Positions 1-64,000 of a stretch of DNA of 64,000 bases are shown here, in pieces. The notes beneath the pieces were generated by a model that worked only from the letters and a program-made list of their open reading frames with translations, was not told the origin of the DNA and searched no databases. Positions within the stretch are counted from its first letter, which is position 1. Each line of letters opens with the position of its first letter. The translations under genes and the position numbers were made by a program. The DNA comes from Pseudanabaena sp. PCC 7367 (GTDB lineage: Bacteria; Cyanobacteriota; Cyanobacteriia; Pseudanabaenales; Pseudanabaenaceae), in NCBI RefSeq assembly GCF_000317065.1, contig NC_019701.1, positions 62,001 to 126,000 on the forward strand. The letters run 5' to 3'.

Positions 1-1909
1 ACTGAGAAGGGATCTCTCTTTCTTCCAATGCCCGCTGGATCTGCACCGCTTCCCCCACCGGAACTCTGGGATCATTTGCGCCCTGAATAATTAATAAGGG
101 ATCTTGAATTTGATCGATGTAAGTAATGGGCGAGAGCTGGATCAATGCCTGCCGATCGCGTTCTGGATCGCCATATTCACTGATTCGCAACGGCCGACGG
201 AACTCTGCCGTATTTTCCAGGAAGGTAATTAGATTACTCATTCCCACCAAGGCCACCCCAGCATCATAGCTACCCGCAAACTTAGTCATACCCATCAAAG
301 TAGAATAGCCGCCATAGCTCCAGCCCATGATGCCCACCTTTGGTTCCATGTCATTCACCTGCCAGTTGGTGCGAATATAGGTAGAAGCATCGGCAATATC
401 GGAAATTACCGCCAATCGCTTCGGGCCATCATCGGCACTGAGCCAGGCTTTACCATAACCATCACTACCACGTACATTGGGCTCCACATAAATAAATCCA
501 GCCTGCACAAACAATTGCGCCAATCGATTGAATCCAGCGGTGCTCTGTGCTTCGGGGCCACCATGAAAATGTACTACCACTGGGCAGGGTTCGCTGGCAT
601 TCTGGCACTGGGGCGATCGCCACACGAACATGGGGATCTCAGTGCCATCTTGGGCAGGATAGGATTCTAATGTTGCACCGACAAACTTGCTCTGGTCTAA
701 TTCCGGTACGCTGGGCAACACCCACTGAGTCAGGTTTTGGGTCTGCCAATCATAGACATAGCTGGTGCGGGGGGCAGTGGCCGTACTCACTCCCAAGCTA
801 ATATAGCGACCATTGCGGGTTGTTGAACCTGCATAGATCAAATCCGCATTGGCAAATTCCGGTAAGGCGATCGGCTCAAATGTCTTGGCATCAAGCGCCT
901 GGAGTTTTAAATAGCCGCGATCGTTGACGGTATAAATAATCCGTTGGCGCAGATAGTCAATCTCAAAGCTGGATACATCCATTGGTAGCTCTGGGGTGAT
1001 CGGCGTGAATTCCCCATCATCACCATTGGTGTAGCGATATAAACGGCGGAATTGATCAAACTTGGGGGTTAGTACCAGCAACTCATCGGGATTGGCACTG
1101 AATTGTGCAACAAATTCTTCCGGCTGTTCCTGTCCCAGTAATGGTGTTAATTTCCCACTAGCTTCGTCATAGCGATAATATTCCCGCGACAGGCTGCCCG
1201 TTGCTTTGCCAAACAAAAAAGTTTTACTGCCAGTATTGCCATCCGGTAAAACATCGGCGATGTACCAGACCCCTGGTTCTGACAGGAGTAATTCCTTTTG
1301 CTTTGTAGCAATGTCATAGCGATAGATCGCAAAGGAAGCTGGGTCAACATCATTCGCCATGTAATAAATACTACGCGAATCATCTGATATGAAGGCAAAG
1401 GAAGTTCTGACTCCATCATCGTGCTGGATTACTTCCAGGGGGCTACCATTGGTAGATTGTAAATATAAACCGGGATTTTCCTGCCCCTGCCGATCGCGTG
1501 ATAGCACCAGGAACTTACCATCAGGGCTAATTCCCCTCAACGCAGTAGAATCCTGCCCACCAGTCATTTGCACTGGAAAGCTTTGGGGGCCATCGATCCG
1601 CCATATTTGCCTGGTGCCAGTAATGCTCCAACTAAAGAACATGGTTTCACCATCGGGGCTGAGCAATCCCAAACCGGGCGATCGCACATCCAGAATCGAT
1701 TCAATTTGCTTGGTGGCCTGAGCATCCAGACTGGGCGGCGCATATTTTTCTAGGGTGGCAGCATCCAGACTTTCTCGACCTAAGCCTTCGTAGGCGATCG
1801 CCTGATTTGACTGATTATTTGGCATGGCGGCAAACATAACGGCAACACCAACAAAGGAAGTAAACGAAGTAATGGCAGTAATTAGGGCGATTGACAGGAT
1901 TCGGCTCAT
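1..1909 (-). CDS. S9 family peptidase (prolyl oligopeptidase type), 3' end outside window
   Basis: Serine peptidase of the S9 family (acylaminoacyl/dipeptidyl-peptidase group), cleaving short peptides. The ATG lies at 1907-1909 and the frame stays open to base 1, giving about 635 residues. An N-terminal hydrophobic segment (about residues 5-30) suggests export or membrane anchoring. A long beta-propeller-like region with WD/TolB-like repeats follows. The alpha/beta-hydrolase domain then shows an HFHGGPE oxyanion motif, the nucleophile elbow GWSYGGY and the aspartate region GANDPRVP. The catalytic His should lie beyond the window edge. The gene starts 65 bp downstream of uvrA in the same direction, so co-transcription is possible. 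Family assignment is firm; substrate is not known. Confidence 0.9.
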   Translation of the reverse strand, partial: MSRILSIALITAITSFTSFVGVAVMFAAMPNNQSNQAIAYEGLGRESLDAATLEKYAPPSLDAQATKQIESILDVRSPGLGLLSPDGETMFFSWSITGTRQIWRIDGPQSFPVQMTGGQDSTALRGISPDGKFLVLSRDRQGQENPGLYLQSTNGSPLEVIQHDDGVRTSFAFISDDSRSIYYMANDVDPASFAIYRYDIATKQKELLLSEPGVWYIADVLPDGNTGSKTFLFGKATGSLSREYYRYDEASGKLTPLLGQEQPEEFVAQFSANPDELLVLTPKFDQFRRLYRYTNGDDGEFTPITPELPMDVSSFEIDYLRQRIIYTVNDRGYLKLQALDAKTFEPIALPEFANADLIYAGSTTRNGRYISLGVSTATAPRTSYVYDWQTQNLTQWVLPSVPELDQSKFVGATLESYPAQDGTEIPMFVWRSPQCQNASEPCPVVVHFHGGPEAQSTAGFNRLAQLFVQAGFIYVEPNVRGSDGYGKAWLSADDGPKRLAVISDIADASTYIRTNWQVNDMEPKVGIMGWSYGGYSTLMGMTKFAGSYDAGVALVGMSNLITFLENTAEFRRPLRISEYGDPERDRQALIQLSPITYIDQIQDPLLIIQGANDPRVPVGEAVQIQRALEEREIPSQ

Positions 1910-1974
1910 GGAAGGTTAGCTAATTATATTTAGGCAAGTATGTTTATGGCAGTAATTAGATTTCAAATAATTAT

Positions 1975-4926
1975 TTAATCGGCACTTTCTAGCTCAGCAC
2001 GGGGATATTCGCCCAACACTCGGCTCAGGAATTGTCCCGTATAGGATTCAGGTATTTCTGCCACTTGTTCTGGTGTGCCCTCCGCAATAATATGGCCACC
2101 TTGATCGCCACCTTCTGGGCCTAGATCAATCAACCAATCGGCACTACGAATCACATCCAGATTATGCTCGATCATCAAGACGGTATTCCCTTTATCAACC
2201 AAGCGCTGCACTACATCCAGCAGCAAATGCACATCGGCGAAGCTCAGCCCGGTAGTTGGTTCATCGATCAAATAGAGGGTTTTACCAGTCGATCGCCTGG
2301 CTAGTTCGGTGGCCAGTTTTACCCGTTGCGCTTCTCCGCCCGATAGGGTTGGTGCTGGTTGTCCCAGGCGAATATAGCCCAGCCCCACATCCACCAGCAT
2401 ACCTAGCTTGGCATGGGCTTGGGGAATATTCTCGAAGAAGTGCATCGCCTCCTCGATCGTCATGTTCAATACATCAGAAATATTCTTATCCCGATAGATT
2501 ACCTGCAAGGTTTCGCGGTTATATCTAGCTCCCTTGCACACATCACAGGTAACATAAACATCGGGTAGGAAGTTCATGGAAATCACGTTTACCCCCTGTC
2601 CACCACAGGCTTCACAGCGTCCCCCTTTAACATTAAATGAGAACCGACCCGCTTTATATCCCTTCGCCTTAGCTTCGGTGGTGAGGGCAAAGGTGTCACG
2701 AATCACATCAAAAACGCCTGTGTAGGTGGCAGGATTGGAACGAGGCGTACGACCGATCGGCGATTGGTCGATCACAATAAATTTATCTAGGCTTTTTGCA
2801 CCCTTGATCGCTTCTACTCCCTCTGGCATTGGTGTACGGCGATTGAAATAATGGCTGAGGTAATTGTGCAAAATTTCATTGATCAGCGTCGATTTGCCAG
2901 AACCAGACACCCCGGTAATACAAACCATCATGCCGAGGGGGATTCGCACATCAATATTCTTGAGGTTGTTGCGATGGGCATCGATGATTTCCAACTTGCG
3001 ACCATTGCCACTGCGTCGCTGGGCGGGGGTATAAATTTGCGATCGCCGCGATAGATAAGCCCCAGTGATCGATTTTTTATTCTTTTCAATGTCCTTAACC
3101 TGGCCAGCAACCACGATCTCACCGCCATGAATCCCGGCACCAGGGCCGATGTCTACCAGATAATCAGCGGCACGGATCGTTTCTTCGTCGTGCTCTACCA
3201 CAATCAGGGTATTACCCAGATCTCTGAGCTTAGTCAGGGTTTTGAGTAAACGGGAATTATCCCGCTGATGCAGGCCAATACTTGGTTCATCCAGCACATA
3301 TAACACTCCAGTCAGGCCGGAGCCAATCTGGGTTGCCAATCGAATCCGTTGTGCTTCACCACCAGACAGGGTACGGGTCGATCGATTCAGGGTTAAATAG
3401 TCCAATCCCACATCAAGCAAAAATTGCAAGCGGTTCTTGATTTCCTTCAAGACCAATTCGCCAATCTTGGCGGTGCGCTGGTCTAGGTCTAGATTGTTAA
3501 GGCGATCGAGGCAGGTATCGATCGAAGCGGAAGTAAAGTCAGTAATCCGATAGCCACCGATTCTCACTGCCAGAGCTTCTGGTTTGAGTCTAGTGCCACC
3601 GCAAGCACTACAGGGCAATTCGACGATATATTGCTCTAATTTTTGTTGAAAACTGTCGGAACTGGCATCGCGGTATTGCTGATCCAGCATGGCGATCGCC
3701 CCTTCATAGCGTTTAAAATAACCTTTGCTACTACTAAACCGCGAGTCTGCCTTGATAAATATTTTCTCAGTGGTGCCATAGAGCACAATATCTTTTTGGG
3801 ATTCGCTCAGCTTCTCCCAGGGAGTACCAATATCAAAGCCACAATATTCACCCACACTCACCAGCAGCGAGAGATAATAGGAATGGCTCTTATCAGCCCA
3901 GGGTGCGATCGCCGCATAAACTGGCAATTTGGGATCGGGAATCATCAATTCCGCCGAGAAGGTTTTGCTCGTACCCAACCCATGACAGGTCGGACAAGCG
4001 CCATAGGGGGAGTTGAACGAAAAGATCCGGGGTGAGAGTTCGTCCATTACTGCGCCATGTTCGGTGCAGGCAAAGTTCTCCGAGAAAGTAATTAATTCCG
4101 GTTTACGTTTCTGCTCAGGATTGACATTATTCTCACCAGAACCATTATTCTCAATCCCCTCAGCTTGGCTCTCAGCTAACTGCTGCGCCTCTTCTACGCC
4201 CCGATCGAGCACTTCAATTACCGCAATTCCCTCTGCTTTTTTGAGGCAAGTGGCCAGCGAATCGGTCAAGCGCTCTTGGATGCCATCTTTACGAATCAGG
4301 CGATCGACGACCACTTCAATATCATGCTTTTTGTTCTTCTCCAGTTCAATATTGTCGCTCAGTTCCCTTACCTCACCATTAATCCGCACCCGTGCGAATC
4401 CTTCTGTGACCAGATTAGTGAGTAGTTTTTTGTGCGTCCCCTTCTTACCCCGAATTACTGGTGCTAATAGTTGGAATTTCGATCGCTCCGGTAAGGCCAT
4501 GATCTGATCAACCATTTGATCGATCGTTTGGGGCGCAATATTGCGATCGCAGACATAACAATGGGGATCACCTGCTCGGCCAAACAGCAGCCGGAAATAG
4601 TCATAGATTTCAGTGACAGTGCCCACCGTAGATCGTGGGTTGTGGGAAGTGGATTTTTGATCGATCGAGATCGCCGGACTCAGCCCTTCAATGTAATCAA
4701 CATCTGGTTTTTCAACCTGACCCAAAAACTGCCGCGCATAGGCACTAAGCGATTCCACATAACGCCGCTGCCCCTCTGCAAAAATTGTATCGAAGGCCAA
4801 AGAGGACTTGCCGGAACCAGACACGCCGGTAAATACTACCAGGCGATCGCGCGGGATCGTAAGATCGACATCCTTGAGATTATGTTGGCGGGCACCACGA
4901 ATATGAATGTGGGAGTGGTCAGGCAT
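1975..4926 (-). CDS. uvrA: Excinuclease ABC subunit A
   Basis: Damage-recognition ATPase of nucleotide excision repair; it acts as a dimer, with UvrB, on DNA in the cytoplasm. The 983 residues are slightly longer than usual (about 940-970). Two ABC modules are visible: Walker [17 protein letters not shown] near the N-terminus and [10 protein letters not shown] near residue 650, two LSGGEAQR signatures, and Walker B regions VLDEPS and LIDEPTTGL. The C-terminal zinc module is CEAC...CDVC. The N-terminal zinc site reads CTEH...CPTC, with His in the second position where E. coli has Cys. An Asn/Gln/Glu-rich insertion lies just before that site (about residues 245-275), which explains the extra length. 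The ATG at 4924-4926 matches the family N-terminus. Confidence 0.98.
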
Positions 4927-5389
4927 GGGTAGGCGATTGGCTAACTAACGGCTGTTTGAGAATTGATTAACCGAGGCAGGAGTAGTTCAGCTAAATATGA
5001 CTATCTTGTCTTAGGTATTTTGTAGATAGACTTTAGTATTTTGCAGATATAGCAGATATATTAGATATATGGGCATGGCAGTCTATGCTGACACACGATT
5101 ACTATAAACGTACAAATAATCTAAACATAGATCTACCCCCAAATACATACCCACACATGCATAAATATTTACGCATAGCTGAGCTTGGCGGTTTGGCTGT
5201 GATTAATTAGCTCAAATTACTAACCTTCAAATTAGAGCACGATCGAAAGTTACCTTAATCAATGCTCTCGGTGGGATTGCTTAATCCAGAAACAGAAATA
5301 TTGGCATCATAACGATTAAACCGATGTACAGCATTTGTACAGCATTACCGATCGCTAAATTGTCAACCTATCTCAACGATCTGCAATGC
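4927..5389. other. Spacer between uvrA and the V-type ATPase D gene
   Basis: AT-rich spacer of 463 bp with no credible gene. It should contain the uvrA promoter and the 3' end of the upstream gene. It holds imperfect short repeats: TTTGTAGATA / TTTGCAGATA near 5020-5050, and TGTACAGCATT twice at about 5324-5346. No convincing terminator hairpin was found. Confidence 0.6.
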
Positions 5390-5995
5390 CTAATAACTAG
5401 ACTTGGCCGTCAGCTTAGACTTAGCAATCTTCGATCGGGCAACGGCAGTTCTGGCCTTATCTTCCAGATAGATTTTGATCATGCGAATATTTTTCTGGCA
5501 TTCGGGGATTAAAACCTTCTCAAACAAATTAATCCGCTGCGTCACTTTTTTGAGGGCGGCATCCAGCTTTTCTACTCTTTCTTCTAAGATTTTGACCTGG
5601 AGCGTCATTCGCGCAATCTCCTGCAAAGACTCCACCAGATTATCAAACCACAGCGGTGCACCCAGGGTGGTGTAGGGATGCACCACAAAATTAATTTCAC
5701 CCAAAACCGGCAAAATTACCCCAGCTACATTTTCATTGCGGGTTTCCCATCCCTTCAATCGCACCAGGCCATGCAACTGTACTGAAGTATCACCCAGCAG
5801 AGCAACCCAATCATCTATTTGTGCTTGATATTGGACTAGTCTTTGTTTTTGCTCACTCAACATCCGCCTAGCCTTGCCCGCTTCACCCTGGAGCTGTTGC
5901 TTTTTTAAATCCAAGGAAGGCAAGAACTTTTGATAGGTATCTTTTTGATCTTTCTGATTTTTAAGCGAACTTTTGTTTAGTGCGACCTTAGCCAT
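5390..5995 (-). CDS. V/A-type ATP synthase subunit D (orphan)
   Basis: 201-residue protein matching subunit D of the bacterial V/A-type rotary ATPase, the central rotor shaft linking the A3B3 head to the membrane ring. Diagnostic blocks are LNKSSL then FLPSLDLKKQQL at the N-terminus, the middle PLWFDNLVES block, and the C-terminal INLFEKVLIP, IRMIKIYLED and ARSKIAKSK. The N- and C-terminal thirds are long helices, as expected for this shaft. The wording is closest to the chlamydial-type bacterial D subunits I know. Usual operon partners (E, A, B, I, K) are absent from the window; neighbours are uvrA and prmA. Only one CGATCG word occurs in the gene, fewer than in adjacent genes, so transfer is possible. 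The ATG at 5993-5995 fits the family start. Identity is firm; function alone is unclear. Confidence 0.9.
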   Translation of the reverse strand: MAKVALNKSSLKNQKDQKDTYQKFLPSLDLKKQQLQGEAGKARRMLSEQKQRLVQYQAQIDDWVALLGDTSVQLHGLVRLKGWETRNENVAGVILPVLGEINFVVHPYTTLGAPLWFDNLVESLQEIARMTLQVKILEERVEKLDAALKKVTQRINLFEKVLIPECQKNIRMIKIYLEDKARTAVARSKIAKSKLTAKSSY

Positions 5996-6168
5996 ATGAA
6001 TTCAGTTAATGGGTTTGCGGATTAAGGAAAAGTTTTTAGTAAAACGGGTATGGACTTGAAGTGCATTGCAGTGTTTTACCAGTAAAAATATAAAATTCAA
6101 TCAACACTGTAACTATATTCATACCAACATTTTGGCATCTTTCCAAACGCAATGACCAAATTAATCAG

Positions 6169-7077
6169 CTAATTAGAGCGCCGAATCGTAAGACAGCTCC
6201 ACTCCTGCCGCTTCCATAGCGTCGCAATCACCCAATTATGTCGATCTAGCTCTTCTGCAATCAACGGTACTTGCTCTAGCAAAATGCCACTCAAAATACC
6301 CCAACCATTAGGTTTAATTAACTGCTCCATGTAGGGGATCATATCAACAATAATTTCCGCCAGGATATTACAGGCAAAGCCATCCACTGGGGTAGGTAAA
6401 CTTTTGAGCAGATGTCCCATGCTGCCAACGTCTGCCCAGAGGCGATCGTCATCGATCTGATTGCGTTGGAAGTTTAATCTGGTTGCCTTGATCGCCAAAG
6501 AATCAGTATCAACCGCATAGACCTTACTCACCCCCAATAAAATTGCGCCAATTCCCAAAATCCCCGAACCACAGCCAATATCTGCAAAGACAGTGTCATC
6601 ATCTGGCTTGATCCCCATCAGCCGCATTTCCAACGCTTCCAGGCAAAGTTGGGTAGTGGCATGGGCACCAGTACCAAAGGCACTGCCAGGATCAAGATGA
6701 ATAATTTGTCGATCGCCAGGATCTTCTAGTTCAATCCAACTGGGGCAAATCACAAAGGCATCGCCAATTTTTTGCGGTTGCCAATGTTGCTTCCAACTGG
6801 TTGACCAATCCTCTTCGTTGATCATCCGCCAGGTCACGATCGGTGCTTCGGCTTCGATCGCCAGGGCATCTTGGGCTGCCCACAGCGCCAAAGCAGATAA
6901 ATCCAGCAGGGATGACTTTTCGAGCGGTAAATAGGCCTTAATTAAAACCTGATCACCAGCGATCGCACTGGCAGTTCCCTCGCAGCCAAATTTTTGCAAT
7001 CGCCAAAATAACAACTCATCAAGGGCATGGCTGGCTAAGATCTGGATTTCCCACCAATTATTATTGAGGGTTGGCAT
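6169..7077 (-). CDS. prmA: Ribosomal protein L11 methyltransferase
   Basis: SAM-dependent methyltransferase that trimethylates ribosomal protein L11 on lysines. The N-terminal WWEIQ block is typical of the L11-recognition domain. It is followed by LDPGSAFGTGAHATTQLCL and the SAM-binding motif DIGCGSGILGIGA, then CNILAEIIVDMI as the catalytic-loop equivalent. The protein is about 302 residues, normal for the family. I use the ATG at 7075-7077 because the family usually starts just before WWEIQ. An in-frame TTG at 7087-7089 has a GGGAAG Shine-Dalgarno-like sequence 8 nt upstream and is a real alternative. The gene lies about 30 bp behind the DUF4346 gene and is probably co-transcribed with it. 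Confidence 0.95.
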   Translation of the reverse strand: MPTLNNNWWEIQILASHALDELLFWRLQKFGCEGTASAIAGDQVLIKAYLPLEKSSLLDLSALALWAAQDALAIEAEAPIVTWRMINEEDWSTSWKQHWQPQKIGDAFVICPSWIELEDPGDRQIIHLDPGSAFGTGAHATTQLCLEALEMRLMGIKPDDDTVFADIGCGSGILGIGAILLGVSKVYAVDTDSLAIKATRLNFQRNQIDDDRLWADVGSMGHLLKSLPTPVDGFACNILAEIIVDMIPYMEQLIKPNGWGILSGILLEQVPLIAEELDRHNWVIATLWKRQEWSCLTIRRSN

Positions 7078-7107
7078 GGTGTTGACCAACTGAATAACTT
7101 CCCGGTG

Positions 7108-7494
7108 TCAGTCCTGAATATACTCTTGTTGATTAATCAAAGCCTGCTCAGCACGTTGTAACTCTCGTCCTAAGTATGCAGCATGGTCAAGCATAGTCAC
7201 AAAGCAAATTTCACTGCGCTCAAAAATTTTTACACAGACTTCTTTGGCACTATGACCGCTAAAGATGGTGGTGGCCTCACGATTAACCTTGCCCTTAGCT
7301 GGAATTGGCTTACCAGTAGCTGGATCTACAGCCAGGCCGTTCTCATCGATCGCATTAGTAAAATGCTTAGCATGGATTAAACCTTGTTCCGGTTCAAGAT
7401 AAATAATAAAGTAGCCACCAGGGTCAAGCTGAATTGACCGCTTTGACAACTGATCATCTATTTCTTTAATTTGTTGGGCAATGCTGACAATCAT
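7108..7494 (-). CDS. DUF4346 family protein
   Basis: 128-residue cytosolic protein of the DUF4346 family, widespread in cyanobacteria and with no established function. Recognisable blocks are DPGGYFIIYLEPE near residue 25 and the closing HAAYLGRELQRAEQAL followed by QEYIQD. There is no signal peptide or membrane segment. It is the upstream gene of a likely two-gene unit with prmA (18-30 bp gap) and is divergent from purN. The related domain also occurs in MtrA-type methyltransferases of methanogens; that is family knowledge and does not indicate activity here. The ATG is at 7492-7494. Confidence 0.85.
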   Translation of the reverse strand: MIVSIAQQIKEIDDQLSKRSIQLDPGGYFIIYLEPEQGLIHAKHFTNAIDENGLAVDPATGKPIPAKGKVNREATTIFSGHSAKEVCVKIFERSEICFVTMLDHAAYLGRELQRAEQALINQQEYIQD

Positions 7495-7583
7495 AATTTA
7501 AATTAATTTAAATTCCATCGATCAAACCGCTCAGATATTTTGTTTATCTAGTATAGACTTTACCCAACCCATGATCGCCTATC

Positions 7584-8309
7584 ATGATCATTTGGGTGCT
7601 AGCAAATGATCCAAGTTTAATGATTCAGCCTAATCCTGCCATCTCTACGCCTCAGACTTATAATAATCCTGATAATTCTGTCAATCTCGGCAATCCTCCC
7701 GATCGCTTAGCCCTACCCGTCTCGATCGGCATTTTAGCTTCCGGTAGTGGTTCTAATTTGGAGGCGATCGCCAATACACTTAACAATGCCACAGTGGCTG
7801 GCCTAAATCCAGATACGGCCAAGCTCAGCGTGGTGGTGTATAACAATCCTAACGCCTATGTGCAGCAGCGGGCGCAAAAGTTGAGTATCCCAGCGGTATT
7901 GTGTAACCATCGTGAGTATGACAGCAGAGAGCAATTGGATGCGGCAATTATTGAGGTTTTCCAACAATATCAAGTAGATCTGGTGGTGATGGCTGGTTGG
8001 ATGCGGATTGTGACTGATAAATTAATTAATGCCTATCCGCGCCGGATTTTGAATATTCACCCTAGTCTATTACCCAGTTTCCCTGGTGCCAAGGCGATCG
8101 TTCAGGCGCTAGCATATGGTGTGAAAATTACTGGCTGTACGGTGCATATTGCGATCGCCGAAGTTGATGCGGGGCCAATTCTACAACAAGCCGCTGTCCC
8201 GGTCTTGCCCAATGATACGCTGGAAACTTTGCATCAACGAATTCAAGTGCAAGAACATATTATCTATCCACAGGCGATCGCTGACTACATCAAATTGCTT
8301 AGCTCATGA
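7584..8309 (+). CDS. purN: Phosphoribosylglycinamide formyltransferase
   Basis: GAR transformylase of purine biosynthesis, using 10-formyl-THF to formylate glycinamide ribonucleotide. The conserved core begins near residue 45 with GILASGSGSNLEAI (phosphate loop). It continues with VVMAGWMRIVT, the catalytic Asn/His block NIHPSLLPSFPG and the Asp-containing VDAGPILQQ. The first ~40 residues are not conserved, so the start is uncertain: ATG 7584 and ATG 7620 are both possible and neither has a clear Shine-Dalgarno. The gene is monocistronic here and divergent from the DUF4346 gene. Confidence 0.95.
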   Translation: MIIWVLANDPSLMIQPNPAISTPQTYNNPDNSVNLGNPPDRLALPVSIGILASGSGSNLEAIANTLNNATVAGLNPDTAKLSVVVYNNPNAYVQQRAQKLSIPAVLCNHREYDSREQLDAAIIEVFQQYQVDLVVMAGWMRIVTDKLINAYPRRILNIHPSLLPSFPGAKAIVQALAYGVKITGCTVHIAIAEVDAGPILQQAAVPVLPNDTLETLHQRIQVQEHIIYPQAIADYIKLLSS

Positions 8310-8659
8310 TTAGAGAACTTCGGATCATCAAAATCCTGAGATATTAGCTAAGTTAGATAAGTTACCTAAGTAGCATTGATTTCTAGGGATAGGGACTATT
8401 TGAGAGCTTTGCGAGCGTTTCTGCCTAATAAGACTCAGGGTATTGTATGGATTCACCTTAGCTGCCCAGTTAAGGCTAGGTATCTAGGTTTGCCAAACGG
8501 GTTTCATGGTGGACTCTAACTAACTGTAACTATGTCAATATTTAGCTTTTGGTCAATCAAAAGCAGTTTCGATCGCTATTGCGAAAGATTTCTATTAAGA
8601 TAAAAGATAATTAGAGCAGCCCTCACCAATCTACTACAGTCCCAAAATCACACTTCAAT
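8310..8659. other. Spacer purN / ABC ATPase
   Basis: 350 bp without a gene. It should hold the end of the purN transcript and the promoter of the ABC ATPase. No clear hairpin terminator, tRNA or repeat was recognised. Confidence 0.5.
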
Positions 8660-9946
8660 ATGTCCGAAAGCCCTCAGACCCAAATCCTACAGCTAGAAAA
8701 TATTACCAAGCAATTTTCGCGTCATCAGCCCGCCGCCGTTGATCACGTCACCCTTAGTTTGGTGCAGGGCGAACTAGTTAGCTTCCTAGGGCCATCTGGA
8801 TGTGGCAAAACCACGCTGCTGCGTTTGATTGCTGGATTCGAGCGACCTCAATCCGGAGCGATCGCCATTGCCGAAACCTTAGTGGCTGGCCAGGGGCAAT
8901 GGGTGCCGCCAGAACGACGTGAGGTGGGCATGGTATTTCAGGACTATGCTTTATTTCCCCACTTGACTGTCCACAAAAATATTGCATTTGGGCTCCGCAA
9001 TCGCTTTAAGCAGAAACAACCGGCTAAAGCCCAATTAAATCAGCGGATCGCAGTAGTATTGGCACTGGTGGGGCTAGAAGGCTTTGGCGATCGTTATCCC
9101 CATGAGCTATCCGGCGGTCAACAACAGCGGGTGGCTTTGGCCAGAGCCTTAGCGCCAGCACCCAGATTGATTTTGCTCGATGAACCCCTCAGTAATCTGG
9201 ATGTGCAGGTGCGATTGCGATTGCGGCAAGAACTGCGCGAGATTTTGAAAAGCTCCCATACTACGGCAATTTTTGTCACCCATGACCAAGAAGAAGCACT
9301 CTCGATCGCCGATCGGGTGGCGGTAATGCGCTATGGCCGGATCGAGCAATTTGATACCCCTGAGAAAATCTATGGTAAACCCGCCTCTAAGTTTGTGGCT
9401 GAATTTGTGACCCAAGCAAACTTTTTGCCAGTCCAGCGTCAGGGCGATCGCCTCCTAAAAACCGAGTTAGGCTGCTTTGATCTGGATATTCTTAATCTAG
9501 ATGCCATGAACTCAACTCAGACGGCTGCTGCTATGTCTGTTAGTAATGGCAATAATGGTCAAGTTGAGCCTACCGATCGAGAGAGCGTCGATCAGCCCAT
9601 TAGCCCCCAAGAAGCAATTACGCGATCAAGCCGGAAGCCACAAATATCATTGCAAACTGAGCCAGTATTATCTCAAAACATTAACCTAGAGCTAAAAATT
9701 CCCCCCGCGACAGAATTGATGGTTAGGCAAGAAGATTTAAAGCTAGAGCTAGACCCAAGCGCAACGATGAAGATTCACGATCGCCAGTTTTTAGGGCGTG
9801 AATATCGTTATATCATTCAAACCCCCACGGGCAAGCTGATTAATGTGCTCGATCGGCATAAGTCAATTTTGCCCATTGGCGCAAAGGTAAGGGTGATGAT
9901 TACACCACGATCGGCATTGTTATTTCCAGCCAGCGTGAAGTTATAG
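8660..9946 (+). CDS. ABC transporter ATP-binding protein, FutC/CysA-like (MOI family)
   Basis: Cytoplasmic ATPase of an importer of the ferric-iron/sulfate/polyamine class. Walker A is GPSGCGKTTLL (about residue 48), the signature is [15 protein letters not shown], Walker B is LILLDEPLSNLD and the switch His is in FVTHDQEEA. After the ATPase core (about residue 240) comes a C-terminal regulatory region of TOBE type. It carries an unconserved ~90-residue insertion rich in Gln, Asn and Ser, which accounts for the 428-residue length against the usual ~350. No permease or binding-protein gene is adjacent, so the substrate cannot be read from context. The best guess is Fe(III), from similarity of the core to cyanobacterial FutC. 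Confidence 0.85.
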   Translation: MSESPQTQILQLENITKQFSRHQPAAVDHVTLSLVQGELVSFLGPSGCGKTTLLRLIAGFERPQSGAIAIAETLVAGQGQWVPPERREVGMVFQDYALFPHLTVHKNIAFGLRNRFKQKQPAKAQLNQRIAVVLALVGLEGFGDRYPHELSGGQQQRVALARALAPAPRLILLDEPLSNLDVQVRLRLRQELREILKSSHTTAIFVTHDQEEALSIADRVAVMRYGRIEQFDTPEKIYGKPASKFVAEFVTQANFLPVQRQGDRLLKTELGCFDLDILNLDAMNSTQTAAAMSVSNGNNGQVEPTDRESVDQPISPQEAITRSSRKPQISLQTEPVLSQNINLELKIPPATELMVRQEDLKLELDPSATMKIHDRQFLGREYRYIIQTPTGKLINVLDRHKSILPIGAKVRVMITPRSALLFPASVKL

Positions 9947-10150
9947 GCTGCCTTGAAATCATTGCTAAGCAGTTAAAATCCGTATCGATCATGAGCCTGC
10001 CCATATGCATGTGTTCAAAGGTCGAAAGAATCAGACCAATCGAAGACAGGTAAAGATAAATATTTGTATTCAATTCCAACACTCGCGCAAATACCTTATT
10101 TCTCGTTGCGTTGGGGACAGTGCGCACAAAGGGTTCGCCCTCCGTCAGAA

Positions 10151-10444
10151 TCACCATGATTTTTTAATGCTGTTGCCATCAACGCTGCTGCCATCGGTGC
10201 CGAAGATTACGCAGCCGCTGGGTACGTTGAATTGGTCAAAGCTGTGGAACAGGTTATTACCATTAACAGTGCCGGGGCCAACTGGATTGATCTGATGGCC
10301 ATCCACTGTGGTGGCGGTAGTTCCGTCGGTTGTGACCTGTGCCTGAATCGGTGGGATAGATGGGGCTAACCAAGGAAGACCGATCGAAAGCGCACCAAAA
10401 GAAATCCCGACAACGGCAATAAGTAATTCCGCATAGCTCCACAC
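10151..10444 (-). pseudogene. Truncated TpsA/filamentous haemagglutinin N-terminal domain
   Basis: A 97-residue reading frame with a hydrophobic signal-like N-terminus (about residues 8-36). It then shows the start of the two-partner-secretion (FHA) domain: DGTTATTVDGHQINP, then NGNNLFHSFDQFNVPSG and VIFGTDGSSVDGNSI. Normal TpsA proteins continue for hundreds to thousands of residues. This one stops at an A-rich run (10151-10163) where the conserved domain should go on, which looks like a frameshift or a deletion junction. No TpsB pore gene is nearby. I therefore call a remnant rather than a working secreted protein. Confidence 0.7.
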
Positions 10445-11054
10445 ACTACAGAGATTGAAGTTAAAATAATAGATGGGCGTAATGTGTAATCGGAGGCCAT
10501 TGACTTTTACTAAAGTACCGATCGCACATCACCTTAATATCGATTATGTCTTAGCATATCCTGTCTTAGACTTCATGGCTGTGGCATCGTGTATATGGCT
10601 TGTTTGTAGGTAACTGAATATTTCATTGATTTTCATTAATTTTCATTGGAACCAACAGACCTGGATTTCCTGATACATAAGCTCTGGTTTGCGCGAAATA
10701 GCTGAGGCACAACTGTAGGCTAAAATCGGTCGATCGATTAAATTAATTGATCGATCACATTACCTTAAGCATCAGAGGCAATCAGAGGCAATCATCAAGC
10801 TAGCCCCGATCGGATCAAATAAATTAGTACCTACTGGGAACAGTAGAACAGCAACTAAGAAAACTGAATTGGGTGGCGATTGCGATCGGATTGTTCACAT
10901 TATTTCAAAATCAATAAGGTAATGTAACTTTATATCTGTGAGCCGTAGCTAGCTAGATATGCTGCTCTATGGCTGACTGGATATGATCGCCTAAAAAATG
11001 ATTAAATCGTAATTGCGGCACCAAATTGTTGAACTGGGGATTGGGAAGCAACAA
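10445..11054. other. Spacer with short TTTCATT repeats and a palindrome
   Basis: About 610 bp without a recognisable gene. It contains three spaced copies of TTTCATT near 10620-10650 and a palindromic stretch of ATCGATC/ATTAAT words around 10728-10757. The promoter of the small exported protein downstream must lie here. No terminator was recognised. Confidence 0.5.
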
Positions 11055-11513
11055 ATGAAAAAAATTGTCGAGAACTCAAAAAAGGTAGTAACGATGGCGA
11101 TCGCCCTCACCTTGATCATTGGATTGGCCGCTTTGGCTCAGGATGTTGCCCAAAATATCCAGGCAATTGGCTCTGCAGAAGTGGAAGGCACTGAGGCGAG
11201 CAATGACGAAACCGATGAAACCAGTAATCAAAATAATGCCACTACTGCCAATGATAGTGGTGTGGTTGCAACCAACCCAGACCCTAATCAACCAGAGCAG
11301 ATCGCCAGTAAGAGTGCTAGCCGGATCAGTGAGAAGGTCGATCATTTGCTACTGGTCAAACAAGATCCAGATACCTACGCGACGGCGGATCAATTGCTGC
11401 GGATTCAAGTTCAACCTGGTTGTAATGGCGAAGGGGAAGCCAGGATTGCCCCTGGTGGCAAATTAGTGTTTCGGAATGCTACCTGTGACATTATTACTCT
11501 GATTAAAAACTAA
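11055..11513 (+). CDS. Small exported protein of unknown function
   Basis: 152 residues if started at the ATG at 11055, which is preceded by GGAAG at a suitable distance; an upstream in-frame TTG at 11013 looks spurious. The N-terminus has Lys residues then a hydrophobic stretch (TMAIALTLIIGLAALAQ, about residues 13-29), consistent with a signal peptide or anchor. A low-complexity acidic Asn/Thr/Glu-rich linker follows (about 35-80). The C-terminal ~60 residues are better ordered and contain two Cys (PGCNGEG and NATCDII) that could form a disulfide after export. No family was recognised. It is convergent with glgB. Confidence 0.65.
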   Translation: MKKIVENSKKVVTMAIALTLIIGLAALAQDVAQNIQAIGSAEVEGTEASNDETDETSNQNNATTANDSGVVATNPDPNQPEQIASKSASRISEKVDHLLLVKQDPDTYATADQLLRIQVQPGCNGEGEARIAPGGKLVFRNATCDIITLIKN

Positions 11514-11617
11514 GGTGATAATAAGGTGATAATTTAGATGCCTTTGATTAAAAATGAGGTAAGTAGCTTTTGATTCAAGCACCTACCCCATACCCATAAT
11601 TAAGAGCTAAATCCTAC

Positions 11618-14023
11618 TTAACCCAGAATTGGCGGATGTAGTTGATCTTGTGCTTTCTGTTTTTGTTCCTCTTGTTCCTGCAACAATCGCTTCGATCGCT
11701 CCTGTTCCTGGTGGTAGCGTTCTTCTTCTAAGCGTTCTTGTTCTCTTTTGGCATTGTTCTTTTCGATCGATTCTTGATCCAGCTTCAACACCAGCGTGGA
11801 CAAAGGTGGCAAACATAGATCAATGGAATACCTTTGGCTGTGCATGGCAATTTCATCGGTAGGTTTACCACCATAATTACCAGCGCCGCTACCCCAATAA
11901 TCAGCGGCATCACTGTTGAGCAACTCTTGATAAAAACCAGGTTCAGGCACACCGATCCGATAGCTGCCATGGAGCACCGGCGTGAAATTACACACCACCA
12001 CCACAAACTCGCCATCTTTGCCCTTACGAATAAAGGAAATCACCGAGTTCTTGTTGTCATTACATTCCATCCACTCGAACCCTTCATAGGAAAAGTCGAT
12101 CGTATGCAGAGCGCTTTCTTGCTTGAGTAAACGATGTAGATCGCGGATTAGATTAGCCATGCCAATGTGCTTGTCATGCTGGAGCAGCCACCATTCCAGA
12201 TCGCCCCACACATTCCACTCACTCCATTGGGCAAATTCCATCCCCATAAACAGGCTCTTCTTACCGGGGTGAGTGAACATATAACCATAGAGACAGCGCA
12301 AATTAGCTAGTTTTTGCCAGATATCACCGGGCATTTTACCCGGCATCGCGCTTTTTTCATGGACAATCTCATCGTGGGAAAGAGCAAGGACGAAGTTCTC
12401 ATTAAAGGCATACATCAAACTAAAGGTAACGTTAGTCTGATGGAACTGTCGGAACCAGGGGTCCATCTCGAAATAATCGAGCATGTCATGCATCCAACCC
12501 ATATTCCATTTCAGGTTGAAGCCCAGACCACCCATATAGGTAGGCGCAGTCACCATTGGCCAGGCGGTTGATTCTTCGGCGATCGATAAGATGCCAGGAT
12601 AGTAGCTATATAAAATGCCATGCAGGTGCTTGAGGAACTCTACACCAGCGATATATTCGCAGCCGCCATATTCATTGGGCACCCATTCGCCAGGTTCACG
12701 GCAGTAGTTGCGATAGATGATCGAGGCCACCGCATCTACGCGAATGCCATCAATGTGATATTTGTCGAACCAGAACAAGGCATTGGCGATCAAAAAGTTC
12801 TTTACTTCATTCCGTTCATAGTTAAACGCATAAGTGCCCCAGCCTTTGTGTTCACCGATCCGATCGTCAGCGGGATTATATAAATGCGTGCCGTCAAACA
12901 ACGCCAAGCCATGCCCATCTTTGGGGAAATGTCCCGGCACCCAGTCCACAATCACGCCAATGCCATTTTCGTGGCACTTATCCACAAAATACATAAAGTC
13001 CTGGGGCGTGCCATAGCGCGAAGTAGCCGCATAGAAGCCAATCACCTGATAGCCCCACGATCCATCAAAGGGGTGTTCGGCCACTGGCAATAGTTCCAGG
13101 TGGGTAAAACCCAAATCTTTGACATAGGGAATTAATTTATCGGCCAGTTCCCGGTAGGTCAGAAATCTAGCTCCTGGTTTCATATCCGCCGCATGAACTA
13201 CGGGATAGCCATCAGCGGGTAGTTCTTCCGCATTGCCATGCATCCAGGACCCAATATGCATTTCATAGATCGAAATGGGTTTTACAAGGGGATCGCTATT
13301 GCGCCGCTCGTCCATCCAATTGCGATCTTGCCATTCATATTTTTCTAGATCGGCTACGATCGAGGCGGTTTTGGGACGAATCTCTTGCTGATAACCGTGG
13401 GGGTCAGTTTTTTCGTAGAGATGTCCTTCCGAGTTCTTGACTTCAAATTTATACTTAGCCCCCTCACCTAGATCGGGAATAAAAATTTCCCACACGCCAG
13501 GATCGCCCTTGCGCATCTGGTGGGCGCGGCCATCCCAGTAATTAAACTCGCCAATCACCGAAACGTTGCGAGCATTGGGAGCCCAGACCGCAAAGTAGAC
13601 CCCCTTAATGCCATCAATTTCCATGATGTGCGCGCCAAGTTTCTCATAGATTTTGTAGTGGTTTCCTTCCGCAAACAAATGGCGATCGAATTCCGTTAAA
13701 ACCTCAACGCCAAAGCTGTAGGGGTCATAGAGCAGCCGATCTTTGCCATGTTCATGGGCTTTGAATTGATATCTAAATAATTCTGGCTCTGGGATTACAC
13801 ATTCAAAAAAGTTGGGATGATGCACTGAATGCATGGCATACTCTTTCCCCGGCCGTACTGGATCAACCAATGTCACCATTTCGGCATGGGGCAAATATGC
13901 TCTGATCGCCCAAACTGACTTACCATCCTGCTCAACTTGATGGGGTCCCAAAACATAGTAGGGGTCTTGGTGCAAATTCCAGATCAGAAGATCGATTTGA
14001 TCGCTTGAAATAGTTGGATTCAT
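11618..14023 (-). CDS. glgB: 1,4-alpha-glucan branching enzyme (GH13)
   Basis: Introduces alpha-1,6 branches into glycogen. The order of parts is a CBM48-type N-terminal domain (YYVLGPHQ...), a second beta-domain with VWAPNARNVSVIGEFN, and a GH13 barrel. The catalytic Asp is in GIRVDAVASIIY, the Glu in SIAEEST, and the transition-state stabiliser Asp in LSHDEIVHEK. The C-terminal domain ends at about residue 755. About 45 further residues form a charged, Glu/Gln/Arg-rich helix that may be a coiled coil and is not part of the enzyme family. The total is 801 residues. The pathway partner glgX is in the same window at 45.8 kb. The ATG at 14021-14023 gives the family N-terminus. Confidence 0.97.
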   Translation of the reverse strand: MNPTISSDQIDLLIWNLHQDPYYVLGPHQVEQDGKSVWAIRAYLPHAEMVTLVDPVRPGKEYAMHSVHHPNFFECVIPEPELFRYQFKAHEHGKDRLLYDPYSFGVEVLTEFDRHLFAEGNHYKIYEKLGAHIMEIDGIKGVYFAVWAPNARNVSVIGEFNYWDGRAHQMRKGDPGVWEIFIPDLGEGAKYKFEVKNSEGHLYEKTDPHGYQQEIRPKTASIVADLEKYEWQDRNWMDERRNSDPLVKPISIYEMHIGSWMHGNAEELPADGYPVVHAADMKPGARFLTYRELADKLIPYVKDLGFTHLELLPVAEHPFDGSWGYQVIGFYAATSRYGTPQDFMYFVDKCHENGIGVIVDWVPGHFPKDGHGLALFDGTHLYNPADDRIGEHKGWGTYAFNYERNEVKNFLIANALFWFDKYHIDGIRVDAVASIIYRNYCREPGEWVPNEYGGCEYIAGVEFLKHLHGILYSYYPGILSIAEESTAWPMVTAPTYMGGLGFNLKWNMGWMHDMLDYFEMDPWFRQFHQTNVTFSLMYAFNENFVLALSHDEIVHEKSAMPGKMPGDIWQKLANLRCLYGYMFTHPGKKSLFMGMEFAQWSEWNVWGDLEWWLLQHDKHIGMANLIRDLHRLLKQESALHTIDFSYEGFEWMECNDNKNSVISFIRKGKDGEFVVVVCNFTPVLHGSYRIGVPEPGFYQELLNSDAADYWGSGAGNYGGKPTDEIAMHSQRYSIDLCLPPLSTLVLKLDQESIEKNNAKREQERLEEERYHQEQERSKRLLQEQEEQKQKAQDQLHPPILG

Positions 14024-14396
14024 ATAATTTTGCCGCTCGGTAAATCACCCAATTGAGAAACTGCCAGATCCTATATATTTACCTTTAATCAAGCCTGGAT
14101 TGTGGAATTGTTGATCCTGACAATCAAGGCAATGAGTTTAAATGTTTAGTATTAAATATATTAAGTATAGTCTTTGTATTTTTTTGACCAACCTGGATTT
14201 ATATTCTAAGTCTAGATTTAAGCCCGAAGGAGTAGATTTGATCGCCCTGGCTGAATATTTAGTGCTTAATATTTAGTTTGGCATTAATGGGTGCGTCTAG
14301 GCTAGTTTCGGGCAAATTAATCTGACTGCAAGGCTCTAAACTGAACCATGCAGCAAGGTTGATTGATGGCGATCGACTCAGGCCAGTATTCAGCGA
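14024..14396. other. Spacer upstream of glgB
   Basis: 373 bp containing the glgB promoter region and the 3' flank of the DUF4214 gene. An imperfect GATTGT...ACAATC inverted repeat lies near 14098-14126. AT-rich AATATTTAG repeats lie near 14255-14280. No gene is seen. Confidence 0.45.
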
Positions 14397-15095
14397 CTAA
14401 TAACGATTGCCATATCTACCGCGATTGCGGGCTTCTGGGCTGTTGGCAATGTCATAGCGGATCTGTTCCAGGGATTTACCACGGGCGAGGAGATCCTGGT
14501 AAGTCTTTAGGCCACCATGATCGGCATTGCGACCCAGGACTTGCCGATAGATTTCGTGCAGGTTACGGGTGGATTCTTCAGAATAAGCGAGCTGGCGGCG
14601 GAGCCAGTAATTATCGCGGCCGCGCTGTAGTTCGTAGGTATAGGTGTTGTAACCATTTCGATCGGGGTTACGACCTAGCACATCGACGTAGGCGCGCCGG
14701 ATCTGGTTTTCATAATAGCCATTGTTGTAGCGATTATCATACCGACGATTGTTATGGCGGTTATCGTCATATCTATTGTCATAGCGACGATTATCGTAGC
14801 GATCATCATAGCGATCCCGATCGCGGCGGTTGTTATGGCGGTTATAGCGATCGTACCGATCGGATCTACGTTCATACCTGTTGTCATAACGCCGATCGTT
14901 ACGTCTGTCATTGCGGCGATCGTTACGATTGTTGCGAGGGTTGATGTCTTCGCAACGCATGACACCATTGTGCCAATTACAGCGGGTTTGCGCTTCTGCT
15001 GCGGGGGCACTGAATAAAGTGGACAGGCTGAGCAGGGCAGCGATCGCCAGGACGCTGGGTTTAAGGAGTTGGGTTGATTTATTAGGGCTATACAT
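14397..15095 (-). CDS. Exported DUF4214 protein with Arg/Asn/Asp/Tyr-rich tract
   Basis: 232 residues. A signal peptide is clear (hydrophobic about 12-30, with SAPAAEAQ before the predicted cut). A short conserved-looking segment with two Cys (CNWHNGVMRCEDI) follows. About 75 residues then consist almost only of Arg, Asn, Asp and Tyr in RRYDNRY-like units (about 55-130). The last ~95 residues match DUF4214: IRRAYVDVLGRNPD and IYRQVLGRNADHGGL are the two helical repeats. DUF4214 occurs in secreted and S-layer-associated proteins and resembles phycobilisome-linker folds; no enzymatic role is known. The Arg/Tyr tract could bind polysaccharide or nucleic acid (inference). Open frames on the opposite strand are antisense artefacts of this repeat. 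Confidence 0.8.
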   Translation of the reverse strand: MYSPNKSTQLLKPSVLAIAALLSLSTLFSAPAAEAQTRCNWHNGVMRCEDINPRNNRNDRRNDRRNDRRYDNRYERRSDRYDRYNRHNNRRDRDRYDDRYDNRRYDNRYDDNRHNNRRYDNRYNNGYYENQIRRAYVDVLGRNPDRNGYNTYTYELQRGRDNYWLRRQLAYSEESTRNLHEIYRQVLGRNADHGGLKTYQDLLARGKSLEQIRYDIANSPEARNRGRYGNRY

Positions 15096-15472
15096 GATCC
15101 TGAATCTAACGCAATTTTTTGCAAGGCATACATTGATTCGGGGACAGCTTGGGGTGATGCTAGGTTAATTGTCGATCGCGCTGGGTGTTTTGTTCCCGAT
15201 CGCGCAAAATTCGATCGCAGGTGAGGGTTTGTTTAATCGAAGTCTAATTAATTGATCTGAAATCGATCTGAGTCAGTGGTAATTGTCTTGCTATGTCTAT
15301 ATTATCCAATATTTGCGCTGGCGATGTTTACGCCCAGTTGGCTGATCCGATCGAGTAGTTGATCGCGGGACTGGTAGTGTTGGGGAGCAATCGGGTAATA
15401 GCCAAAGATATTTCCCCTAATCTTGGCGGTATACTAGGAAACATAACCATTAATAGTATCGGGCAGGGCGAT
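15096..15472. other. Spacer between DUF4214 gene and small unknown gene
   Basis: 377 bp divergent spacer holding both promoters. It contains several CGATCG words but no recognised operator or RNA. The frame upstream of 15473 can be extended to a TTG at 15359, but I do not regard that part as coding. Confidence 0.45.
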
Positions 15473-15895
15473 ATGACGGACAATCGCAGACAGAGTAACC
15501 AGCGCATCAGCGTCGGCCGTGATTTCAACGTTACAGCAGACAATGGATCGAACGTAGCGATCGGTGACATCAGTGGTCAGGTACAGCAATCGATCCGACA
15601 AGTCCCCGACAAGATCAACGATCACGACATTGGCTTAAAAAATATTTTGCTCAGCCTGGAAAACGCGATCAAAAATGAGGCCAAGCTCCCCGATCCCCAG
15701 AAAGTAATCGCCCTGGAGCAAGTCAATACGATCGCCAAAGCCTGCCAGAACCCAAAAGATAATGCCCTCAAGCAAGCTGCCCAAACCGCCACTTTTACGC
15801 TGAATGGGATCGCCCAGATGCTCCCCACCGCCACCAAGATCGTCGAAGGGATCGGCAAGCTCACCAAGGCTCTGGCTAAAATTTTAATTTTCTAA
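15473..15895 (+). CDS. Small protein of unknown function
   Basis: 140 residues from the ATG at 15473, which follows a GGGCAGGG-type purine run. The N-terminal part reads as a short beta-repeat, ISVGRDFNVTADNGSNVAIGDISG. Similar GRDFN...IGDISG motifs appear, from memory, in cyanobacterial proteins near STAND/pentapeptide genes; I cannot confirm this here. The rest is predicted helical, with a conserved-looking middle (ALEQVNTIAKACQNP) and a hydrophobic C-terminal helix. The gene converges on the pentapeptide-repeat gene with only 16 bp between stop codons, so their transcripts may overlap. Function unknown. Confidence 0.6.
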   Translation: MTDNRRQSNQRISVGRDFNVTADNGSNVAIGDISGQVQQSIRQVPDKINDHDIGLKNILLSLENAIKNEAKLPDPQKVIALEQVNTIAKACQNPKDNALKQAAQTATFTLNGIAQMLPTATKIVEGIGKLTKALAKILIF

Positions 15896-15911
15896 AGTTA
15901 TCAAAATAGTC

Positions 15912-17171
15912 TTAAAAATCAAACTGCTCGATCTCCACCTTGCTGCGTTGGAGCACTTGGCGATCGCACGATTGATATTGATCATACTGTTGCCAATGCT
16001 GAATCCCAGAAGGAGCATAATCATCAAACCTTGCGATCTCGATCGTCAGGCCGATCGCCCCGTTCCGGCTAGCCTGCTCTAAGATCACCTCTTCCAGATT
16101 GGCATAACTCAAATCAGCCTCATCCAGATTTGCACCCCGCAAATAGGCATAACTAAGATCCGCCTCGATCAGGTTCGCGCCCCGTAAATTGGCCTCTTCG
16201 AGATTGCTAAGTGAAAGCAACGACCTTTGCAGATCCGCCCCCACCAGGATCGCGCCGCGCAAATCACACAACCGCAGATCGGCATTAGCACATTTTGCCG
16301 CCGTCAGATCTGCTTCATGCAACCAGCACCGACTCAAATCCGCCTTAGCTAGATTTGTTTCCCCCAATTGGGTTTGTCGTAAATCTGACCAGCTCAAATC
16401 CGCTGCGATCAGGTGCGATCGGCGTAAATCTGCACCCCGCAAATTGGCCTTACTCATTTTCACAAATCGCAAGTTTGCCCCCTCTAATTGGGCATTGCAT
16501 AACCTGGCTCCGGTTAGATCTGCACCCCGTAAATTCGCACCCTGCAAATTAGCATTACTCAAATCCACCAGGCTCAAATCCGCCTCTTCCAGGTTGGCAT
16601 TGCTCAGATCTGCCTCGTTTAAATCACTGGCACTGAGATTAACTCGCTGTAAATTTGCTCCCGCCAAATCAGCCATGCTGATCACTGCGCCTTGCAGATT
16701 GGCCTTGTCTAAGTTTGCCCTACTCAGGTTAGTAGCGATTAAGCGCGATCGACTTAAGTCTGCTTGCTTCAGGTTCGCACCCTGTAAATTGGCCAGACTT
16801 AGATCCGTTGCCGTCAGATTAGCCTGTTGCAAATTAGCCTGATTTAATTGTGCTGCAACCAAACTAGCCGTGGTCAGGTTTGCCCCCTGTAAATTGGCTC
16901 CCTGCAAATTGGCATGACTGAGATCGGCTCCAGCCAGATCTTGCGATCGCTGCGGCACATGGGCCAACTCCAGACAAATCTTACTCAGGTCTGCACCAAA
17001 TAGCTTGGCATTAGTTAGATCTGTATCGATCGCTTGGGCACAGGTTAATTTAGCCCAGGCTAGATTGATCCCCGGCAACTGCGCAGTGTTGAGATTTGCT
17101 TCACTCAAATAAACGCCGTTAAAATCACGGTGTCCATGCTGATATTGGGCGATCAGATCACTAGCCTTCAT
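15912..17171 (-). CDS. Pentapeptide-repeat protein
   Basis: 419 residues built almost entirely of A(D/N)LXX pentapeptide repeats (from about residue 20 to 360), expected to fold as a right-handed quadrilateral beta-helix. The N-terminus (MKASDLIAQYQHGHRDFNGVYL) is typical of cyanobacterial members. The C-terminal ~60 residues leave the repeat and end in a charged region (EIARFDDYAPSG...). Long open frames on the + strand within this gene come from the regular codon pattern and are not genes. The role is unknown; family members include DNA mimics and binding scaffolds. Convergent with the small gene at 15473. Confidence 0.9.
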   Translation of the reverse strand: MKASDLIAQYQHGHRDFNGVYLSEANLNTAQLPGINLAWAKLTCAQAIDTDLTNAKLFGADLSKICLELAHVPQRSQDLAGADLSHANLQGANLQGANLTTASLVAAQLNQANLQQANLTATDLSLANLQGANLKQADLSRSRLIATNLSRANLDKANLQGAVISMADLAGANLQRVNLSASDLNEADLSNANLEEADLSLVDLSNANLQGANLRGADLTGARLCNAQLEGANLRFVKMSKANLRGADLRRSHLIAADLSWSDLRQTQLGETNLAKADLSRCWLHEADLTAAKCANADLRLCDLRGAILVGADLQRSLLSLSNLEEANLRGANLIEADLSYAYLRGANLDEADLSYANLEEVILEQASRNGAIGLTIEIARFDDYAPSGIQHWQQYDQYQSCDRQVLQRSKVEIEQFDF

Positions 17172-17770
17172 TGATGGATTAGTACATTTTTAGTACGTTT
17201 TTTATATTAAAGATCGGCAACTCGAACTCGGTGGGGAATAATAATTAAGCCCTAGATGTCTGGATACCTAAATATCTAAACTGCAATATCTAAACTGCAA
17301 ACCGATCAATTTACCTGTGTAGATCCTTGATGCAAACAAGCCCCCAGCCTGCAATCTTTTGGTCAAATGGGCATAATCATGCAGAAGCTTCGATCCGATC
17401 GAACCGGTTAGCTCTTTATAGATGCTTAATCTTTAGATACTTAACTTACTTGAGACACAGTGAATTAAGCAAATAGCTTCTGACATTCTGACAATCTCTA
17501 GACAATGATGACTGTGGGGATCGCAATTTGGTTCTCTGGAAACCATTTGGCATCTAGATTAAGATACTTAGCTAGCAGCAGGCAACGCATCTAAGTAATA
17601 TGTCCTCATCCTAGCTAGGCAAAGACGATCGCAAATGAGCTATATACATACAGTTAGCTACAATTGTTCCCATTCTGTCTGGATAGATCACATTTTGCAA
17701 CTAAAAATATTGATCGCCTCGAATATATAATGTGGGGAATGAAAAAAAAATCTGTATATCAATCCCTACG
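17172..17770. other. Spacer upstream of pentapeptide gene
   Basis: About 600 bp AT-rich region with no credible gene. It has several near-duplicate words (ATATCTAAACTGCAA twice near 17272-17300). The right part borders the decayed transposase; the end of that element was not identified. Confidence 0.45.
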
Positions 17771-18387
17771 TCACCAGTTGTGGGGAGTATTTTGCGAATT
17801 TGTTGGAAGTAGGTTTAAAACTAACATAAAAGGGAACCAAAGCTGAGTAGCTAATAAAGCTGCTTCGCCCCAATCGGGTAAATTTAGAGTGTTTTCGCTG
17901 GAGAGATAAGCCCAATGAGCGAGCAGATAGGCAATAGATGACAGTAGCAGCCAACGGTAGATACGCAGGACGGCACACGCCACTTCCCTATCACCAGATA
18001 CATCACCACCACATGCAGAGCATATTTCTTGTTGTAGAAGCGCACCAAGCCATCAAGGGCTTTAAACTTGCCTGCTTGTTCCAAGCAACTCAAATCAATA
18101 ATCACTTGCAGCACTGGTCTACAACCCAGCATCTTAGATGAGAGAATTTGCTCTATTAACACTTTGCGCGTTGCTGATAACACGCCCCGGGTTGACCAAC
18201 CATATTTATTGAAAAAACGGCTCACGGCGCTGCCTGATTTTATTAGATTGTGCTCTGGCACTGGTTTACCTTATGCTTCTAAAAACATTGATACCACTAC
18301 TTTTAAGCGCATTTGCTGATCCTTGCTCGGCATCAACTTGATCAGGGTATAAACTAATCCTTGGGCATGGGTAAGTATGGTTTCCAT
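17771..18387 (-). pseudogene. Decayed DDE transposase (IS4-superfamily-like)
   Basis: Transposase remnant read on the minus strand. An ATG at 18385-18387 starts an N-terminal part (METILTHAQGLVYTLIKLM...) that hits an in-frame TAA after 38 codons. It then resumes in the same frame down to about 17990 with RPVLQVIIDLSCLEQAGKF and LHVVVMYLVIGKWR. After GKWR the homology jumps, in another frame, to a typical C-terminus IYRWLLLSSIAYLLAHWAYL and LPDWGEAALLA, ending at 17771. The central DDE core is therefore missing (internal deletion) and there is at least one stop and one frameshift. I found no convincing terminal inverted repeats. The subfamily name is uncertain. Confidence 0.75.
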
Positions 18388-18662
18388 TGCTTACTTTATT
18401 TCTTTTTTCTATACCCTTTTCTCATATTTAATAATCTTGGTGCAAGATCTCAGATCTGCCGTAATTGCATATTTGCTGTAAACCGATCAATAGATTGAAC
18501 TAGGATATATAGCTGTATAGCTAGCTCTATCAGATATCAGATATAGGTTATGGCGAGAACTATGCTGATCCTGACCGTCTGGGAATTGGCAAGAACTGAT
18601 TAAGTCCTAGTCATCTCAGCGCTGGCAATCAAATTTCAAATCCAACATTTTATAGAGTCACC

Positions 18663-19751
18663 ATGCTGGGAGCTTTCCTGAATCTGAATAAACCGGCAGG
18701 CATTACCGCTCATGGCTGCGTGGCGCGGCTACGCAAAATGCTCAATCTCAAAAAGATTGGCCATAGTGGAACCCTTGATCCTGCTGCAACCGGAGTATTA
18801 CCGATCGCAATTACCAAGGCAACCAGACTGTTGCGGTTTCTGCCAGAGGGCAAAGCCTATCGGGCAACCGTGCAATTTGGAATTACCACTAATACCGATG
18901 ATCTCGATGGCGAGATTTTAACTAAAACCGCCTGCCCGGAATTAACCCAAACTGCGATCGAAGCCTTGTTGCCGCAATTTGTTGGCCAGATCCAGCAATA
19001 TCCACCTGCCTATAGCGCCATAAAAGTTAAGGGCAAGCGTCTGTATCAATTAGCCAGGGCTGGCCAGGAAGTGGAAGTGCCAATCAGGACAGTGAGCGTA
19101 AAATCATTGCGGGTGCTGGGTTGGCATGGTGGTGAATTTCCCCAAATGGAGTTAGCAATCGCATGTGGTACTGGCACCTACATTCGATCGATCGCCCGTG
19201 ATCTAGGCGCAAAGCTTGGTTACGGCGCAACGCTGGCAAACTTAGAGCGTACCTATAGTAATGGGTTCAGCCTGGACAATAGTGTTGATTTTGATAAGCT
19301 GGCAGTTATATTAGAAACAGACGATCAAGTTGAAAAGTATTTGATCGCTCCCGATCGAGTATTACTACATTTAGAAGCAATTAAGCTGGGGCACAAATCG
19401 GCAAAACGCTGGTGCCAAGGGCAAGCAATTCCATTGGAGATGGTGGAGCGATTACATGGTTCATGGGCTCAACTGCCAGGCATGGCTGAGTCCCAATCGG
19501 CTGTAGAGGTTAGCTCAACGGCTCCAAAAAACTCTGGCACTGGTAGCGATGAACTAGATGGGCAGAAAGCTGCTGAGTCAGCCATAACTGACATCCCATC
19601 TGATGTGATCGATTTGGCTAATGTGAGGGTATACACAAGCGATCGCCATGATGCTAAGGAAATGGTGTTTTTGGGGATTGGTGTGATTCGTTCTGATTTT
19701 CTGACTCCCGAAGTGGTGCTGCGCAAGTTTAATCTTGAAGAAATTAGCTAA
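18663..19751 (+). CDS. truB: tRNA pseudouridine(55) synthase
   Basis: Makes pseudouridine 55 in the T-loop of tRNAs. The start LGAFLNLNKPAGITAH and the catalytic motif GHSGTLDPAATGVLPI (Asp39 is the nucleophile) are clear, followed by KAYRATVQFG, PPAYSAIKVKGKRLY and CGTGTYIRSIARDLG. The 362 residues exceed the usual ~300. The extra length is a Ser/Ala/Glu-rich linker at about residues 275-310, before a short closing segment (NVRVYTSDRHDAKEMVFLGIG). The ATG at 18663 is 3 bp after a GAGTCACC context with no strong Shine-Dalgarno; the family N-terminus supports it. Confidence 0.96.
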   Translation: MLGAFLNLNKPAGITAHGCVARLRKMLNLKKIGHSGTLDPAATGVLPIAITKATRLLRFLPEGKAYRATVQFGITTNTDDLDGEILTKTACPELTQTAIEALLPQFVGQIQQYPPAYSAIKVKGKRLYQLARAGQEVEVPIRTVSVKSLRVLGWHGGEFPQMELAIACGTGTYIRSIARDLGAKLGYGATLANLERTYSNGFSLDNSVDFDKLAVILETDDQVEKYLIAPDRVLLHLEAIKLGHKSAKRWCQGQAIPLEMVERLHGSWAQLPGMAESQSAVEVSSTAPKNSGTGSDELDGQKAAESAITDIPSDVIDLANVRVYTSDRHDAKEMVFLGIGVIRSDFLTPEVVLRKFNLEEIS

Positions 19752-20464
19752 ACTATTGCTAAACGAATAGACTTGTTGGAATATAGCAATTAGAATTGCT
19801 GCGGAGCAGACTAGTTAACCACAAAAAAGATGATGGGTAACTATTTGCGAGGGGAACCGCTTTAGCTAGATTACTATCCCAAGTATCTAAATTAGTTGAT
19901 TACTACACAGACTAAGCTTTCAAAATTTGATCGCCCTGCATCTGTAATGATATTTAGCCATAGGTTAAAAACTGACTCAAAAGTCATTTGCTAAAAATCC
20001 TTGCTGATATCCCATAACTGAAGTCTATACCATGATCGAGGTCTATACCATGACTGAAGTCTATCCCACTACCAAAGATTTTCACTGAAAATTAACACAG
20101 TATTGGTTAGGTAGATATTGGTTAGATAAATGATTGATGCTTTTTGCAGTTTATGACCCAATGATTTGATTAGCCAGTGGTAGCTCCTGAAGACTTCAAC
20201 TATATATAGGCTGGCAAGCTGAATCTCTATATAAACTTGTTTGGGGGTTGTTAAAAATAGTTTGGGAGTTCATTTGAGCCCATTGCCGTTAGTTCAAACG
20301 CAACCATGCTCAAATCCTGATCGTTAATATTTCTGAGCAAATAGTCCTAATCAATTCAACGTAATTAAGTTTGGCTATCCATGTGATGTTTCCTAGCCAG
20401 CCACCACCAAAAAACTAGAACTAGAATTAAATTATAAATCCGGCATAAATTCGAGGCATTATCT
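19752..20464. other. Spacer truB / queF with an 18-nt tandem repeat
   Basis: 713 bp without a recognised gene. It holds the 18-nt triplicate listed separately (20017-20070) and the leader of queF, with a weak possible preQ1-like element just upstream of the start. No terminator hairpin was seen after truB. Confidence 0.5.
20017..20070. repeat. 18-nt tandem repeat, three copies
   Basis: Three head-to-tail units of consensus ACTGAAGTCTATACCATG at 20017-20034, 20035-20052 and 20053-20070. The second and third copies are diverged by a few bases. It lies in the spacer upstream of queF. Confidence 0.8.
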
Positions 20465-20860
20465 ATGACTGTTACTGATCAAGAAGAAAAATACGGCGAG
20501 AGAGCGATCGCTGCGAACCAACTTAATACGTTCCCAAATCCTCGTCCTGGTCGGGAATACAAGGTAAATATCACCTTGCCAGAATTTACCTGTAAATGCC
20601 CTTTCTCTGGTTATCCCGATTTTGCCACCATCTACATTACCTATGTCCCCGATGAGCTAGTAGTTGAACTAAAGGCGATCAAGCTATATATCAACGGTTA
20701 CCGCGATCGCTATATTTCTCACGAAGAATCGATCAATCAAATTCTGGATGATTTTATTGCCGCCTGCGATCCAATCAGGGTGCAGATTAAGGGTGACTAC
20801 AACCCCCGTGGCAATGTGCACACAATGGTAGAGATTAATTACGAAAAGCCGATCGCTTAG
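20465..20860 (+). CDS. queF: NADPH-dependent 7-cyano-7-deazaguanine reductase
   Basis: Reduces preQ0 to preQ1 in queuosine synthesis (type I, unimodular QueF of about 130 residues). The nucleophilic Cys lies in FTCKCPFSGYPDFATIYI, together with the substrate Asp. The QueF motif region ELKAIKLYINGYRDRYISHEE contains the NADPH-binding Glu/Lys pattern, and the C-terminus DYNPRGNVHT is typical. No other queuosine genes are adjacent. The leader has a sequence weakly like a preQ1 aptamer, not strong enough to call. ATG at 20465. Confidence 0.96.
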   Translation: MTVTDQEEKYGERAIAANQLNTFPNPRPGREYKVNITLPEFTCKCPFSGYPDFATIYITYVPDELVVELKAIKLYINGYRDRYISHEESINQILDDFIAACDPIRVQIKGDYNPRGNVHTMVEINYEKPIA

Positions 20861-21514
20861 CAATCATTAGCAAGTGAGCAGCAGCAGAGATTATCCAAAT
20901 TTGTCTAACTTAGCTTGCTAAAACATCGCCATAGTTGCAATAGCTCTAACTAGTATGTTGGGGCTGATTTTGGCGATCGGCGCTCTAGGCGATCTAATTA
21001 TCATTTGCTCTTAGTTGGCGATCCAGTTGTAAAACTGGCACATGAATTGCGAGCGTCAAAATAAACCAATGTTATGGTTATTACCTTGATATATGTCGGT
21101 TTGAGCAAATTGATTAAATTGATTAAATTGATTAAAAACGATCGCTTGAATGTAATTACGATTGAATGTAATCACTGATAGTTATATCGCTCTTGTTCAA
21201 TACTTCGCTTGGAGAAATAATTACTACTTTTGCTAACGGTTTTTGCTAACTATTAGTTGGTTGTAATTGCCCGACTAAAGCAGTGGTAAATGTTTCAATT
21301 ATCATGCCCCTGAGCGATTCAAGCCGATCAAAGGGCAACCTTAAATTAGATTGGTTAATATATTTGGTCAAAAATTTCAACCAATAAATGAACTAATTCC
21401 CATAATTTAAGTCACTAGATAGTATATGTACTAGGTGTTGATTCGGTAACGATCGCCATAGCACATACTCCCACAACCATATTGCAGAGACATTAGACTA
21501 TTCAGGAGACAGCC
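20861..21514. other. Spacer queF / DUF928 gene
   Basis: 654 bp AT-rich spacer without a recognised gene. It includes a 9-nt tandem repeat (21109-21135) and two GATTGAATGTAAT-like words near 21145-21175. No RNA gene was recognised. Confidence 0.5.
21109..21135. repeat. 9-nt tandem repeat ATTGATTAA, three copies
   Basis: Three perfect head-to-tail copies of ATTGATTAA. Non-coding context; possibly replication slippage. Confidence 0.8.
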
Positions 21515-22411
21515 ATGAATTTTAATTTACGGCAATTAGAACCCCTAAGACAGCTTAAGCTGGGGTTGATTTTGCTAGCCACCAGCCTTGCTGCTGGTAC
21601 AGCCGCGCTCACGATCGACTCAGCCGCCTTTGCCCAATCCCGTCGCACTAATTATGGATTGGGTCTGCCCAGAACCGCCACTACTGGCACTGGTGTACGT
21701 GGCAATTGCCCACCCTTAGTAACCGCGCTGGTGCCGCCCGATGGTGCAAAAACGCTGTCGTCTCGCCCAACTTTTTATTGGTACATTACGCCCCAGGATT
21801 GTAGTGATGCTGCTGAGCAAGTCGATCAAGTTAATCAAACTGATTCTGAGTCGCAGCCAACCAACGATCAAGAATTCGTGCTTAGTTTCAGCCTCAGGGA
21901 TGTACCAGTCAAAGCAGGCGAACTACAACTAACCCGCCTGAGCACAATTTTTAAAACTAAGTCTTTTACGGTTGCCAATCAGCCCACGCTCTATAGCTAT
22001 GCTTTGGCAGAACCGGCACCAGCATTACCCCATGACCAAGTACGCGCCTGGCATATTCGCTGGCGATCGGCGGATTTAGAAACCCAGGTCGATGCTAATT
22101 CACTGGTGGTATATGAGGCTAATGCCCAACTGGAGTTTGCCTTGGCTAATGCTGATTCGGTCTTGGGGCAGGCAAGACTGCTGGCAGAAAATGGCTATTG
22201 GTATGATGCTTTGCATGTCTATAGTGATTGGCTGCGCTTGAATCCCGATGATAATATGGCACGTCAAGAACGGGCAGAATTGCTGGCAGTGGGGATGGCT
22301 GGATATGAGGATATGACCGGGGGCGATCGCGCTAAGACTGTTTCGATCGAGGAGCTATTACCGCAAATTGCGGAAGCAGATGTAATTGAACTGGATGTTT
22401 TGCCCGAATAG
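21515..22411 (+). CDS. Exported DUF928 protein (copy 1)
   Basis: 298 residues. The N-terminus has a basic stretch and a hydrophobic core (LGLILLATSLAAGTAALTI, about 16-34) ending near AFAQ, typical of a signal peptide. The DUF928 domain follows: CPPLVTALVPPDG, RPTFYWYI, a beta-rich middle, and the C-terminal block LLAENGYWYDALHVYSDWL. DUF928 proteins are cyanobacterial exported proteins without a defined function. The gene is preceded by AGGAGAC at 21502-21508, a good Shine-Dalgarno for the ATG at 21515. A same-length paralogue sits at 33318-34214. Confidence 0.85.
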   Translation: MNFNLRQLEPLRQLKLGLILLATSLAAGTAALTIDSAAFAQSRRTNYGLGLPRTATTGTGVRGNCPPLVTALVPPDGAKTLSSRPTFYWYITPQDCSDAAEQVDQVNQTDSESQPTNDQEFVLSFSLRDVPVKAGELQLTRLSTIFKTKSFTVANQPTLYSYALAEPAPALPHDQVRAWHIRWRSADLETQVDANSLVVYEANAQLEFALANADSVLGQARLLAENGYWYDALHVYSDWLRLNPDDNMARQERAELLAVGMAGYEDMTGGDRAKTVSIEELLPQIAEADVIELDVLPE

Positions 22412-22462
22412 CGCCTGCACTTGATGGTTATGCAGCATATTCGTATTATTGGTTTGAATTTA

Positions 22463-22490
22463 ATAGTTTGAACTTAATAGTTTGAACTTA
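22463..22490. repeat. 14-nt tandem repeat, two copies
   Basis: ATAGTTTGAACTTA occurs twice head to tail, with a diverged third unit just upstream (GGTTTGAATTTA). Located between the DUF928 gene and arsC. Confidence 0.75.
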
Positions 22491-22536
22491 GTGATGCTGA
22501 AAAGTTAAAAATCAAATTAAAAACCAAATTATTAAT

Positions 22537-22959
22537 ATGTCTGTAACCATCTATCACAATCCCAAATGTGGTACTTCGCGTAATGTGTTGGCGCTAATCC
22601 GCAACAGTGGCGAGGAGCCGGAAATCATTGAATATCTAAAAAATCCACCCACCCGCGAAAAGCTGGTGAGCCTGATTGAGCAAATGGCGATCGCCCCTAG
22701 GGATCTACTGCGGCGCAAGGGCACACCCTATGATGAATTGGGCTTAGCTGATCCCAAGTGGAGTGATGATCAATTAATTGATTTCATGCTTGAACAGCCA
22801 ATTTTGATTAACCGACCGATCGTGGTTACGGCTAAGGGAACCAAGCTCTGCCGCCCGTCTGAGGCTGTATTGGATATTCTGGGAAATCCCCAAAAAGGTG
22901 AATTCAGCAAAGAAGATGGTCAGGCAGTGGTAGACAGCAAGGGCGATCGGCTGGTCTAA
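22537..22959 (+). CDS. arsC: Glutaredoxin-dependent arsenate reductase (ArsC)
   Basis: Reduces arsenate to arsenite, E. coli plasmid-type ArsC. The 140 residues match the family length. The motif NPKCGTSRN near the N-terminus holds the catalytic Cys (Cys11). Later family blocks are RDLLRRKGTPYDELGL, the substrate-binding Arg in PILINRPIVVT, and LCRPSEAVLDIL. No arsR, arsB or acr3 gene is adjacent, so a dedicated ars operon is not evident; the gene may be constitutive or take part in general redox. ATG at 22537, no strong Shine-Dalgarno. Confidence 0.93.
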   Translation: MSVTIYHNPKCGTSRNVLALIRNSGEEPEIIEYLKNPPTREKLVSLIEQMAIAPRDLLRRKGTPYDELGLADPKWSDDQLIDFMLEQPILINRPIVVTAKGTKLCRPSEAVLDILGNPQKGEFSKEDGQAVVDSKGDRLV

Positions 22960-23047
22960 TTTAGCCCTATGGGAATGGGGCAGAATGACCTCAGCAGTTG
23001 TTTAGGCATTTAGACAATCAGCTTAGTTTGTCAATCGTTTTCTACCA

Positions 23048-23392
23048 TTAGGTTACACCGGCTAGTTTAAAAACGATCAGGTTAAATATAGTCAGGGCGA
23101 TCGAACCAATCACCGCACCGAAAAAGCCTTTTACCTTAAACCCAGGCACCAGGGCAGCAGCGATCATCAGGCAAACTCCGTTTATGACCAGTGCAAATAG
23201 GCCGAGGGTCAGCAATACGATCGGAAAAGAGAAAAATGCCAATACCGGTCGGATCAGGGCATTGACAATACCGAGCGCCCCTGCGCCAAACAGAGCGGAG
23301 CCAAAGTCGTCGACTTCAATTCCCAAGCCAAGTTTGGAGACTACGATCAGGCCAATCGCAACAACGAGCCATACAACTAAAAATTCAACCAT
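23048..23392 (-). CDS. Small membrane protein, phage holin family 4 type (DUF superfamily)
   Basis: 114 residues with four predicted membrane helices (about 2-20, 32-52, 55-80 and 88-112). It matches the widespread bacterial family named after phage holin 4 (YvlD-like): blocks GALGIVNALIRPVL, FPIVLLTLGLF and VKGFFGAVIGSI are characteristic. These chromosomal proteins are not lysis holins as far as is known; function is undefined. It is divergent from the kdsD gene, with a 70 bp shared promoter region containing AGGAGGT upstream of this start. Confidence 0.85.
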   Translation of the reverse strand: MVEFLVVWLVVAIGLIVVSKLGLGIEVDDFGSALFGAGALGIVNALIRPVLAFFSFPIVLLTLGLFALVINGVCLMIAAALVPGFKVKGFFGAVIGSIALTIFNLIVFKLAGVT

Positions 23393-23462
23393 AGAAAACC
23401 TCCTAGTTACACTATTCCTAGTTTAAGTTGTAGTTGTGAACGATTGGTGAGGGAGGGCGCAG

Positions 23463-24458
23463 ATGCAACGGGTAAATCAAGATATGAATGCAGCTAATAG
23501 AGTGGCTGAATTGCTCCGGCTGGAGGCAAAGGCGATCGCCCAAACCGCCGATCGGCTGCAAACTAATCAAGTCGGTCAGGCCTTGAAGTTGCTGGTGGAA
23601 TGCCAGGGTAAGGTAGTGCTGGCGGGGGTGGGCAAGTCGGGGATTGTGGCTCAAAAGATCGCTGCCACCCTCACCAGCATCGGCACGGTGGCGATCTGCT
23701 TGCATCCCTGTGATGCTTTGCATGGTGGTTTAGGTGTGGTCATGGCCAATGATGTGGCGATCTTACTTAGCAACAGTGGCGAAACCGAAGAAATCCTGGG
23801 CATGTTGCCCCATCTTCAATATCGGCAGGTGCCAATCGTGGCGATCGTGGGCAATCTGAATTCAACCCTGGCACGGAAAGCCGATGTGGTGCTAGATGCT
23901 TCTGTCGATCGTGAAGCCTGTCCGCTGAACCTGGCCCCGACTACCAGCACTACAGTTGCCCTTACGATCGGTGATGCCCTGGCCATGACCGTTACTCAAA
24001 TCAAAGGACTCACTCCGGCAGATTTTGCCCTGAATCATCCCGCTGGACGACTAGGCAAACGATTGACATTACGGGTGGCAACCATAATGCATGATATTAC
24101 CAACTGCGCGACGCTGACACCAAACGACTCCTGGCTAGAGATTGTAAGTGGTATTAGCAAAGGTGGCCTGGGGGCTGCGTTAGTAGTAGACGCAATGGGT
24201 CACCTACTGGGCATCATCACCGATGGCGATCTGCGCCGCACGATCGAGCATACCGATCTCAGCAACATCAAAGCATTAACCGCAAGCGCAATCATGACCC
24301 AAGCGCCCATTACGATCGCCGCTGATACCTTGGCCTATGATGCCCTGCAACTGATGGAAAATCGTCCTTCGCAAATTTCGGTTTTGCCTGTGGTCGATCC
24401 AGAAAATTACTGTATGGGCTTGTTGCGCATTCATGATGTGGTCAGGAGCGGATTGTAA
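23463..24458 (+). CDS. kdsD: D-arabinose-5-phosphate isomerase (KpsF/GutQ/KdsD family)
   Basis: Converts ribulose-5-P to arabinose-5-P, the first committed step to KDO. 331 residues: an SIS domain (VLAGVGKSGIVAQKIAATL, LLSNSGETEEI, and the LAPTTSTTVALTIGDAL block), then two CBS domains (about 205-331) beginning at IMHDIT and IMTQAPI. The start ATG at 23463 has GGGAGGG about 8 nt upstream. It overlaps kdsB by one base (TAATG), so translation is probably coupled. Its neighbours are the other KDO genes, which supports the KDO role over a GutQ role. Confidence 0.93.
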   Translation: MQRVNQDMNAANRVAELLRLEAKAIAQTADRLQTNQVGQALKLLVECQGKVVLAGVGKSGIVAQKIAATLTSIGTVAICLHPCDALHGGLGVVMANDVAILLSNSGETEEILGMLPHLQYRQVPIVAIVGNLNSTLARKADVVLDASVDREACPLNLAPTTSTTVALTIGDALAMTVTQIKGLTPADFALNHPAGRLGKRLTLRVATIMHDITNCATLTPNDSWLEIVSGISKGGLGAALVVDAMGHLLGIITDGDLRRTIEHTDLSNIKALTASAIMTQAPITIAADTLAYDALQLMENRPSQISVLPVVDPENYCMGLLRIHDVVRSGL

Positions 24459-25204
24459 TGGAAATATTGGCAGTAGTGCCGGCAAGGTATGAGTCGCAAC
24501 GCTTTCCTGGCAAGGTTTTAGCAAAGTTAGGCGATCGGCCGATGGTGCAATGGGTCTATGAGGCAACCAAGTCTTGCCCAGCTTTTACTAAGGTCTTGGT
24601 GGCAACGGACAGTGAAAAGGTGGCCGATTGTGTGCGTGGGTTTGGCGGCGAGGTGGCGATCACCCGCAGCGATCACCGTACAGGCACCGATCGGGTTGCG
24701 GAAGTGGCGCAGCGATATCCAGACATGCAGGTGGTGGTGAATGTGCAGGGCGATCAACCATTTGTGACGGCGGAGATGTTAACTAGTTTGATTCAGCCCT
24801 ATCTGGATGGGGCAACGCCGGAAATGACTACCCTGGGTTGTCCACTGGATCTCGTAGATATTGAAACTGATTATAGCGATCCCAATGTGGTCAAGGTAAT
24901 CACCGATCGCCAGGGCAATGCCTTATATTTTTCTCGATCGCCCATTCCCTACCGACGCAACCCTGCTCAGATTGCTACTTTGCCCGTCTTCCATCACCTT
25001 GGTTTGTATGCGTTCCGGCAGGACTTTTTAAGTAAATATGCTAAGCTAGCGCCAACCCCACTGGAGCAATGCGAGGGGCTAGAACAGTTGCGGGTATTGG
25101 AGCATGGCTATCGGATTGTGGTTTGCCATACAGCTCAATCAGTTTTGGAAGTGAACACGCCAGCAGAAATGCAAAGGGCACAGGCAATGATCGCCAATAC
25201 CTGA
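24458..25204 (+). CDS. kdsB: 3-deoxy-manno-octulosonate cytidylyltransferase
   Basis: Activates KDO with CTP to CMP-KDO. 248 residues, full length for KdsB. The N-terminal nucleotide loop is VVPARYESQRFPGKVL. The remaining diagnostic blocks are SDHRTGTDRVAE, NVQGDQPF, NVVKVITD and YFSRSPIPY. The start overlaps the kdsD stop by one base. A 120 bp gap precedes kdsA on the same strand. CMP-KDO made here would be used by a KDO transferase, which is not recognisable with certainty in the window. Confidence 0.96.
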   Translation: MEILAVVPARYESQRFPGKVLAKLGDRPMVQWVYEATKSCPAFTKVLVATDSEKVADCVRGFGGEVAITRSDHRTGTDRVAEVAQRYPDMQVVVNVQGDQPFVTAEMLTSLIQPYLDGATPEMTTLGCPLDLVDIETDYSDPNVVKVITDRQGNALYFSRSPIPYRRNPAQIATLPVFHHLGLYAFRQDFLSKYAKLAPTPLEQCEGLEQLRVLEHGYRIVVCHTAQSVLEVNTPAEMQRAQAMIANT

Positions 25205-25324
25205 TAGTAAATCCTTGCAGCATATGCTAATCACCTGTAAAAGTAAGGCAAAGCATTGATTGCAAATACTTTAAGCAATCGTATTTTGCTGGACTTAATT
25301 TAGATTGAGGATTTAGAGCAGGAT

Positions 25325-26185
25325 ATGCCCCCAACCAATCAAAAAATCCAAACTCAAATTACTGATACTTTGTTGATCGGTGATGGTTGCCCATTGGCTT
25401 TGATTAGTGGCCCCTGCGTGATCGAATCGGCGGATTTCACCTTAAAGATGGCGGATGAAATCAATAAAGTTTGCGATCGCCTGGGTGTGCCCTATATCTT
25501 CAAGTCATCTTTTGATAAAGCCAACCGCACCTCGATCGACTCGTTTCGGGGGCAGGAGTTCGATCGGGGTTTAGAGATCCTGCAACAGGTCAAAGACAAA
25601 ATCGGTGTGCCCGTACTCACCGATATCCATGAAAGCTATCAGGCGGCAACGGTGGCGGAAGTGGTGGATGTGTTGCAAATCCCGGCGTTCCTCTGTCGGC
25701 AAACCGATCTATTGCTGGCGGCAGCAGCGACGGGTAAAGCAATCAACATCAAAAAGGGGCAGTTTCTAGCGCCCTGGGACATGCAGAATGTGGTAACTAA
25801 GCTGGAGCATGGCGGTGCCCAGAATATGCTGCTGTGTGAGCGTGGTACTTCCTTTGGCTACAATGCTTTGATCGTAGATTTTCGATCGTTGCCCCAGATG
25901 CGTGACCTTGGCTATCCAGTGGTATTTGATGCCACCCATAGTGTGCAAATGCCCGGTGGTCAGGGCAATAAGTCCGGTGGTCAGCGTCAGTTTGTGCCCC
26001 ACCTGGCCAGGGCAGCGGTAGCCGTGGGGGTGGATGCAATATTCATGGAGGTGCACGCAGACCCCGATCGCGCCCTTTCTGATGGCCCAAACATGGTGCC
26101 ATTGGCTCAGCTTGAAGCATTATTGCAACAGTTAATTACAATCCGTAATATCCACAAGACAATGCCAACGGTAAGTTTTGACTAG
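25325..26185 (+). CDS. kdsA: KDO-8-phosphate synthase (metal-dependent class)
   Basis: Condenses phosphoenolpyruvate with arabinose-5-P to KDO-8-P. 286 residues. The sequence closely follows the Aquifex-type enzyme: [54 protein letters not shown] and [12 protein letters not shown]. Cys31 in SGPCVIES replaces the Asn of the metal-free E. coli class, and the His, Glu and Asp ligands are present, so this is the metal-dependent class. A purine-rich GAGCAGGAT precedes the ATG at 25325. Third gene of the KDO cluster. Confidence 0.96.
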
Positions 26186-26323
26186 CTGGGGTTTCGCTCT
26201 TACATGTTATTTTGAGCGAGGTATGATCCAATTGCGATATAACTATCCCTGGCTTGCATCTGATCGATTGCTACTCTTCCCAAGAGTTCTCTTGAAGTTG
26301 CATTAGGATTGGTGAGAGTAATT

Positions 26324-26866
26324 ATGGATGCGCATTATGAATCACCAAGAGAGGCAATGAACCAGATCAGTGAACTGGAATTAATTAAAAAACTAGCCCC
26401 GATCGAATTGCTGGTGCTTGATGTGGATGGTGTGCTTACCGATGGAGGGCTGTACTACACCGAGACAGGGGCAGAGCTGAAGAAATTCAATGCCAAGGAT
26501 GGGATGGGGATCAAGCTGGTGATGAAAGCAGGTGTGGCAGTAGCGATCATCACGGCTAGTGCTTCCCAGGTGGTTTTGAAGCGATCGCAAAAGCTGGGCA
26601 TTCCCCATGTGTTTCTTGATGTGACGGACAAGCTGAATACCCTCAAGCAACTATGCCAGGAGTTAAGCATTGCCCTAGAGCAGGTGGTGTATATGGGTGA
26701 TGATGTTAATGACTTAGAATCAATGCGATCGGTGGGCTGCCCGATTACGGTGGCTGATGCGATGCCGATCAATAAATCAGTGGCGGTATATGTAACTCAA
26801 CATGGGGGCGGCAAAGGGGCAGTACGCGAAATTTGCGATTTACTGGTCAAGGCCAAAAGTCAGTGA
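26324..26866 (+). CDS. kdsC: KDO-8-phosphate phosphatase (HAD, KdsC/YrbI family)
   Basis: Hydrolyses KDO-8-P to KDO. A HAD subclass without cap: motif I LVLDVDGVLTDGGLYY, then the flap region GAELKKFNAKDGMGIKLV, motif II IITASAS, motif III Lys, and motif IV YMGDDVNDLESM. It is about 180 residues, usual for KdsC, which works as a tetramer. The start is unsettled: the ATG at 26324 is used here, a later ATG at 26357 is possible, and an upstream TTG at 26309 seems unlikely. It follows kdsA by about 140 bp and completes the KDO pathway. Confidence 0.92.
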   Translation: MDAHYESPREAMNQISELELIKKLAPIELLVLDVDGVLTDGGLYYTETGAELKKFNAKDGMGIKLVMKAGVAVAIITASASQVVLKRSQKLGIPHVFLDVTDKLNTLKQLCQELSIALEQVVYMGDDVNDLESMRSVGCPITVADAMPINKSVAVYVTQHGGGKGAVREICDLLVKAKSQ

Positions 26867-27067
26867 GTATCGGTAAATATATGCTTGAATTTGCTTGTGG
26901 CATAACGCCTAAGCCAGGAATGAGCATATCAGCATTACAAATATTGTTAGTGGCATAGAAGCAAGAATTTTTAGTAATCGACAAGGAGCTATAAACTTAG
27001 ATTTACACCAAAATCCGATTTAAGCCAAAACTATTAACACTTGCGCCAAAGTAATTACAAACAAAAA

Positions 27068-28288
27068 ATGTTGCCTTATATCCTGCTGGTAGACGGAGAA
27101 ACCAGGGGGGATTTTTATCGTGAGATTCGCCAGGTTTTTAAAGCTAACTGGCTAACCAAGATTGATCTAAGCCCTGAGCCTGAGTCAGGCCAGATTGTGC
27201 CTCAGCGTAATCAGATCGATCTGGCTTTAGTTAGTGATGAATCTTTTTCGCCCTGGGCAACCATAATTACTGAGTTAAAGCGCCAGCAGGTGCCAACTTT
27301 GCACTTGGTAGATGGGATTCTGGAGTGGCACAAAATCTGGGACAATCCGCGATCGCAATCCGCTGATCATGGCATGCCGTTGTTTCAGCCAATTTTATGC
27401 CATAAGGTTGCTTGCCTGGGGCGATCGCAAGCCCGCATTTTTGAATCGTGGGGCAACCTGGGAAAATGCGAAATTGTTGGCGCACCTAGATTTGATCAGT
27501 TAATTGACCGCAAGCCCCGCGATCGCCAACCCGATCAACCCTGGCGCTTGTTAATCATGACCGCCCAGCCCCCTGGCTTTACATCTGCACAAATTAACCA
27601 AACTAAGCAAAGTCTATTAGATTTAAAACAATGGTTTGAAGCCCATCCTCAACTTAATGGGATCAAGATCGAACCGGTCTGGCATTTGCCCAAGGGGCTC
27701 GATCGGGAAATTGGCAGATCTAGCATTTCTACTCAAATTACTACCCCCACTAATCTAGAGCAGGTGATCCGATCGGTGGATGCCATAGTTACCACCCCAG
27801 CAACGGCAATGCTAGAGGGGATGCGATTGGGGTTACCGGTGGCACTGCTTGACTATAACAATAGTCCCCAATATGTACCTGCGGCCTGGCAAATTACCGC
27901 TGCATCCCATATTCAACCTGTGCTAAGCGGCCTGGTTACGCCATCACCAGCGCGATTGCTATATCAAGATACTATTCTGCATGATGCCCTGGAATGTCAA
28001 ACCCCAGCCATCGATCGCCTGGTGGTCTTAATGCGGAGCATGATCGATCATGGCAAGCAATGTCGGGCGATGGGGCGATCGCTTCGGCTTCCCGATCGGA
28101 TTTTGTCTGATCCTCAAAAGGGTTATCATCTGCCGGAAACCCGTTTGGATATGCAATCGCTTTATCCCAAGCATCCTGTCTTTGCGAATATGGATCTGTG
28201 GGCATTGCAAGCGGAAGTGGGGCACCTGCGTCAGCAAAATCAGATGTTGCAGGCAGAAATAGAGCGAATGCAATCAAATCAGATATAG
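27068..28288 (+). CDS. Putative GT-B-type glycosyltransferase
   Basis: About 406 residues from the ATG at 27068 (an upstream TTG at 27041 is less likely). No signal or membrane segment is seen. The pattern is that of a two-Rossmann glycosyltransferase: the N-terminal half ends with VGAPRFDQLI. The C-terminal half contains VIRSVDAIVTTPATAMLEG then GLPVALLDYNNS, the usual nucleotide-sugar binding region with a conserved small/Glu pattern. The C-terminus carries a ~25-residue heptad helix (LQAEVGHLRQQNQMLQAEIE) likely to form a coiled coil. It sits directly after kdsC and converges on pseC, so a role in adding a KDO or Pse-type sugar is plausible, but this is inference. Confidence 0.6.
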   Translation: MLPYILLVDGETRGDFYREIRQVFKANWLTKIDLSPEPESGQIVPQRNQIDLALVSDESFSPWATIITELKRQQVPTLHLVDGILEWHKIWDNPRSQSADHGMPLFQPILCHKVACLGRSQARIFESWGNLGKCEIVGAPRFDQLIDRKPRDRQPDQPWRLLIMTAQPPGFTSAQINQTKQSLLDLKQWFEAHPQLNGIKIEPVWHLPKGLDREIGRSSISTQITTPTNLEQVIRSVDAIVTTPATAMLEGMRLGLPVALLDYNNSPQYVPAAWQITAASHIQPVLSGLVTPSPARLLYQDTILHDALECQTPAIDRLVVLMRSMIDHGKQCRAMGRSLRLPDRILSDPQKGYHLPETRLDMQSLYPKHPVFANMDLWALQAEVGHLRQQNQMLQAEIERMQSNQI

Positions 28289-28428
28289 CAGTAATGTTAG
28301 TTTGCTCAAAACAATCATTAATGAATTAATAGCCAGAAAGATCAGTCAATGGTTTCAAACAGAAAATCGGTTGAACTCAGCTTATGTAATGATCCTCATC
28401 ATCAATCCTGGCAAATATTTCTAGACCA

Positions 28429-29628
28429 TTACTTACTTAAAATTCTGGTTAAAGTTGAGATAACCCGATCCTGTTGAGCCTCACTCATACCAGAGAAAAG
28501 CGGAATACTGATCGCCTCGCGGTAATATTGTTCCGCCGCCGGAAAATCCCCCCATTTAAACCCCAGATTTTGATAGTAAGGTTGGATATGGACAGGAATA
28601 TAATGCAAATTCACACCAATTTGAGCCGATCGTAGGGCATCAAAAACCTGACTATGGCTGAGGCTAATTTGCTTTAACTGCAAGCGAATAATATATAAAT
28701 GCCAGCTAGAGAGAGTATCAGGATGTTGCCAGGGCAGGGCGATCGGCAGGTCTTTTAAGAGGCGATCGTAGCGCTTGGCCAGATCGCGGCGACGTTGCAC
28801 AAATTCAGTCAGGCGATCCATTTGTGAAGCACCCAAAGCAGCTTGAATATCGGTGATGCGATAGTTATAGCCTAGCTCCAGTTGCTGGTAATACCAGGTT
28901 CCGTGGGGATCGCCCACCATTAGGTTTTGGTTGCGGGTAATGCCGTGGGTACGCAGCCTGATTAGCTTTTCATACAGGTCGGGATTATTAGTAACCACCA
29001 TGCCACCCTCACCGGTGGTAATGATCTTCACTGGGTGGAAGCTAAACACGGTCATATCCGAGAACCGACAATCGCCCACAGGCTGGTTTTGATACTTATT
29101 TTGATGCTTATTTTGATACTGTGCGCCGATCCCATGTGAGGCATCTTCGATTACTTTAAAGCCATATTTTCGAGACAGGGCTGCAATCTGCTCCATCTCA
29201 CAGGATTGCCCCGCCATATGCACTGGGATCAATACCTTGGGCGATCGGCTAGTTCTTTCTGCCTGCGCCAACTTTCGCTCTAGCTCCGCGATGCTTAGGT
29301 TATAGGTACGTGGATTAATGTCCACAAAATCCACCTGTGCGCCGCAATATAAACCGCAATTTGCCGAGGCTACAAAAGTATTAGGCGAAGTCCAAAGCCA
29401 ATCGCCCGGTTGTAAACCTGCTGCCAGACAGGCAATATGTAAGGCCGCCGTAGCACTACTCACCGCTACCGCATATTTAGCACCACAATGGTTGGCTACC
29501 TTTGCCTCAAATCGCTCGATCGCTGGCCCTTGGGTAATCCAGGGCGATCGCAGCACCTCGATCACACTGTCAATATCCTGCTGATTTATGTCCTGCTTGC
29601 CATAGGGAATCCACTCGCTATCACTCAT
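28429..29628 (-). CDS. pseC: UDP-4-amino-4,6-dideoxy-N-acetyl-beta-L-altrosamine transaminase
   Basis: PLP aminotransferase (DegT/DnrJ/EryC1 family), second step of pseudaminic acid synthesis. Family blocks: PYGKQDINQQDIDSV and SPWITQGPAIERFE at the N-terminus, SSATAALHIA, EDASHGIGAQY, the PLP Lys in FSFHPVKIITTGEGG, and LGYNYRITDIQAALG. About 399 residues. A 12-residue insertion of three tetrapeptides (YQNK/HQNK/YQNQ), encoded by a 12-nt tandem repeat, follows GAQ near residue 170. The ATG at 29626-29628 is used; a TTG two codons upstream is spurious. It follows pseB by 64 bp, the usual pseB-pseC order. Confidence 0.92.
   Translation of the reverse strand: MSDSEWIPYGKQDINQQDIDSVIEVLRSPWITQGPAIERFEAKVANHCGAKYAVAVSSATAALHIACLAAGLQPGDWLWTSPNTFVASANCGLYCGAQVDFVDINPRTYNLSIAELERKLAQAERTSRSPKVLIPVHMAGQSCEMEQIAALSRKYGFKVIEDASHGIGAQYQNKHQNKYQNQPVGDCRFSDMTVFSFHPVKIITTGEGGMVVTNNPDLYEKLIRLRTHGITRNQNLMVGDPHGTWYYQQLELGYNYRITDIQAALGASQMDRLTEFVQRRRDLAKRYDRLLKDLPIALPWQHPDTLSSWHLYIIRLQLKQISLSHSQVFDALRSAQIGVNLHYIPVHIQPYYQNLGFKWGDFPAAEQYYREAISIPLFSGMSEAQQDRVISTLTRILSK
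29087..29122. repeat. 12-nt in-frame tandem repeat inside pseC
   Basis: Three units of TTTTGATACTTA type (+ strand) at 29087-29098, 29099-29110 and 29111-29122. They encode repeated Tyr/His-Gln-Asn-Lys tetrapeptides in a surface loop next to the EDASHG motif. The frame is preserved. Confidence 0.8.
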
Positions 29629-29692
29629 AAACAACTTTTGCCAAAATCAGAGCATTTGAAATCATTTCATCTATCTCATCTATTGCGACAGA

Positions 29693-30715
<1,023 letters not shown>

Positions 30716-30946
30716 TTAGCCAGATTGAGAACTTGGCGATCGCCAGATCTATAAATCTATGCCAGATCATCATACCCAACTTAATCAGATTTACTGCGTT
30801 TATGGGCTGAGATTCACATAAATTAGGCGAATTAGGAGGACTAGTAAAACGAAAAGATAGCTCCCCAAGAAGTTCATCAATTTGCTTTGCAGTGCTGCGA
30901 TCGCTTTGCTTTATCTAGCTTGATGATTAAAGCTTAGAGATCTTCC

Positions 30947-32554
30947 TTAGCTATTAGGGCAGCGCCTCACCGCGATCATCGTAATATCATCAAACTGATC
31001 GGCATCGGCAATAAATTCCATTAAGTCCTGATCAATGCGATCGAGTAATTGAGTGGCACTTGGATGAGACTCAGGATGTTCGAGGATCTCTACTAGGCGA
31101 TTTTCCGTAAAGAATTTACTGGTGGGGTTTTTAGCTTCAGTCACCCCATCGGTATAGCCCACCAGCATATCACCGGGTTCTAGCTCAATTTGTTGAATCC
31201 GAAACTTCATCCCCGGCAACATTCCCACCGCAGGCCCGGTCGGCATCAGGCGCGATTTAATGCCAGTATCACTAATGATCGCTAAGGGTTCATGGCCACC
31301 ATTAACATAAGTTAGCAGTCCAGTTTTGGGATCGATGATGCCAAAGAACAGGGTCGCAAACATATTTAGATTGCTGTGATTATCAGCTACATAATCATTG
31401 GTAAGTTTGACTGCACGCAAAGCATTCACATGCCCCAGGTTAATAATCTGCGTATGTCCCTTGGCTTTCTCTGTGTCAGCCTGGGTAATTGAAATACTGC
31501 CTAAATCGTTTTCGGTGGAAAATACGCGGATCAAGCTGCGGAACAAGGCCATAAACAGGGCAGAGCCAACCCCTTTGTCGCAGACATCGGCGATCACTAC
31601 GCCAATCCCACCACTGGGCAACATAAACGAGTCATAGAAATCACCAGCAACCTGGCGGGCTGGTTTGAATAGCGCTGATAGTTCCCATTCTTTGGGTAGT
31701 TTTAGTTCATCAGGCAAGAAGTCCCGCTGCATTTTCTGTCCCTTTTCGATCTCATAGCGTGCCAGGGCATCCTTAACTTTGTTGTCCTGCAAAACCGCAT
31801 TTTCGATCGCCTGAGCTGCCTGAGCTGCCAGGGTTTGCATTAATTGCAAATCTTCTGCTGTGTATTCAACTTCTGGATCTGAATTACTAAAATTAATTAC
31901 ACCCAAAACCCGATCCCTGGTTTTTAGGGGGGCGCAGATTAATGAACCAACCGGATTACTACCAGCAATGAAGCGGGGGTCGGAGGCTGCATCATTGACA
32001 ATTTCCCCCTTGCCCGTGGCAAACACCGCACCGGCGATCCCTTCACTGGGTTTGATCGCTTTGATATTACTGGTACTGGCAAGGCCAAAGGAGAAATTTA
32101 CTTCCAGTAAACCACTCTCTTCATTCATTAACATGATCGAGCCGCTAGTAGCCTTAACTAAGCGTCTGGCTTTTTCGGCAATAATTTCAATTACGGCGGG
32201 GATTTCTAGGTTGGCGGTAATCTTTTCCGACAGCTCATAGAAGAGATTGATTTCGGTATATTTGTTTAATACTTCGCTGGCGAGGCGTTTTTTATCAATT
32301 TCGTTGTGGGCAAGGAAACGAATTAGGCCGATCACCGTATCGTCAGACTCCGGCAAACCAACGATCCAGCCGATTGTTTGATCACCCACTTCGATCGGCG
32401 ATCGCGCTTGGTCGGGATTGGCCTCGCTGCCTACCAGCAAGTTACCTTTAGCGTCATATATAGAAATTGGTGCGCCAATCGCTTCTATTATATTTTTGAC
32501 TATGGGCGAAACCTCTTTTTTCTTGAGCAACCGCTTAAGGTTTACCTGACTCAT
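30947..32554 (-). CDS. GAF domain SpoIIE/PP2C-type serine phosphatase
   Basis: 535 residues, cytosolic. An N-terminal ~110-residue sensor-like part (IYDAKGNLLVGSEA) is followed by a GAF domain (about 120-260: FGLASTSNIKAIKPSEGIAGAVF, GVINFSN) and a linker helix (about 265-285, KVKDALARYEIEKGQKMQRDFLP in two parts). The PP2C/SpoIIE catalytic domain follows to the end, with metal Asp in VVIADVCDKGVGSALFM, LVGYTDGVTEA and DDITMIAV. Such RsbU-like proteins dephosphorylate anti-sigma-factor antagonists. No antagonist or anti-sigma gene is adjacent. A second, shorter SpoIIE phosphatase is at 57381. Confidence 0.92.
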   Translation of the reverse strand: MSQVNLKRLLKKKEVSPIVKNIIEAIGAPISIYDAKGNLLVGSEANPDQARSPIEVGDQTIGWIVGLPESDDTVIGLIRFLAHNEIDKKRLASEVLNKYTEINLFYELSEKITANLEIPAVIEIIAEKARRLVKATSGSIMLMNEESGLLEVNFSFGLASTSNIKAIKPSEGIAGAVFATGKGEIVNDAASDPRFIAGSNPVGSLICAPLKTRDRVLGVINFSNSDPEVEYTAEDLQLMQTLAAQAAQAIENAVLQDNKVKDALARYEIEKGQKMQRDFLPDELKLPKEWELSALFKPARQVAGDFYDSFMLPSGGIGVVIADVCDKGVGSALFMALFRSLIRVFSTENDLGSISITQADTEKAKGHTQIINLGHVNALRAVKLTNDYVADNHSNLNMFATLFFGIIDPKTGLLTYVNGGHEPLAIISDTGIKSRLMPTGPAVGMLPGMKFRIQQIELEPGDMLVGYTDGVTEAKNPTSKFFTENRLVEILEHPESHPSATQLLDRIDQDLMEFIADADQFDDITMIAVRRCPNS

Positions 32555-33317
32555 CTACTTTGCCTATAGGGGAATAAAAAACAAAAATAGCCCTTTGCAT
32601 TTTGCAGAGCTTAGTAAATTCTAACCTTCTAGTCTGCGCTAATGAATAAAGAGGTAAAAATATTTTGGTGACTGCGATCGCCAGCAATTATGATTTAAAT
32701 AGTAATCACAGATGATATTAAAGCAATCTGAGCGCGACAGGTCGTTGTTATACCTGTAATCTCTAATTTGTAATTATTGAGATTTATCTAAAAAATCTAC
32801 TGTTTCCCTGGCGATCGTTTTAAGCAAACTAATGTTATGAAAAGAAACTAATGTTATGAAAAGAGATTAAAGCTAGGAACCTAATTTCAGTAAACCTAGT
32901 CTAGATCTACATATAATCTACAAATACAAATCATAGTCCCTCGCCTAAATCATCTATTGCAGTCTCAAGAGACTTGCCCAGCAATAATCAGACAAGAATT
33001 CGGTAATAGTAACGATCGCTTAGGCAATTCCTGAATAATCATATTGATTAAATTGATTAATTAGAGTGACCTTGCCAACACCTCGCCTGAAAAGCAACCT
33101 GATAAACATACATATACATATACATAGTAGGTTTACTAAACAGCGATCAAAGTGTAATTTAAGGTACCTACTAACTCATTCATGCTTGAGTTGATTCCGG
33201 TTAAAGGTAGCCTGAGCGTAAATTTGTGGGAATATTCTACATAAACATGTACCCAGATATAGAGCAAGGCGCAGTAAAATAGCAGAAGGCAGAGAAAATG
33301 TCTAGGGGAACCTAACC
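32555..33317. other. Spacer with tandem repeats upstream of DUF928 copy 2
   Basis: 763 bp AT-rich divergent spacer. It includes a 19-nt tandem duplication (32826-32863), a CATATA micro-repeat near 33108-33125 and a TTGATTAAATTGATTAA word near 33044. No gene or RNA was recognised; it must contain the promoters of both flanking genes. Confidence 0.5.
32826..32863. repeat. 19-nt tandem duplication
   Basis: AAACTAATGTTATGAAAAG occurs twice head to tail, both copies identical. Confidence 0.85.
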
Positions 33318-34214
33318 ATGCTTAGACAATCTACAAAATACTTTAATCAACGGCTCAGAAATCTGGTCAGGTCAGCCGTGGCCACGATCGCTTTTGTGGG
33401 GATAGTTGCTACGCCAGCGATTTCCCTGGCCAAGGGCACCTTCAAACCACCCAAGGATGAAGTACCACCAAGAACCAGAGGAACGGCGGCTGGACGCAGG
33501 GATGCCTGCCAGACCACCAAGGCGATCGCATCTTTTGAATCTGGCGATCGTTTCTTGAACCTGGTGCCGCTTGCTCCCGACAGCTATCTGGGCAAAACCA
33601 CATCCAGGCAACCGACCCTGACCTGGTATGTACAGGATTGCTATATCAATCTACCGCTGCGCATCTCGCTATATGAATATGATGCGGCCAAAGATAAGCT
33701 CATGCCCCAGCCTTTGTTTAGTAAGAGCCTGACCACTACACCAGGATTAATGGCTCTGTCGCTGGCGGGTGAAGCCGTAGAACTAGAACCCAATCAGCTT
33801 TATGCCTGGGTAGCGGTAATTGAATCCAGCAAGCAAAATCCATCTAAAAATGCCTTTAGTCGTAGACCGATTCAAGTGGTAGCAGCGTCAGAATCACTAA
33901 CCGAGGAACTTGCTAACGCCTCTAGCTCGGTTGAGAAAATTAAGCTATATGCCCAAAATGGCTTCTGGTATGACGCAATTGCCACTGCGATCGAGCAAAT
34001 TGAAGCTGCTCCAGCCAATTCTATTGAATCTGGGCAGGTGGCAGCAACAATGCGATCGTTGATTAGTGATTTGGCTACCCTGGAAGAATTAAAGGAACCA
34101 CCGCTGCAACCAGACAACCACAGATTTAGCCACAGCCTGCGTCAGGTGTTGGGGCAGCAGGAGCTAGATAATTTAGATAATAAGGCGATCGAGTTGGTGG
34201 AAGCTAGTCAGTAA
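33318..34214 (+). CDS. Exported DUF928 protein (copy 2)
   Basis: 298 residues, the same length as copy 1 at 21515. The signal peptide has RSAVATIAFVGIVATPAISLAKG at its core. The DUF928 pattern follows: DACQTTKAI, NLVPLAPDSYLGKT, QPTLTWYVQDCYI and the C-terminal block KLYAQNGFWYDAIATAIEQ. Sequence similarity to copy 1 is low to moderate outside these blocks, so this is an old paralogy. It is preceded by AGGGGAACC upstream of the ATG at 33318. Function unknown. Confidence 0.85.
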   Translation: MLRQSTKYFNQRLRNLVRSAVATIAFVGIVATPAISLAKGTFKPPKDEVPPRTRGTAAGRRDACQTTKAIASFESGDRFLNLVPLAPDSYLGKTTSRQPTLTWYVQDCYINLPLRISLYEYDAAKDKLMPQPLFSKSLTTTPGLMALSLAGEAVELEPNQLYAWVAVIESSKQNPSKNAFSRRPIQVVAASESLTEELANASSSVEKIKLYAQNGFWYDAIATAIEQIEAAPANSIESGQVAATMRSLISDLATLEELKEPPLQPDNHRFSHSLRQVLGQQELDNLDNKAIELVEASQ

Positions 34215-34402
34215 AACAATAAAATTAAAGGCTACAATCATGCCTTTACCTCAGTTTGAAATTATTTTGAGCTGAGGAATCTTTTATGGCTTAATTTTCG
34301 TCTGCACATGGGGCATTGTTTAGATCCTGTGGTAGTTTTGGAAACGATCGCGCGGATTTGAACTCACCCCCCGATCGACCAATCCAAAAATCCAATCCCT
34401 AA

Positions 34403-35110
34403 ATGCAATCAGACCGCAACTTAGACTCGGCCAAGCCAAAGATGGGTGATAAAAAAAGCCTGGAACAGAGTTTCGCTGAAATCGATCGCCGTCTGGGGCG
34501 AGCCAAGCCATTCTGTCAGGAGTCCTCTAGCCTATTGCGGCTAACCAAGCGGGACAAACGCCGTCCAGCTCTAGTGATTTGGCTTGCAATTTTGATCCTG
34601 GCGATCGGCATTGGTGGCTATTGGCGCTATCGAAACTATCCTCAGCTTAGCGATCGTAATGTGGAACTGCTGGCGCGGGTGTTGATGTCGGAGGCCTCGA
34701 TCGGTACCGATGCAGAACGGCGGGCAGTGGGGCTGACGGTGATCAATCGGATGGAGCTAGAGGGCACTAATCGAGTTAGCAAAGTGGTTAAGGTGGGTGG
34801 TTTTTATCACTATGCCACCAATCAAGACCCCACCCTATATCCAGAATATTTTCAGTTGGCGGAGCAATTGTTAGCAGGGCAGATCGAAGATTTTACCGAT
34901 GGCGCAACCCATTTCTTTTCGCCTCATTCTATGCCCAAAAAAGGCCAGAGCACCGCTGGGTTCGATTGTGAAGGTGGTTTAAGTCGCTATCGCAATCCAG
35001 TTAGTGCCTCAGCGGAGCGCATTTGTACGCCAGGGTGGAGTAAGACGCTGGAGTATGTGTATTTGGAAGATCGCAATGTGCGGCCTTATTATTTTGAGTT
35101 CTATCGCTAA
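34403..35110 (+). CDS. Membrane-anchored cell wall hydrolase (SleB-like)
   Basis: 235 residues. A charged cytosolic N-terminus is followed by one membrane helix (ALVIWLAILILAIGIGGYW, about 53-72). The periplasmic hydrolase domain of the SleB/CwlJ type begins at LLARVLMSEAS, where the Glu is the expected catalytic residue. It continues with ERRAVGLTVINRM, YATNQDPTLYPE, DGATHFFSPHSMP and a C-terminal Cys pair (FDCEGG, ERICTPGW). Probable peptidoglycan cleavage during growth. It converges on the large unknown gene with a 22 bp gap. Confidence 0.83.
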   Translation: MQSDRNLDSAKPKMGDKKSLEQSFAEIDRRLGRAKPFCQESSSLLRLTKRDKRRPALVIWLAILILAIGIGGYWRYRNYPQLSDRNVELLARVLMSEASIGTDAERRAVGLTVINRMELEGTNRVSKVVKVGGFYHYATNQDPTLYPEYFQLAEQLLAGQIEDFTDGATHFFSPHSMPKKGQSTAGFDCEGGLSRYRNPVSASAERICTPGWSKTLEYVYLEDRNVRPYYFEFYR

Positions 35111-35132
35111 TCTTGCTAAAACCTGCTAGCAA

Positions 35133-37478
35133 TTATTGCAATGACCAAGCCTCATAGCGGCCATTTACCTCAGTCAGGATCTGCGAGCTACTGCCAGGTA
35201 ATAGCGAAATCCAGCGACGACTATAGCTATTCACAATATCGCTAAAAATCAAATCCCCCTGGCTATCAAACACCACCACCATTGGATAATGCCGATCGCC
35301 CAGGTCAATTTGAGAGCGATCGATCTCTAGGACATAGTCATATCTGCCATCACCGGTTAAATCAGCCGACTTAAATGTCCAGGACAATACCTCATAGCGG
35401 AAATCCTCAAAGGGGATCGAAACTTGACCCAGACTTTGCAATTCGTTGTAGATCGCCACAATGATTTTTTCTTCGGTGGTGAGCCCCAAACTTTCCACCG
35501 AAATATTAAAACTGCTAGCCCGACTGATTAGTCCACCGCCACTGACCATTGCTGGCATTGCTGATTGGGTTAGTTGCCCAGACAAATCACGATCGCCCAC
35601 CGCCAACAGGCGCAATTGGCCATCGTCACCAATCCAGATTGCTTTAGTGTTGAGCGATTCCGTCACCGCCTGCCCAAATTCATTATTCACATTCACGGTC
35701 AGGAAGTTATTCAAATCCAGGTTAAATGCTTCCCAGATTACCAGGGGCGATCGACCTGCCAGCTCATTAAACGGCGCATTGCGCCAGCGATCGCCATCAC
35801 GCAGCACCGACACCGAAACCTCATACCAGGCTTGATGCGGCAGCAGTTTACCATGTTTGCCAAACCACTCGGCACTGGGTTGATAGCTATCGCCCAAAGG
35901 ACTAATCGTGCCGATCATCACCTCTGGCTGGATTCCCAATGGCGAAAGATCATAGCGTTGCAGCATGGCGATCGCCGCATCGGTTGCCCCCTTACGCTCA
36001 ATCAGCCAACGTTGCGCGGTTGGAAAACCTTGTTTCTGGAGCAGTATTAATGCGCCCCAGGTTTTAATTTCGGGAGTAGATTTAACCCGCATCGCCACTT
36101 CCACTCGCCGCCACAAATGTAAATAATTACGATTGAGAGCTTCTGCCACACTCTGGGCAGTGAAATCAGAATTATTAGCGATCGTCAGCGCATCTTCCCA
36201 GCGCCCATCAATAATTAAAGCTGTGACCTGCTGCCCTGCATTGGCATAGGTTCTACCTGCCTGAGCCTTTGTATATTTGGCATGGAGCTTAATTAGATCA
36301 TATTGCTCTTGCACATAGGGCGAAAGTTGCTTTCCCTGGGCGATCAATTCCGCTTGTACCTGGTCGAACTGGACTAGCGCTGGCGACCACAAGCCACCAC
36401 TGGCCAGGATTAATGCATTGCTATAGGCTTTGGGTAGTCCTTGCCCCTCATTGAGGGTAATCTGACGTAGTTGCAGAGGGCGCAGCAAATTAGTACCGGC
36501 CGTGACCTTGAAAATCGCCCAGCTTGGTTCAAAGGCCTGGGATTGATTAATAATTAATTCCGGCTCACGATCGCTCAGCGGCAAGATCGCTGCTTCTAGA
36601 TCCGGCGCTTGAGTTTGTAATGGTAATGGTTGGGCTGACTTATTTGTGCCAGAGGTTTCCGCCTCAATTACAATGCTTTGATCATCCTGGGAAAAATGTT
36701 GCCATTTGGGGATCGCCTCAATCGGACTAGTCCAGTCTGTTAATACGTTCAGGGTAGGCTGGGGCTCGATCGTAAAGCTGAAAATTTTGCCGTAGGTATT
36801 GCTGCCAGTCTTTCCCCAAACCATAAACCAGAACCCCTGGCTGGGTTGATCGCCTTCGATTTTCTGGAGCTGATTCAACGGCAATCGCTTATTGCCTGGT
36901 AAAAGCTTACTTTTGGTTTCGGAATATTTATAGTTGGGGCTTTTGACAAAATATTCATCCATTCCCGACAGCTTCAATTGCGAGACTAGATCCAACTTAC
37001 TGCTGGCTTGTGGATCAGCTTTTTTAACGATCGGTTGATATACCCTGATCGCAATAATTTCTTTACTTTCCCGCTCCGCCAGGGCATAGATATAGTAGCC
37101 CTCGCCAGTTTGATCGCGGTTGGGTTCTAAATAGAGCCGATCGCTTAGTTCGATGCCAGCCTCGGCCAGTTCTGCTTTAATTTCCTTGAGGGTTTGGGGC
37201 GGGTTCAGTCTTTGGGCGGTGGTTTGAGGTGGATCATAGGGCAACAGCCATGCCATTGACTCCGGATTGGTCAAATATTTGAGGCTATAAAATGATACGA
37301 GGCCAATCCCCGGAATACTCAGCAAGAAAATCACACAACCAACACCATTGATAATTCTGGTAAAGATTGATAGCCAAGAGCGATCGCCACTTGATTGCAA
37401 CCGATCATGACCGGGCGATCGGCGATCGGGGTCTGGAGCAGGACGATCAGTATGATTACTACCTAGCTGGGTTTTCAT
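35133..37478 (-). CDS. Large membrane-anchored protein of unknown function
   Basis: 781 residues. A polar, Asp/Arg/Ser-rich N-terminus (about 1-35) precedes one hydrophobic segment ([20 protein letters not shown], about 45-65), so most of the protein should lie outside the cytoplasm. The body has no family I recognise. A helical middle (about 370-500) may be a repeat solenoid. Near the C-terminus there is an integrin/VCBS-like element, [20 protein letters not shown], typical of calcium-binding loops. It is divergent from leuA with about 39 bp between starts, so the promoters must overlap. Confidence 0.7.
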
Positions 37479-37517
37479 GCGTTACAATCAGAGCATTGTC
37501 AAATATCGTTGTCAAAA

Positions 37518-39209
37518 ATGGCAATAGGTAATATGTCTACATCAGGATCAACCTCCCAGTCAACCTCTAACTCAACTACTTATTTATCTCAAAGGCCAAT
37601 TAAAGGCGATCGCATTCTCATTTTCGATACTACCCTACGCGATGGGGAGCAGTCTCCTGGCGCTACCCTGAATGTCGAACAAAAACTGGCGATCGCTCAC
37701 CAACTGGCCAGACTGGGTGTAGATATTATAGAGGCAGGTTTCCCCTATGCCAGCCCCGGTGACTTTGAAGCGGTGCAAAAGATTGCTGCTTCGGTGGGCA
37801 CTGAGTCTGGGCCGACTATTTGCGGTCTGGCACGCGCGACCAAGAAAGATATTGATGCGGCGGCCAAAGCGCTCAAACCTGCTGCCAAAGCAAGAATCCA
37901 TACTTTTCTGGCTACCTCGGATATTCATTTGGAATATAAGCTTAAGAAAACCCGCGCCGAAGTTTTGGCGATCGTACCGGAAATGGTGGCCTATGCCAAA
38001 TCCCAGGTCGAAGATGTAGAATTTTCGCCTGAAGATGCGGGGCGTAGTGATCCGGAATTCTTGTATCAAGTTCTGGAAGCCGCGATCGCCGCTGGAGCCA
38101 GCACGATTAATATTCCTGATACAGTCGGCTACACCATGCCCGCTGAGTTTGGCGCTTTGATCAAAGGGATTCACGATAATGTGCCCAACATCGACCAGGC
38201 GATCATTTCCGTGCATGGCCACGATGATCTCGGCGTAGCAGTGGCCAACTTCCTGGAAGCGGTCAAAAATGGCGCAAGGCAGTTGGAATGCACGATCAAT
38301 GGCATCGGCGAGCGGGCTGGTAATGCGGCGCTCGAAGAATTAGTAATGTCGTTGCATGTGCGGCGGCAATATTTCAATCCGTTCCTGGGGCGAGCTGTTG
38401 ATTCGACCGAGCCACTCTGCAACATTGACACCCAGCAAATTTATCAAACCTCGCGGTTGGTATCTAACCTAACTGGCATGTTGGTGCAGCCAAACAAGGC
38501 GATCGTGGGAGCCAATGCCTTTGCCCATGAATCCGGCATTCACCAGGATGGGGTGCTAAAAAATAAGCTCACCTATGAAATTATGGATGCCCAGTCAGTG
38601 GGCTTCAGCAATAATCGGATCGTGTTGGGTAAGCTGTCCGGTCGCCATGCCTTCAGCACCCGCTTAACTGAATTGGGCTATGAACTGTCGGAGCAGGAGT
38701 TAAATCGTGCTTTCTTGCGGTTCAAGGAAGTGGCCGATAAGAAAAAAGACATTACCGATCGAGACCTAGGGGCGATCGTCAGTGATGAAATTCGCTCTTT
38801 CCCCGAATCCTACAAGCTAGAGCATGTCCAGGTTAGTTGTGGCGATCGCGCCATGCCCACCGCCACGGTGACAATTCTGACCCCAGAGGGCAATGAGCTA
38901 ATTGATGCTGCTGTGGGGACTGGCCCCGTGGATGCGGTTTACAAGGCAATCAATCGGGTGGTGGATCTGCCCAATGAGTTGATTGAATTTTCGGTGCAAT
39001 CGGTCACGGCCGGAATCGATGCGTTGGGCGAAGTAACGATTCGACTACGCCACGAAACCGGAGTGTTTTCTGGTCATGCGGCCAACACTGATATTATTGT
39101 TGCTTCGGCGAAAGCCTATATGGCGGCTTTGAATCAACTTTATTATTCACTGGCAAATCAGGAGCAGCGTAAGCATCCCCAAAAAAGTAAAATCAGCAGT
39201 AACGCCTAA
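37518..39209 (+). CDS. leuA: 2-isopropylmalate synthase
   Basis: First committed step of leucine synthesis, condensing acetyl-CoA with 2-ketoisovalerate. The catalytic barrel starts with [16 protein letters not shown]. It holds the metal-binding [15 protein letters not shown] and the [13 protein letters not shown] block. The C-terminal LeuA allosteric domain (about 430-545, [27 protein letters not shown]) mediates leucine feedback. A Ser/Thr-rich N-terminal tail of ~25 residues makes the start unsure: ATG 37518 is used, ATG 37533 is possible. A strong terminator follows at 39231. Confidence 0.96.
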
Positions 39210-39230
39210 TTAATTGAAGCTAATCTGGTT

Positions 39231-39275
39231 AATATCCCCCGACCATTTGTGGGTTTGCGGGGATATTGTTTTTTT
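39231..39275 (+). terminator. Rho-independent terminator of leuA
   Basis: Perfect 9-bp stem AATATCCCC (39231-39239) / GGGGATATT (39259-39267), followed by a T-run to 39275. It sits 22 bp after the leuA stop. Confidence 0.85.
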
Positions 39276-39846
39276 ATGAGTCGATCGGGCGATCGCATCT
39301 CATAGGTAAATCGCAAGGAAGCAGTTTCCTCGGCAAATGTCAGGGAAACTCAACTTCAACCAGGTTTGCTTACCACTTGATTAACTCCTCCCCATCAAAA
39401 TTGAGGCGATCAGTCACCACTGAAATAGAGCGTTATGACTGTTTGAGGGAGTAAGTCACTCAGACGCTTAATTTAAATTGCCTCAAGCCTAACTAAATCA
39501 TCTCTGTGAGAGTCAATCATCGAGTTTTAACCGAAAAAACACCAATTAACTATAATTACAAGTCGATCGGCAAAATTTTTCAGCTTTCAGACAAAAAGCA
39601 ACCATTGAATATTACTCAAACCAAGAAATTTTGATTAAGCACTAGCCTCTTTCTTAAGACATATAGAGTATTTATACCTAAAGAATTAGGAGCGCTGCAA
39701 GCCCTGATATGGTGGCGATTGGAGTTAAAGTTGATTTGGCGATCGCCTTAAGCATCTCAGAGCAATTCGTAAAGTGCCCCCTTTTTTCGGTATCATATGC
39801 ATCAGATACAAATTATTAAGCAGTTATTAAAAAGGGCAATAATTAA
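39276..39846. other. Spacer leuA / gap2
   Basis: About 570 bp. A 62-codon frame at 39266-39454 has no recognisable relatives and begins inside the terminator; I do not call it a gene. The right half is AT-rich and should contain the gap2 promoter and leader. Confidence 0.5.
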
Positions 39847-40860
39847 GTGATTAGGGTAGCAATTAACGGATTTGGACGGATCGGACGCAACTTCCTGAGA
39901 TGTTGGTCAGGCAGAAGCGAAACAAATCTGGAAGTAGTAGCGATTAATGACACTTCCGATCCCAAAACAAACGCCCACTTGCTTAAGTATGACTCGATGC
40001 TAGGCAAGTTTAGTGGTGAAGTAAGTGCAGCCGAAGATGCCATTATTGTCAATGGCAAGACAATTAAAACCACTGCCGATCGTAATCCTGAGAACCTACC
40101 CTGGGCAGCTTTAGGGGTGGATTTGATTATTGAAGCAACTGGTGTATTTAGAGACTATCCTGGTGCTGCCAAGCATATCAAGGCCGGTGCTAAGAAAGTT
40201 TTAATTACTGCGCCTGGGAAGGGTGATGATGTGGGCACCTTTGTGATGGGCGTAAACCATGAGGATTACGAACATAGCAAATATGAGGTGGTCAGTAATG
40301 CTAGCTGTACCACCAACTGCCTTGCGCCAGTGGTCAAGACCTTGAATGATAATTTTGGCATTGTCAAAGGCATGATGACTACCACCCATAGCTATACTGG
40401 TGACCAGAGATTGCTGGATGCTAGCCACCGTGATATTCGTCGCGCCAGAGCCGCCGCGCTTAGCATTGTACCCACCTCTACTGGTGCAGCTAAGGCCGTA
40501 GCATTGGTGATCCCAGAGTTGGCTGGCAAGCTAAACGGGATCGCTTTGCGGGTACCAACCCCGAATGTTTCTGTGGTTGACTTTGTAGCAGAATTTGAAA
40601 AGTCTACCTTTGCTGATGAAGTGAACCAGGTACTCAAGCAAGCTACTGAAACTAACATGAAGGGTTTCATGGCCTATAGCGATGAGGAATTGGTTTCGAT
40701 CGACTATCGCGGTGTGGATGAATCCTCGATCGTGGATGCTTCGCTCACCATGGTGATGGGTGACAACATGGTTAAGGTTGTAGCTTGGTATGACAATGAA
40801 TGGGGCTATAGTCAGCGCGTAGTTGACCTGGCTGAGCTGGTTGCTAAGAAATGGCAATAA
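39847..40860 (+). CDS. gap2: Glyceraldehyde-3-phosphate dehydrogenase, Gap2 type
   Basis: NAD(P)-dependent GAPDH of the photosynthetic (Calvin cycle/gluconeogenic) type. 337 residues starting at GTG 39847, supported by the exact family N-terminus [19 protein letters not shown]. The catalytic Cys is in [12 protein letters not shown] (about residue 153). The block [20 protein letters not shown] has the Ser-His of Gap2/GapA rather than the Pro of glycolytic Gap1, consistent with use of NADPH. The C-terminus lacks the CP12-like tail of plant GapB. Monocistronic here. Confidence 0.96.
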
Positions 40861-41350
40861 TGGCAATAGGGATTTCTAAACTCAGACACTTAAATACTTA
40901 TACTCAAATTATTTAAGTAATTGAGTTGAAAATTCTGGTTTTAGCTCAACTTGACAGACTAATACTGAGCTAATACCGACTAATTCAGAAACAATAATCT
41001 AATCCTGTCTTGGATTTGGTCTACTGATGGCCGATTCAGGCAGGATTTATTTTGTTAGATTAGGTTTAAGTTTGGTATTTTTGGTATTGCATAATTCAGG
41101 GCTAGAAATGTCGTCAACAGAAATATCAAACATATATTTTTTGATGACAGTTGACAGTTTGGATGACAGTTTGATCGATCGCTTAATTGTTAAATCATCT
41201 CCATGTGCAGCGCCTTAAGTTTAGATTGTCACTGATCGGGTTGAGGCCAATCAGCGATCGCCCAATAGCTACAAAGCAAAACATTTAAAACATTTAGAAT
41301 ATTGTAAATAACCGTATTCTCTCTAGACCAACTTTGCCACCTTAAACCCT
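40861..41350. other. Spacer gap2 / tldD
   Basis: 490 bp without a credible gene. A possible weak terminator for gap2 is AATCCTG (41001-41007) pairing with CAGGATT (41041-41047), followed by TATTTTG, with a long loop; this is uncertain. A 63-codon frame at 41027-41218 has no recognisable features. Confidence 0.4.
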
Positions 41351-42706
41351 ATGGAAATTACTAATGCCAAAGATCGCCTCCTAGACCTGGTCGATCGCTA
41401 TCGATCGCAAGTGGATTTTTTTACCATTCGCCTAGAGCGATCGGAGGGCACCAATATTTTTCTGCGCACTGGGAAAACCGAAACCCTCAGCAGCGGGATT
41501 TCATTAGGTGGCCAGGTACGGGCTTGCCATCGGGGCGGTTGGGGATTTGCCAGTTTTAATAATCTCGATGCGCTGGAGCTGCGGCTCAAAGAAGCGATCG
41601 CGGCAGCTAAATGGGTGGGCGAAGATGAGACCCTATTAGCACCCGTAAGTCCTGTGCAGGTAGTGCGATCGCTAATCAAGGAAAATGGCCAAAACGATCC
41701 GCGCCAGATCCCCCTCGATCGTAAAAAAGACCTGTGTGCTCACTATGCTGAACTGCTACAATCTGGTTCTGAGCAAGTGGTTAGTACCATGGTGCGCTAT
41801 GGCGATAGTATCCAGCAGGTGTTGATTGCCACTTCGGAAGGAACCCTGGTCGATCAATCCTGGGCCGATTTTGAAATGCGGTTTGCGGCTACTGCCAAGG
41901 CCAATAATCTAGTCCAAACTGGCCGAGAGACGGTTGGGTCGCGGCGAGATTATGCGGATCTGGAAAACTTAGACACCCAGGTAAAATCTGCAGCCGATCG
42001 CGCTGTAACTGCTTTGTCGTTGCCGATCGTGCAGGGGGGGACTTATCCGGTGGTGATCGATCCGGTGTTGGCTGGGTTATTTGTGCATGAAGCCTTTGGC
42101 CATCTTTCGGAAGCCGATATGGTCTATGAAAACCCGGACTTATTAGAATCAATGACGATCGGGCGGCGATTTGGCTCCGAGGCATTACAAATTTTTGATG
42201 GTGCTGCCCCCCCCGATCACCGTGGTAGCTACTTTTATGATGATGAGGGGGTTCCTGCTGCGTCAACCCAATTAATTAAAGATGGTGTGTTGGTGGGGCG
42301 TTTACATAGCCGGGAAACCGCTGGCAAATTGGCGGAAGCACCCACCGGGAACGCCCGTTGCTTGAATTATCACTACCCACCCCTGGTGCGAATGACCAAC
42401 ACCTGGATCGAACGGGGTAAAACGCCGATCGCTGATTTAAGCAGTGATATCTCAACCGGAGTCTATGCCAAAAATTGGCAGGGTGGCATGACCAATGGCG
42501 AAATGTTTACCTTTACAGCGGGGGAAGCCTGGATGATTCGTGATGGCGAGTTGGCAGAACCAGTGCGCGATGTAACCCTATCCGGAAATGTCTTCCAGAC
42601 CCTGGCGGATATTGAAGCGATCGGTGATGATTTCTTCTGGGATGAGTCGGGTGGCTGCGGGAAGGGTGGCCAGAGTGGGCTTGGCGGTGGGTTGCGGCTC
42701 ACCTAG
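41351..42706 (+). CDS. tldD: TldD/PmbA family metalloprotease subunit (TldD)
   Basis: 451 residues. The zinc motif HEAFGH (HExxxH) lies in PVLAGLFVHEAFGHLSEAD at about residue 250. Further TldD blocks: SYFYDDEGVPA, GNARCLNYHYPPLVRMTNT, GGMTNGEMFTFTAGEAW and LSGNVFQTLADIEAIGDDF. The C-terminus is Gly-rich (CGKGGQSGLGGG). TldD and TldE form a heterodimeric peptidase that matures modified peptides and degrades unfolded peptides; the partner is not in the window. ATG at 41351. Confidence 0.93.
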   Translation: MEITNAKDRLLDLVDRYRSQVDFFTIRLERSEGTNIFLRTGKTETLSSGISLGGQVRACHRGGWGFASFNNLDALELRLKEAIAAAKWVGEDETLLAPVSPVQVVRSLIKENGQNDPRQIPLDRKKDLCAHYAELLQSGSEQVVSTMVRYGDSIQQVLIATSEGTLVDQSWADFEMRFAATAKANNLVQTGRETVGSRRDYADLENLDTQVKSAADRAVTALSLPIVQGGTYPVVIDPVLAGLFVHEAFGHLSEADMVYENPDLLESMTIGRRFGSEALQIFDGAAPPDHRGSYFYDDEGVPAASTQLIKDGVLVGRLHSRETAGKLAEAPTGNARCLNYHYPPLVRMTNTWIERGKTPIADLSSDISTGVYAKNWQGGMTNGEMFTFTAGEAWMIRDGELAEPVRDVTLSGNVFQTLADIEAIGDDFFWDESGGCGKGGQSGLGGGLRLT

Positions 42707-43090
42707 CCTCAGGATTAATAATGTGGTGGTGGGCGGCGACGTGGCGGAATAGCTATAGCTAATGATTGTGGCGATCGCTGTAATACATGCTCATAGGGTT
42801 GCGATCTTTTCAAGCAACCCGCTTTGGCATTTAAACATTATTAGTTATTTATGCCCTTCACCAGCTACTTACTCAAAGTATCAAAAATTCAGACTACCCC
42901 ACATTTAACCCAGTGGTATGATTACACATTGCCAAATGGGTGAGGAATTGCTACACCTACCTTTTTCCCACATTTTCTTAAACCTAATGCTGCGCATAGA
43001 TTCTAGCCTGTTGAGGCTATAGCCCCTATCTACCAACACTTTCCCACAGCTATTTGCAGGGCGATCGCTTAAATTAAAGGCATGGAAGAG

Positions 43091-43332
43091 AAGACATGAA
43101 AAAGACACCAAAAACCAGTCAAGCAGCTTGCAACACTCACTCAGATAGTTCTAAATAGCTGATTTTGCAACCGGCTAAGACATGAAAAAGAACTACTTTC
43201 GGTTACCCAGGTTAATGTAATGGTTTGGACAAGACATGAAAAAGACCACTGGTTGCAAGTTGTTTGATTGCTTAATTAATTGGTTGGTTAATTAACTAAG
43301 CCAATTTCTCGAAAAGAAGACATGAAAAAGAC
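43091..43332 (+). repeat. Four dispersed copies of AAGACATGAAAAAGA(C/A)
   Basis: Copies begin at 43091, 43177, 43231 and 43317. Each includes ATG AAA AAG and is followed by unrelated sequence. The spacings are 86, 54 and 86 nt. The four ATGs open frames of 20, 12, 19 and 8 codons. No other copy was noticed in the window on either strand. Confidence 0.85.
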
Positions 43333-43410
43333 AACTAATCAATCATGATTTATATTTTTATATTTCGTTAATTGATTAACACTCACATTTTATTAATAAA
43401 ATTCTGAGAC

Positions 43411-43444
43411 AGAATACACAGAATACACAGAATACACAGAATAC
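43411..43444. repeat. 9-nt tandem repeat AGAATACAC, nearly four copies
   Basis: Three perfect units (43411-43437) plus AGAATAC. It is in the spacer between tldD and the glycosyltransferase gene, just after an AT-rich stretch. Confidence 0.85.
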
Positions 43445-43620
43445 AAGGTTAGCGATCGCCTAACCAAAACATCAAAAATTTAGCTAATTGCTGATCAGCC
43501 ACCAAGTGGTTATATCTAATTCCCTTAGATTGCCAAATAAATGCAGTGTAATTATTCCCAGCATTTTTAGTGAAGGCCTTAACAGGAATTGATATTGATC
43601 AGCCAAGTTGGGGGGATAGC

Positions 43621-43669
43621 GGGGAGTACAAGCCAAAAAAGGCAAAAAGTGCTCCCCAAATATTTTTTT
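43621..43669 (+). terminator. Hairpin with T-run, + orientation
   Basis: Stem GGGGAGTAC (43621-43629) / GTGCTCCCC (43649-43657) with one G-U pair. The loop contains a small GCC/GGC stem. AAATA and seven T follow. In the minus direction no T-run follows the stem, so it fits a + strand transcript although no conventional + gene lies just upstream. Confidence 0.7.
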
Positions 43670-43694
43670 AGGCTGTATTAAGTATTAAGCCAGC

Positions 43695-44630
43695 TTAGTC
43701 AAAGCGATCGCCCGCAGTGATCGAATCAAAGGTTTCTGCCGCTGCCGCTGCCTTGGCTCGTTCGATCGTACTTAATACTGCTTTGGTCTGGGCATCGCCA
43801 AAATGCTGAAGCTCCAGGAAGTTGGCATTACGAGGCGCAGGCTTGTAGATCTTAAAGGTTTTCATGATCCCCAGGCTGGCGGCGCTTTCCAGGGGGCTAA
43901 AAAAGCTGGTATCTCGATCGAGAAAATATGGCTGCTTTACCCAGGTTTGCATCTGGACTTGATTCAAGAAGAAACAGCCCGAATGGGGATTAAAAGGACG
44001 ATAGAAATTGAGCGGTTGCCCCATAATTCTGGCCTGGATCAATGGTCGATCAAGAGGATCTTGATAGTTGCTACTAAAATTGGGGTGAATGTCGCAATCG
44101 ACATAGGTCTTTTGCAACGGGTTGCCAGTGATTTCCTGGTTGAGACACACTTCATAGCGATTTGGCTGGAGCAAATGTTCATTACTGGTCTGAGCACAAA
44201 ACCAATTTAATTTGGTGAATAGCAACGCATCACTGAGGATTAAATCATCTTCTAAATAGCAATAGTAGTCATACTGCCCTAGGCGATCGCTGAGTACCTG
44301 ATGGCATTCAAAACCCAGTAGCATGGGCTCGGCATGGGTTGAATGATGTTCATATAGTTGGCTGGGGATGGGCAGGCGATCGAGTACATGTTGATCACCC
44401 GTAGTACAAACCACAATATCGATCTCAATATCCTGGCTGCCATTGGCTGGCAAAACCACCAGTTCGTAGTAGCTGGTCACATATTGCGCTTGGCCAAATA
44501 ACTGCTGCAAATTACCAATGCAGTTGGCGATCGCCTGGATGCGCGCTGCTTCCTGCGATTGGCGCTGCGAACCATATTTCCCTTCCCTGGTCGGTGCAAA
44601 ATAGTGGGGGATGGTAAAAAGAATCCGCAT
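43695..44630 (-). CDS. Putative glycosyltransferase (GT-A-like)
   Basis: 311 residues, no signal peptide. The start MRILFTIPHYFAPT and the central YDYYCYLEDDLILSD, with an EDD/DxD-like acidic cluster near residue 125, resemble nucleotide-sugar-dependent GT-A enzymes that use a metal-binding acidic motif. The block FYRPFNPHSGCFFLNQVQM also fits such enzymes. I cannot assign a family or acceptor. It lies 96 bp downstream of the amino-acid ABC ATPase on the same strand. Confidence 0.55.
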   Translation of the reverse strand: MRILFTIPHYFAPTREGKYGSQRQSQEAARIQAIANCIGNLQQLFGQAQYVTSYYELVVLPANGSQDIEIDIVVCTTGDQHVLDRLPIPSQLYEHHSTHAEPMLLGFECHQVLSDRLGQYDYYCYLEDDLILSDALLFTKLNWFCAQTSNEHLLQPNRYEVCLNQEITGNPLQKTYVDCDIHPNFSSNYQDPLDRPLIQARIMGQPLNFYRPFNPHSGCFFLNQVQMQTWVKQPYFLDRDTSFFSPLESAASLGIMKTFKIYKPAPRNANFLELQHFGDAQTKAVLSTIERAKAAAAAETFDSITAGDRFD

Positions 44631-44726
44631 TGATTAGTTTATGCAGTCTAACCGTAGTAGATAGAAATATTGGCTTAATCTAGCTAATTAAATTGATGTT
44701 ATTAGTCATTAATCAACGCTAGCTAG

Positions 44727-45521
44727 CTAAAGAATTTGAGATAGGAACTTGCGAGTACGTTCATGCTTAGGATTCTGGAAAAACTCTTGGGGTTCGGCCA
44801 CTTCCACAATCATCCCATCATCCATCAATACAATCCGATCGGCCACCTCACGGGCAAAGCCAACCTCATGGGTAACCACCACCATCGTCATGCCATCATC
44901 GGCCAAGCCACGCATTACATCCAATACCTCGCGCACCATTTCTGGGTCAAGGGCTGAGGTGGGCTCATCAAATAACATGATTTTGGGCTGCATTGCCAAC
45001 GCCCTGGCGATCGCCACCCGTTGTTGTTGCCCCCCAGAAAGCTGACCGGGAAACTTGCTAGCCTGTGGGAGAATACCAACCCGTTCGAGGAGTTGCAAGG
45101 CGACTTCTTTGGCCTTTGGCTTCTTCCAACCCCTGACCCACATGGGTGCAAGGGTAATATTTTGTAATACGGTCAAATGGGGGAATAAATTAAATTGTTG
45201 GAACACCATGCCCACCTCACGGCGGATCGCATCCACGTTACCCTGGCGATCGCCCAGTTTCATCCCATCGATCGTAATTGTGCCACGCTGGTAATCTTCT
45301 AGGGCATTGAAAGTACGGGCGAAAGTGGACTTACCAGAACCCGACGGCCCCATAATTACTACTACTTCGCCTCGATTCACGGTCAGGCTCACCCCTTGCA
45401 AAACATGAAAACTGCCGTACCATTTATGTACTTCAGTGGCAATTATCATCGGCTCATCCGCTGAAGAATCAGATGCTTCAGTCATCACAGCTTCAGTTTT
45501 ATTTTGCACACTTTCTTGCAT
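44727..45521 (-). CDS. Polar amino-acid ABC transporter ATP-binding protein (GlnQ-like)
   Basis: Cytoplasmic ATPase of a PAAT-family amino acid importer. Walker [18 protein letters not shown]-loop [14 protein letters not shown], signature [19 protein letters not shown], Walker [17 protein letters not shown], switch [13 protein letters not shown], and the typical ending [18 protein letters not shown]. The ATG at 45519-45521 follows a GGAAAAG Shine-Dalgarno-like sequence (264 residues); a longer TTG version is less likely. The first ~25 residues are an unconserved acidic tail. No permease or binding protein is in the window, so this is a separated component. Confidence 0.93.
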
Positions 45522-45784
45522 TCTTTTCCGTCCCAACGATACCCGATCGTAAGCAATAAGTAATAGTGATATAACTATTATCCTGTATTGATAACATGTT
45601 AGATGTCAGATTAGCTGCATTTTTTGCTTAAATTTGTAAACTTACAATAGGTTTGCTATAGATTGATAGGATCAAATCCATGCGCCAAGAAGAAGAATCG
45701 GATTAATTTTAGGTTAATCACGGCTCTGAATCGATGCCAAGCAATCTCAAATAGTCCTTGAATATTCTTAAATTAAATTAATGT

Positions 45785-47989
45785 ATGTACGTAGAATTAT
45801 GGCCCGGTAAACCCTATCCACTGGGAGCCACATGGGACGGAAAGGGAACAAATTTTGCGATTTTCTCAGAAAATGCCACCGCAGTTGAATTATGTCTATT
45901 TGACCCGCAAGGTAAGGAAACAAGGCTGTTTCTGAAGGAAGCCAATCATTTTATCTGGAGTGGCTATCTGCCAGGGATTGCTCCTGGCCAGCAATATGGA
46001 TTTAGGGTACATGGCCCCTATGCACCTGAACATGGGCATCGATTTAATCCCCACAAATTGTTAATCGATCCCTATGCCAGGGCGATCGCTGGTGATGTGA
46101 TCCAAGGTGAGGAAATTTATGGCTTTGTGGTTATGCCAGAGCCAGAGCCAGAAATTGAGCTAGCGATCGCAGCGGACAATGCAGAAGAGACAAATGAGCA
46201 AGAGCCTCAACTCCCGCCCGATCGAGATCTTTCCTTTAGTGAGCTGGACGATGCCCATTTGATCCCAAAATGTGTAGTAGTTGACGATAGCTTTGATTGG
46301 GGAAATGATCGTTTACTGCGTACTCCCGCCGACGAAACAATTATCTATGAGATGCATGTTAAGGGTTTTACAAAGCAGAACCCTGATATTCCCGCCAAAC
46401 TGCGGGGCACCTATGCGGGATTGGCTCACCCCACCGCGATCGCCTATTTGCAATCCTTGGGGATTACGGCGGTTGAACTTTTGCCCGTGCATCACTTCCT
46501 TAAGCAACCTGGCCATTTAGTGGGCACTGGCTTAACTAATTATTGGGGCTATGATTCGCTCAACTATTTTGCCCCCTATGCCGGTTATAGCGCCAGTGGC
46601 AGTCATGGCGAACAGGTGCGCGAATTCAAAGAAATGGTTAAGGCGCTCCATGCGGGCGGGATTGAAGTAATTTTAGACGTGGTTTATAACCACACTGGCG
46701 AAGGTAATCACCTGGGGCCAACCGTCTCCCTGCGGGGGATTGATAATGCTGCCTACTATCGCCTGGTGGATCACGATCGTCGCTATTATATGGACTTCAC
46801 TGGCTGTGGCAATTCACTGCATGTCAGCAATCCCCAAGTGCTCAAGCTGATCATGGATAGTTTGCGCTATTGGGTGCTGGAAATGCACATTGATGGCTTC
46901 AGGTTTGATCTGGCTTCGGCTCTGGCCAGGGAACTCTATGAGGTCGATCGCCTTGCTGCCTTCTTTGACATTATTCATCAAGACCCGGTGCTGTCTACAG
47001 TCAAGCTGATCGCCGAGCCCTGGGATGTGGGCGAAGGGGGTTATCAGGTGGGCAACTTCCCGCTGTTGTGGTCAGAGTGGAATGATAAATACCGCGATAC
47101 GCTGCGGGATTTCTGGCGGGGTGAAGATGAGACCCTGGCTGAATTTGGCTATCGCTTTACCGGCAGCTCCGATCTCTATGCTTCCAATGGCCGATTGCCC
47201 AGTGCCAGCATTAATTTCATTACTGCCCATGATGGTTTCCCACTCAACGATCTGGTTAGCTATAACGAAAAGCATAATCTGGCTAATCACGAAGACAATC
47301 GGGATGGCGAAAATTACAACCGCTCCTGGAACTGTGGGGTGGAGGGCGAAACCGATGATCCAAAAATCCTGGCCCTGCGCCATAAGCAAAGACGCAATTT
47401 CCTGGCTACGTTGATGCTCTCGCAAGGGGTGCCAATGTTGCTGGGGGGCGATGAGATTGGTCGCAGCCAGGGTGGTAATAATAACGCCTATTGTCAGGAT
47501 AGCCCGATCGGTTGGGTTTCCTGGGAGCTTAAGCCCGATGGCCGCGAATTATTAGATTTCACTCGCCAGCTAATTTTCTTCCGGCGACATCATCCGGTTT
47601 TCCGGCAGACCAAATGGTTCCAGGGGCGTGAAATTCATGGCTCTGGGGTGCATGACATTGGCTGGTTTGATCCCGATGGCGCAGAAATGACCGAGGCTCA
47701 ATGGCTGGGCGGGGTGACCAAGGCGATCGCTATTTTCTTGAATGGCGAAGAAATCAAAACGATCAACGATCATGGCGATCGGGTTTTTGATGATAGTTTC
47801 TTGCTCTGTTTTAATGTGCAGCATGAAGACCTGGAGTTTGTCCTGCCCAAAACCCTGAGCAAGTGGAATTGGATTGTCACGATCGATACGACCAAATCGC
47901 AGTTTGTGGAAAATGGCAAAATTTACACCAGCAAGATGGCGATCCCAGTTGAGGCGCGATCGTTGCTGGTGCTAAGGCGTGATGGCTAA
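45785..47989 (+). CDS. glgX: Glycogen debranching enzyme (isoamylase type, GH13)
   Basis: Hydrolyses alpha-1,6 branches during glycogen breakdown. 734 residues: a CBM48 N-terminal domain (PGKPYPLGATWDGKGTNFAIF), then the GH13 barrel with DVVYNHTGEGNH, the nucleophile Asp in IDGFRFDLASAL, the Glu in LIAEPWDVGEGGY and the third Asp in FITAHDGFPLNDLVSY. GDEIGRSQGGNNNAYCQD marks the isoamylase subfamily. An acidic Glu/Pro-rich insertion lies at about 118-150. It complements glgB at 11.6 kb. ATG at 45785. Confidence 0.96.
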   Translation: MYVELWPGKPYPLGATWDGKGTNFAIFSENATAVELCLFDPQGKETRLFLKEANHFIWSGYLPGIAPGQQYGFRVHGPYAPEHGHRFNPHKLLIDPYARAIAGDVIQGEEIYGFVVMPEPEPEIELAIAADNAEETNEQEPQLPPDRDLSFSELDDAHLIPKCVVVDDSFDWGNDRLLRTPADETIIYEMHVKGFTKQNPDIPAKLRGTYAGLAHPTAIAYLQSLGITAVELLPVHHFLKQPGHLVGTGLTNYWGYDSLNYFAPYAGYSASGSHGEQVREFKEMVKALHAGGIEVILDVVYNHTGEGNHLGPTVSLRGIDNAAYYRLVDHDRRYYMDFTGCGNSLHVSNPQVLKLIMDSLRYWVLEMHIDGFRFDLASALARELYEVDRLAAFFDIIHQDPVLSTVKLIAEPWDVGEGGYQVGNFPLLWSEWNDKYRDTLRDFWRGEDETLAEFGYRFTGSSDLYASNGRLPSASINFITAHDGFPLNDLVSYNEKHNLANHEDNRDGENYNRSWNCGVEGETDDPKILALRHKQRRNFLATLMLSQGVPMLLGGDEIGRSQGGNNNAYCQDSPIGWVSWELKPDGRELLDFTRQLIFFRRHHPVFRQTKWFQGREIHGSGVHDIGWFDPDGAEMTEAQWLGGVTKAIAIFLNGEEIKTINDHGDRVFDDSFLLCFNVQHEDLEFVLPKTLSKWNWIVTIDTTKSQFVENGKIYTSKMAIPVEARSLLVLRRDG

Positions 47990-48045
47990 AATTTGAGTGA
48001 GGGGAAAACAGCAATCCGATCGCCCATTGGGGGTATAATTCCGGC

Positions 48046-49185
48046 ATGGAAAAACAGTTAGCCCAATTTGATCATTATTTGGCAAAGCGCGAATTTGCTA
48101 AAGCGGCTGCGATCCTCAAAAAGCTATTAAGTCAGCAGCCCAGCGATCTGCAACTTAAATTGTGTACGGCTCGGTATCACCACGCTGCGGGTAAAGTAGA
48201 CAAAGCCGAAGCAATCTATCGGGAATTGCTCAAGTCGGCGGCACAACCTCAACTACTAGATCAGGCCAGACGCGGTTTGCAGGCGATCGAGGCGGCGGAG
48301 CTAAAGGAACAACGGGAGCGGATCGCTGAGGCAATTGAGCAACCATTGGGGCAGAGTGCGGGATTATTGGGGTTGGAACCGATCGCCTCGGAACTAAAAC
48401 AAGAGGCGGCGATCAAGCTGGCACGCATCCTGCATCTCGATCCCTATACTGCCAAAACCCAGATCCCCAGCCGCAATTTGCGCCTGCTACGAATTGGCAC
48501 CTATGGTGAATTATTGGTCTATGGCCAACAGTTGCAAGCAGTAGGTTTGCCTGCCTTTGCGATTAGTCTGGCGGCGATCGATCAAATCGAGGTGAAAAGC
48601 GTAGCCTATTTTGAATCTGAACCTATACCCCAGGGCAATAACGGCGATCGCCTCACTGCATTTTGCTTGAACGCGGCTCAGTCCCATCGTTATGTGGCCG
48701 ATGAACTCGATCGGCTAGGGTTTGGTTGGAACGAAGTAACTTCCTGCGTAATTTCCGTGCTACCTACCTTTAGCGAGGTGGTTAACTTTGATGCCAAGCA
48801 AAAACTGATCAAAGAAGAGCAGGTCTTAGATTTAGTTAACGTATGTGATTTACACCTGGGCGATCGCAACTTGATCCTGCGGTTCCATGATTATTTATAT
48901 CAATTCAATCAGGGTATGCAATTGGCAGTGCCGCAAGTCCATAAAAATTTGCAACCAACGGTGCAAGAGCGTTGGAGCAGTTTAATTAATTGGCTAGAGC
49001 CAAATCTCCCTAAAAATATCCAGGTTTACCGCGATCGGGATTTCAAAACCTTTGCAGACATGGCCTTGGCCTTTTCTGACTTCATCAAGCAGGTGGAGCC
49101 AAATCTGAACCTGGAGCGCAAAAAAGAGAGCGTTTGGGACAATTGCTTTCAGCTCTATAGCGGTATGGTTTTCCTGCGGCCATAA
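48046..49185 (+). CDS. TPR-containing protein of unknown function
   Basis: 379 residues, soluble. The N-terminal ~90 residues form TPR-like helices (AKREFAKAAAILKKLL, AGKVDKAEAIYRELL). The remainder is a conserved-looking domain with AVGLPAFAISLAAIDQIEV, VTSCVISVLPTFSEVV, LVNVCDLHLGDRNLILRFHD and a final DNCFQLYSGMVFL. I recall similar proteins only from cyanobacteria, without a function. It is 56 bp after glgX on the same strand and may be co-transcribed. Confidence 0.75.
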   Translation: MEKQLAQFDHYLAKREFAKAAAILKKLLSQQPSDLQLKLCTARYHHAAGKVDKAEAIYRELLKSAAQPQLLDQARRGLQAIEAAELKEQRERIAEAIEQPLGQSAGLLGLEPIASELKQEAAIKLARILHLDPYTAKTQIPSRNLRLLRIGTYGELLVYGQQLQAVGLPAFAISLAAIDQIEVKSVAYFESEPIPQGNNGDRLTAFCLNAAQSHRYVADELDRLGFGWNEVTSCVISVLPTFSEVVNFDAKQKLIKEEQVLDLVNVCDLHLGDRNLILRFHDYLYQFNQGMQLAVPQVHKNLQPTVQERWSSLINWLEPNLPKNIQVYRDRDFKTFADMALAFSDFIKQVEPNLNLERKKESVWDNCFQLYSGMVFLRP

Positions 49186-49366
49186 ATTATTAAATTAACG
49201 ATTAAACAATTAAATTAAAAGGCTACAGCTAATTAAACCTAAATATTTCTCAACTTAGTTGGCAATTCTAGATTGCTCAAGTTAATCTCGATCTAGGAAT
49301 AAGTAAAAGTTCAAGTTCGATCAACCGCATTTGCAGCCATCACGATCGCCCACCCCCCCTGCAATC

Positions 49367-50347
49367 ATGGTCAAGTTCTCGATCCAACTCGATAGCGAAA
49401 TCCCCGCCTCGACCCAACTTTTCGATCAAATTAATTTTGCGATCACCTCGCGGCAATTGCCCCCTGGCCATCAACTACCCAGCACCAGGCAACTTGCCCA
49501 GTGGACTGGTTTACATCGCAACACCATCTCCAAGGTCTATCAACAGCTCAAACAGGTAGGCTTGGTTGAGGCGAAGGGGGGATCGGGTATTTATGTTAGT
49601 AGTGTAAGCAGATCTGGTGGTGAAAGCGAGGGTGAGAACTCCGCTGCCGAGACGCTGCAACAGCTTGTGCGGCAAAGCCTCGATCGGATGTTGGGGATGG
49701 GTTGCACCCTGGAACAATCGCGCGAGTTGTTCGATGCAGAGATCGATTGGCGGCTTAGTTGCAATGCCCAGCTACTGGTTACCGCTGGCCGTGAGGATTT
49801 TGGTTTGGCTGTAATTATGTCGCGGGAGCTAGAAAAAGCCCTGTCGATCCCAATTCAGACTGTCGCAGTCGAGGAATTAGATAAAGTCATTGCCCATACC
49901 AGCGCTGGCACGATCGTTACCAATCGCTATTTTCTGGATCGGGTGCAAAAAATTGTCGGCGATCGCCAGATCCGAGTGATTGCCGTGGATATCTATGACT
50001 ATAGCGATGAAATCGATCGGATTAAGGCTCTGCCCAAGGGTAGCTACATTGGTCTGGTGTCGATCAGCACTGGCATTTTGCGATTGGCGGAAAGCTTGAT
50101 TAGCAGTCTGCGGGGTGATGAGGTGCTGGTGGTGACCGTGTTGCCCCAGGATACCTATCGGCTGCAATCGATCGTACGCAGTGCTGATTTAGTAATCACT
50201 GGTAATTCGGGCGAGAACGAAGTCAAAGAGGCGATCGCCCTGACCAAAAAGGATCGCATTCGTCCATTGGATGTGCTCTACAGTAAAAATCATATTGCGA
50301 CTCAATCGGTGGAGTCGCTTAAGTTAGAGTTGGGCTTAACCGTTTAG
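49367..50347 (+). CDS. GntR-family transcriptional regulator
   Basis: DNA-binding regulator. The N-terminal winged helix-turn-helix of GntR type is clear: STQLFDQINFAITSRQLPPG, LPSTRQLAQWTGLHRNTI and SKVYQQLKQVGLVEAKGGSGIYV. The ATG at 49367 gives 326 residues; the frame also opens at a TTG 36 nt earlier. The C-terminal ~230 residues do not look like the aminotransferase part of MocR proteins nor like a UTRA domain I can name; they appear Rossmann-like (GTIVTNRYFLDRV, GDEVLVVTVLP). The ligand is unknown. It converges on the deaminase gene. Confidence 0.88.
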   Translation: MVKFSIQLDSEIPASTQLFDQINFAITSRQLPPGHQLPSTRQLAQWTGLHRNTISKVYQQLKQVGLVEAKGGSGIYVSSVSRSGGESEGENSAAETLQQLVRQSLDRMLGMGCTLEQSRELFDAEIDWRLSCNAQLLVTAGREDFGLAVIMSRELEKALSIPIQTVAVEELDKVIAHTSAGTIVTNRYFLDRVQKIVGDRQIRVIAVDIYDYSDEIDRIKALPKGSYIGLVSISTGILRLAESLISSLRGDEVLVVTVLPQDTYRLQSIVRSADLVITGNSGENEVKEAIALTKKDRIRPLDVLYSKNHIATQSVESLKLELGLTV

Positions 50348-50372
50348 TTCGGGGCAAAATTAGCAGCAAAAA

Positions 50373-51866
50373 TCAGGAGCCAACCAGATGATCCAGAGTG
50401 CGATAGGCAGGTAATTCTGGCGCGATCGCCATGCCGTTGCGGATTACCTGACGATCGACTTGGGGGCGGGAAAGCAACTCACTATAATTGCGGGCGTTAA
50501 ATAAGACTAAATCAGCGGCCAAACCAACACCAAGCCGACCAGCCTGGGGTAGATCGATCAGGTCTGCGGCAGTTCTAGTTACAGCAGGCAACCAATCGCC
50601 ATAGGGCTGATCCAGGTGGGCAATCAGCGCCGAAAGCTTGAAGGTTTCCAGGCAGTCATGATCGCCGATCGCTAAAAAGGGATCGCGGCAGTTGTCGCTG
50701 GCCAAAGCCACTGGGACTTGTGCTGCTTTCAATTCCCGTAATAAAGTCACACCGCGCCAGGTGGGGGTGCGATCGGGTTGGCGATTTTGCAAATAAAGAT
50801 TACAAACGGGCAAACTGACAATGGCGATTCCTGCTTTATGTACCAACTCGATCGTGGTCTTAACCTGCTCTGGCTCCTGCACCGCCAGGCTACAACAATG
50901 CCCACAGACAATTTTGCCCTGGAAATCATGCCTGATCGCAGCCCTGGCAATGTGGGATAAGCAAACTGACTTTGGATCGCCTGTTTCATCCACGTGAAAA
51001 TCTAGATTTAAGTCATACTTTTGCGCCAGGGTAAAAATCCGATCGAGATAGATATCTAGATCTGGCTGAGGCAGAAATACCCCACCCAGCAACCCATTAA
51101 CAGAAGCCATGGCCATGGCAATTTGATCGCCTTTCTTGCCCAGATATTCCTGTGGCATGGGTAGCGATACTGCCTGTAATTCCACCCTGCCCGCCCAGCG
51201 ATCGCGCAAATTAACAAAAGCTTGCAAACTCATAGACATTTGCGGTTCCAGGCAATCGAGATGGGTGCGAATTGCGCTGGTGCCGTGGGCATAGCTACAT
51301 TGGATGCCAAATTCCATCCGTTGCTCTAGATCAGCAAGGCTCCAGGTTTGACGATCTTGAGTACAAGCAGCGATCGCCCCGTTGAAATCATTACTTAGAT
51401 TCGGCTGGCGATTCCAAATATGCCCCTTGTCCAGATGGGTATGTATATCCACAAAACAGGGCAGCACCATGCCTTGATTTAAATTTATGATGGTGGGATT
51501 TAAATTTATGGCAGTGGGCTGGTTGGCCGATCGCTTCTCTTCAACTACTACCCCATCATTGTCATGAGAATTAGACCGATTACCGCGATTATGCCCCTGA
51601 TGAACCACAGCAGGTTTGATCGAAGTAATCTTGCCATCCTTAATTTCTAGATCAACTGCGGCCAGACCTTCTCGCGTGATTTCAAAATTACCTGGCAAAG
51701 TATGAGCATATTGATTGCTTTGATCACTCTGATAGTCCTGATAGTTCCGATCGCTACGATCGCTACGATCGCTTTGATCACTAAACTCACCCCAACTGGC
51801 CAGCAAACTAGTCGGGACGCGGGCATTAGTAAGCCAATAATGCGATCGGGCAGGGATTTCAATCAT
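50373..51866 (-). CDS. Cytosine deaminase-like amidohydrolase
   Basis: 497-residue metal-dependent amidohydrolase resembling CodA. Metal and catalytic blocks: VDIHTHLDKGHIWN, AIRTHLDC, LNLDFHVDETGDP, KIVCGHCCSLA and ALASDNCRDPF. The N-terminal beta part holds two unconserved insertions. One is a Ser-Asp-Arg/Gln tract at about residues 29-53, encoded by short tandem repeats. The other is an Asn/His/Arg-rich stretch at about 90-118. They explain the length over ~420. Substrate cytosine is likely, but isocytosine or a related base is possible. It converges on the GntR-type regulator gene, a plausible partner. ATG at 51864-51866. Confidence 0.85.
   Translation of the reverse strand: MIEIPARSHYWLTNARVPTSLLASWGEFSDQSDRSDRSDRNYQDYQSDQSNQYAHTLPGNFEITREGLAAVDLEIKDGKITSIKPAVVHQGHNRGNRSNSHDNDGVVVEEKRSANQPTAINLNPTIINLNQGMVLPCFVDIHTHLDKGHIWNRQPNLSNDFNGAIAACTQDRQTWSLADLEQRMEFGIQCSYAHGTSAIRTHLDCLEPQMSMSLQAFVNLRDRWAGRVELQAVSLPMPQEYLGKKGDQIAMAMASVNGLLGGVFLPQPDLDIYLDRIFTLAQKYDLNLDFHVDETGDPKSVCLSHIARAAIRHDFQGKIVCGHCCSLAVQEPEQVKTTIELVHKAGIAIVSLPVCNLYLQNRQPDRTPTWRGVTLLRELKAAQVPVALASDNCRDPFLAIGDHDCLETFKLSALIAHLDQPYGDWLPAVTRTAADLIDLPQAGRLGVGLAADLVLFNARNYSELLSRPQVDRQVIRNGMAIAPELPAYRTLDHLVGS
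51748..51774. repeat. 9-nt CGATCGCTA tandem repeat inside the deaminase gene
   Basis: Three units (51748-51756, 51757-51765, 51766-51774, the last diverged at one base). Degenerate units on both sides encode the Ser-Asp-Arg/Gln repeat. Each unit contains the HIP1 core CGATCG. Confidence 0.8.
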
Positions 51867-52140
51867 AATCAGTCTAATCGACTTATGCGATGTGCTAACC
51901 TAGCCTACTGAATCTCCATCAAATTCAATCAACTTGAGCAGAGTTTAATTCTTCGTTCTATCGCGCTCAAACAGTTGGCTAGAAAAATCTATCTGATCTG
52001 GATAATAACTGGATAATAATTAATAATTGCCAGGACAAAACTTTAAATAGGTTATGCCCTCATTATCCTCACCTTTGCCTATGGCGATTAAGTCAAATAC
52101 TCATTTCTTAACCTGTTGCTTTTTTTGAATAACTAACCCA

Positions 52141-53301
52141 GTGTCTAAACATTCCCTATCCCAGCGATCGCTAAATACCAAAGAATCCCAGATCCGCGAA
52201 GCCTCCCGCTATTGCCACAAGTTCGGTGCGATCAATCTGGCACAGGGTCTACCCGACTTCCCCGCCCCAGAAGCACTCAAGGAAGCAGCCAGGGATGCGA
52301 TCGCCCAGGATCACAATCAATATGCCGACACCTGGGGGCTAGAAGCACTCAGGGTAGCGATCGCTGCCAAGATGCAACGGGACAATGGCATTAGCGTTGA
52401 TCCAGATGCCCAGGTTACTGTATGTTGCGGTGCGACGGAAGGATTAAATATTGCGCTGATGAGCCTTGTCGATCCAGGCGATCGGGTGCTAATTTTTGAG
52501 CCCTTTTACGAGAACTACATTCCTAACCTGGCCACGGTGGGCGGCATCGCCGAATTTGTGACCCTGCAACCGCCCCAATGGCAGATCAGCCGTGAGCAAC
52601 TCGAACCCATATTTCAAAAGGGGTTAAAAGTAGTGATCATTAACACACCAGCTAACCCCACTGGCAAGGTGTGGACAAGGGCAGAGTTACAAATCATTGC
52701 CGACCTGTGCCAACAATATGACGTATATGTGATCACTGACGAGATCTATGAATATATTCTCTATGAGGGTGAGCATGTCTGTATGCTATCGATCGAGGGG
52801 ATGAGCGATCGCACGATCGTGGTGAATGGTTTTTCTAAAACATTTTGCGTGACCGGATGGCGCTTGGGCTATACGATCGCCTGCCCTGAACTAACCGCAG
52901 CAATGCGACGCATCCATGATTTTTTAACCATCTGTGCCCCAGCTCCCCTCCAATATGCAGCATTGGCCGCGCTGAATTTTGGCCGCGATTATTATCACCA
53001 AATGGCAGCAGATTACAAACGCAAACGCGATCTACTCTATCCGGCATTGCAACAAATGGGCTTGAATCCAGTTTTGCCCAGGGGCGCTTATTACATCTGG
53101 ACAGATTGTTCGATTCTGGCGGCGGATGCCAATGCGGCAGCCTATCGATTGGCGAAGGAAGCCAAGGTGGCGGCAGTACCAGGTAATTGCTTTACTAATC
53201 CCAGTCAAACTGAGGTAACGGGATTAAGGTTTTGTTTCGCCAAGCAGGACAGCACCCTGGAAGCGGCGGTGGCACAGATGCAGCAGGTACAAATTACTTG
53301 A
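52141..53301 (+). CDS. Class I/II PLP-dependent aminotransferase
   Basis: 386-residue fold-type I aminotransferase. Family blocks: INLAQGLPDFPAP, the cofactor-binding CCGATEGLNIAL, NTPANPTGKVWT, ITDEIYEYILYEG, and the PLP Lys in NGFSKTFCVTGWRLGY. The QGLPDFP and YADTWGLEALR patterns place it near the kynurenine/methionine (YbdL-like) aminotransferases; the amino-acid substrate cannot be told. The start is GTG at 52141; the N-terminal alignment supports it. No operon partner on the same strand. Confidence 0.9.
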   Translation: MSKHSLSQRSLNTKESQIREASRYCHKFGAINLAQGLPDFPAPEALKEAARDAIAQDHNQYADTWGLEALRVAIAAKMQRDNGISVDPDAQVTVCCGATEGLNIALMSLVDPGDRVLIFEPFYENYIPNLATVGGIAEFVTLQPPQWQISREQLEPIFQKGLKVVIINTPANPTGKVWTRAELQIIADLCQQYDVYVITDEIYEYILYEGEHVCMLSIEGMSDRTIVVNGFSKTFCVTGWRLGYTIACPELTAAMRRIHDFLTICAPAPLQYAALAALNFGRDYYHQMAADYKRKRDLLYPALQQMGLNPVLPRGAYYIWTDCSILAADANAAAYRLAKEAKVAAVPGNCFTNPSQTEVTGLRFCFAKQDSTLEAAVAQMQQVQIT

Positions 53302-53413
53302 AAATTATTTAGGGCAGCCCAAAGGTTAACTTAATAACACTTCAGGCCACCCTGCTTTTGAAACTAATTATTGATTAACTAGCTGAATTAATTACCAGTT
53401 AATTATCGATCGA

Positions 53414-53902
53414 TTACTGGAGCAAGCTACGCAACATCCAGGCAGTTTTTTCATGGGTGCGCATTCTCTCGGTCAGCAGATCAACTGTCGATTCATCGGC
53501 TGCCTTTTCTGCTGCCGGGAAAGCTTGACGCGCAGTGCGGACTACCGCTTCATTAGCTTCTACCATCAATCGAATCATATCAGTGGCTTCTGGCACATCG
53601 CGGGTTTCAGCGATCGAAGACAGCTCCGCATAGGCCGAGTAAGAACCAGGCGCAGTATAGCCCAAAACTCTAATCCGCTCAGCAATATCATCAACGGCGA
53701 TCGCCAATTCTTGATACTGCGTCTCGAACATAAGATGTAGGGTTTGGAACATCGGGCCAGTCACATTCCAGTGGAAATAATGGGTTTTGAGATACAGCGT
53801 ATAGGTATCGGCCAAAAGCTTGGACAAGCCCTCAACAATATCTTTACGATCGCCTTCGCTGATCCCTATGTTAATCGCGGCAATATTTGTAGTAGTAGTC
53901 AT
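53414..53902 (-). CDS. dps: Dps-family ferritin-like protein
   Basis: DNA-binding/iron-storing protein of starved or oxidatively stressed cells, forming a dodecamer. 162 residues from the ATG at 53900-53902, which has AAGGAGA 9-10 nt upstream; an earlier TTG is not needed. The ferroxidase residues are in HYFHWNVTGPMF and FETQYQELAIAVDDIAERIR. The C-terminal helix ends HEKTAWMLRSLL. A positively charged N-terminal tail is absent, so DNA binding may be weak (inference). Confidence 0.95.
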   Translation of the reverse strand: MTTTTNIAAINIGISEGDRKDIVEGLSKLLADTYTLYLKTHYFHWNVTGPMFQTLHLMFETQYQELAIAVDDIAERIRVLGYTAPGSYSAYAELSSIAETRDVPEATDMIRLMVEANEAVVRTARQAFPAAEKAADESTVDLLTERMRTHEKTAWMLRSLLQ

Positions 53903-54724
53903 ATTTGCTATTCTCCTTAATACTTTACTCAATTAGCCAATCGTCTCTACCTAGATAATTAATACTTGAGAAACTTGAAAAATCCTTAAACGCTCAAATA
54001 ATTATTAAATAATTTAAGATAGCGATCGCTTCTTCCCTCAATCTAGCTCAAAACGGCGGGTCGATTTGCCCAGAGCTATTATCTCTCCTCTTTCTTACTC
54101 AAGCTTTGTTCTTTTGCCTAAAAACTTGGTTAGCTCGGGCGACCTTACTAATCGAGTAACTTAAATTTAATATAAATACGAAGTCATTACATCTGCTATA
54201 CGATATATCTATATAACTTTGTCTATAACAGAGAAAACTATAGAACTTAAGTTAACCCATAGATATGACCAGCCGAATAGAATTTGCCTGTGGCGATCGA
54301 TATCGATTAGGACAGATCAATTTAAACCTTGTAGGCAAACATTGGTAGGCAAATGAATTAATAGGTAGGAGCGATCGTTTCACTGCCTGCAAAAATTTGC
54401 CCCGCCTGTATTCAATCAAGAAATCAATCGAACAACCGATCGGTTTTATACTTATCTATACTCAAATTTATTACTTAATAAAGTCGATTGAGGCAGTTTT
54501 ACACTCTATACTTTGTGACTAAATCATACTCGTTATGACTTCGACCTGTCAAGTCGGCTAGCCGTACTAGGTTGATCGCGTCAATTCATTTACCATAGTC
54601 ACTAATAACTAATAACTAGATGTTCGACCTAGTCCAGCTCATCATTAGAGCATTCCTAGAATCTAGAATATTGATATATTCATCCATTCAATCAGCAGCT
54701 CAGTCAAAAAAATAAAAATTAGGC
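53903..54724. other. Spacer dps / ftsY
   Basis: 822 bp divergent spacer, AT-rich, holding the promoters of dps and ftsY. Short duplicated words are present (GGTAGGCAAA near 54330-54352, TAATAACTAATAACTAG near 54604). No RNA gene or ORF was supported. Confidence 0.5.
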
Positions 54725-56701
54725 ATGGTATTCAACTGGTTTCGTAGGCAGCAAGAAAAAGTTACAGGTAATCAGCCCGAAGCTGAGGCAGCGCCATCTT
54801 CCACCGCTCCTGCTCCACAAGCGGAGAAGGCGGAGATTGAATCGGACGATCAAGCCCCAGATGCAACCGCTAGCCCAGATCAGCCAAGTCCAGCTGAGCC
54901 AGCAACCAGTTCAGATGCAGATGAAATGTTGCAGTGGGCTAAGGCGGCCTATGCCAATATTCAAAACAAAGAGGCACAACCCACTACTACTGAGCAGCCA
55001 GAACCCCAAGAATCCACAACGATCGCTGAACAGGAAGAAACGGCGGCGATCGAAACGGTAGATTCTAAGCCAGCGGAGCCAGAAGCTACTGAGCCGAAAC
55101 CAGCCACTTCATTAGCCTCGGATTTGACATCAGATTCGGCATCAGAGCTAGAACCAGAGCAACCAGAAACTTTGCCTGAACCAGTTGCAATAGTTGAAGC
55201 CGACAATGCGAGCAATGGGGCGATCGACGAGGCTGAACCAGCAGAATTAGTCGAGCAAGCTGATTTAACTGAGCAAACCGCTTCTATTTCTACTGATCGA
55301 ATTGAGACGGCAGTTTCCCCAGCAGAACCAGAGCAAACGGCAATTGAACCAAAAGCTCAAGTTTCTCAAGCTGAAACTACTGAAATTAATGAGACGGTTG
55401 AACCTGAAGCTAGCGAACCAGCAGAACTCGTTGAAACCGCAGCGATCGATAACGCCACCACGATCGCGCCAGAGGTAAGCCCAGAAGAATCGATCGAAAC
55501 TGCAACCGCATTGGATCAAGAACCTGAAGCAACACAATCTGAGCCTGAATCCATTTCCGAGCCAGAGCCAGAGGAAATTCAAGTTCAACCAGAAATTAAT
55601 AACACCCAAACTAACGCTGAGTCCGATCCTACATCAGCGCCAACCCCTCCGCCCAAGCCAGCAATCCCACCCACGCCAACCGTTGATTTCGATGAAGGTT
55701 TTTTATGGTCAGCGGAAGTCCTAGCGGCACAGGGGCGCAGACCGGAGGATGTTTCTTCGGAGGAGATTGTGTGGTTGAAGCAGTTGCGGCAAGGCTTGAC
55801 CAAAACGCGGCTGACCATGGTCAATCGCCTCAAGGCGGCAGTTGGCAAGGGGCCCTTAGATCAAGAAGCGATCGATGATCTCGAAGCATTACTATTGCAA
55901 GCAGACGTGGGGGTACAAGCTACCGATAAAATCATCACCGCTTTGCAGGACAAACTAGAAATTGAAGATCTCCCCGCCGAAGAAGCGATCGCTTACCTGA
56001 AGCAATTGCTGCGCGATATGCTGGATCAGCCAACGCAGGGCAAAGGCCGTCGCTATAAGCCCACTCTGGAGCCAGAACGCAATCAACTAAACATCTGGCT
56101 GATCACGGGTGTGAATGGTGCGGGCAAAACCACCACGATCGGTAAGATTGCCCATCTGTCCAGGCGATCGGGCTATAAGACAATTATTGCCGCCGCCGAT
56201 ACATTCCGAGCCGCTGCGGTGGAACAGGTAAAGGTCTGGGGCGATCGGGCTGGTGTGGAGGTGATTGCCAACCCTGGCCAAAATACTGACCCGGCGGCGG
56301 TGGTGTTTGATGCGATCGGTGCAGCCCAATCCCGTAATAGTGAGTTGCTATTGGTAGACACAGCGGGACGGCTCCAGAATAAAAAGAACCTGATGGATGA
56401 GCTGAGCAAGATCCGGCGGATCGTGAACAAAAAGGCTAACGATGCCAAAATAGAGTCTTTGCTGGTGCTGGATTCAACCCTGGGGCAAAATGGCCTGCGA
56501 CAGGCGGAGGTTTTCTCCAAGTCAGCGGAGGTTTCGGGAGTGGTGCTGACCAAGCTGGATGGTTCCGCCAAAGGTGGCGTGGCGCTGGCGGTGGTGCAAC
56601 AGCTTAAGCTACCGATCCGGTTTATTGGTGCGGGCGAGGGGATCGAGGATCTGCGGCCTTTTTCGAGTTATGAGTTTGTGGAAGCTTTGCTTAGTAATTA
56701 A
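54725..56701 (+). CDS. ftsY: Signal recognition particle receptor with long acidic N-terminus
   Basis: SRP receptor GTPase delivering ribosome-nascent chains to the membrane. 658 residues. The N-terminal ~330 residues are low-complexity, rich in Glu, Ala, Pro, Thr and Ser. The NG domain follows (starting near FLWSAEVLAAQGRRPEDV). GTPase motifs: G1 TGVNGAGKTTTIGKIA, AAADTFRAAAVEQ, G3 LLVDTAGRLQNK, G4 VLTKLDGSAKGG, and IGAGEGIEDLRPF at the end. E. coli FtsY has a ~200-residue acidic A domain; this one is longer. The start MVFNWFRRQQ could insert as an amphipathic membrane-targeting helix. ATG at 54725. Confidence 0.95.
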   Translation: MVFNWFRRQQEKVTGNQPEAEAAPSSTAPAPQAEKAEIESDDQAPDATASPDQPSPAEPATSSDADEMLQWAKAAYANIQNKEAQPTTTEQPEPQESTTIAEQEETAAIETVDSKPAEPEATEPKPATSLASDLTSDSASELEPEQPETLPEPVAIVEADNASNGAIDEAEPAELVEQADLTEQTASISTDRIETAVSPAEPEQTAIEPKAQVSQAETTEINETVEPEASEPAELVETAAIDNATTIAPEVSPEESIETATALDQEPEATQSEPESISEPEPEEIQVQPEINNTQTNAESDPTSAPTPPPKPAIPPTPTVDFDEGFLWSAEVLAAQGRRPEDVSSEEIVWLKQLRQGLTKTRLTMVNRLKAAVGKGPLDQEAIDDLEALLLQADVGVQATDKIITALQDKLEIEDLPAEEAIAYLKQLLRDMLDQPTQGKGRRYKPTLEPERNQLNIWLITGVNGAGKTTTIGKIAHLSRRSGYKTIIAAADTFRAAAVEQVKVWGDRAGVEVIANPGQNTDPAAVVFDAIGAAQSRNSELLLVDTAGRLQNKKNLMDELSKIRRIVNKKANDAKIESLLVLDSTLGQNGLRQAEVFSKSAEVSGVVLTKLDGSAKGGVALAVVQQLKLPIRFIGAGEGIEDLRPFSSYEFVEALLSN

Positions 56702-57380
56702 CGAAAAGCTAGCCAAATAGCGCAAAAACTAGTTAAACTACAGCAACAAGATTGGCGATCGAAAGAATATTCTTAAAAACCCATAAAAACAGGTCAGATT
56801 ATTCGGTAATCAAAAGATGATTAATCGGCCTGGTTCAGCGCTATTTAAAAAAAATTTAACCAAATTCAACTCTTCCGCTAAACAACTTGCCAAGTTAAGC
56901 AACAGCGATCGCTAATGTGATGCAAGATCGGTAAACGCTAAATTAATTAGCTGCTCAAATATCTAGATCAATGCTAAGCTGTCGCCAACAAAGTTAGTTA
57001 AGGCGTTTGATTAATCAAAATAAAGTTAATTTGTCACGATCGACAAACCAATTTCGATCGTAATTGTTTACTAAAAACTTAACAAATATCTTCCAGCTAC
57101 TATTCTTTATCAAGCCAATTTGCTACTATCCAACCAATATTGTTTAATTAACAATCAATCGCTGTGCAAGTGATTGGCTAATTATGTTAATTAAAGGTTA
57201 TTCGATCGTATTTTGCATATTTGCAAGTCTAAGTCTATATATATGTGCTTAAGTGCCTTAATAGCTTGATCTAGACGCAACCAATCCAATCAGTTCAATC
57301 ACAAGCAATTGAAATTGATACATCTAGTACATCAAACCCGCAATAAAGGTAGCAAAGCAATCTAGCCCCATTGCCTTTCT
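56702..57380. other. Spacer ftsY / SpoIIE phosphatase
   Basis: 679 bp AT-rich with no gene recognised. It should contain the promoter of the phosphatase gene; no hairpin terminator for ftsY was seen. Confidence 0.5.
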
Positions 57381-58763
57381 ATGTCCATATCACTGCCCCC
57401 ACGACGACCATCTCGATCGCAAGAGCCGCGCCCCGAAACCAGCTCTGGTAAGGTAGTGATCAAAGATTTAAAAGACCTAATTACAGAACTAACCCAGGAG
57501 CAAACCAAAATCCAGGAATTGCTCAGTTTTCTGGGGTTTGCCCTGCGTAGCTATAGCAATTTAAATCAATTTCTGGAACTAATTCCGCTGATTGCCACCA
57601 GGGTGACCGATGCCGATGGTGGCGCTTTAATTTTATTTAAATCCAGCGGCGAAATGTATTTGGAATCGCTGCATTGCATTGATGATCCGGCAGTGATGCG
57701 ACCCCAACAGGTGCGATCGGCGATCGATCGGGCTACTCAACAGGCAAGCTCTGGCTCAGCCGCCGCCCTAGACGATATGATCAGTCGCTTTCTAGGTGGC
57801 GATGTCAAGTTATTTGGCACGGCGATCATTGTCAAAAATGCGGTGCGGGGCCGACTCTATGTATTCAGCCACAAGCCCAACTATGCCTGGGGCGAAAATC
57901 GTCAGAAACTAATGCGGTTGGTGGCCGACCAAACTGCGGTGGGGCTTGAGAATAATGCCCTGGCTGCCGAATTATTAAAAAAAGAACGCCAGGATCGTGA
58001 GCTAGAAATTGGCGCAGAAATTCAACGCCAACTGCTGCCCCGCAATTGCCCCGCGATCGCAGGGGTTGAACTGGCAGCCAAGTGCCTCACGGCCAATCGA
58101 GTTGGCGGCGATTACTATGATTTTATTCCGGTCAAAAAGGGCGATCGCTGGAGCCTGGTGATTGCAGACGTGATGGGCAAGGGGGTTCCGGCTGGATTAA
58201 TCATGACCATGACCAGGGGGATGCTGCGGGCAGAGGTGCTGAATGGCCATAGTCCGGGCAGGATTCTAGAGCATCTTAACCAGGTGATGTATGACGATCT
58301 CGAAAAGTCAAATCGCTTCGTGACCATGTTCTATTCTGAATATGACCCAGAATCAAGGATGCTGGCCTATAGTAATGCTGCCCATACGCCGGCTTTGTTG
58401 TGGCGATCGCAAACTAATACAGTCCATGCCCTCGATACGCTTGGCTCCCTGATTGGCCTAGAGGCTGGTTCTAAATATGAAGAGGCCAAGATTATGCTTG
58501 AACCCGGTGATGTGGTGCTCTACTATACCGATGGCCTGACCGAGGCTGCCAACCAGGAAGGCGATCGCTTTGATGAAGAGAATTTGCGGGCTAGTATGCA
58601 ATATGCCTGCGAAAAGGCAATGTCTCCCTCACCCCAACAGGATCGCTCCAGTACGATTCGAGATCATATTTTTGAGAGTGTGCAAAAATTCATTGGTAAT
58701 AGCCACGGCCATAACGATGATATGACTTTGCTAGTGTTATGTATCAAGGAAATTTCAGGTTGA
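57381..58763 (+). CDS. SpoIIE/PP2C phosphatase with GAF domain
   Basis: 460 residues, cytosolic. A polar start and coiled segment (LKDLITELTQEQTKIQELL) precede a GAF domain (about 55-200). A helical linker (KKERQDRELEIGAEIQRQLLP) and the RsbU-like phosphatase domain follow. That domain carries the metal-binding ANRVGGDYYDF, IADVMGKGVPAGLIM, YYTDGLTEA and HNDDMTLLVL. It probably acts on an antagonist of an anti-sigma or similar factor, by family knowledge; no partner is adjacent. It is a second SpoIIE phosphatase beside the one at 30947 and has a different sensor region. ATG at 57381. Confidence 0.92.
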   Translation: MSISLPPRRPSRSQEPRPETSSGKVVIKDLKDLITELTQEQTKIQELLSFLGFALRSYSNLNQFLELIPLIATRVTDADGGALILFKSSGEMYLESLHCIDDPAVMRPQQVRSAIDRATQQASSGSAAALDDMISRFLGGDVKLFGTAIIVKNAVRGRLYVFSHKPNYAWGENRQKLMRLVADQTAVGLENNALAAELLKKERQDRELEIGAEIQRQLLPRNCPAIAGVELAAKCLTANRVGGDYYDFIPVKKGDRWSLVIADVMGKGVPAGLIMTMTRGMLRAEVLNGHSPGRILEHLNQVMYDDLEKSNRFVTMFYSEYDPESRMLAYSNAAHTPALLWRSQTNTVHALDTLGSLIGLEAGSKYEEAKIMLEPGDVVLYYTDGLTEAANQEGDRFDEENLRASMQYACEKAMSPSPQQDRSSTIRDHIFESVQKFIGNSHGHNDDMTLLVLCIKEISG

Positions 58764-58975
58764 GCAATGAATTAAACTTGGGCAAAATTTTCAATCAGCC
58801 AAAAGCATGATAAAACTAAACTTGATCACCTTAGGCGATCGATAAAATTAGGCTTAAATTAATTTTGTCAGTAGTAAACTCAACTATAAATGTTTATTAG
58901 CGATCGTTTAAAGTCAAGGAAGATAATTTAGCCTCAAAGCTAAACATTTAAGCCAGGAGGGATGGGAAATTAGCA

Positions 58976-59260
58976 ATGATTGACATAGCACATAGTTTGG
59001 TTCAGCCGATTCATGAGATCGCAACCAACTTCAGTAATTTTGATTTAACGCATTTAGATTTGGCCAATAATTTGAACCTGGTCGATCTTGATTGGGATCA
59101 CCTGTTTGCCCAAAATAACCAGGCGCAGCAGTTTGATCAAGACATTGGTGCAGACTTTTCCAAGGCTTGGAATAATTTTATTGAGTCTGGTCAGTGGATT
59201 GCCCTAATTGTAGGATTGTTTCTGGGATATTTATTCAGAACTTTTACTTCGACCGGCTGA
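58976..59260 (+). CDS. Small single-pass membrane protein, unknown
   Basis: 94 residues. An excellent Shine-Dalgarno (AGGAGGGAT, about 10-15 nt upstream) supports translation from ATG 58976. The first 65 residues are acidic, Asn/Asp/Leu-rich (FDLTHLDLANNLNLVDLDWD). One membrane helix follows near the C-terminus (WIALIVGLFLGYLFRTF). The topology is likely a tail anchor. No family recognised. It is not clearly linked to the phosphatase upstream (212 bp gap). Confidence 0.6.
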   Translation: MIDIAHSLVQPIHEIATNFSNFDLTHLDLANNLNLVDLDWDHLFAQNNQAQQFDQDIGADFSKAWNNFIESGQWIALIVGLFLGYLFRTFTSTG

Positions 59261-59346
59261 TTTATCCTGCGCCATAATTGAAGCATTAGTAATACCAATC
59301 AACTACCTTGTTCAATTGTTCAAACTGATCAGGTGGTTGATTTTAT

Positions 59347-59385
59347 CTACATATCTAAATATAAAATACTACATATCTAAATATA
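59347..59385. repeat. 17-nt direct repeat, period 22
   Basis: CTACATATCTAAATATA at 59347-59363 and again at 59369-59385. Spacer between the small membrane protein gene and the CPBP protease gene. Confidence 0.8.
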
Positions 59386-59494
59386 TAAGATGTATGATCA
59401 GTTCAATCACGGCATATTCATTGTCTGCCAATACGCTGATTAATATGTCTACGCCAGACTGCAAGTAGTTCATATGAATTGCGTGAATATAGGC

Positions 59495-61024
59495 TCAACC
59501 ATTCAGAGCCAAAAGCGAGAGGAAACTGCCACTATTCCATAAACAATGGAGCAACATTGGCGCTAATAAATTCTTCGATCGCACATACACAAATCCCAGC
59601 ACGATCCCCAAAATGGTCAAGGGAATAATATCAGAGAGGTTTTGATGTGTGACCGCAAAGGTTAGTCCACTCAGGCACAGCGCCGCCCAGAATGGCATTA
59701 GCTTGGTTAATGAGGGCAACAGAAACCCTCTAAATAAAATTTCCTCAAAAAATGGCGCAGCCACCGCCAGGGTCAGCCAGAGCACTATTTTGGCAACACC
59801 ATCATTATTATCCGCCAATATTTCCAAAAGCGGATTACCACCACCATTGCCCTGCAACAGTTGTTCGCTTAGCACCGAGGCCACAAACACCATCGGGATC
59901 GCCGTCAGGTAGCCACCAATACCCCACCCTAACCAGCTAGGAGGATTTAGCTTCAGCCTGAATAGTGTTTCCGGCAGTGGCATAAATGGTTTAAGACGCT
60001 GCTGCAAAATGATTAACACTGGCGACATGTAGGCCACATAGGACAAAAGCACAAATATTGCCCGATCGCGCGATTGCCATGAATCATCGGGGATCAGACG
60101 CAGGAGCCCTAAAACTACTGGCAGCAAAATCTGCGAGATGCCCACAAACGCAGTAAACCACAACAACATGACTTCCCATGTTTCTTCGCCATCCCAGGGC
60201 ACTGGCCATTTGCGATCTTGATCGGTTAATTGGAGCCAGGAGCGCTCCGCCGCTACCAATCGTCTTATACCCAAATAAACCCACAAAACTAGCCCCAAGC
60301 CACCACCGAGGATCGGCACTGCATTGGCCAGCGCAATTCGATTAAATGCCTGGATTGCTCCCTCTTGGCGCAATATTACTAGTTCCTGGAGGCTTTCCTG
60401 GCGCTGCTGCGATCGATAGAGTTTCTCTAGGGCTTGGTTGCGAAACCAACCGGATAGGGTGGTATTGATCTGGCGTTCGGCCTCTGGCAACAGCAAAATT
60501 GGCTCATTCCATAATCCCCTCAATACCTGGGCGGTCAGGGCATAAGCGGATGGATCAACAGCGATTATAGGTTGATTTTGAGCGGTTATCTCCCACGTCG
60601 ATAGGGCTTGAGAGGGACGATCGAGACTGGCCATGAGTAAGCCGATGTTGACATCCAGCTCAGCTAGACTGGCATCTTGCTCTTGATATTGTTGATTGAG
60701 CCGACTGCTCTGCGCCGCCGTGATCGATCGCTGCTGCAAAAGCTGGTTGATTTTAGCCAGCTCCTCTTGGCCCGCCTGCCGCACTGTCAGATATTTTTCT
60801 AATGCCTGTTGATAGTATTCATTACTGCTACTACCACCAATCAAAATTTGCCGTGCAGTATCACCGCCCTCTTCAGGTTGCCATTGCAGTGCTTCCAGAA
60901 CAACATCAGTTTGCATCAGATCCAATCTGGTCTGTACTTGTGGATGAGTCCAGCTATTTGCCAGGGTCAGCCCTAAAAAGGCGATCGCCAGCACCGAAAG
61001 AATGGACAGGATTACGCGTTTCAA
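59495..61024 (-). CDS. CPBP-family intramembrane glutamic endopeptidase
   Basis: 509 residues. An N-terminal signal/anchor helix (about 3-22) is followed by a soluble helical region (about 40-240), then about eight membrane helices. The CPBP motifs are clear: motif 1 PFFEEILFRGFLLPSL with the catalytic Glu-Glu, motif 2 SGLTFAVTHQN, motif 3 LLAPMLLHCLWNSG. CPBP (Abi/Rce1) proteases process membrane-bound peptides; some act in bacteriocin immunity. The N-terminal extension is long compared with typical ~250-residue members, as seen in other cyanobacterial forms. ATG at 61022-61024. Confidence 0.9.
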   Translation of the reverse strand: MKRVILSILSVLAIAFLGLTLANSWTHPQVQTRLDLMQTDVVLEALQWQPEEGGDTARQILIGGSSSNEYYQQALEKYLTVRQAGQEELAKINQLLQQRSITAAQSSRLNQQYQEQDASLAELDVNIGLLMASLDRPSQALSTWEITAQNQPIIAVDPSAYALTAQVLRGLWNEPILLLPEAERQINTTLSGWFRNQALEKLYRSQQRQESLQELVILRQEGAIQAFNRIALANAVPILGGGLGLVLWVYLGIRRLVAAERSWLQLTDQDRKWPVPWDGEETWEVMLLWFTAFVGISQILLPVVLGLLRLIPDDSWQSRDRAIFVLLSYVAYMSPVLIILQQRLKPFMPLPETLFRLKLNPPSWLGWGIGGYLTAIPMVFVASVLSEQLLQGNGGGNPLLEILADNNDGVAKIVLWLTLAVAAPFFEEILFRGFLLPSLTKLMPFWAALCLSGLTFAVTHQNLSDIIPLTILGIVLGFVYVRSKNLLAPMLLHCLWNSGSFLSLLALNG

Positions 61025-61212
61025 GCTTGGCTAACCTATATCAAATATCAATTAATCGATCGACAAAATGAATATAGCAGCCCAGCGTAACGGTGCAAAC
61101 ATTCCCCGCAGATATGCATCAATATCAATGGGGATGATCGGGTATTGCTATATCTATCAGGATCTATATCTATCAGAATCTATCAGGAGCGATTAGGCAA
61201 GATCATGATCGA

Positions 61213-61249
61213 CCTAATATCAACCTAATATCGGCTTAATATCAACCTA
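61213..61249. repeat. 11-nt tandem repeat, three copies
   Basis: CCTAATATCAA-type units at 61213, 61224 and 61235, then CCTAG, the end of which is the stop codon of the DUF2996 gene. Located in the spacer just downstream of that minus-strand gene. Confidence 0.7.
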
Positions 61250-61627
61250 GTTGGGAGCCAGCCACTTTTGGCCATTGAGCCGCTGCTGCACATAGAACAC
61301 CAGTAAATCCAGCGTCGTTTTGCGCTCATCCACCATGAATGGTTCGATCGTGGCGGGTTCAAACCCCCGATCGGCGCAAGAAAAAGCCTTTTGGCCGCCA
61401 ATATCTGGTATAGCAAAATAAACCGTAAATTGGCGTTGATTGCCTAGCCATTTGCCCCGGACTTGACCATTATCAAACTGAAGTTGCAGATCGCTCAGGC
61501 CGTCTTCCGCTAGAGCCTTGGCCAGAGATGGCAGGTAATGCTCATTAATAAACTGCTCAAATGGCAATTCTTCTGGTTCGGGGGGCTTTTCGGGCTTTGC
61601 TTTCTTTGCTGTTTTTTCTTCTGCCAT
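61247..61627 (-). CDS. DUF2996 family protein
   Basis: 126 residues. A Lys/Pro/Glu-rich N-terminal tail (about 1-22) is followed by the DUF2996 core: PFEQFINEHYLPSLAKAL, LQLQFDNGQVRGKWL, FTVYFAIPDIGGQKAFSC and the end DLLVFYVQQRLNGQKW. The family is confined to cyanobacteria and chloroplast lineages and has no established function. It is 48 bp downstream of ndhM and probably co-transcribed with it. ATG at 61625-61627. Confidence 0.88.
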   Translation of the reverse strand: MAEEKTAKKAKPEKPPEPEELPFEQFINEHYLPSLAKALAEDGLSDLQLQFDNGQVRGKWLGNQRQFTVYFAIPDIGGQKAFSCADRGFEPATIEPFMVDERKTTLDLLVFYVQQRLNGQKWLAPN

Positions 61628-61675
61628 GATTTTAGTAGGTTGATTTGCTAATTATTTATGGTCTTAATGGTCTGA

Positions 61676-62038
61676 TTATTCCTCAGCCGCCTGAGCTTCG
61701 GTGTTTACTACCTGGGGCAGACCCATACTATAATTAAGCGCTCGGTGGTTCAAGTTATAGGTGATTTCACCCTTTTGCAGTAGCGATCGCACAAAATGCT
61801 CTAGATCGGAGCCAATCCGGCGCAAATTATATTCAGTTAAATCCGCACCACTATAGGCGGCAACGAGGGCTTCAAACTGTTGATAAACCTTTTTGATCGC
61901 ATTATCAGTCCAGTTAAATTCATCATCTGGATCGACATCCAGGGTCAGTTGATTGTCGCTATCAATTAACTCGTTTCTCTCAGCATCAACTGTGGCAGTG
62001 TAGATTTGGATGTGACGGGTGGTTGATTTTAAAAGCAT
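61676..62038 (-). CDS. ndhM: NAD(P)H-quinone oxidoreductase subunit M
   Basis: Subunit of the cyanobacterial NDH-1 complex (respiration, cyclic electron flow), found only in oxygenic phototrophs. About 120 residues: TTRHIQIYTATVD, then TLDVDPDDEFNW, VYQQFEALVAAYSG and the long end NLRRIGSDLEHFVRSLLQKGEITYNLN in parts. The ATG at 62036-62038 matches the family start (MLLKSTTRHI); a TTG 12 nt upstream is less likely. Followed by the DUF2996 gene. Confidence 0.93.
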   Translation of the reverse strand: MLLKSTTRHIQIYTATVDAERNELIDSDNQLTLDVDPDDEFNWTDNAIKKVYQQFEALVAAYSGADLTEYNLRRIGSDLEHFVRSLLQKGEITYNLNHRALNYSMGLPQVVNTEAQAAEE

Positions 62039-62446
62039 AGACGGAATCAAGATCCTGAAAATTTACTAGTGAGCTGGTATTAATTTAATTAATATTTACC
62101 CAAGACATGTGGTGGGTAATCATAGTTGCTGCAACGTCGCGGCTTAGATGCCTGAATCGAGCAGAACGATCAGCATAAGTAAGATCATGGCGATCGCCCT
62201 GTTAATTAATGCGTAAATAAATGCCAAGAGGTCTATGTAATTCTATTACAGTTCTTTGCTTCTAATCTACTCCGCGGTAGACAAGCCGAAGACAAAATCT
62301 CATTGCTATATGTAATTGCTCTATTTAGATAAAGTAATAAGTGGCGATCAAAATTCGACTGTGTTAGCAGGACAAACTGGCTCGCCATCTTGAATTTGGA
62401 TGTGCCAGTTCATTTAGGTTTGAGTTTGCCCACCCACATGTTCTAA
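62039..62446. other. Spacer upstream of ndhM
   Basis: About 408 bp containing the ndhM promoter and the 3' flank of the thioredoxin-fold gene. No gene, RNA or clear hairpin was recognised. Confidence 0.5.
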
Positions 62447-62977
62447 CTAAGCCGACCACTTGACCGAGCAACCGATCGCCGGAGACATATCAGCCGTCAC
62501 AGTTTCACCCTTAAGTACCTGATCGATCGCATCGCGTAGATTATGCTGCGTCACCGCCGCCGGATCACGATAGCTATCATCAATCTGGCCGTTATAGCGC
62601 AAAATTCCATCTTGATCGAGCACAAACGGTTCTGGTGTACATTTCGCGCCGAATGCTTCAGCTACATCCTGGGTGCGATCGCGCAGGTAAGGAAAATTCA
62701 AGCCCCATTCCTGGGCATATGTTTTCATTTTGTCGAAGTCGTCTTCGGGGTATTTTTTCGAGTCATTGGCATTAATCCCCACCAGCAAAACGCCTTGATC
62801 TTGATAATCGGCCTGGAGCTGCACCAGCCGTTCCCGATATGCCTTGACATAGGGACAATGGTTACACATGAATACCACCACCACCGCTTTGTAGGCTTCC
62901 AGGCACTTAGATAGATGAATCACATCACCTTGAGCGCTTGGCAATTCAAAATCTGGAGCGTATGCACCTATTTCCAT
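62447..62977 (-). CDS. Thioredoxin-family (AhpC/TSA-like) protein
   Basis: 176 residues from the ATG at 62975-62977, with AGGAAAAG upstream. Thioredoxin fold: APDFELPSAQGDVIHLS, then VVVFMCNHCPYVKAYRERL with the CxxC active-site pair (CNHC), VLLVGINANDSKKYPEDDF and EPFVLDQDGILRYNGQIDD. This is the peroxiredoxin-like/ResA-type group common in cyanobacteria. No signal peptide, so cytosolic. Substrate unknown. Confidence 0.9.
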   Translation of the reverse strand: MEIGAYAPDFELPSAQGDVIHLSKCLEAYKAVVVVFMCNHCPYVKAYRERLVQLQADYQDQGVLLVGINANDSKKYPEDDFDKMKTYAQEWGLNFPYLRDRTQDVAEAFGAKCTPEPFVLDQDGILRYNGQIDDSYRDPAAVTQHNLRDAIDQVLKGETVTADMSPAIGCSVKWSA

Positions 62978-63076
62978 CGATCTTTTCCTAGGCAACTGAT
63001 CAGCTATATTTTACCCCTTGATCAACATCTCCTGGTTGTATAAACAGGATTAATAAATAATCCCCACCATTTTTTA

Positions 63077-63121
63077 GTTGCCATAGATTACGTTGCCATA
63101 GATTACGTTGCCATAGATTAC
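63077..63121. repeat. 15-nt tandem repeat, three copies
   Basis: GTTGCCATAGATTAC three times head to tail (63077-63091, 63092-63106, 63107-63121), all identical. It is 124 bp upstream of the CIA30 gene start. Confidence 0.9.
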
Positions 63122-63244
63122 TCAGGGGCGATCGCGCCTCTGCCTGAAGATTTATAACTTGAGGTGGTCGTTTTTGGAGCAGATTTAGCCAATAATAATT
63201 CTAAATAATTTCCAGCCAGTTGCTTTTGCAATCTTTTCCTAACC

Positions 63245-64000
63245 ATGAGTCCTAACACCTCCTCATCCGACTCCGCCGCTAATGCCAACCAAAATTCTAG
63301 TAAATGGGATCTAGGTAAGTTTTACCAAACCCTGACTTATTTTGAAGTGCTGCCCTGGCTCCAGCAGATTGATGTATTGGGTTGGCTGGGTACTCGCAAC
63401 GATCCTAAGCCCGATCCTTCTGTGCTGGCTCCGTTGCTGGCGATCGTGGTAGGCGATCGGGGCATGGTGGGTAAGCAGTTAACTCAGTTTTTAGGTAACT
63501 CTGGCTATCGAATTCAGTCGGCTAATTTTTTTGCAGCAAATGCTACATCTACTAATGCTGTAACTAATGCCGATGTAGTTTTTCTCTGTCTAGATGCTTT
63601 GCTCAATCTCAATGTAGATGATTCTGAAACGCTGGGCAATCTAGATCCAAATGAGTTGATCGATCGCATTAAGTCCTGGCTCAAGCCCGATCAAGATCGA
63701 ATGTTATTTGATTTTCGGCAGGCTGGAGAGCAAGAGTCTGCAACTAACCCAGACCAGAGCAATACGAAGAATTTAAAAGAAATCTGGGGCATCCTTGATG
63801 ATGTGGTGATGGGCGGTGTGAGCGCTAGTAACATTACCCTGGGCGATCGCTCGGCGTTGTTCTATGGCAATGTGTCTACGGCCAATTCCGGTGGGTTTGC
63901 CTCGGTGCGATCGCGCAACTTTGAGCCAGGCATTGATCTAAGCGCCTATGATGGCATTGCTTTGCGGGTACGTGGCGACGGCAAACGCTATAAGTTTATG
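63245..64000 (+). CDS. CIA30-domain protein with N-terminal Rossmann-like part, 3' end outside window
   Basis: Open from ATG 63245 to the window edge (252 codons). A Ser/Asn-rich tail is followed by WDLGKFYQTLTYFEVLPWL and a Rossmann-like segment LLAIVVGDRGMVGKQLTQFL, where cyanobacterial relatives often have a complete NAD(P)-binding domain. Here that part is short, with NADVVFLCLDALLNL and an acidic insertion. From about residue 155 the CIA30 (NDUFAF1-like) domain begins: DDVVMGGVSASNITLGD, GNVSTANSGGFASVRS and YDGIALRVRGDG. The role is assembly-type or carbohydrate-binding, undefined. The end of the domain lies outside the window. Confidence 0.82.
   Translation, partial: MSPNTSSSDSAANANQNSSKWDLGKFYQTLTYFEVLPWLQQIDVLGWLGTRNDPKPDPSVLAPLLAIVVGDRGMVGKQLTQFLGNSGYRIQSANFFAANATSTNAVTNADVVFLCLDALLNLNVDDSETLGNLDPNELIDRIKSWLKPDQDRMLFDFRQAGEQESATNPDQSNTKNLKEIWGILDDVVMGGVSASNITLGDRSALFYGNVSTANSGGFASVRSRNFEPGIDLSAYDGIALRVRGDGKRYKFM

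What the first reader, a model, noticed from the sequence alone, without database searches (positions are those of the whole stretch)
5390..5995. Orphan V/A-type ATPase subunit D in a cyanobacterium
Seen: a full-length 201-residue protein with the clear conserved N- and C-terminal blocks of bacterial V/A-ATPase subunit D, between uvrA and prmA, with no A, B, E, I or K gene in the window. Known: cyanobacteria normally use F-type ATP synthase, sometimes an additional N-ATPase; V/A-type operons usually keep subunit D beside A and B. Inference: either the operon is split in this genome, or a lone rotor shaft has been kept for another role, or it is a transfer remnant. The gene has only one CGATCG word.
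Basis: partly seen in the sequence, partly recalled or inferred. Interest (0 to 1): 0.72.

Follow-up and report, generated by a model that had tools for sequence, protein, structure and literature searches.

The report
Scattered genes of a cyanobacterial V-ATPase
The supposedly lone gene is the rotor-shaft gene of a complete second rotary ATPase whose seven genes, normally side by side, lie at five separate places on this cyanobacterium's chromosome, so the gene is not an orphan but part of an unusually dispersed, probably working ion pump.

Summary
In detail: window 5390-5995 (-) encodes a full-length V/A-ATPase subunit D (NCBIfam NF002565, 200 bits against a cut-off of 189; Pfam 134.6 bits; predicted fold matches solved D subunits). 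"Orphan" is wrong. The same chromosome carries all seven subunits of the F-less, DUF2764-containing V/A-ATPase type known from Bacteroides: E-C(DUF2764), A, B, D and I-K, at five places. There is one D copy and no N-ATPase. Intact E-C-A-B-D-I-K clusters exist in Nodosilinea PCC 7104 and, with K inverted, in another cyanobacterium. Every single-subunit tree groups the scattered genes with these. A second Pseudanabaenaceae genus (an incomplete MAG) shows the same break-up: E-C together, I-K together, D beside uvrA. Catalytic residues are intact, so I read it as a working enzyme whose operon broke up in this lineage. Na+ pumping is likely but unproven (the K ion site keeps Gln65, Tyr68, Gln110, Glu139, with Ser64 and Met61). 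The F-type operon is also broken up here. V-type ATPases were already reported in a few cyanobacteria; full dispersal with full retention is the unusual part.

The parts
5390..5995 (-). V/A-type ATPase subunit D (central rotor shaft), 201 aa, the only D gene in the genome
1975..4926 (-). uvrA-like gene downstream of D; the D-uvrA order is kept in the related Pseudanabaenaceae MAG (uvrA 80% identical, two small ORFs between there); not part of the ATPase
   Evidence: name by sequence, not by a profile
6169..7089 (-). prmA-like methyltransferase gene upstream of D, 173 bp gap; not part of the ATPase
   Evidence: name by sequence

Best explanation
The gene encodes the central shaft of a complete seven-subunit V/A-type rotary ATPase of the Bacteroides type (E, C=DUF2764, A, B, D, I, K; no F subunit). 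In this lineage the ancestral E-C-A-B-D-I-K operon was broken at four of its six junctions, so that E-C, A, B, D and I-K now sit at five chromosomal places, and all parts were kept because the complex still works. Expected mechanism: A3B3 hydrolyses ATP and turns D, which turns the K ring against the stator I/E, moving Na+ (less likely H+) across the membrane beside the ordinary F-type ATP synthase. Shown: identity, completeness, dispersal, shared break-up in a second genus, intact catalytic motifs. Inferred: assembly, activity, ion and direction.
For: Own genome (chromosome 4,557,046 bp): E at C2:3,148,081-3,148,749 and C (PF10962, 51 bits) at 3,148,954-3,149,619; A at 3,277,740-3,279,524(-) (NF003220, 773 bits, cut-off 470); B at 1,443,674-1,445,071(-) (NF002555, 706 bits, cut-off 431); D at 67,390-67,995(-); I at 2,102,923-2,104,770; K at 2,104,998-2,105,465 (NF007200, 156 bits, cut-off 108). 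Only four ATP-synt_ab genes: F alpha, F beta, V A, V B. Intact clusters: Nodosilinea PCC 7104 E-C-A-B-D-I-K, G041 K|E-C-A-B-D-I, Parabacteroides E-C-A-B-D-I-K. All seven trees recover G000 (with G007 where present) + G041/Nodosilinea as one clade, bootstrap 100 on the concatenation. MAG G007: E-C pair, I-K pair and D-uvrA on three contigs, each with non-ATPase genes on both sides. Third codon positions diverge about 1.5-2.4 times more than first positions between G000 and G007 in all five shared genes. P-loop GPFGAGKT and GERAGE in A, SLSRL in B, SYLRLFALGLA in I. No PF01990 (F subunit), as in Bacteroides. K keeps Q65, Y68, Q110, E139 of the E. hirae Na+ site, with S64 for T64.
Against: No expression or assembly data. 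No shared upstream motif in the five units above chance, so co-regulation is unsupported. V-type A and B were not found in the 74%-complete MAG G007, so retention of all seven there is unproven. E has no Pfam hit above cut-off and rests on sub-threshold NCBIfam subunit-E hits, its place beside C and 30-63% identity to E genes of related clusters. Clade support in the D tree alone is weak (0.305). Position 61 of K is Met, the residue listed for H+ enzymes in PMC9006882, and the sister clade has His65 and Leu68, so the ion is uncertain.
Confidence: 0.86

Rival explanations
1. An orphan rotor shaft kept for some other role.
For: No other V-type gene near D in the window.
Against: All six partners exist in the genome and group with the same relatives as D.
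Confidence: 0.02
2. A decaying, no longer working complex: genes scattered and on the way out, with D a remnant.
For: Operon broken; rare in the family (2 of 35 same-family genomes); A and B not found in MAG G007.
Against: All seven frames are full length; catalytic motifs are kept; third-position excess between two genera; the same fragments persist in two genera; MAG G007 is only 74% complete.
Confidence: 0.09
3. Same dispersed enzyme, but a proton pump or synthase rather than a sodium pump.
For: Met61, and Ser for Thr at 64; the sister clade lacks Q65 and Y68; partial Na+ ligand sets occur in H+ enzymes (PMC2359735).
Against: Q65, Q110, E139 and Y68 are kept, residues that PMC9006882 lists for Na+ enzymes.
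Confidence: 0.35
4. Artefact: misassembly or contamination scattered an operon that is really intact or foreign.
For: None specific.
Against: Two-contig genome, completeness 100, contamination 0.08; normal GC and HIP1 around each piece; an independent genus shows the same pieces.
Confidence: 0.02

Closest known systems
Bacteroides-type V-ATPase (E-DUF2764-A-B-D-I-K), e.g. Parabacteroides distasonis L093 and the B. fragilis P207 system in PMC10197588
   Same: Same seven subunits including DUF2764, no F subunit; coexists with an F-type enzyme; the pairs retained here, E-C and I-K, are neighbours in this order
   Different: There one operon; here five loci. A 47%, B 47%, D 29% identical
V-ATPase cluster of Nodosilinea nodulosa PCC 7104 (L052) and of cyanobacterium G041 (L016)
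   Same: Closest relatives found for the subunits outside the family (A 68-70%, B 75-77%, D 58-60%)
   Different: Intact cluster; K inverted in G041; K has His65 and Leu68 in place of Gln and Tyr
V-ATPase of cyanobacteria G192 and G413 and of marine/saline Proteobacteria (order B-D-I-K-E-C-A)
   Same: Same subunit set
   Different: Different gene order and clade, D about 38-40% identical in the cyanobacterial ones; so cyanobacteria hold two separate lineages of this enzyme
Enterococcus hirae Na+ V-ATPase
   Same: Four-helix K with the Gln65/Gln110/Glu139 site; shaft fold of D
   Different: From general knowledge: E. hirae has an F-like NtpG and a canonical C, in one operon

Membership tests
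V/A-ATPase subunit D (PF01813 / NF002565) | profile score above curated cut-off over full length | tested here: met
V/A-ATPase subunit D (PF01813 / NF002565) | two long antiparallel helices with a short beta head, matching solved D subunits | tested here: met
Bacteroides-type seven-subunit V/A-ATPase | A, B, D, I, K present in the genome | tested here: met
Bacteroides-type seven-subunit V/A-ATPase | DUF2764 protein in place of canonical subunit C, with E beside it | tested here: met
   E only by weak profile hits and relatives
Bacteroides-type seven-subunit V/A-ATPase | no canonical F subunit | tested here: met
Bacteroides-type seven-subunit V/A-ATPase | genes in one operon (usual, not required for function) | tested here: not met
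   five loci
Na+-translocating V-ATPase | complete Na+ ligand set in K (L61, T64, Q65, Q110, E139; Y68) | tested here: inconclusive
   M61, S64, Q65, Y68, Q110, E139
Na+-translocating V-ATPase | Na+-dependent activity | not testable with these tools
   needs biochemistry
N-ATPase (the extra ATPase known in some cyanobacteria) | second F-type alpha/beta pair in the genome | tested here: not met
   only four ATP-synt_ab genes: F alpha, F beta, V A, V B

The most novel reading that the evidence does not exclude
A photosynthetic bacterium runs a second, sodium-pumping rotary ATPase assembled from seven subunits encoded at five unlinked places, kept through genus-level divergence after its operon broke up.
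Probability: 0.5. Interest if true: 0.55.

Novelty: new member of a known kind. Interest (0 to 1): 0.4.

Why it matters
It removes an apparent oddity and replaces it with a testable case: a complex that, in the relatives read here, comes as one cluster, but here is kept whole after nearly complete dispersal. Such a case can test how far stoichiometric assembly depends on operons, and whether some cyanobacteria use a sodium V-ATPase under salt or alkaline stress beside the photosynthetic F-type enzyme. It also shows that cyanobacteria hold at least two separate lineages of this enzyme type.

Tried and rejected
A search for a sequence motif shared by the five upstream regions found nothing above shuffled controls; the promoter scan near D found fewer sites than chance. 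The plasmid collection held no close relative of D in cyanobacteria, only Rhodobacterales, Halomonas and Bacteroidales, and the organism's own 329-kb replicon could not be named this way. Considered and rejected: spare D copy (only one D in the genome), N-ATPase subunit, coiled-coil look-alike. The seven weak phylum hits below the Pfam cut-off are taken as chance coiled coils and not counted.

Full report
What is there. The ORF at window 5390-5995 (-) is a 201-residue protein. It passes the curated cut-offs of Pfam ATP-synt_D and of NCBIfam NF002565, V-type ATP synthase subunit D, and matches solved Thermus and mammalian D subunits by sequence. An AlphaFold2 model from 12 homologues has helices 2-67 and 115-199 with a beta hairpin at 78-105, and its best 36 PDB matches are V1 or V/A-ATPase entries, starting with the E. 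hirae V1 complex.

Not an orphan. The window lies in a two-contig genome of 4,885,680 bp, completeness 100, contamination 0.08. PF01813 finds one D only. PF00006 finds four genes: F alpha, F beta, a V-type A and a V-type B. PF01496 and the ORF beside it give I followed by K. PF10962 (DUF2764) gives the C-like subunit, with E directly upstream. NCBIfam and/or Pfam confirm A, B, K, C and I above a curated cut-off; E rests on sub-threshold NCBIfam subunit-E hits (88.6 bits against 241), on its place beside C, and on 30-63% identity to E genes in related clusters. Places on the chromosome (4,557,046 bp): D 67,390-67,995(-); B 1,443,674-1,445,071(-); I-K 2,102,923-2,105,465(+); E-C 3,148,081-3,149,619(+); A 3,277,740-3,279,524(-). 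Each piece is surrounded by unrelated genes with ordinary composition and HIP1 density.

Relatives. Of 35 same-family genomes including its own, only G000 and G007 have D; over the phylum sample 3 of 386 genomes pass the family cut-off (G000, G192, G413). G041 (same class) and Nodosilinea nodulosa PCC 7104 have intact clusters, K|E-C-A-B-D-I and E-C-A-B-D-I-K. Parabacteroides has E-C-A-B-D-I-K too. G192 and G413 have the other order, B-D-I-K-E-C-A, as in Photobacterium, Endozoicomonas and Rhodobacterales plasmids. G007 appears to be the MAG Pseudanabaenaceae cyanobacterium MP8IB2.15: its 9,057-bp D contig corresponds to JARCMB010000306.1. There D sits next to uvrA, E-C form a pair on a second contig and I-K a pair on a third. 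These are the same fragments as in the window's genome, and the D-uvrA linkage is shared. A and B were not found in that MAG, which is only 74% complete, so that absence is open.

Trees. Each of the seven single-subunit FastTree trees puts G000 (and G007 where present) in one clade with G041 and/or Nodosilinea, apart from G192+G413 and the proteobacteria; local support for that clade is 0.87-1.0 in six trees and weak (0.305) in the D tree. The concatenated IQ-TREE tree gives it bootstrap 100. The scattered pieces therefore share one history. Because E-C-A-B-D-I-K is found both in the sister clade and in Parabacteroides, the intact order is most simply ancestral, and the dispersal happened on the branch leading to G000 and G007 by breaks at C|A, A|B, B|D and D|I (inference). 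Whether the cluster entered cyanobacteria by transfer or was lost many times is not resolved; the patchy distribution favours transfer (inference).

Is it working? All frames are full length. A has the P-loop GPFGAGKT and GERAGE, B the SLSRL motif expected to hold the arginine finger, I the SYLRLFALGLA segment with the expected arginine (roles from general knowledge). Between G000 and G007, third codon positions differ at 0.56-0.67 of sites and second positions at 0.12-0.29 in E, C, D, I, K, as for genes under selection, though all five diverge faster than uvrA at the protein level. The F subunit is absent, as in Bacteroides. PMC9006882 lists L61 T64 Q65 Q110 E139 Y68 for Na+ enzymes and M61 for H+ enzymes; PMC2359735 warns that partial sets occur in H+ enzymes. 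I put Na+ at about 0.6.

General operon erosion. The F-type enzyme in this genome is also split: a-c-b'-b-delta-alpha near 2.90 Mb, beta near 1.14 Mb, gamma near 1.995 Mb (the small subunits named by sequence). A split between gamma and beta is normal for cyanobacteria (PMC4154653), but gamma apart from alpha is a further break. So dispersal seems a habit of this genome rather than special to the V-type genes.

Literature. V-type ATP synthase genes were reported in freshwater and brackish picocyanobacteria of sub-cluster 5.2 (PMC9361551); G413 may be of that group (inference). In B. fragilis the DUF2764-type V-ATPase is dispensable in standard medium and crucial in deoxycholate (PMC10197588), which fits a stress-related ion pump. 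I found no paper in the held library that joins this strain with V-type ATPase. Organism: family and replicon sizes suggest Thalassoporum mexicanum (Pseudanabaena) PCC 7367, from memory and not verified.

Verdict. Identity confirmed, orphan status refuted, split operon confirmed. The enzyme is a new member of a known kind; the five-place dispersal with complete retention is the unusual feature.

Noticed in passing
G000:C2 ~1.141 Mb, ~1.995 Mb, ~2.903-2.907 Mb (L086, L094, L085): The F-type ATP synthase genes are also dispersed: gamma lies about 0.9 Mb from alpha, which it normally follows in cyanobacteria. This points to general operon break-up in this genome.
   Followed up: partly
L034, L037-L041, L043, L045, L047-L051, L090, L091: In many proteobacterial loci, including two Rhodobacterales plasmids, arginine-deiminase-pathway genes (arcA, arcB or arcC homologues) lie near the V-ATPase cluster. 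This suggests that ATP from arginine catabolism feeds the pump; not seen beside the cyanobacterial copies checked.
   Followed up: partly
L016:5229-5895: Subunit E of the otherwise intact cluster in G041 is split over two overlapping frames, a frameshift or a sequencing error.
   Followed up: no
L028:3574-6255: In G192 a transposase-like (TnpB-type, by eye) ORF and an acetyltransferase-like ORF lie between subunits C and A, perhaps an early step of cluster break-up.
   Followed up: no
L092:1375-5600: The Halomonas sp. KO116 plasmid carries B, D, I and K-like sequence of a V-ATPase cluster; no E, C or A in the stretch read.
   Followed up: no
window 7108-7494: A 128-aa DUF4346 (PterinBD) protein (106 bits) upstream of the prmA-like gene, related to the C-terminal part of dihydropteroate-synthase-like and methyltransferase proteins.
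   Followed up: no
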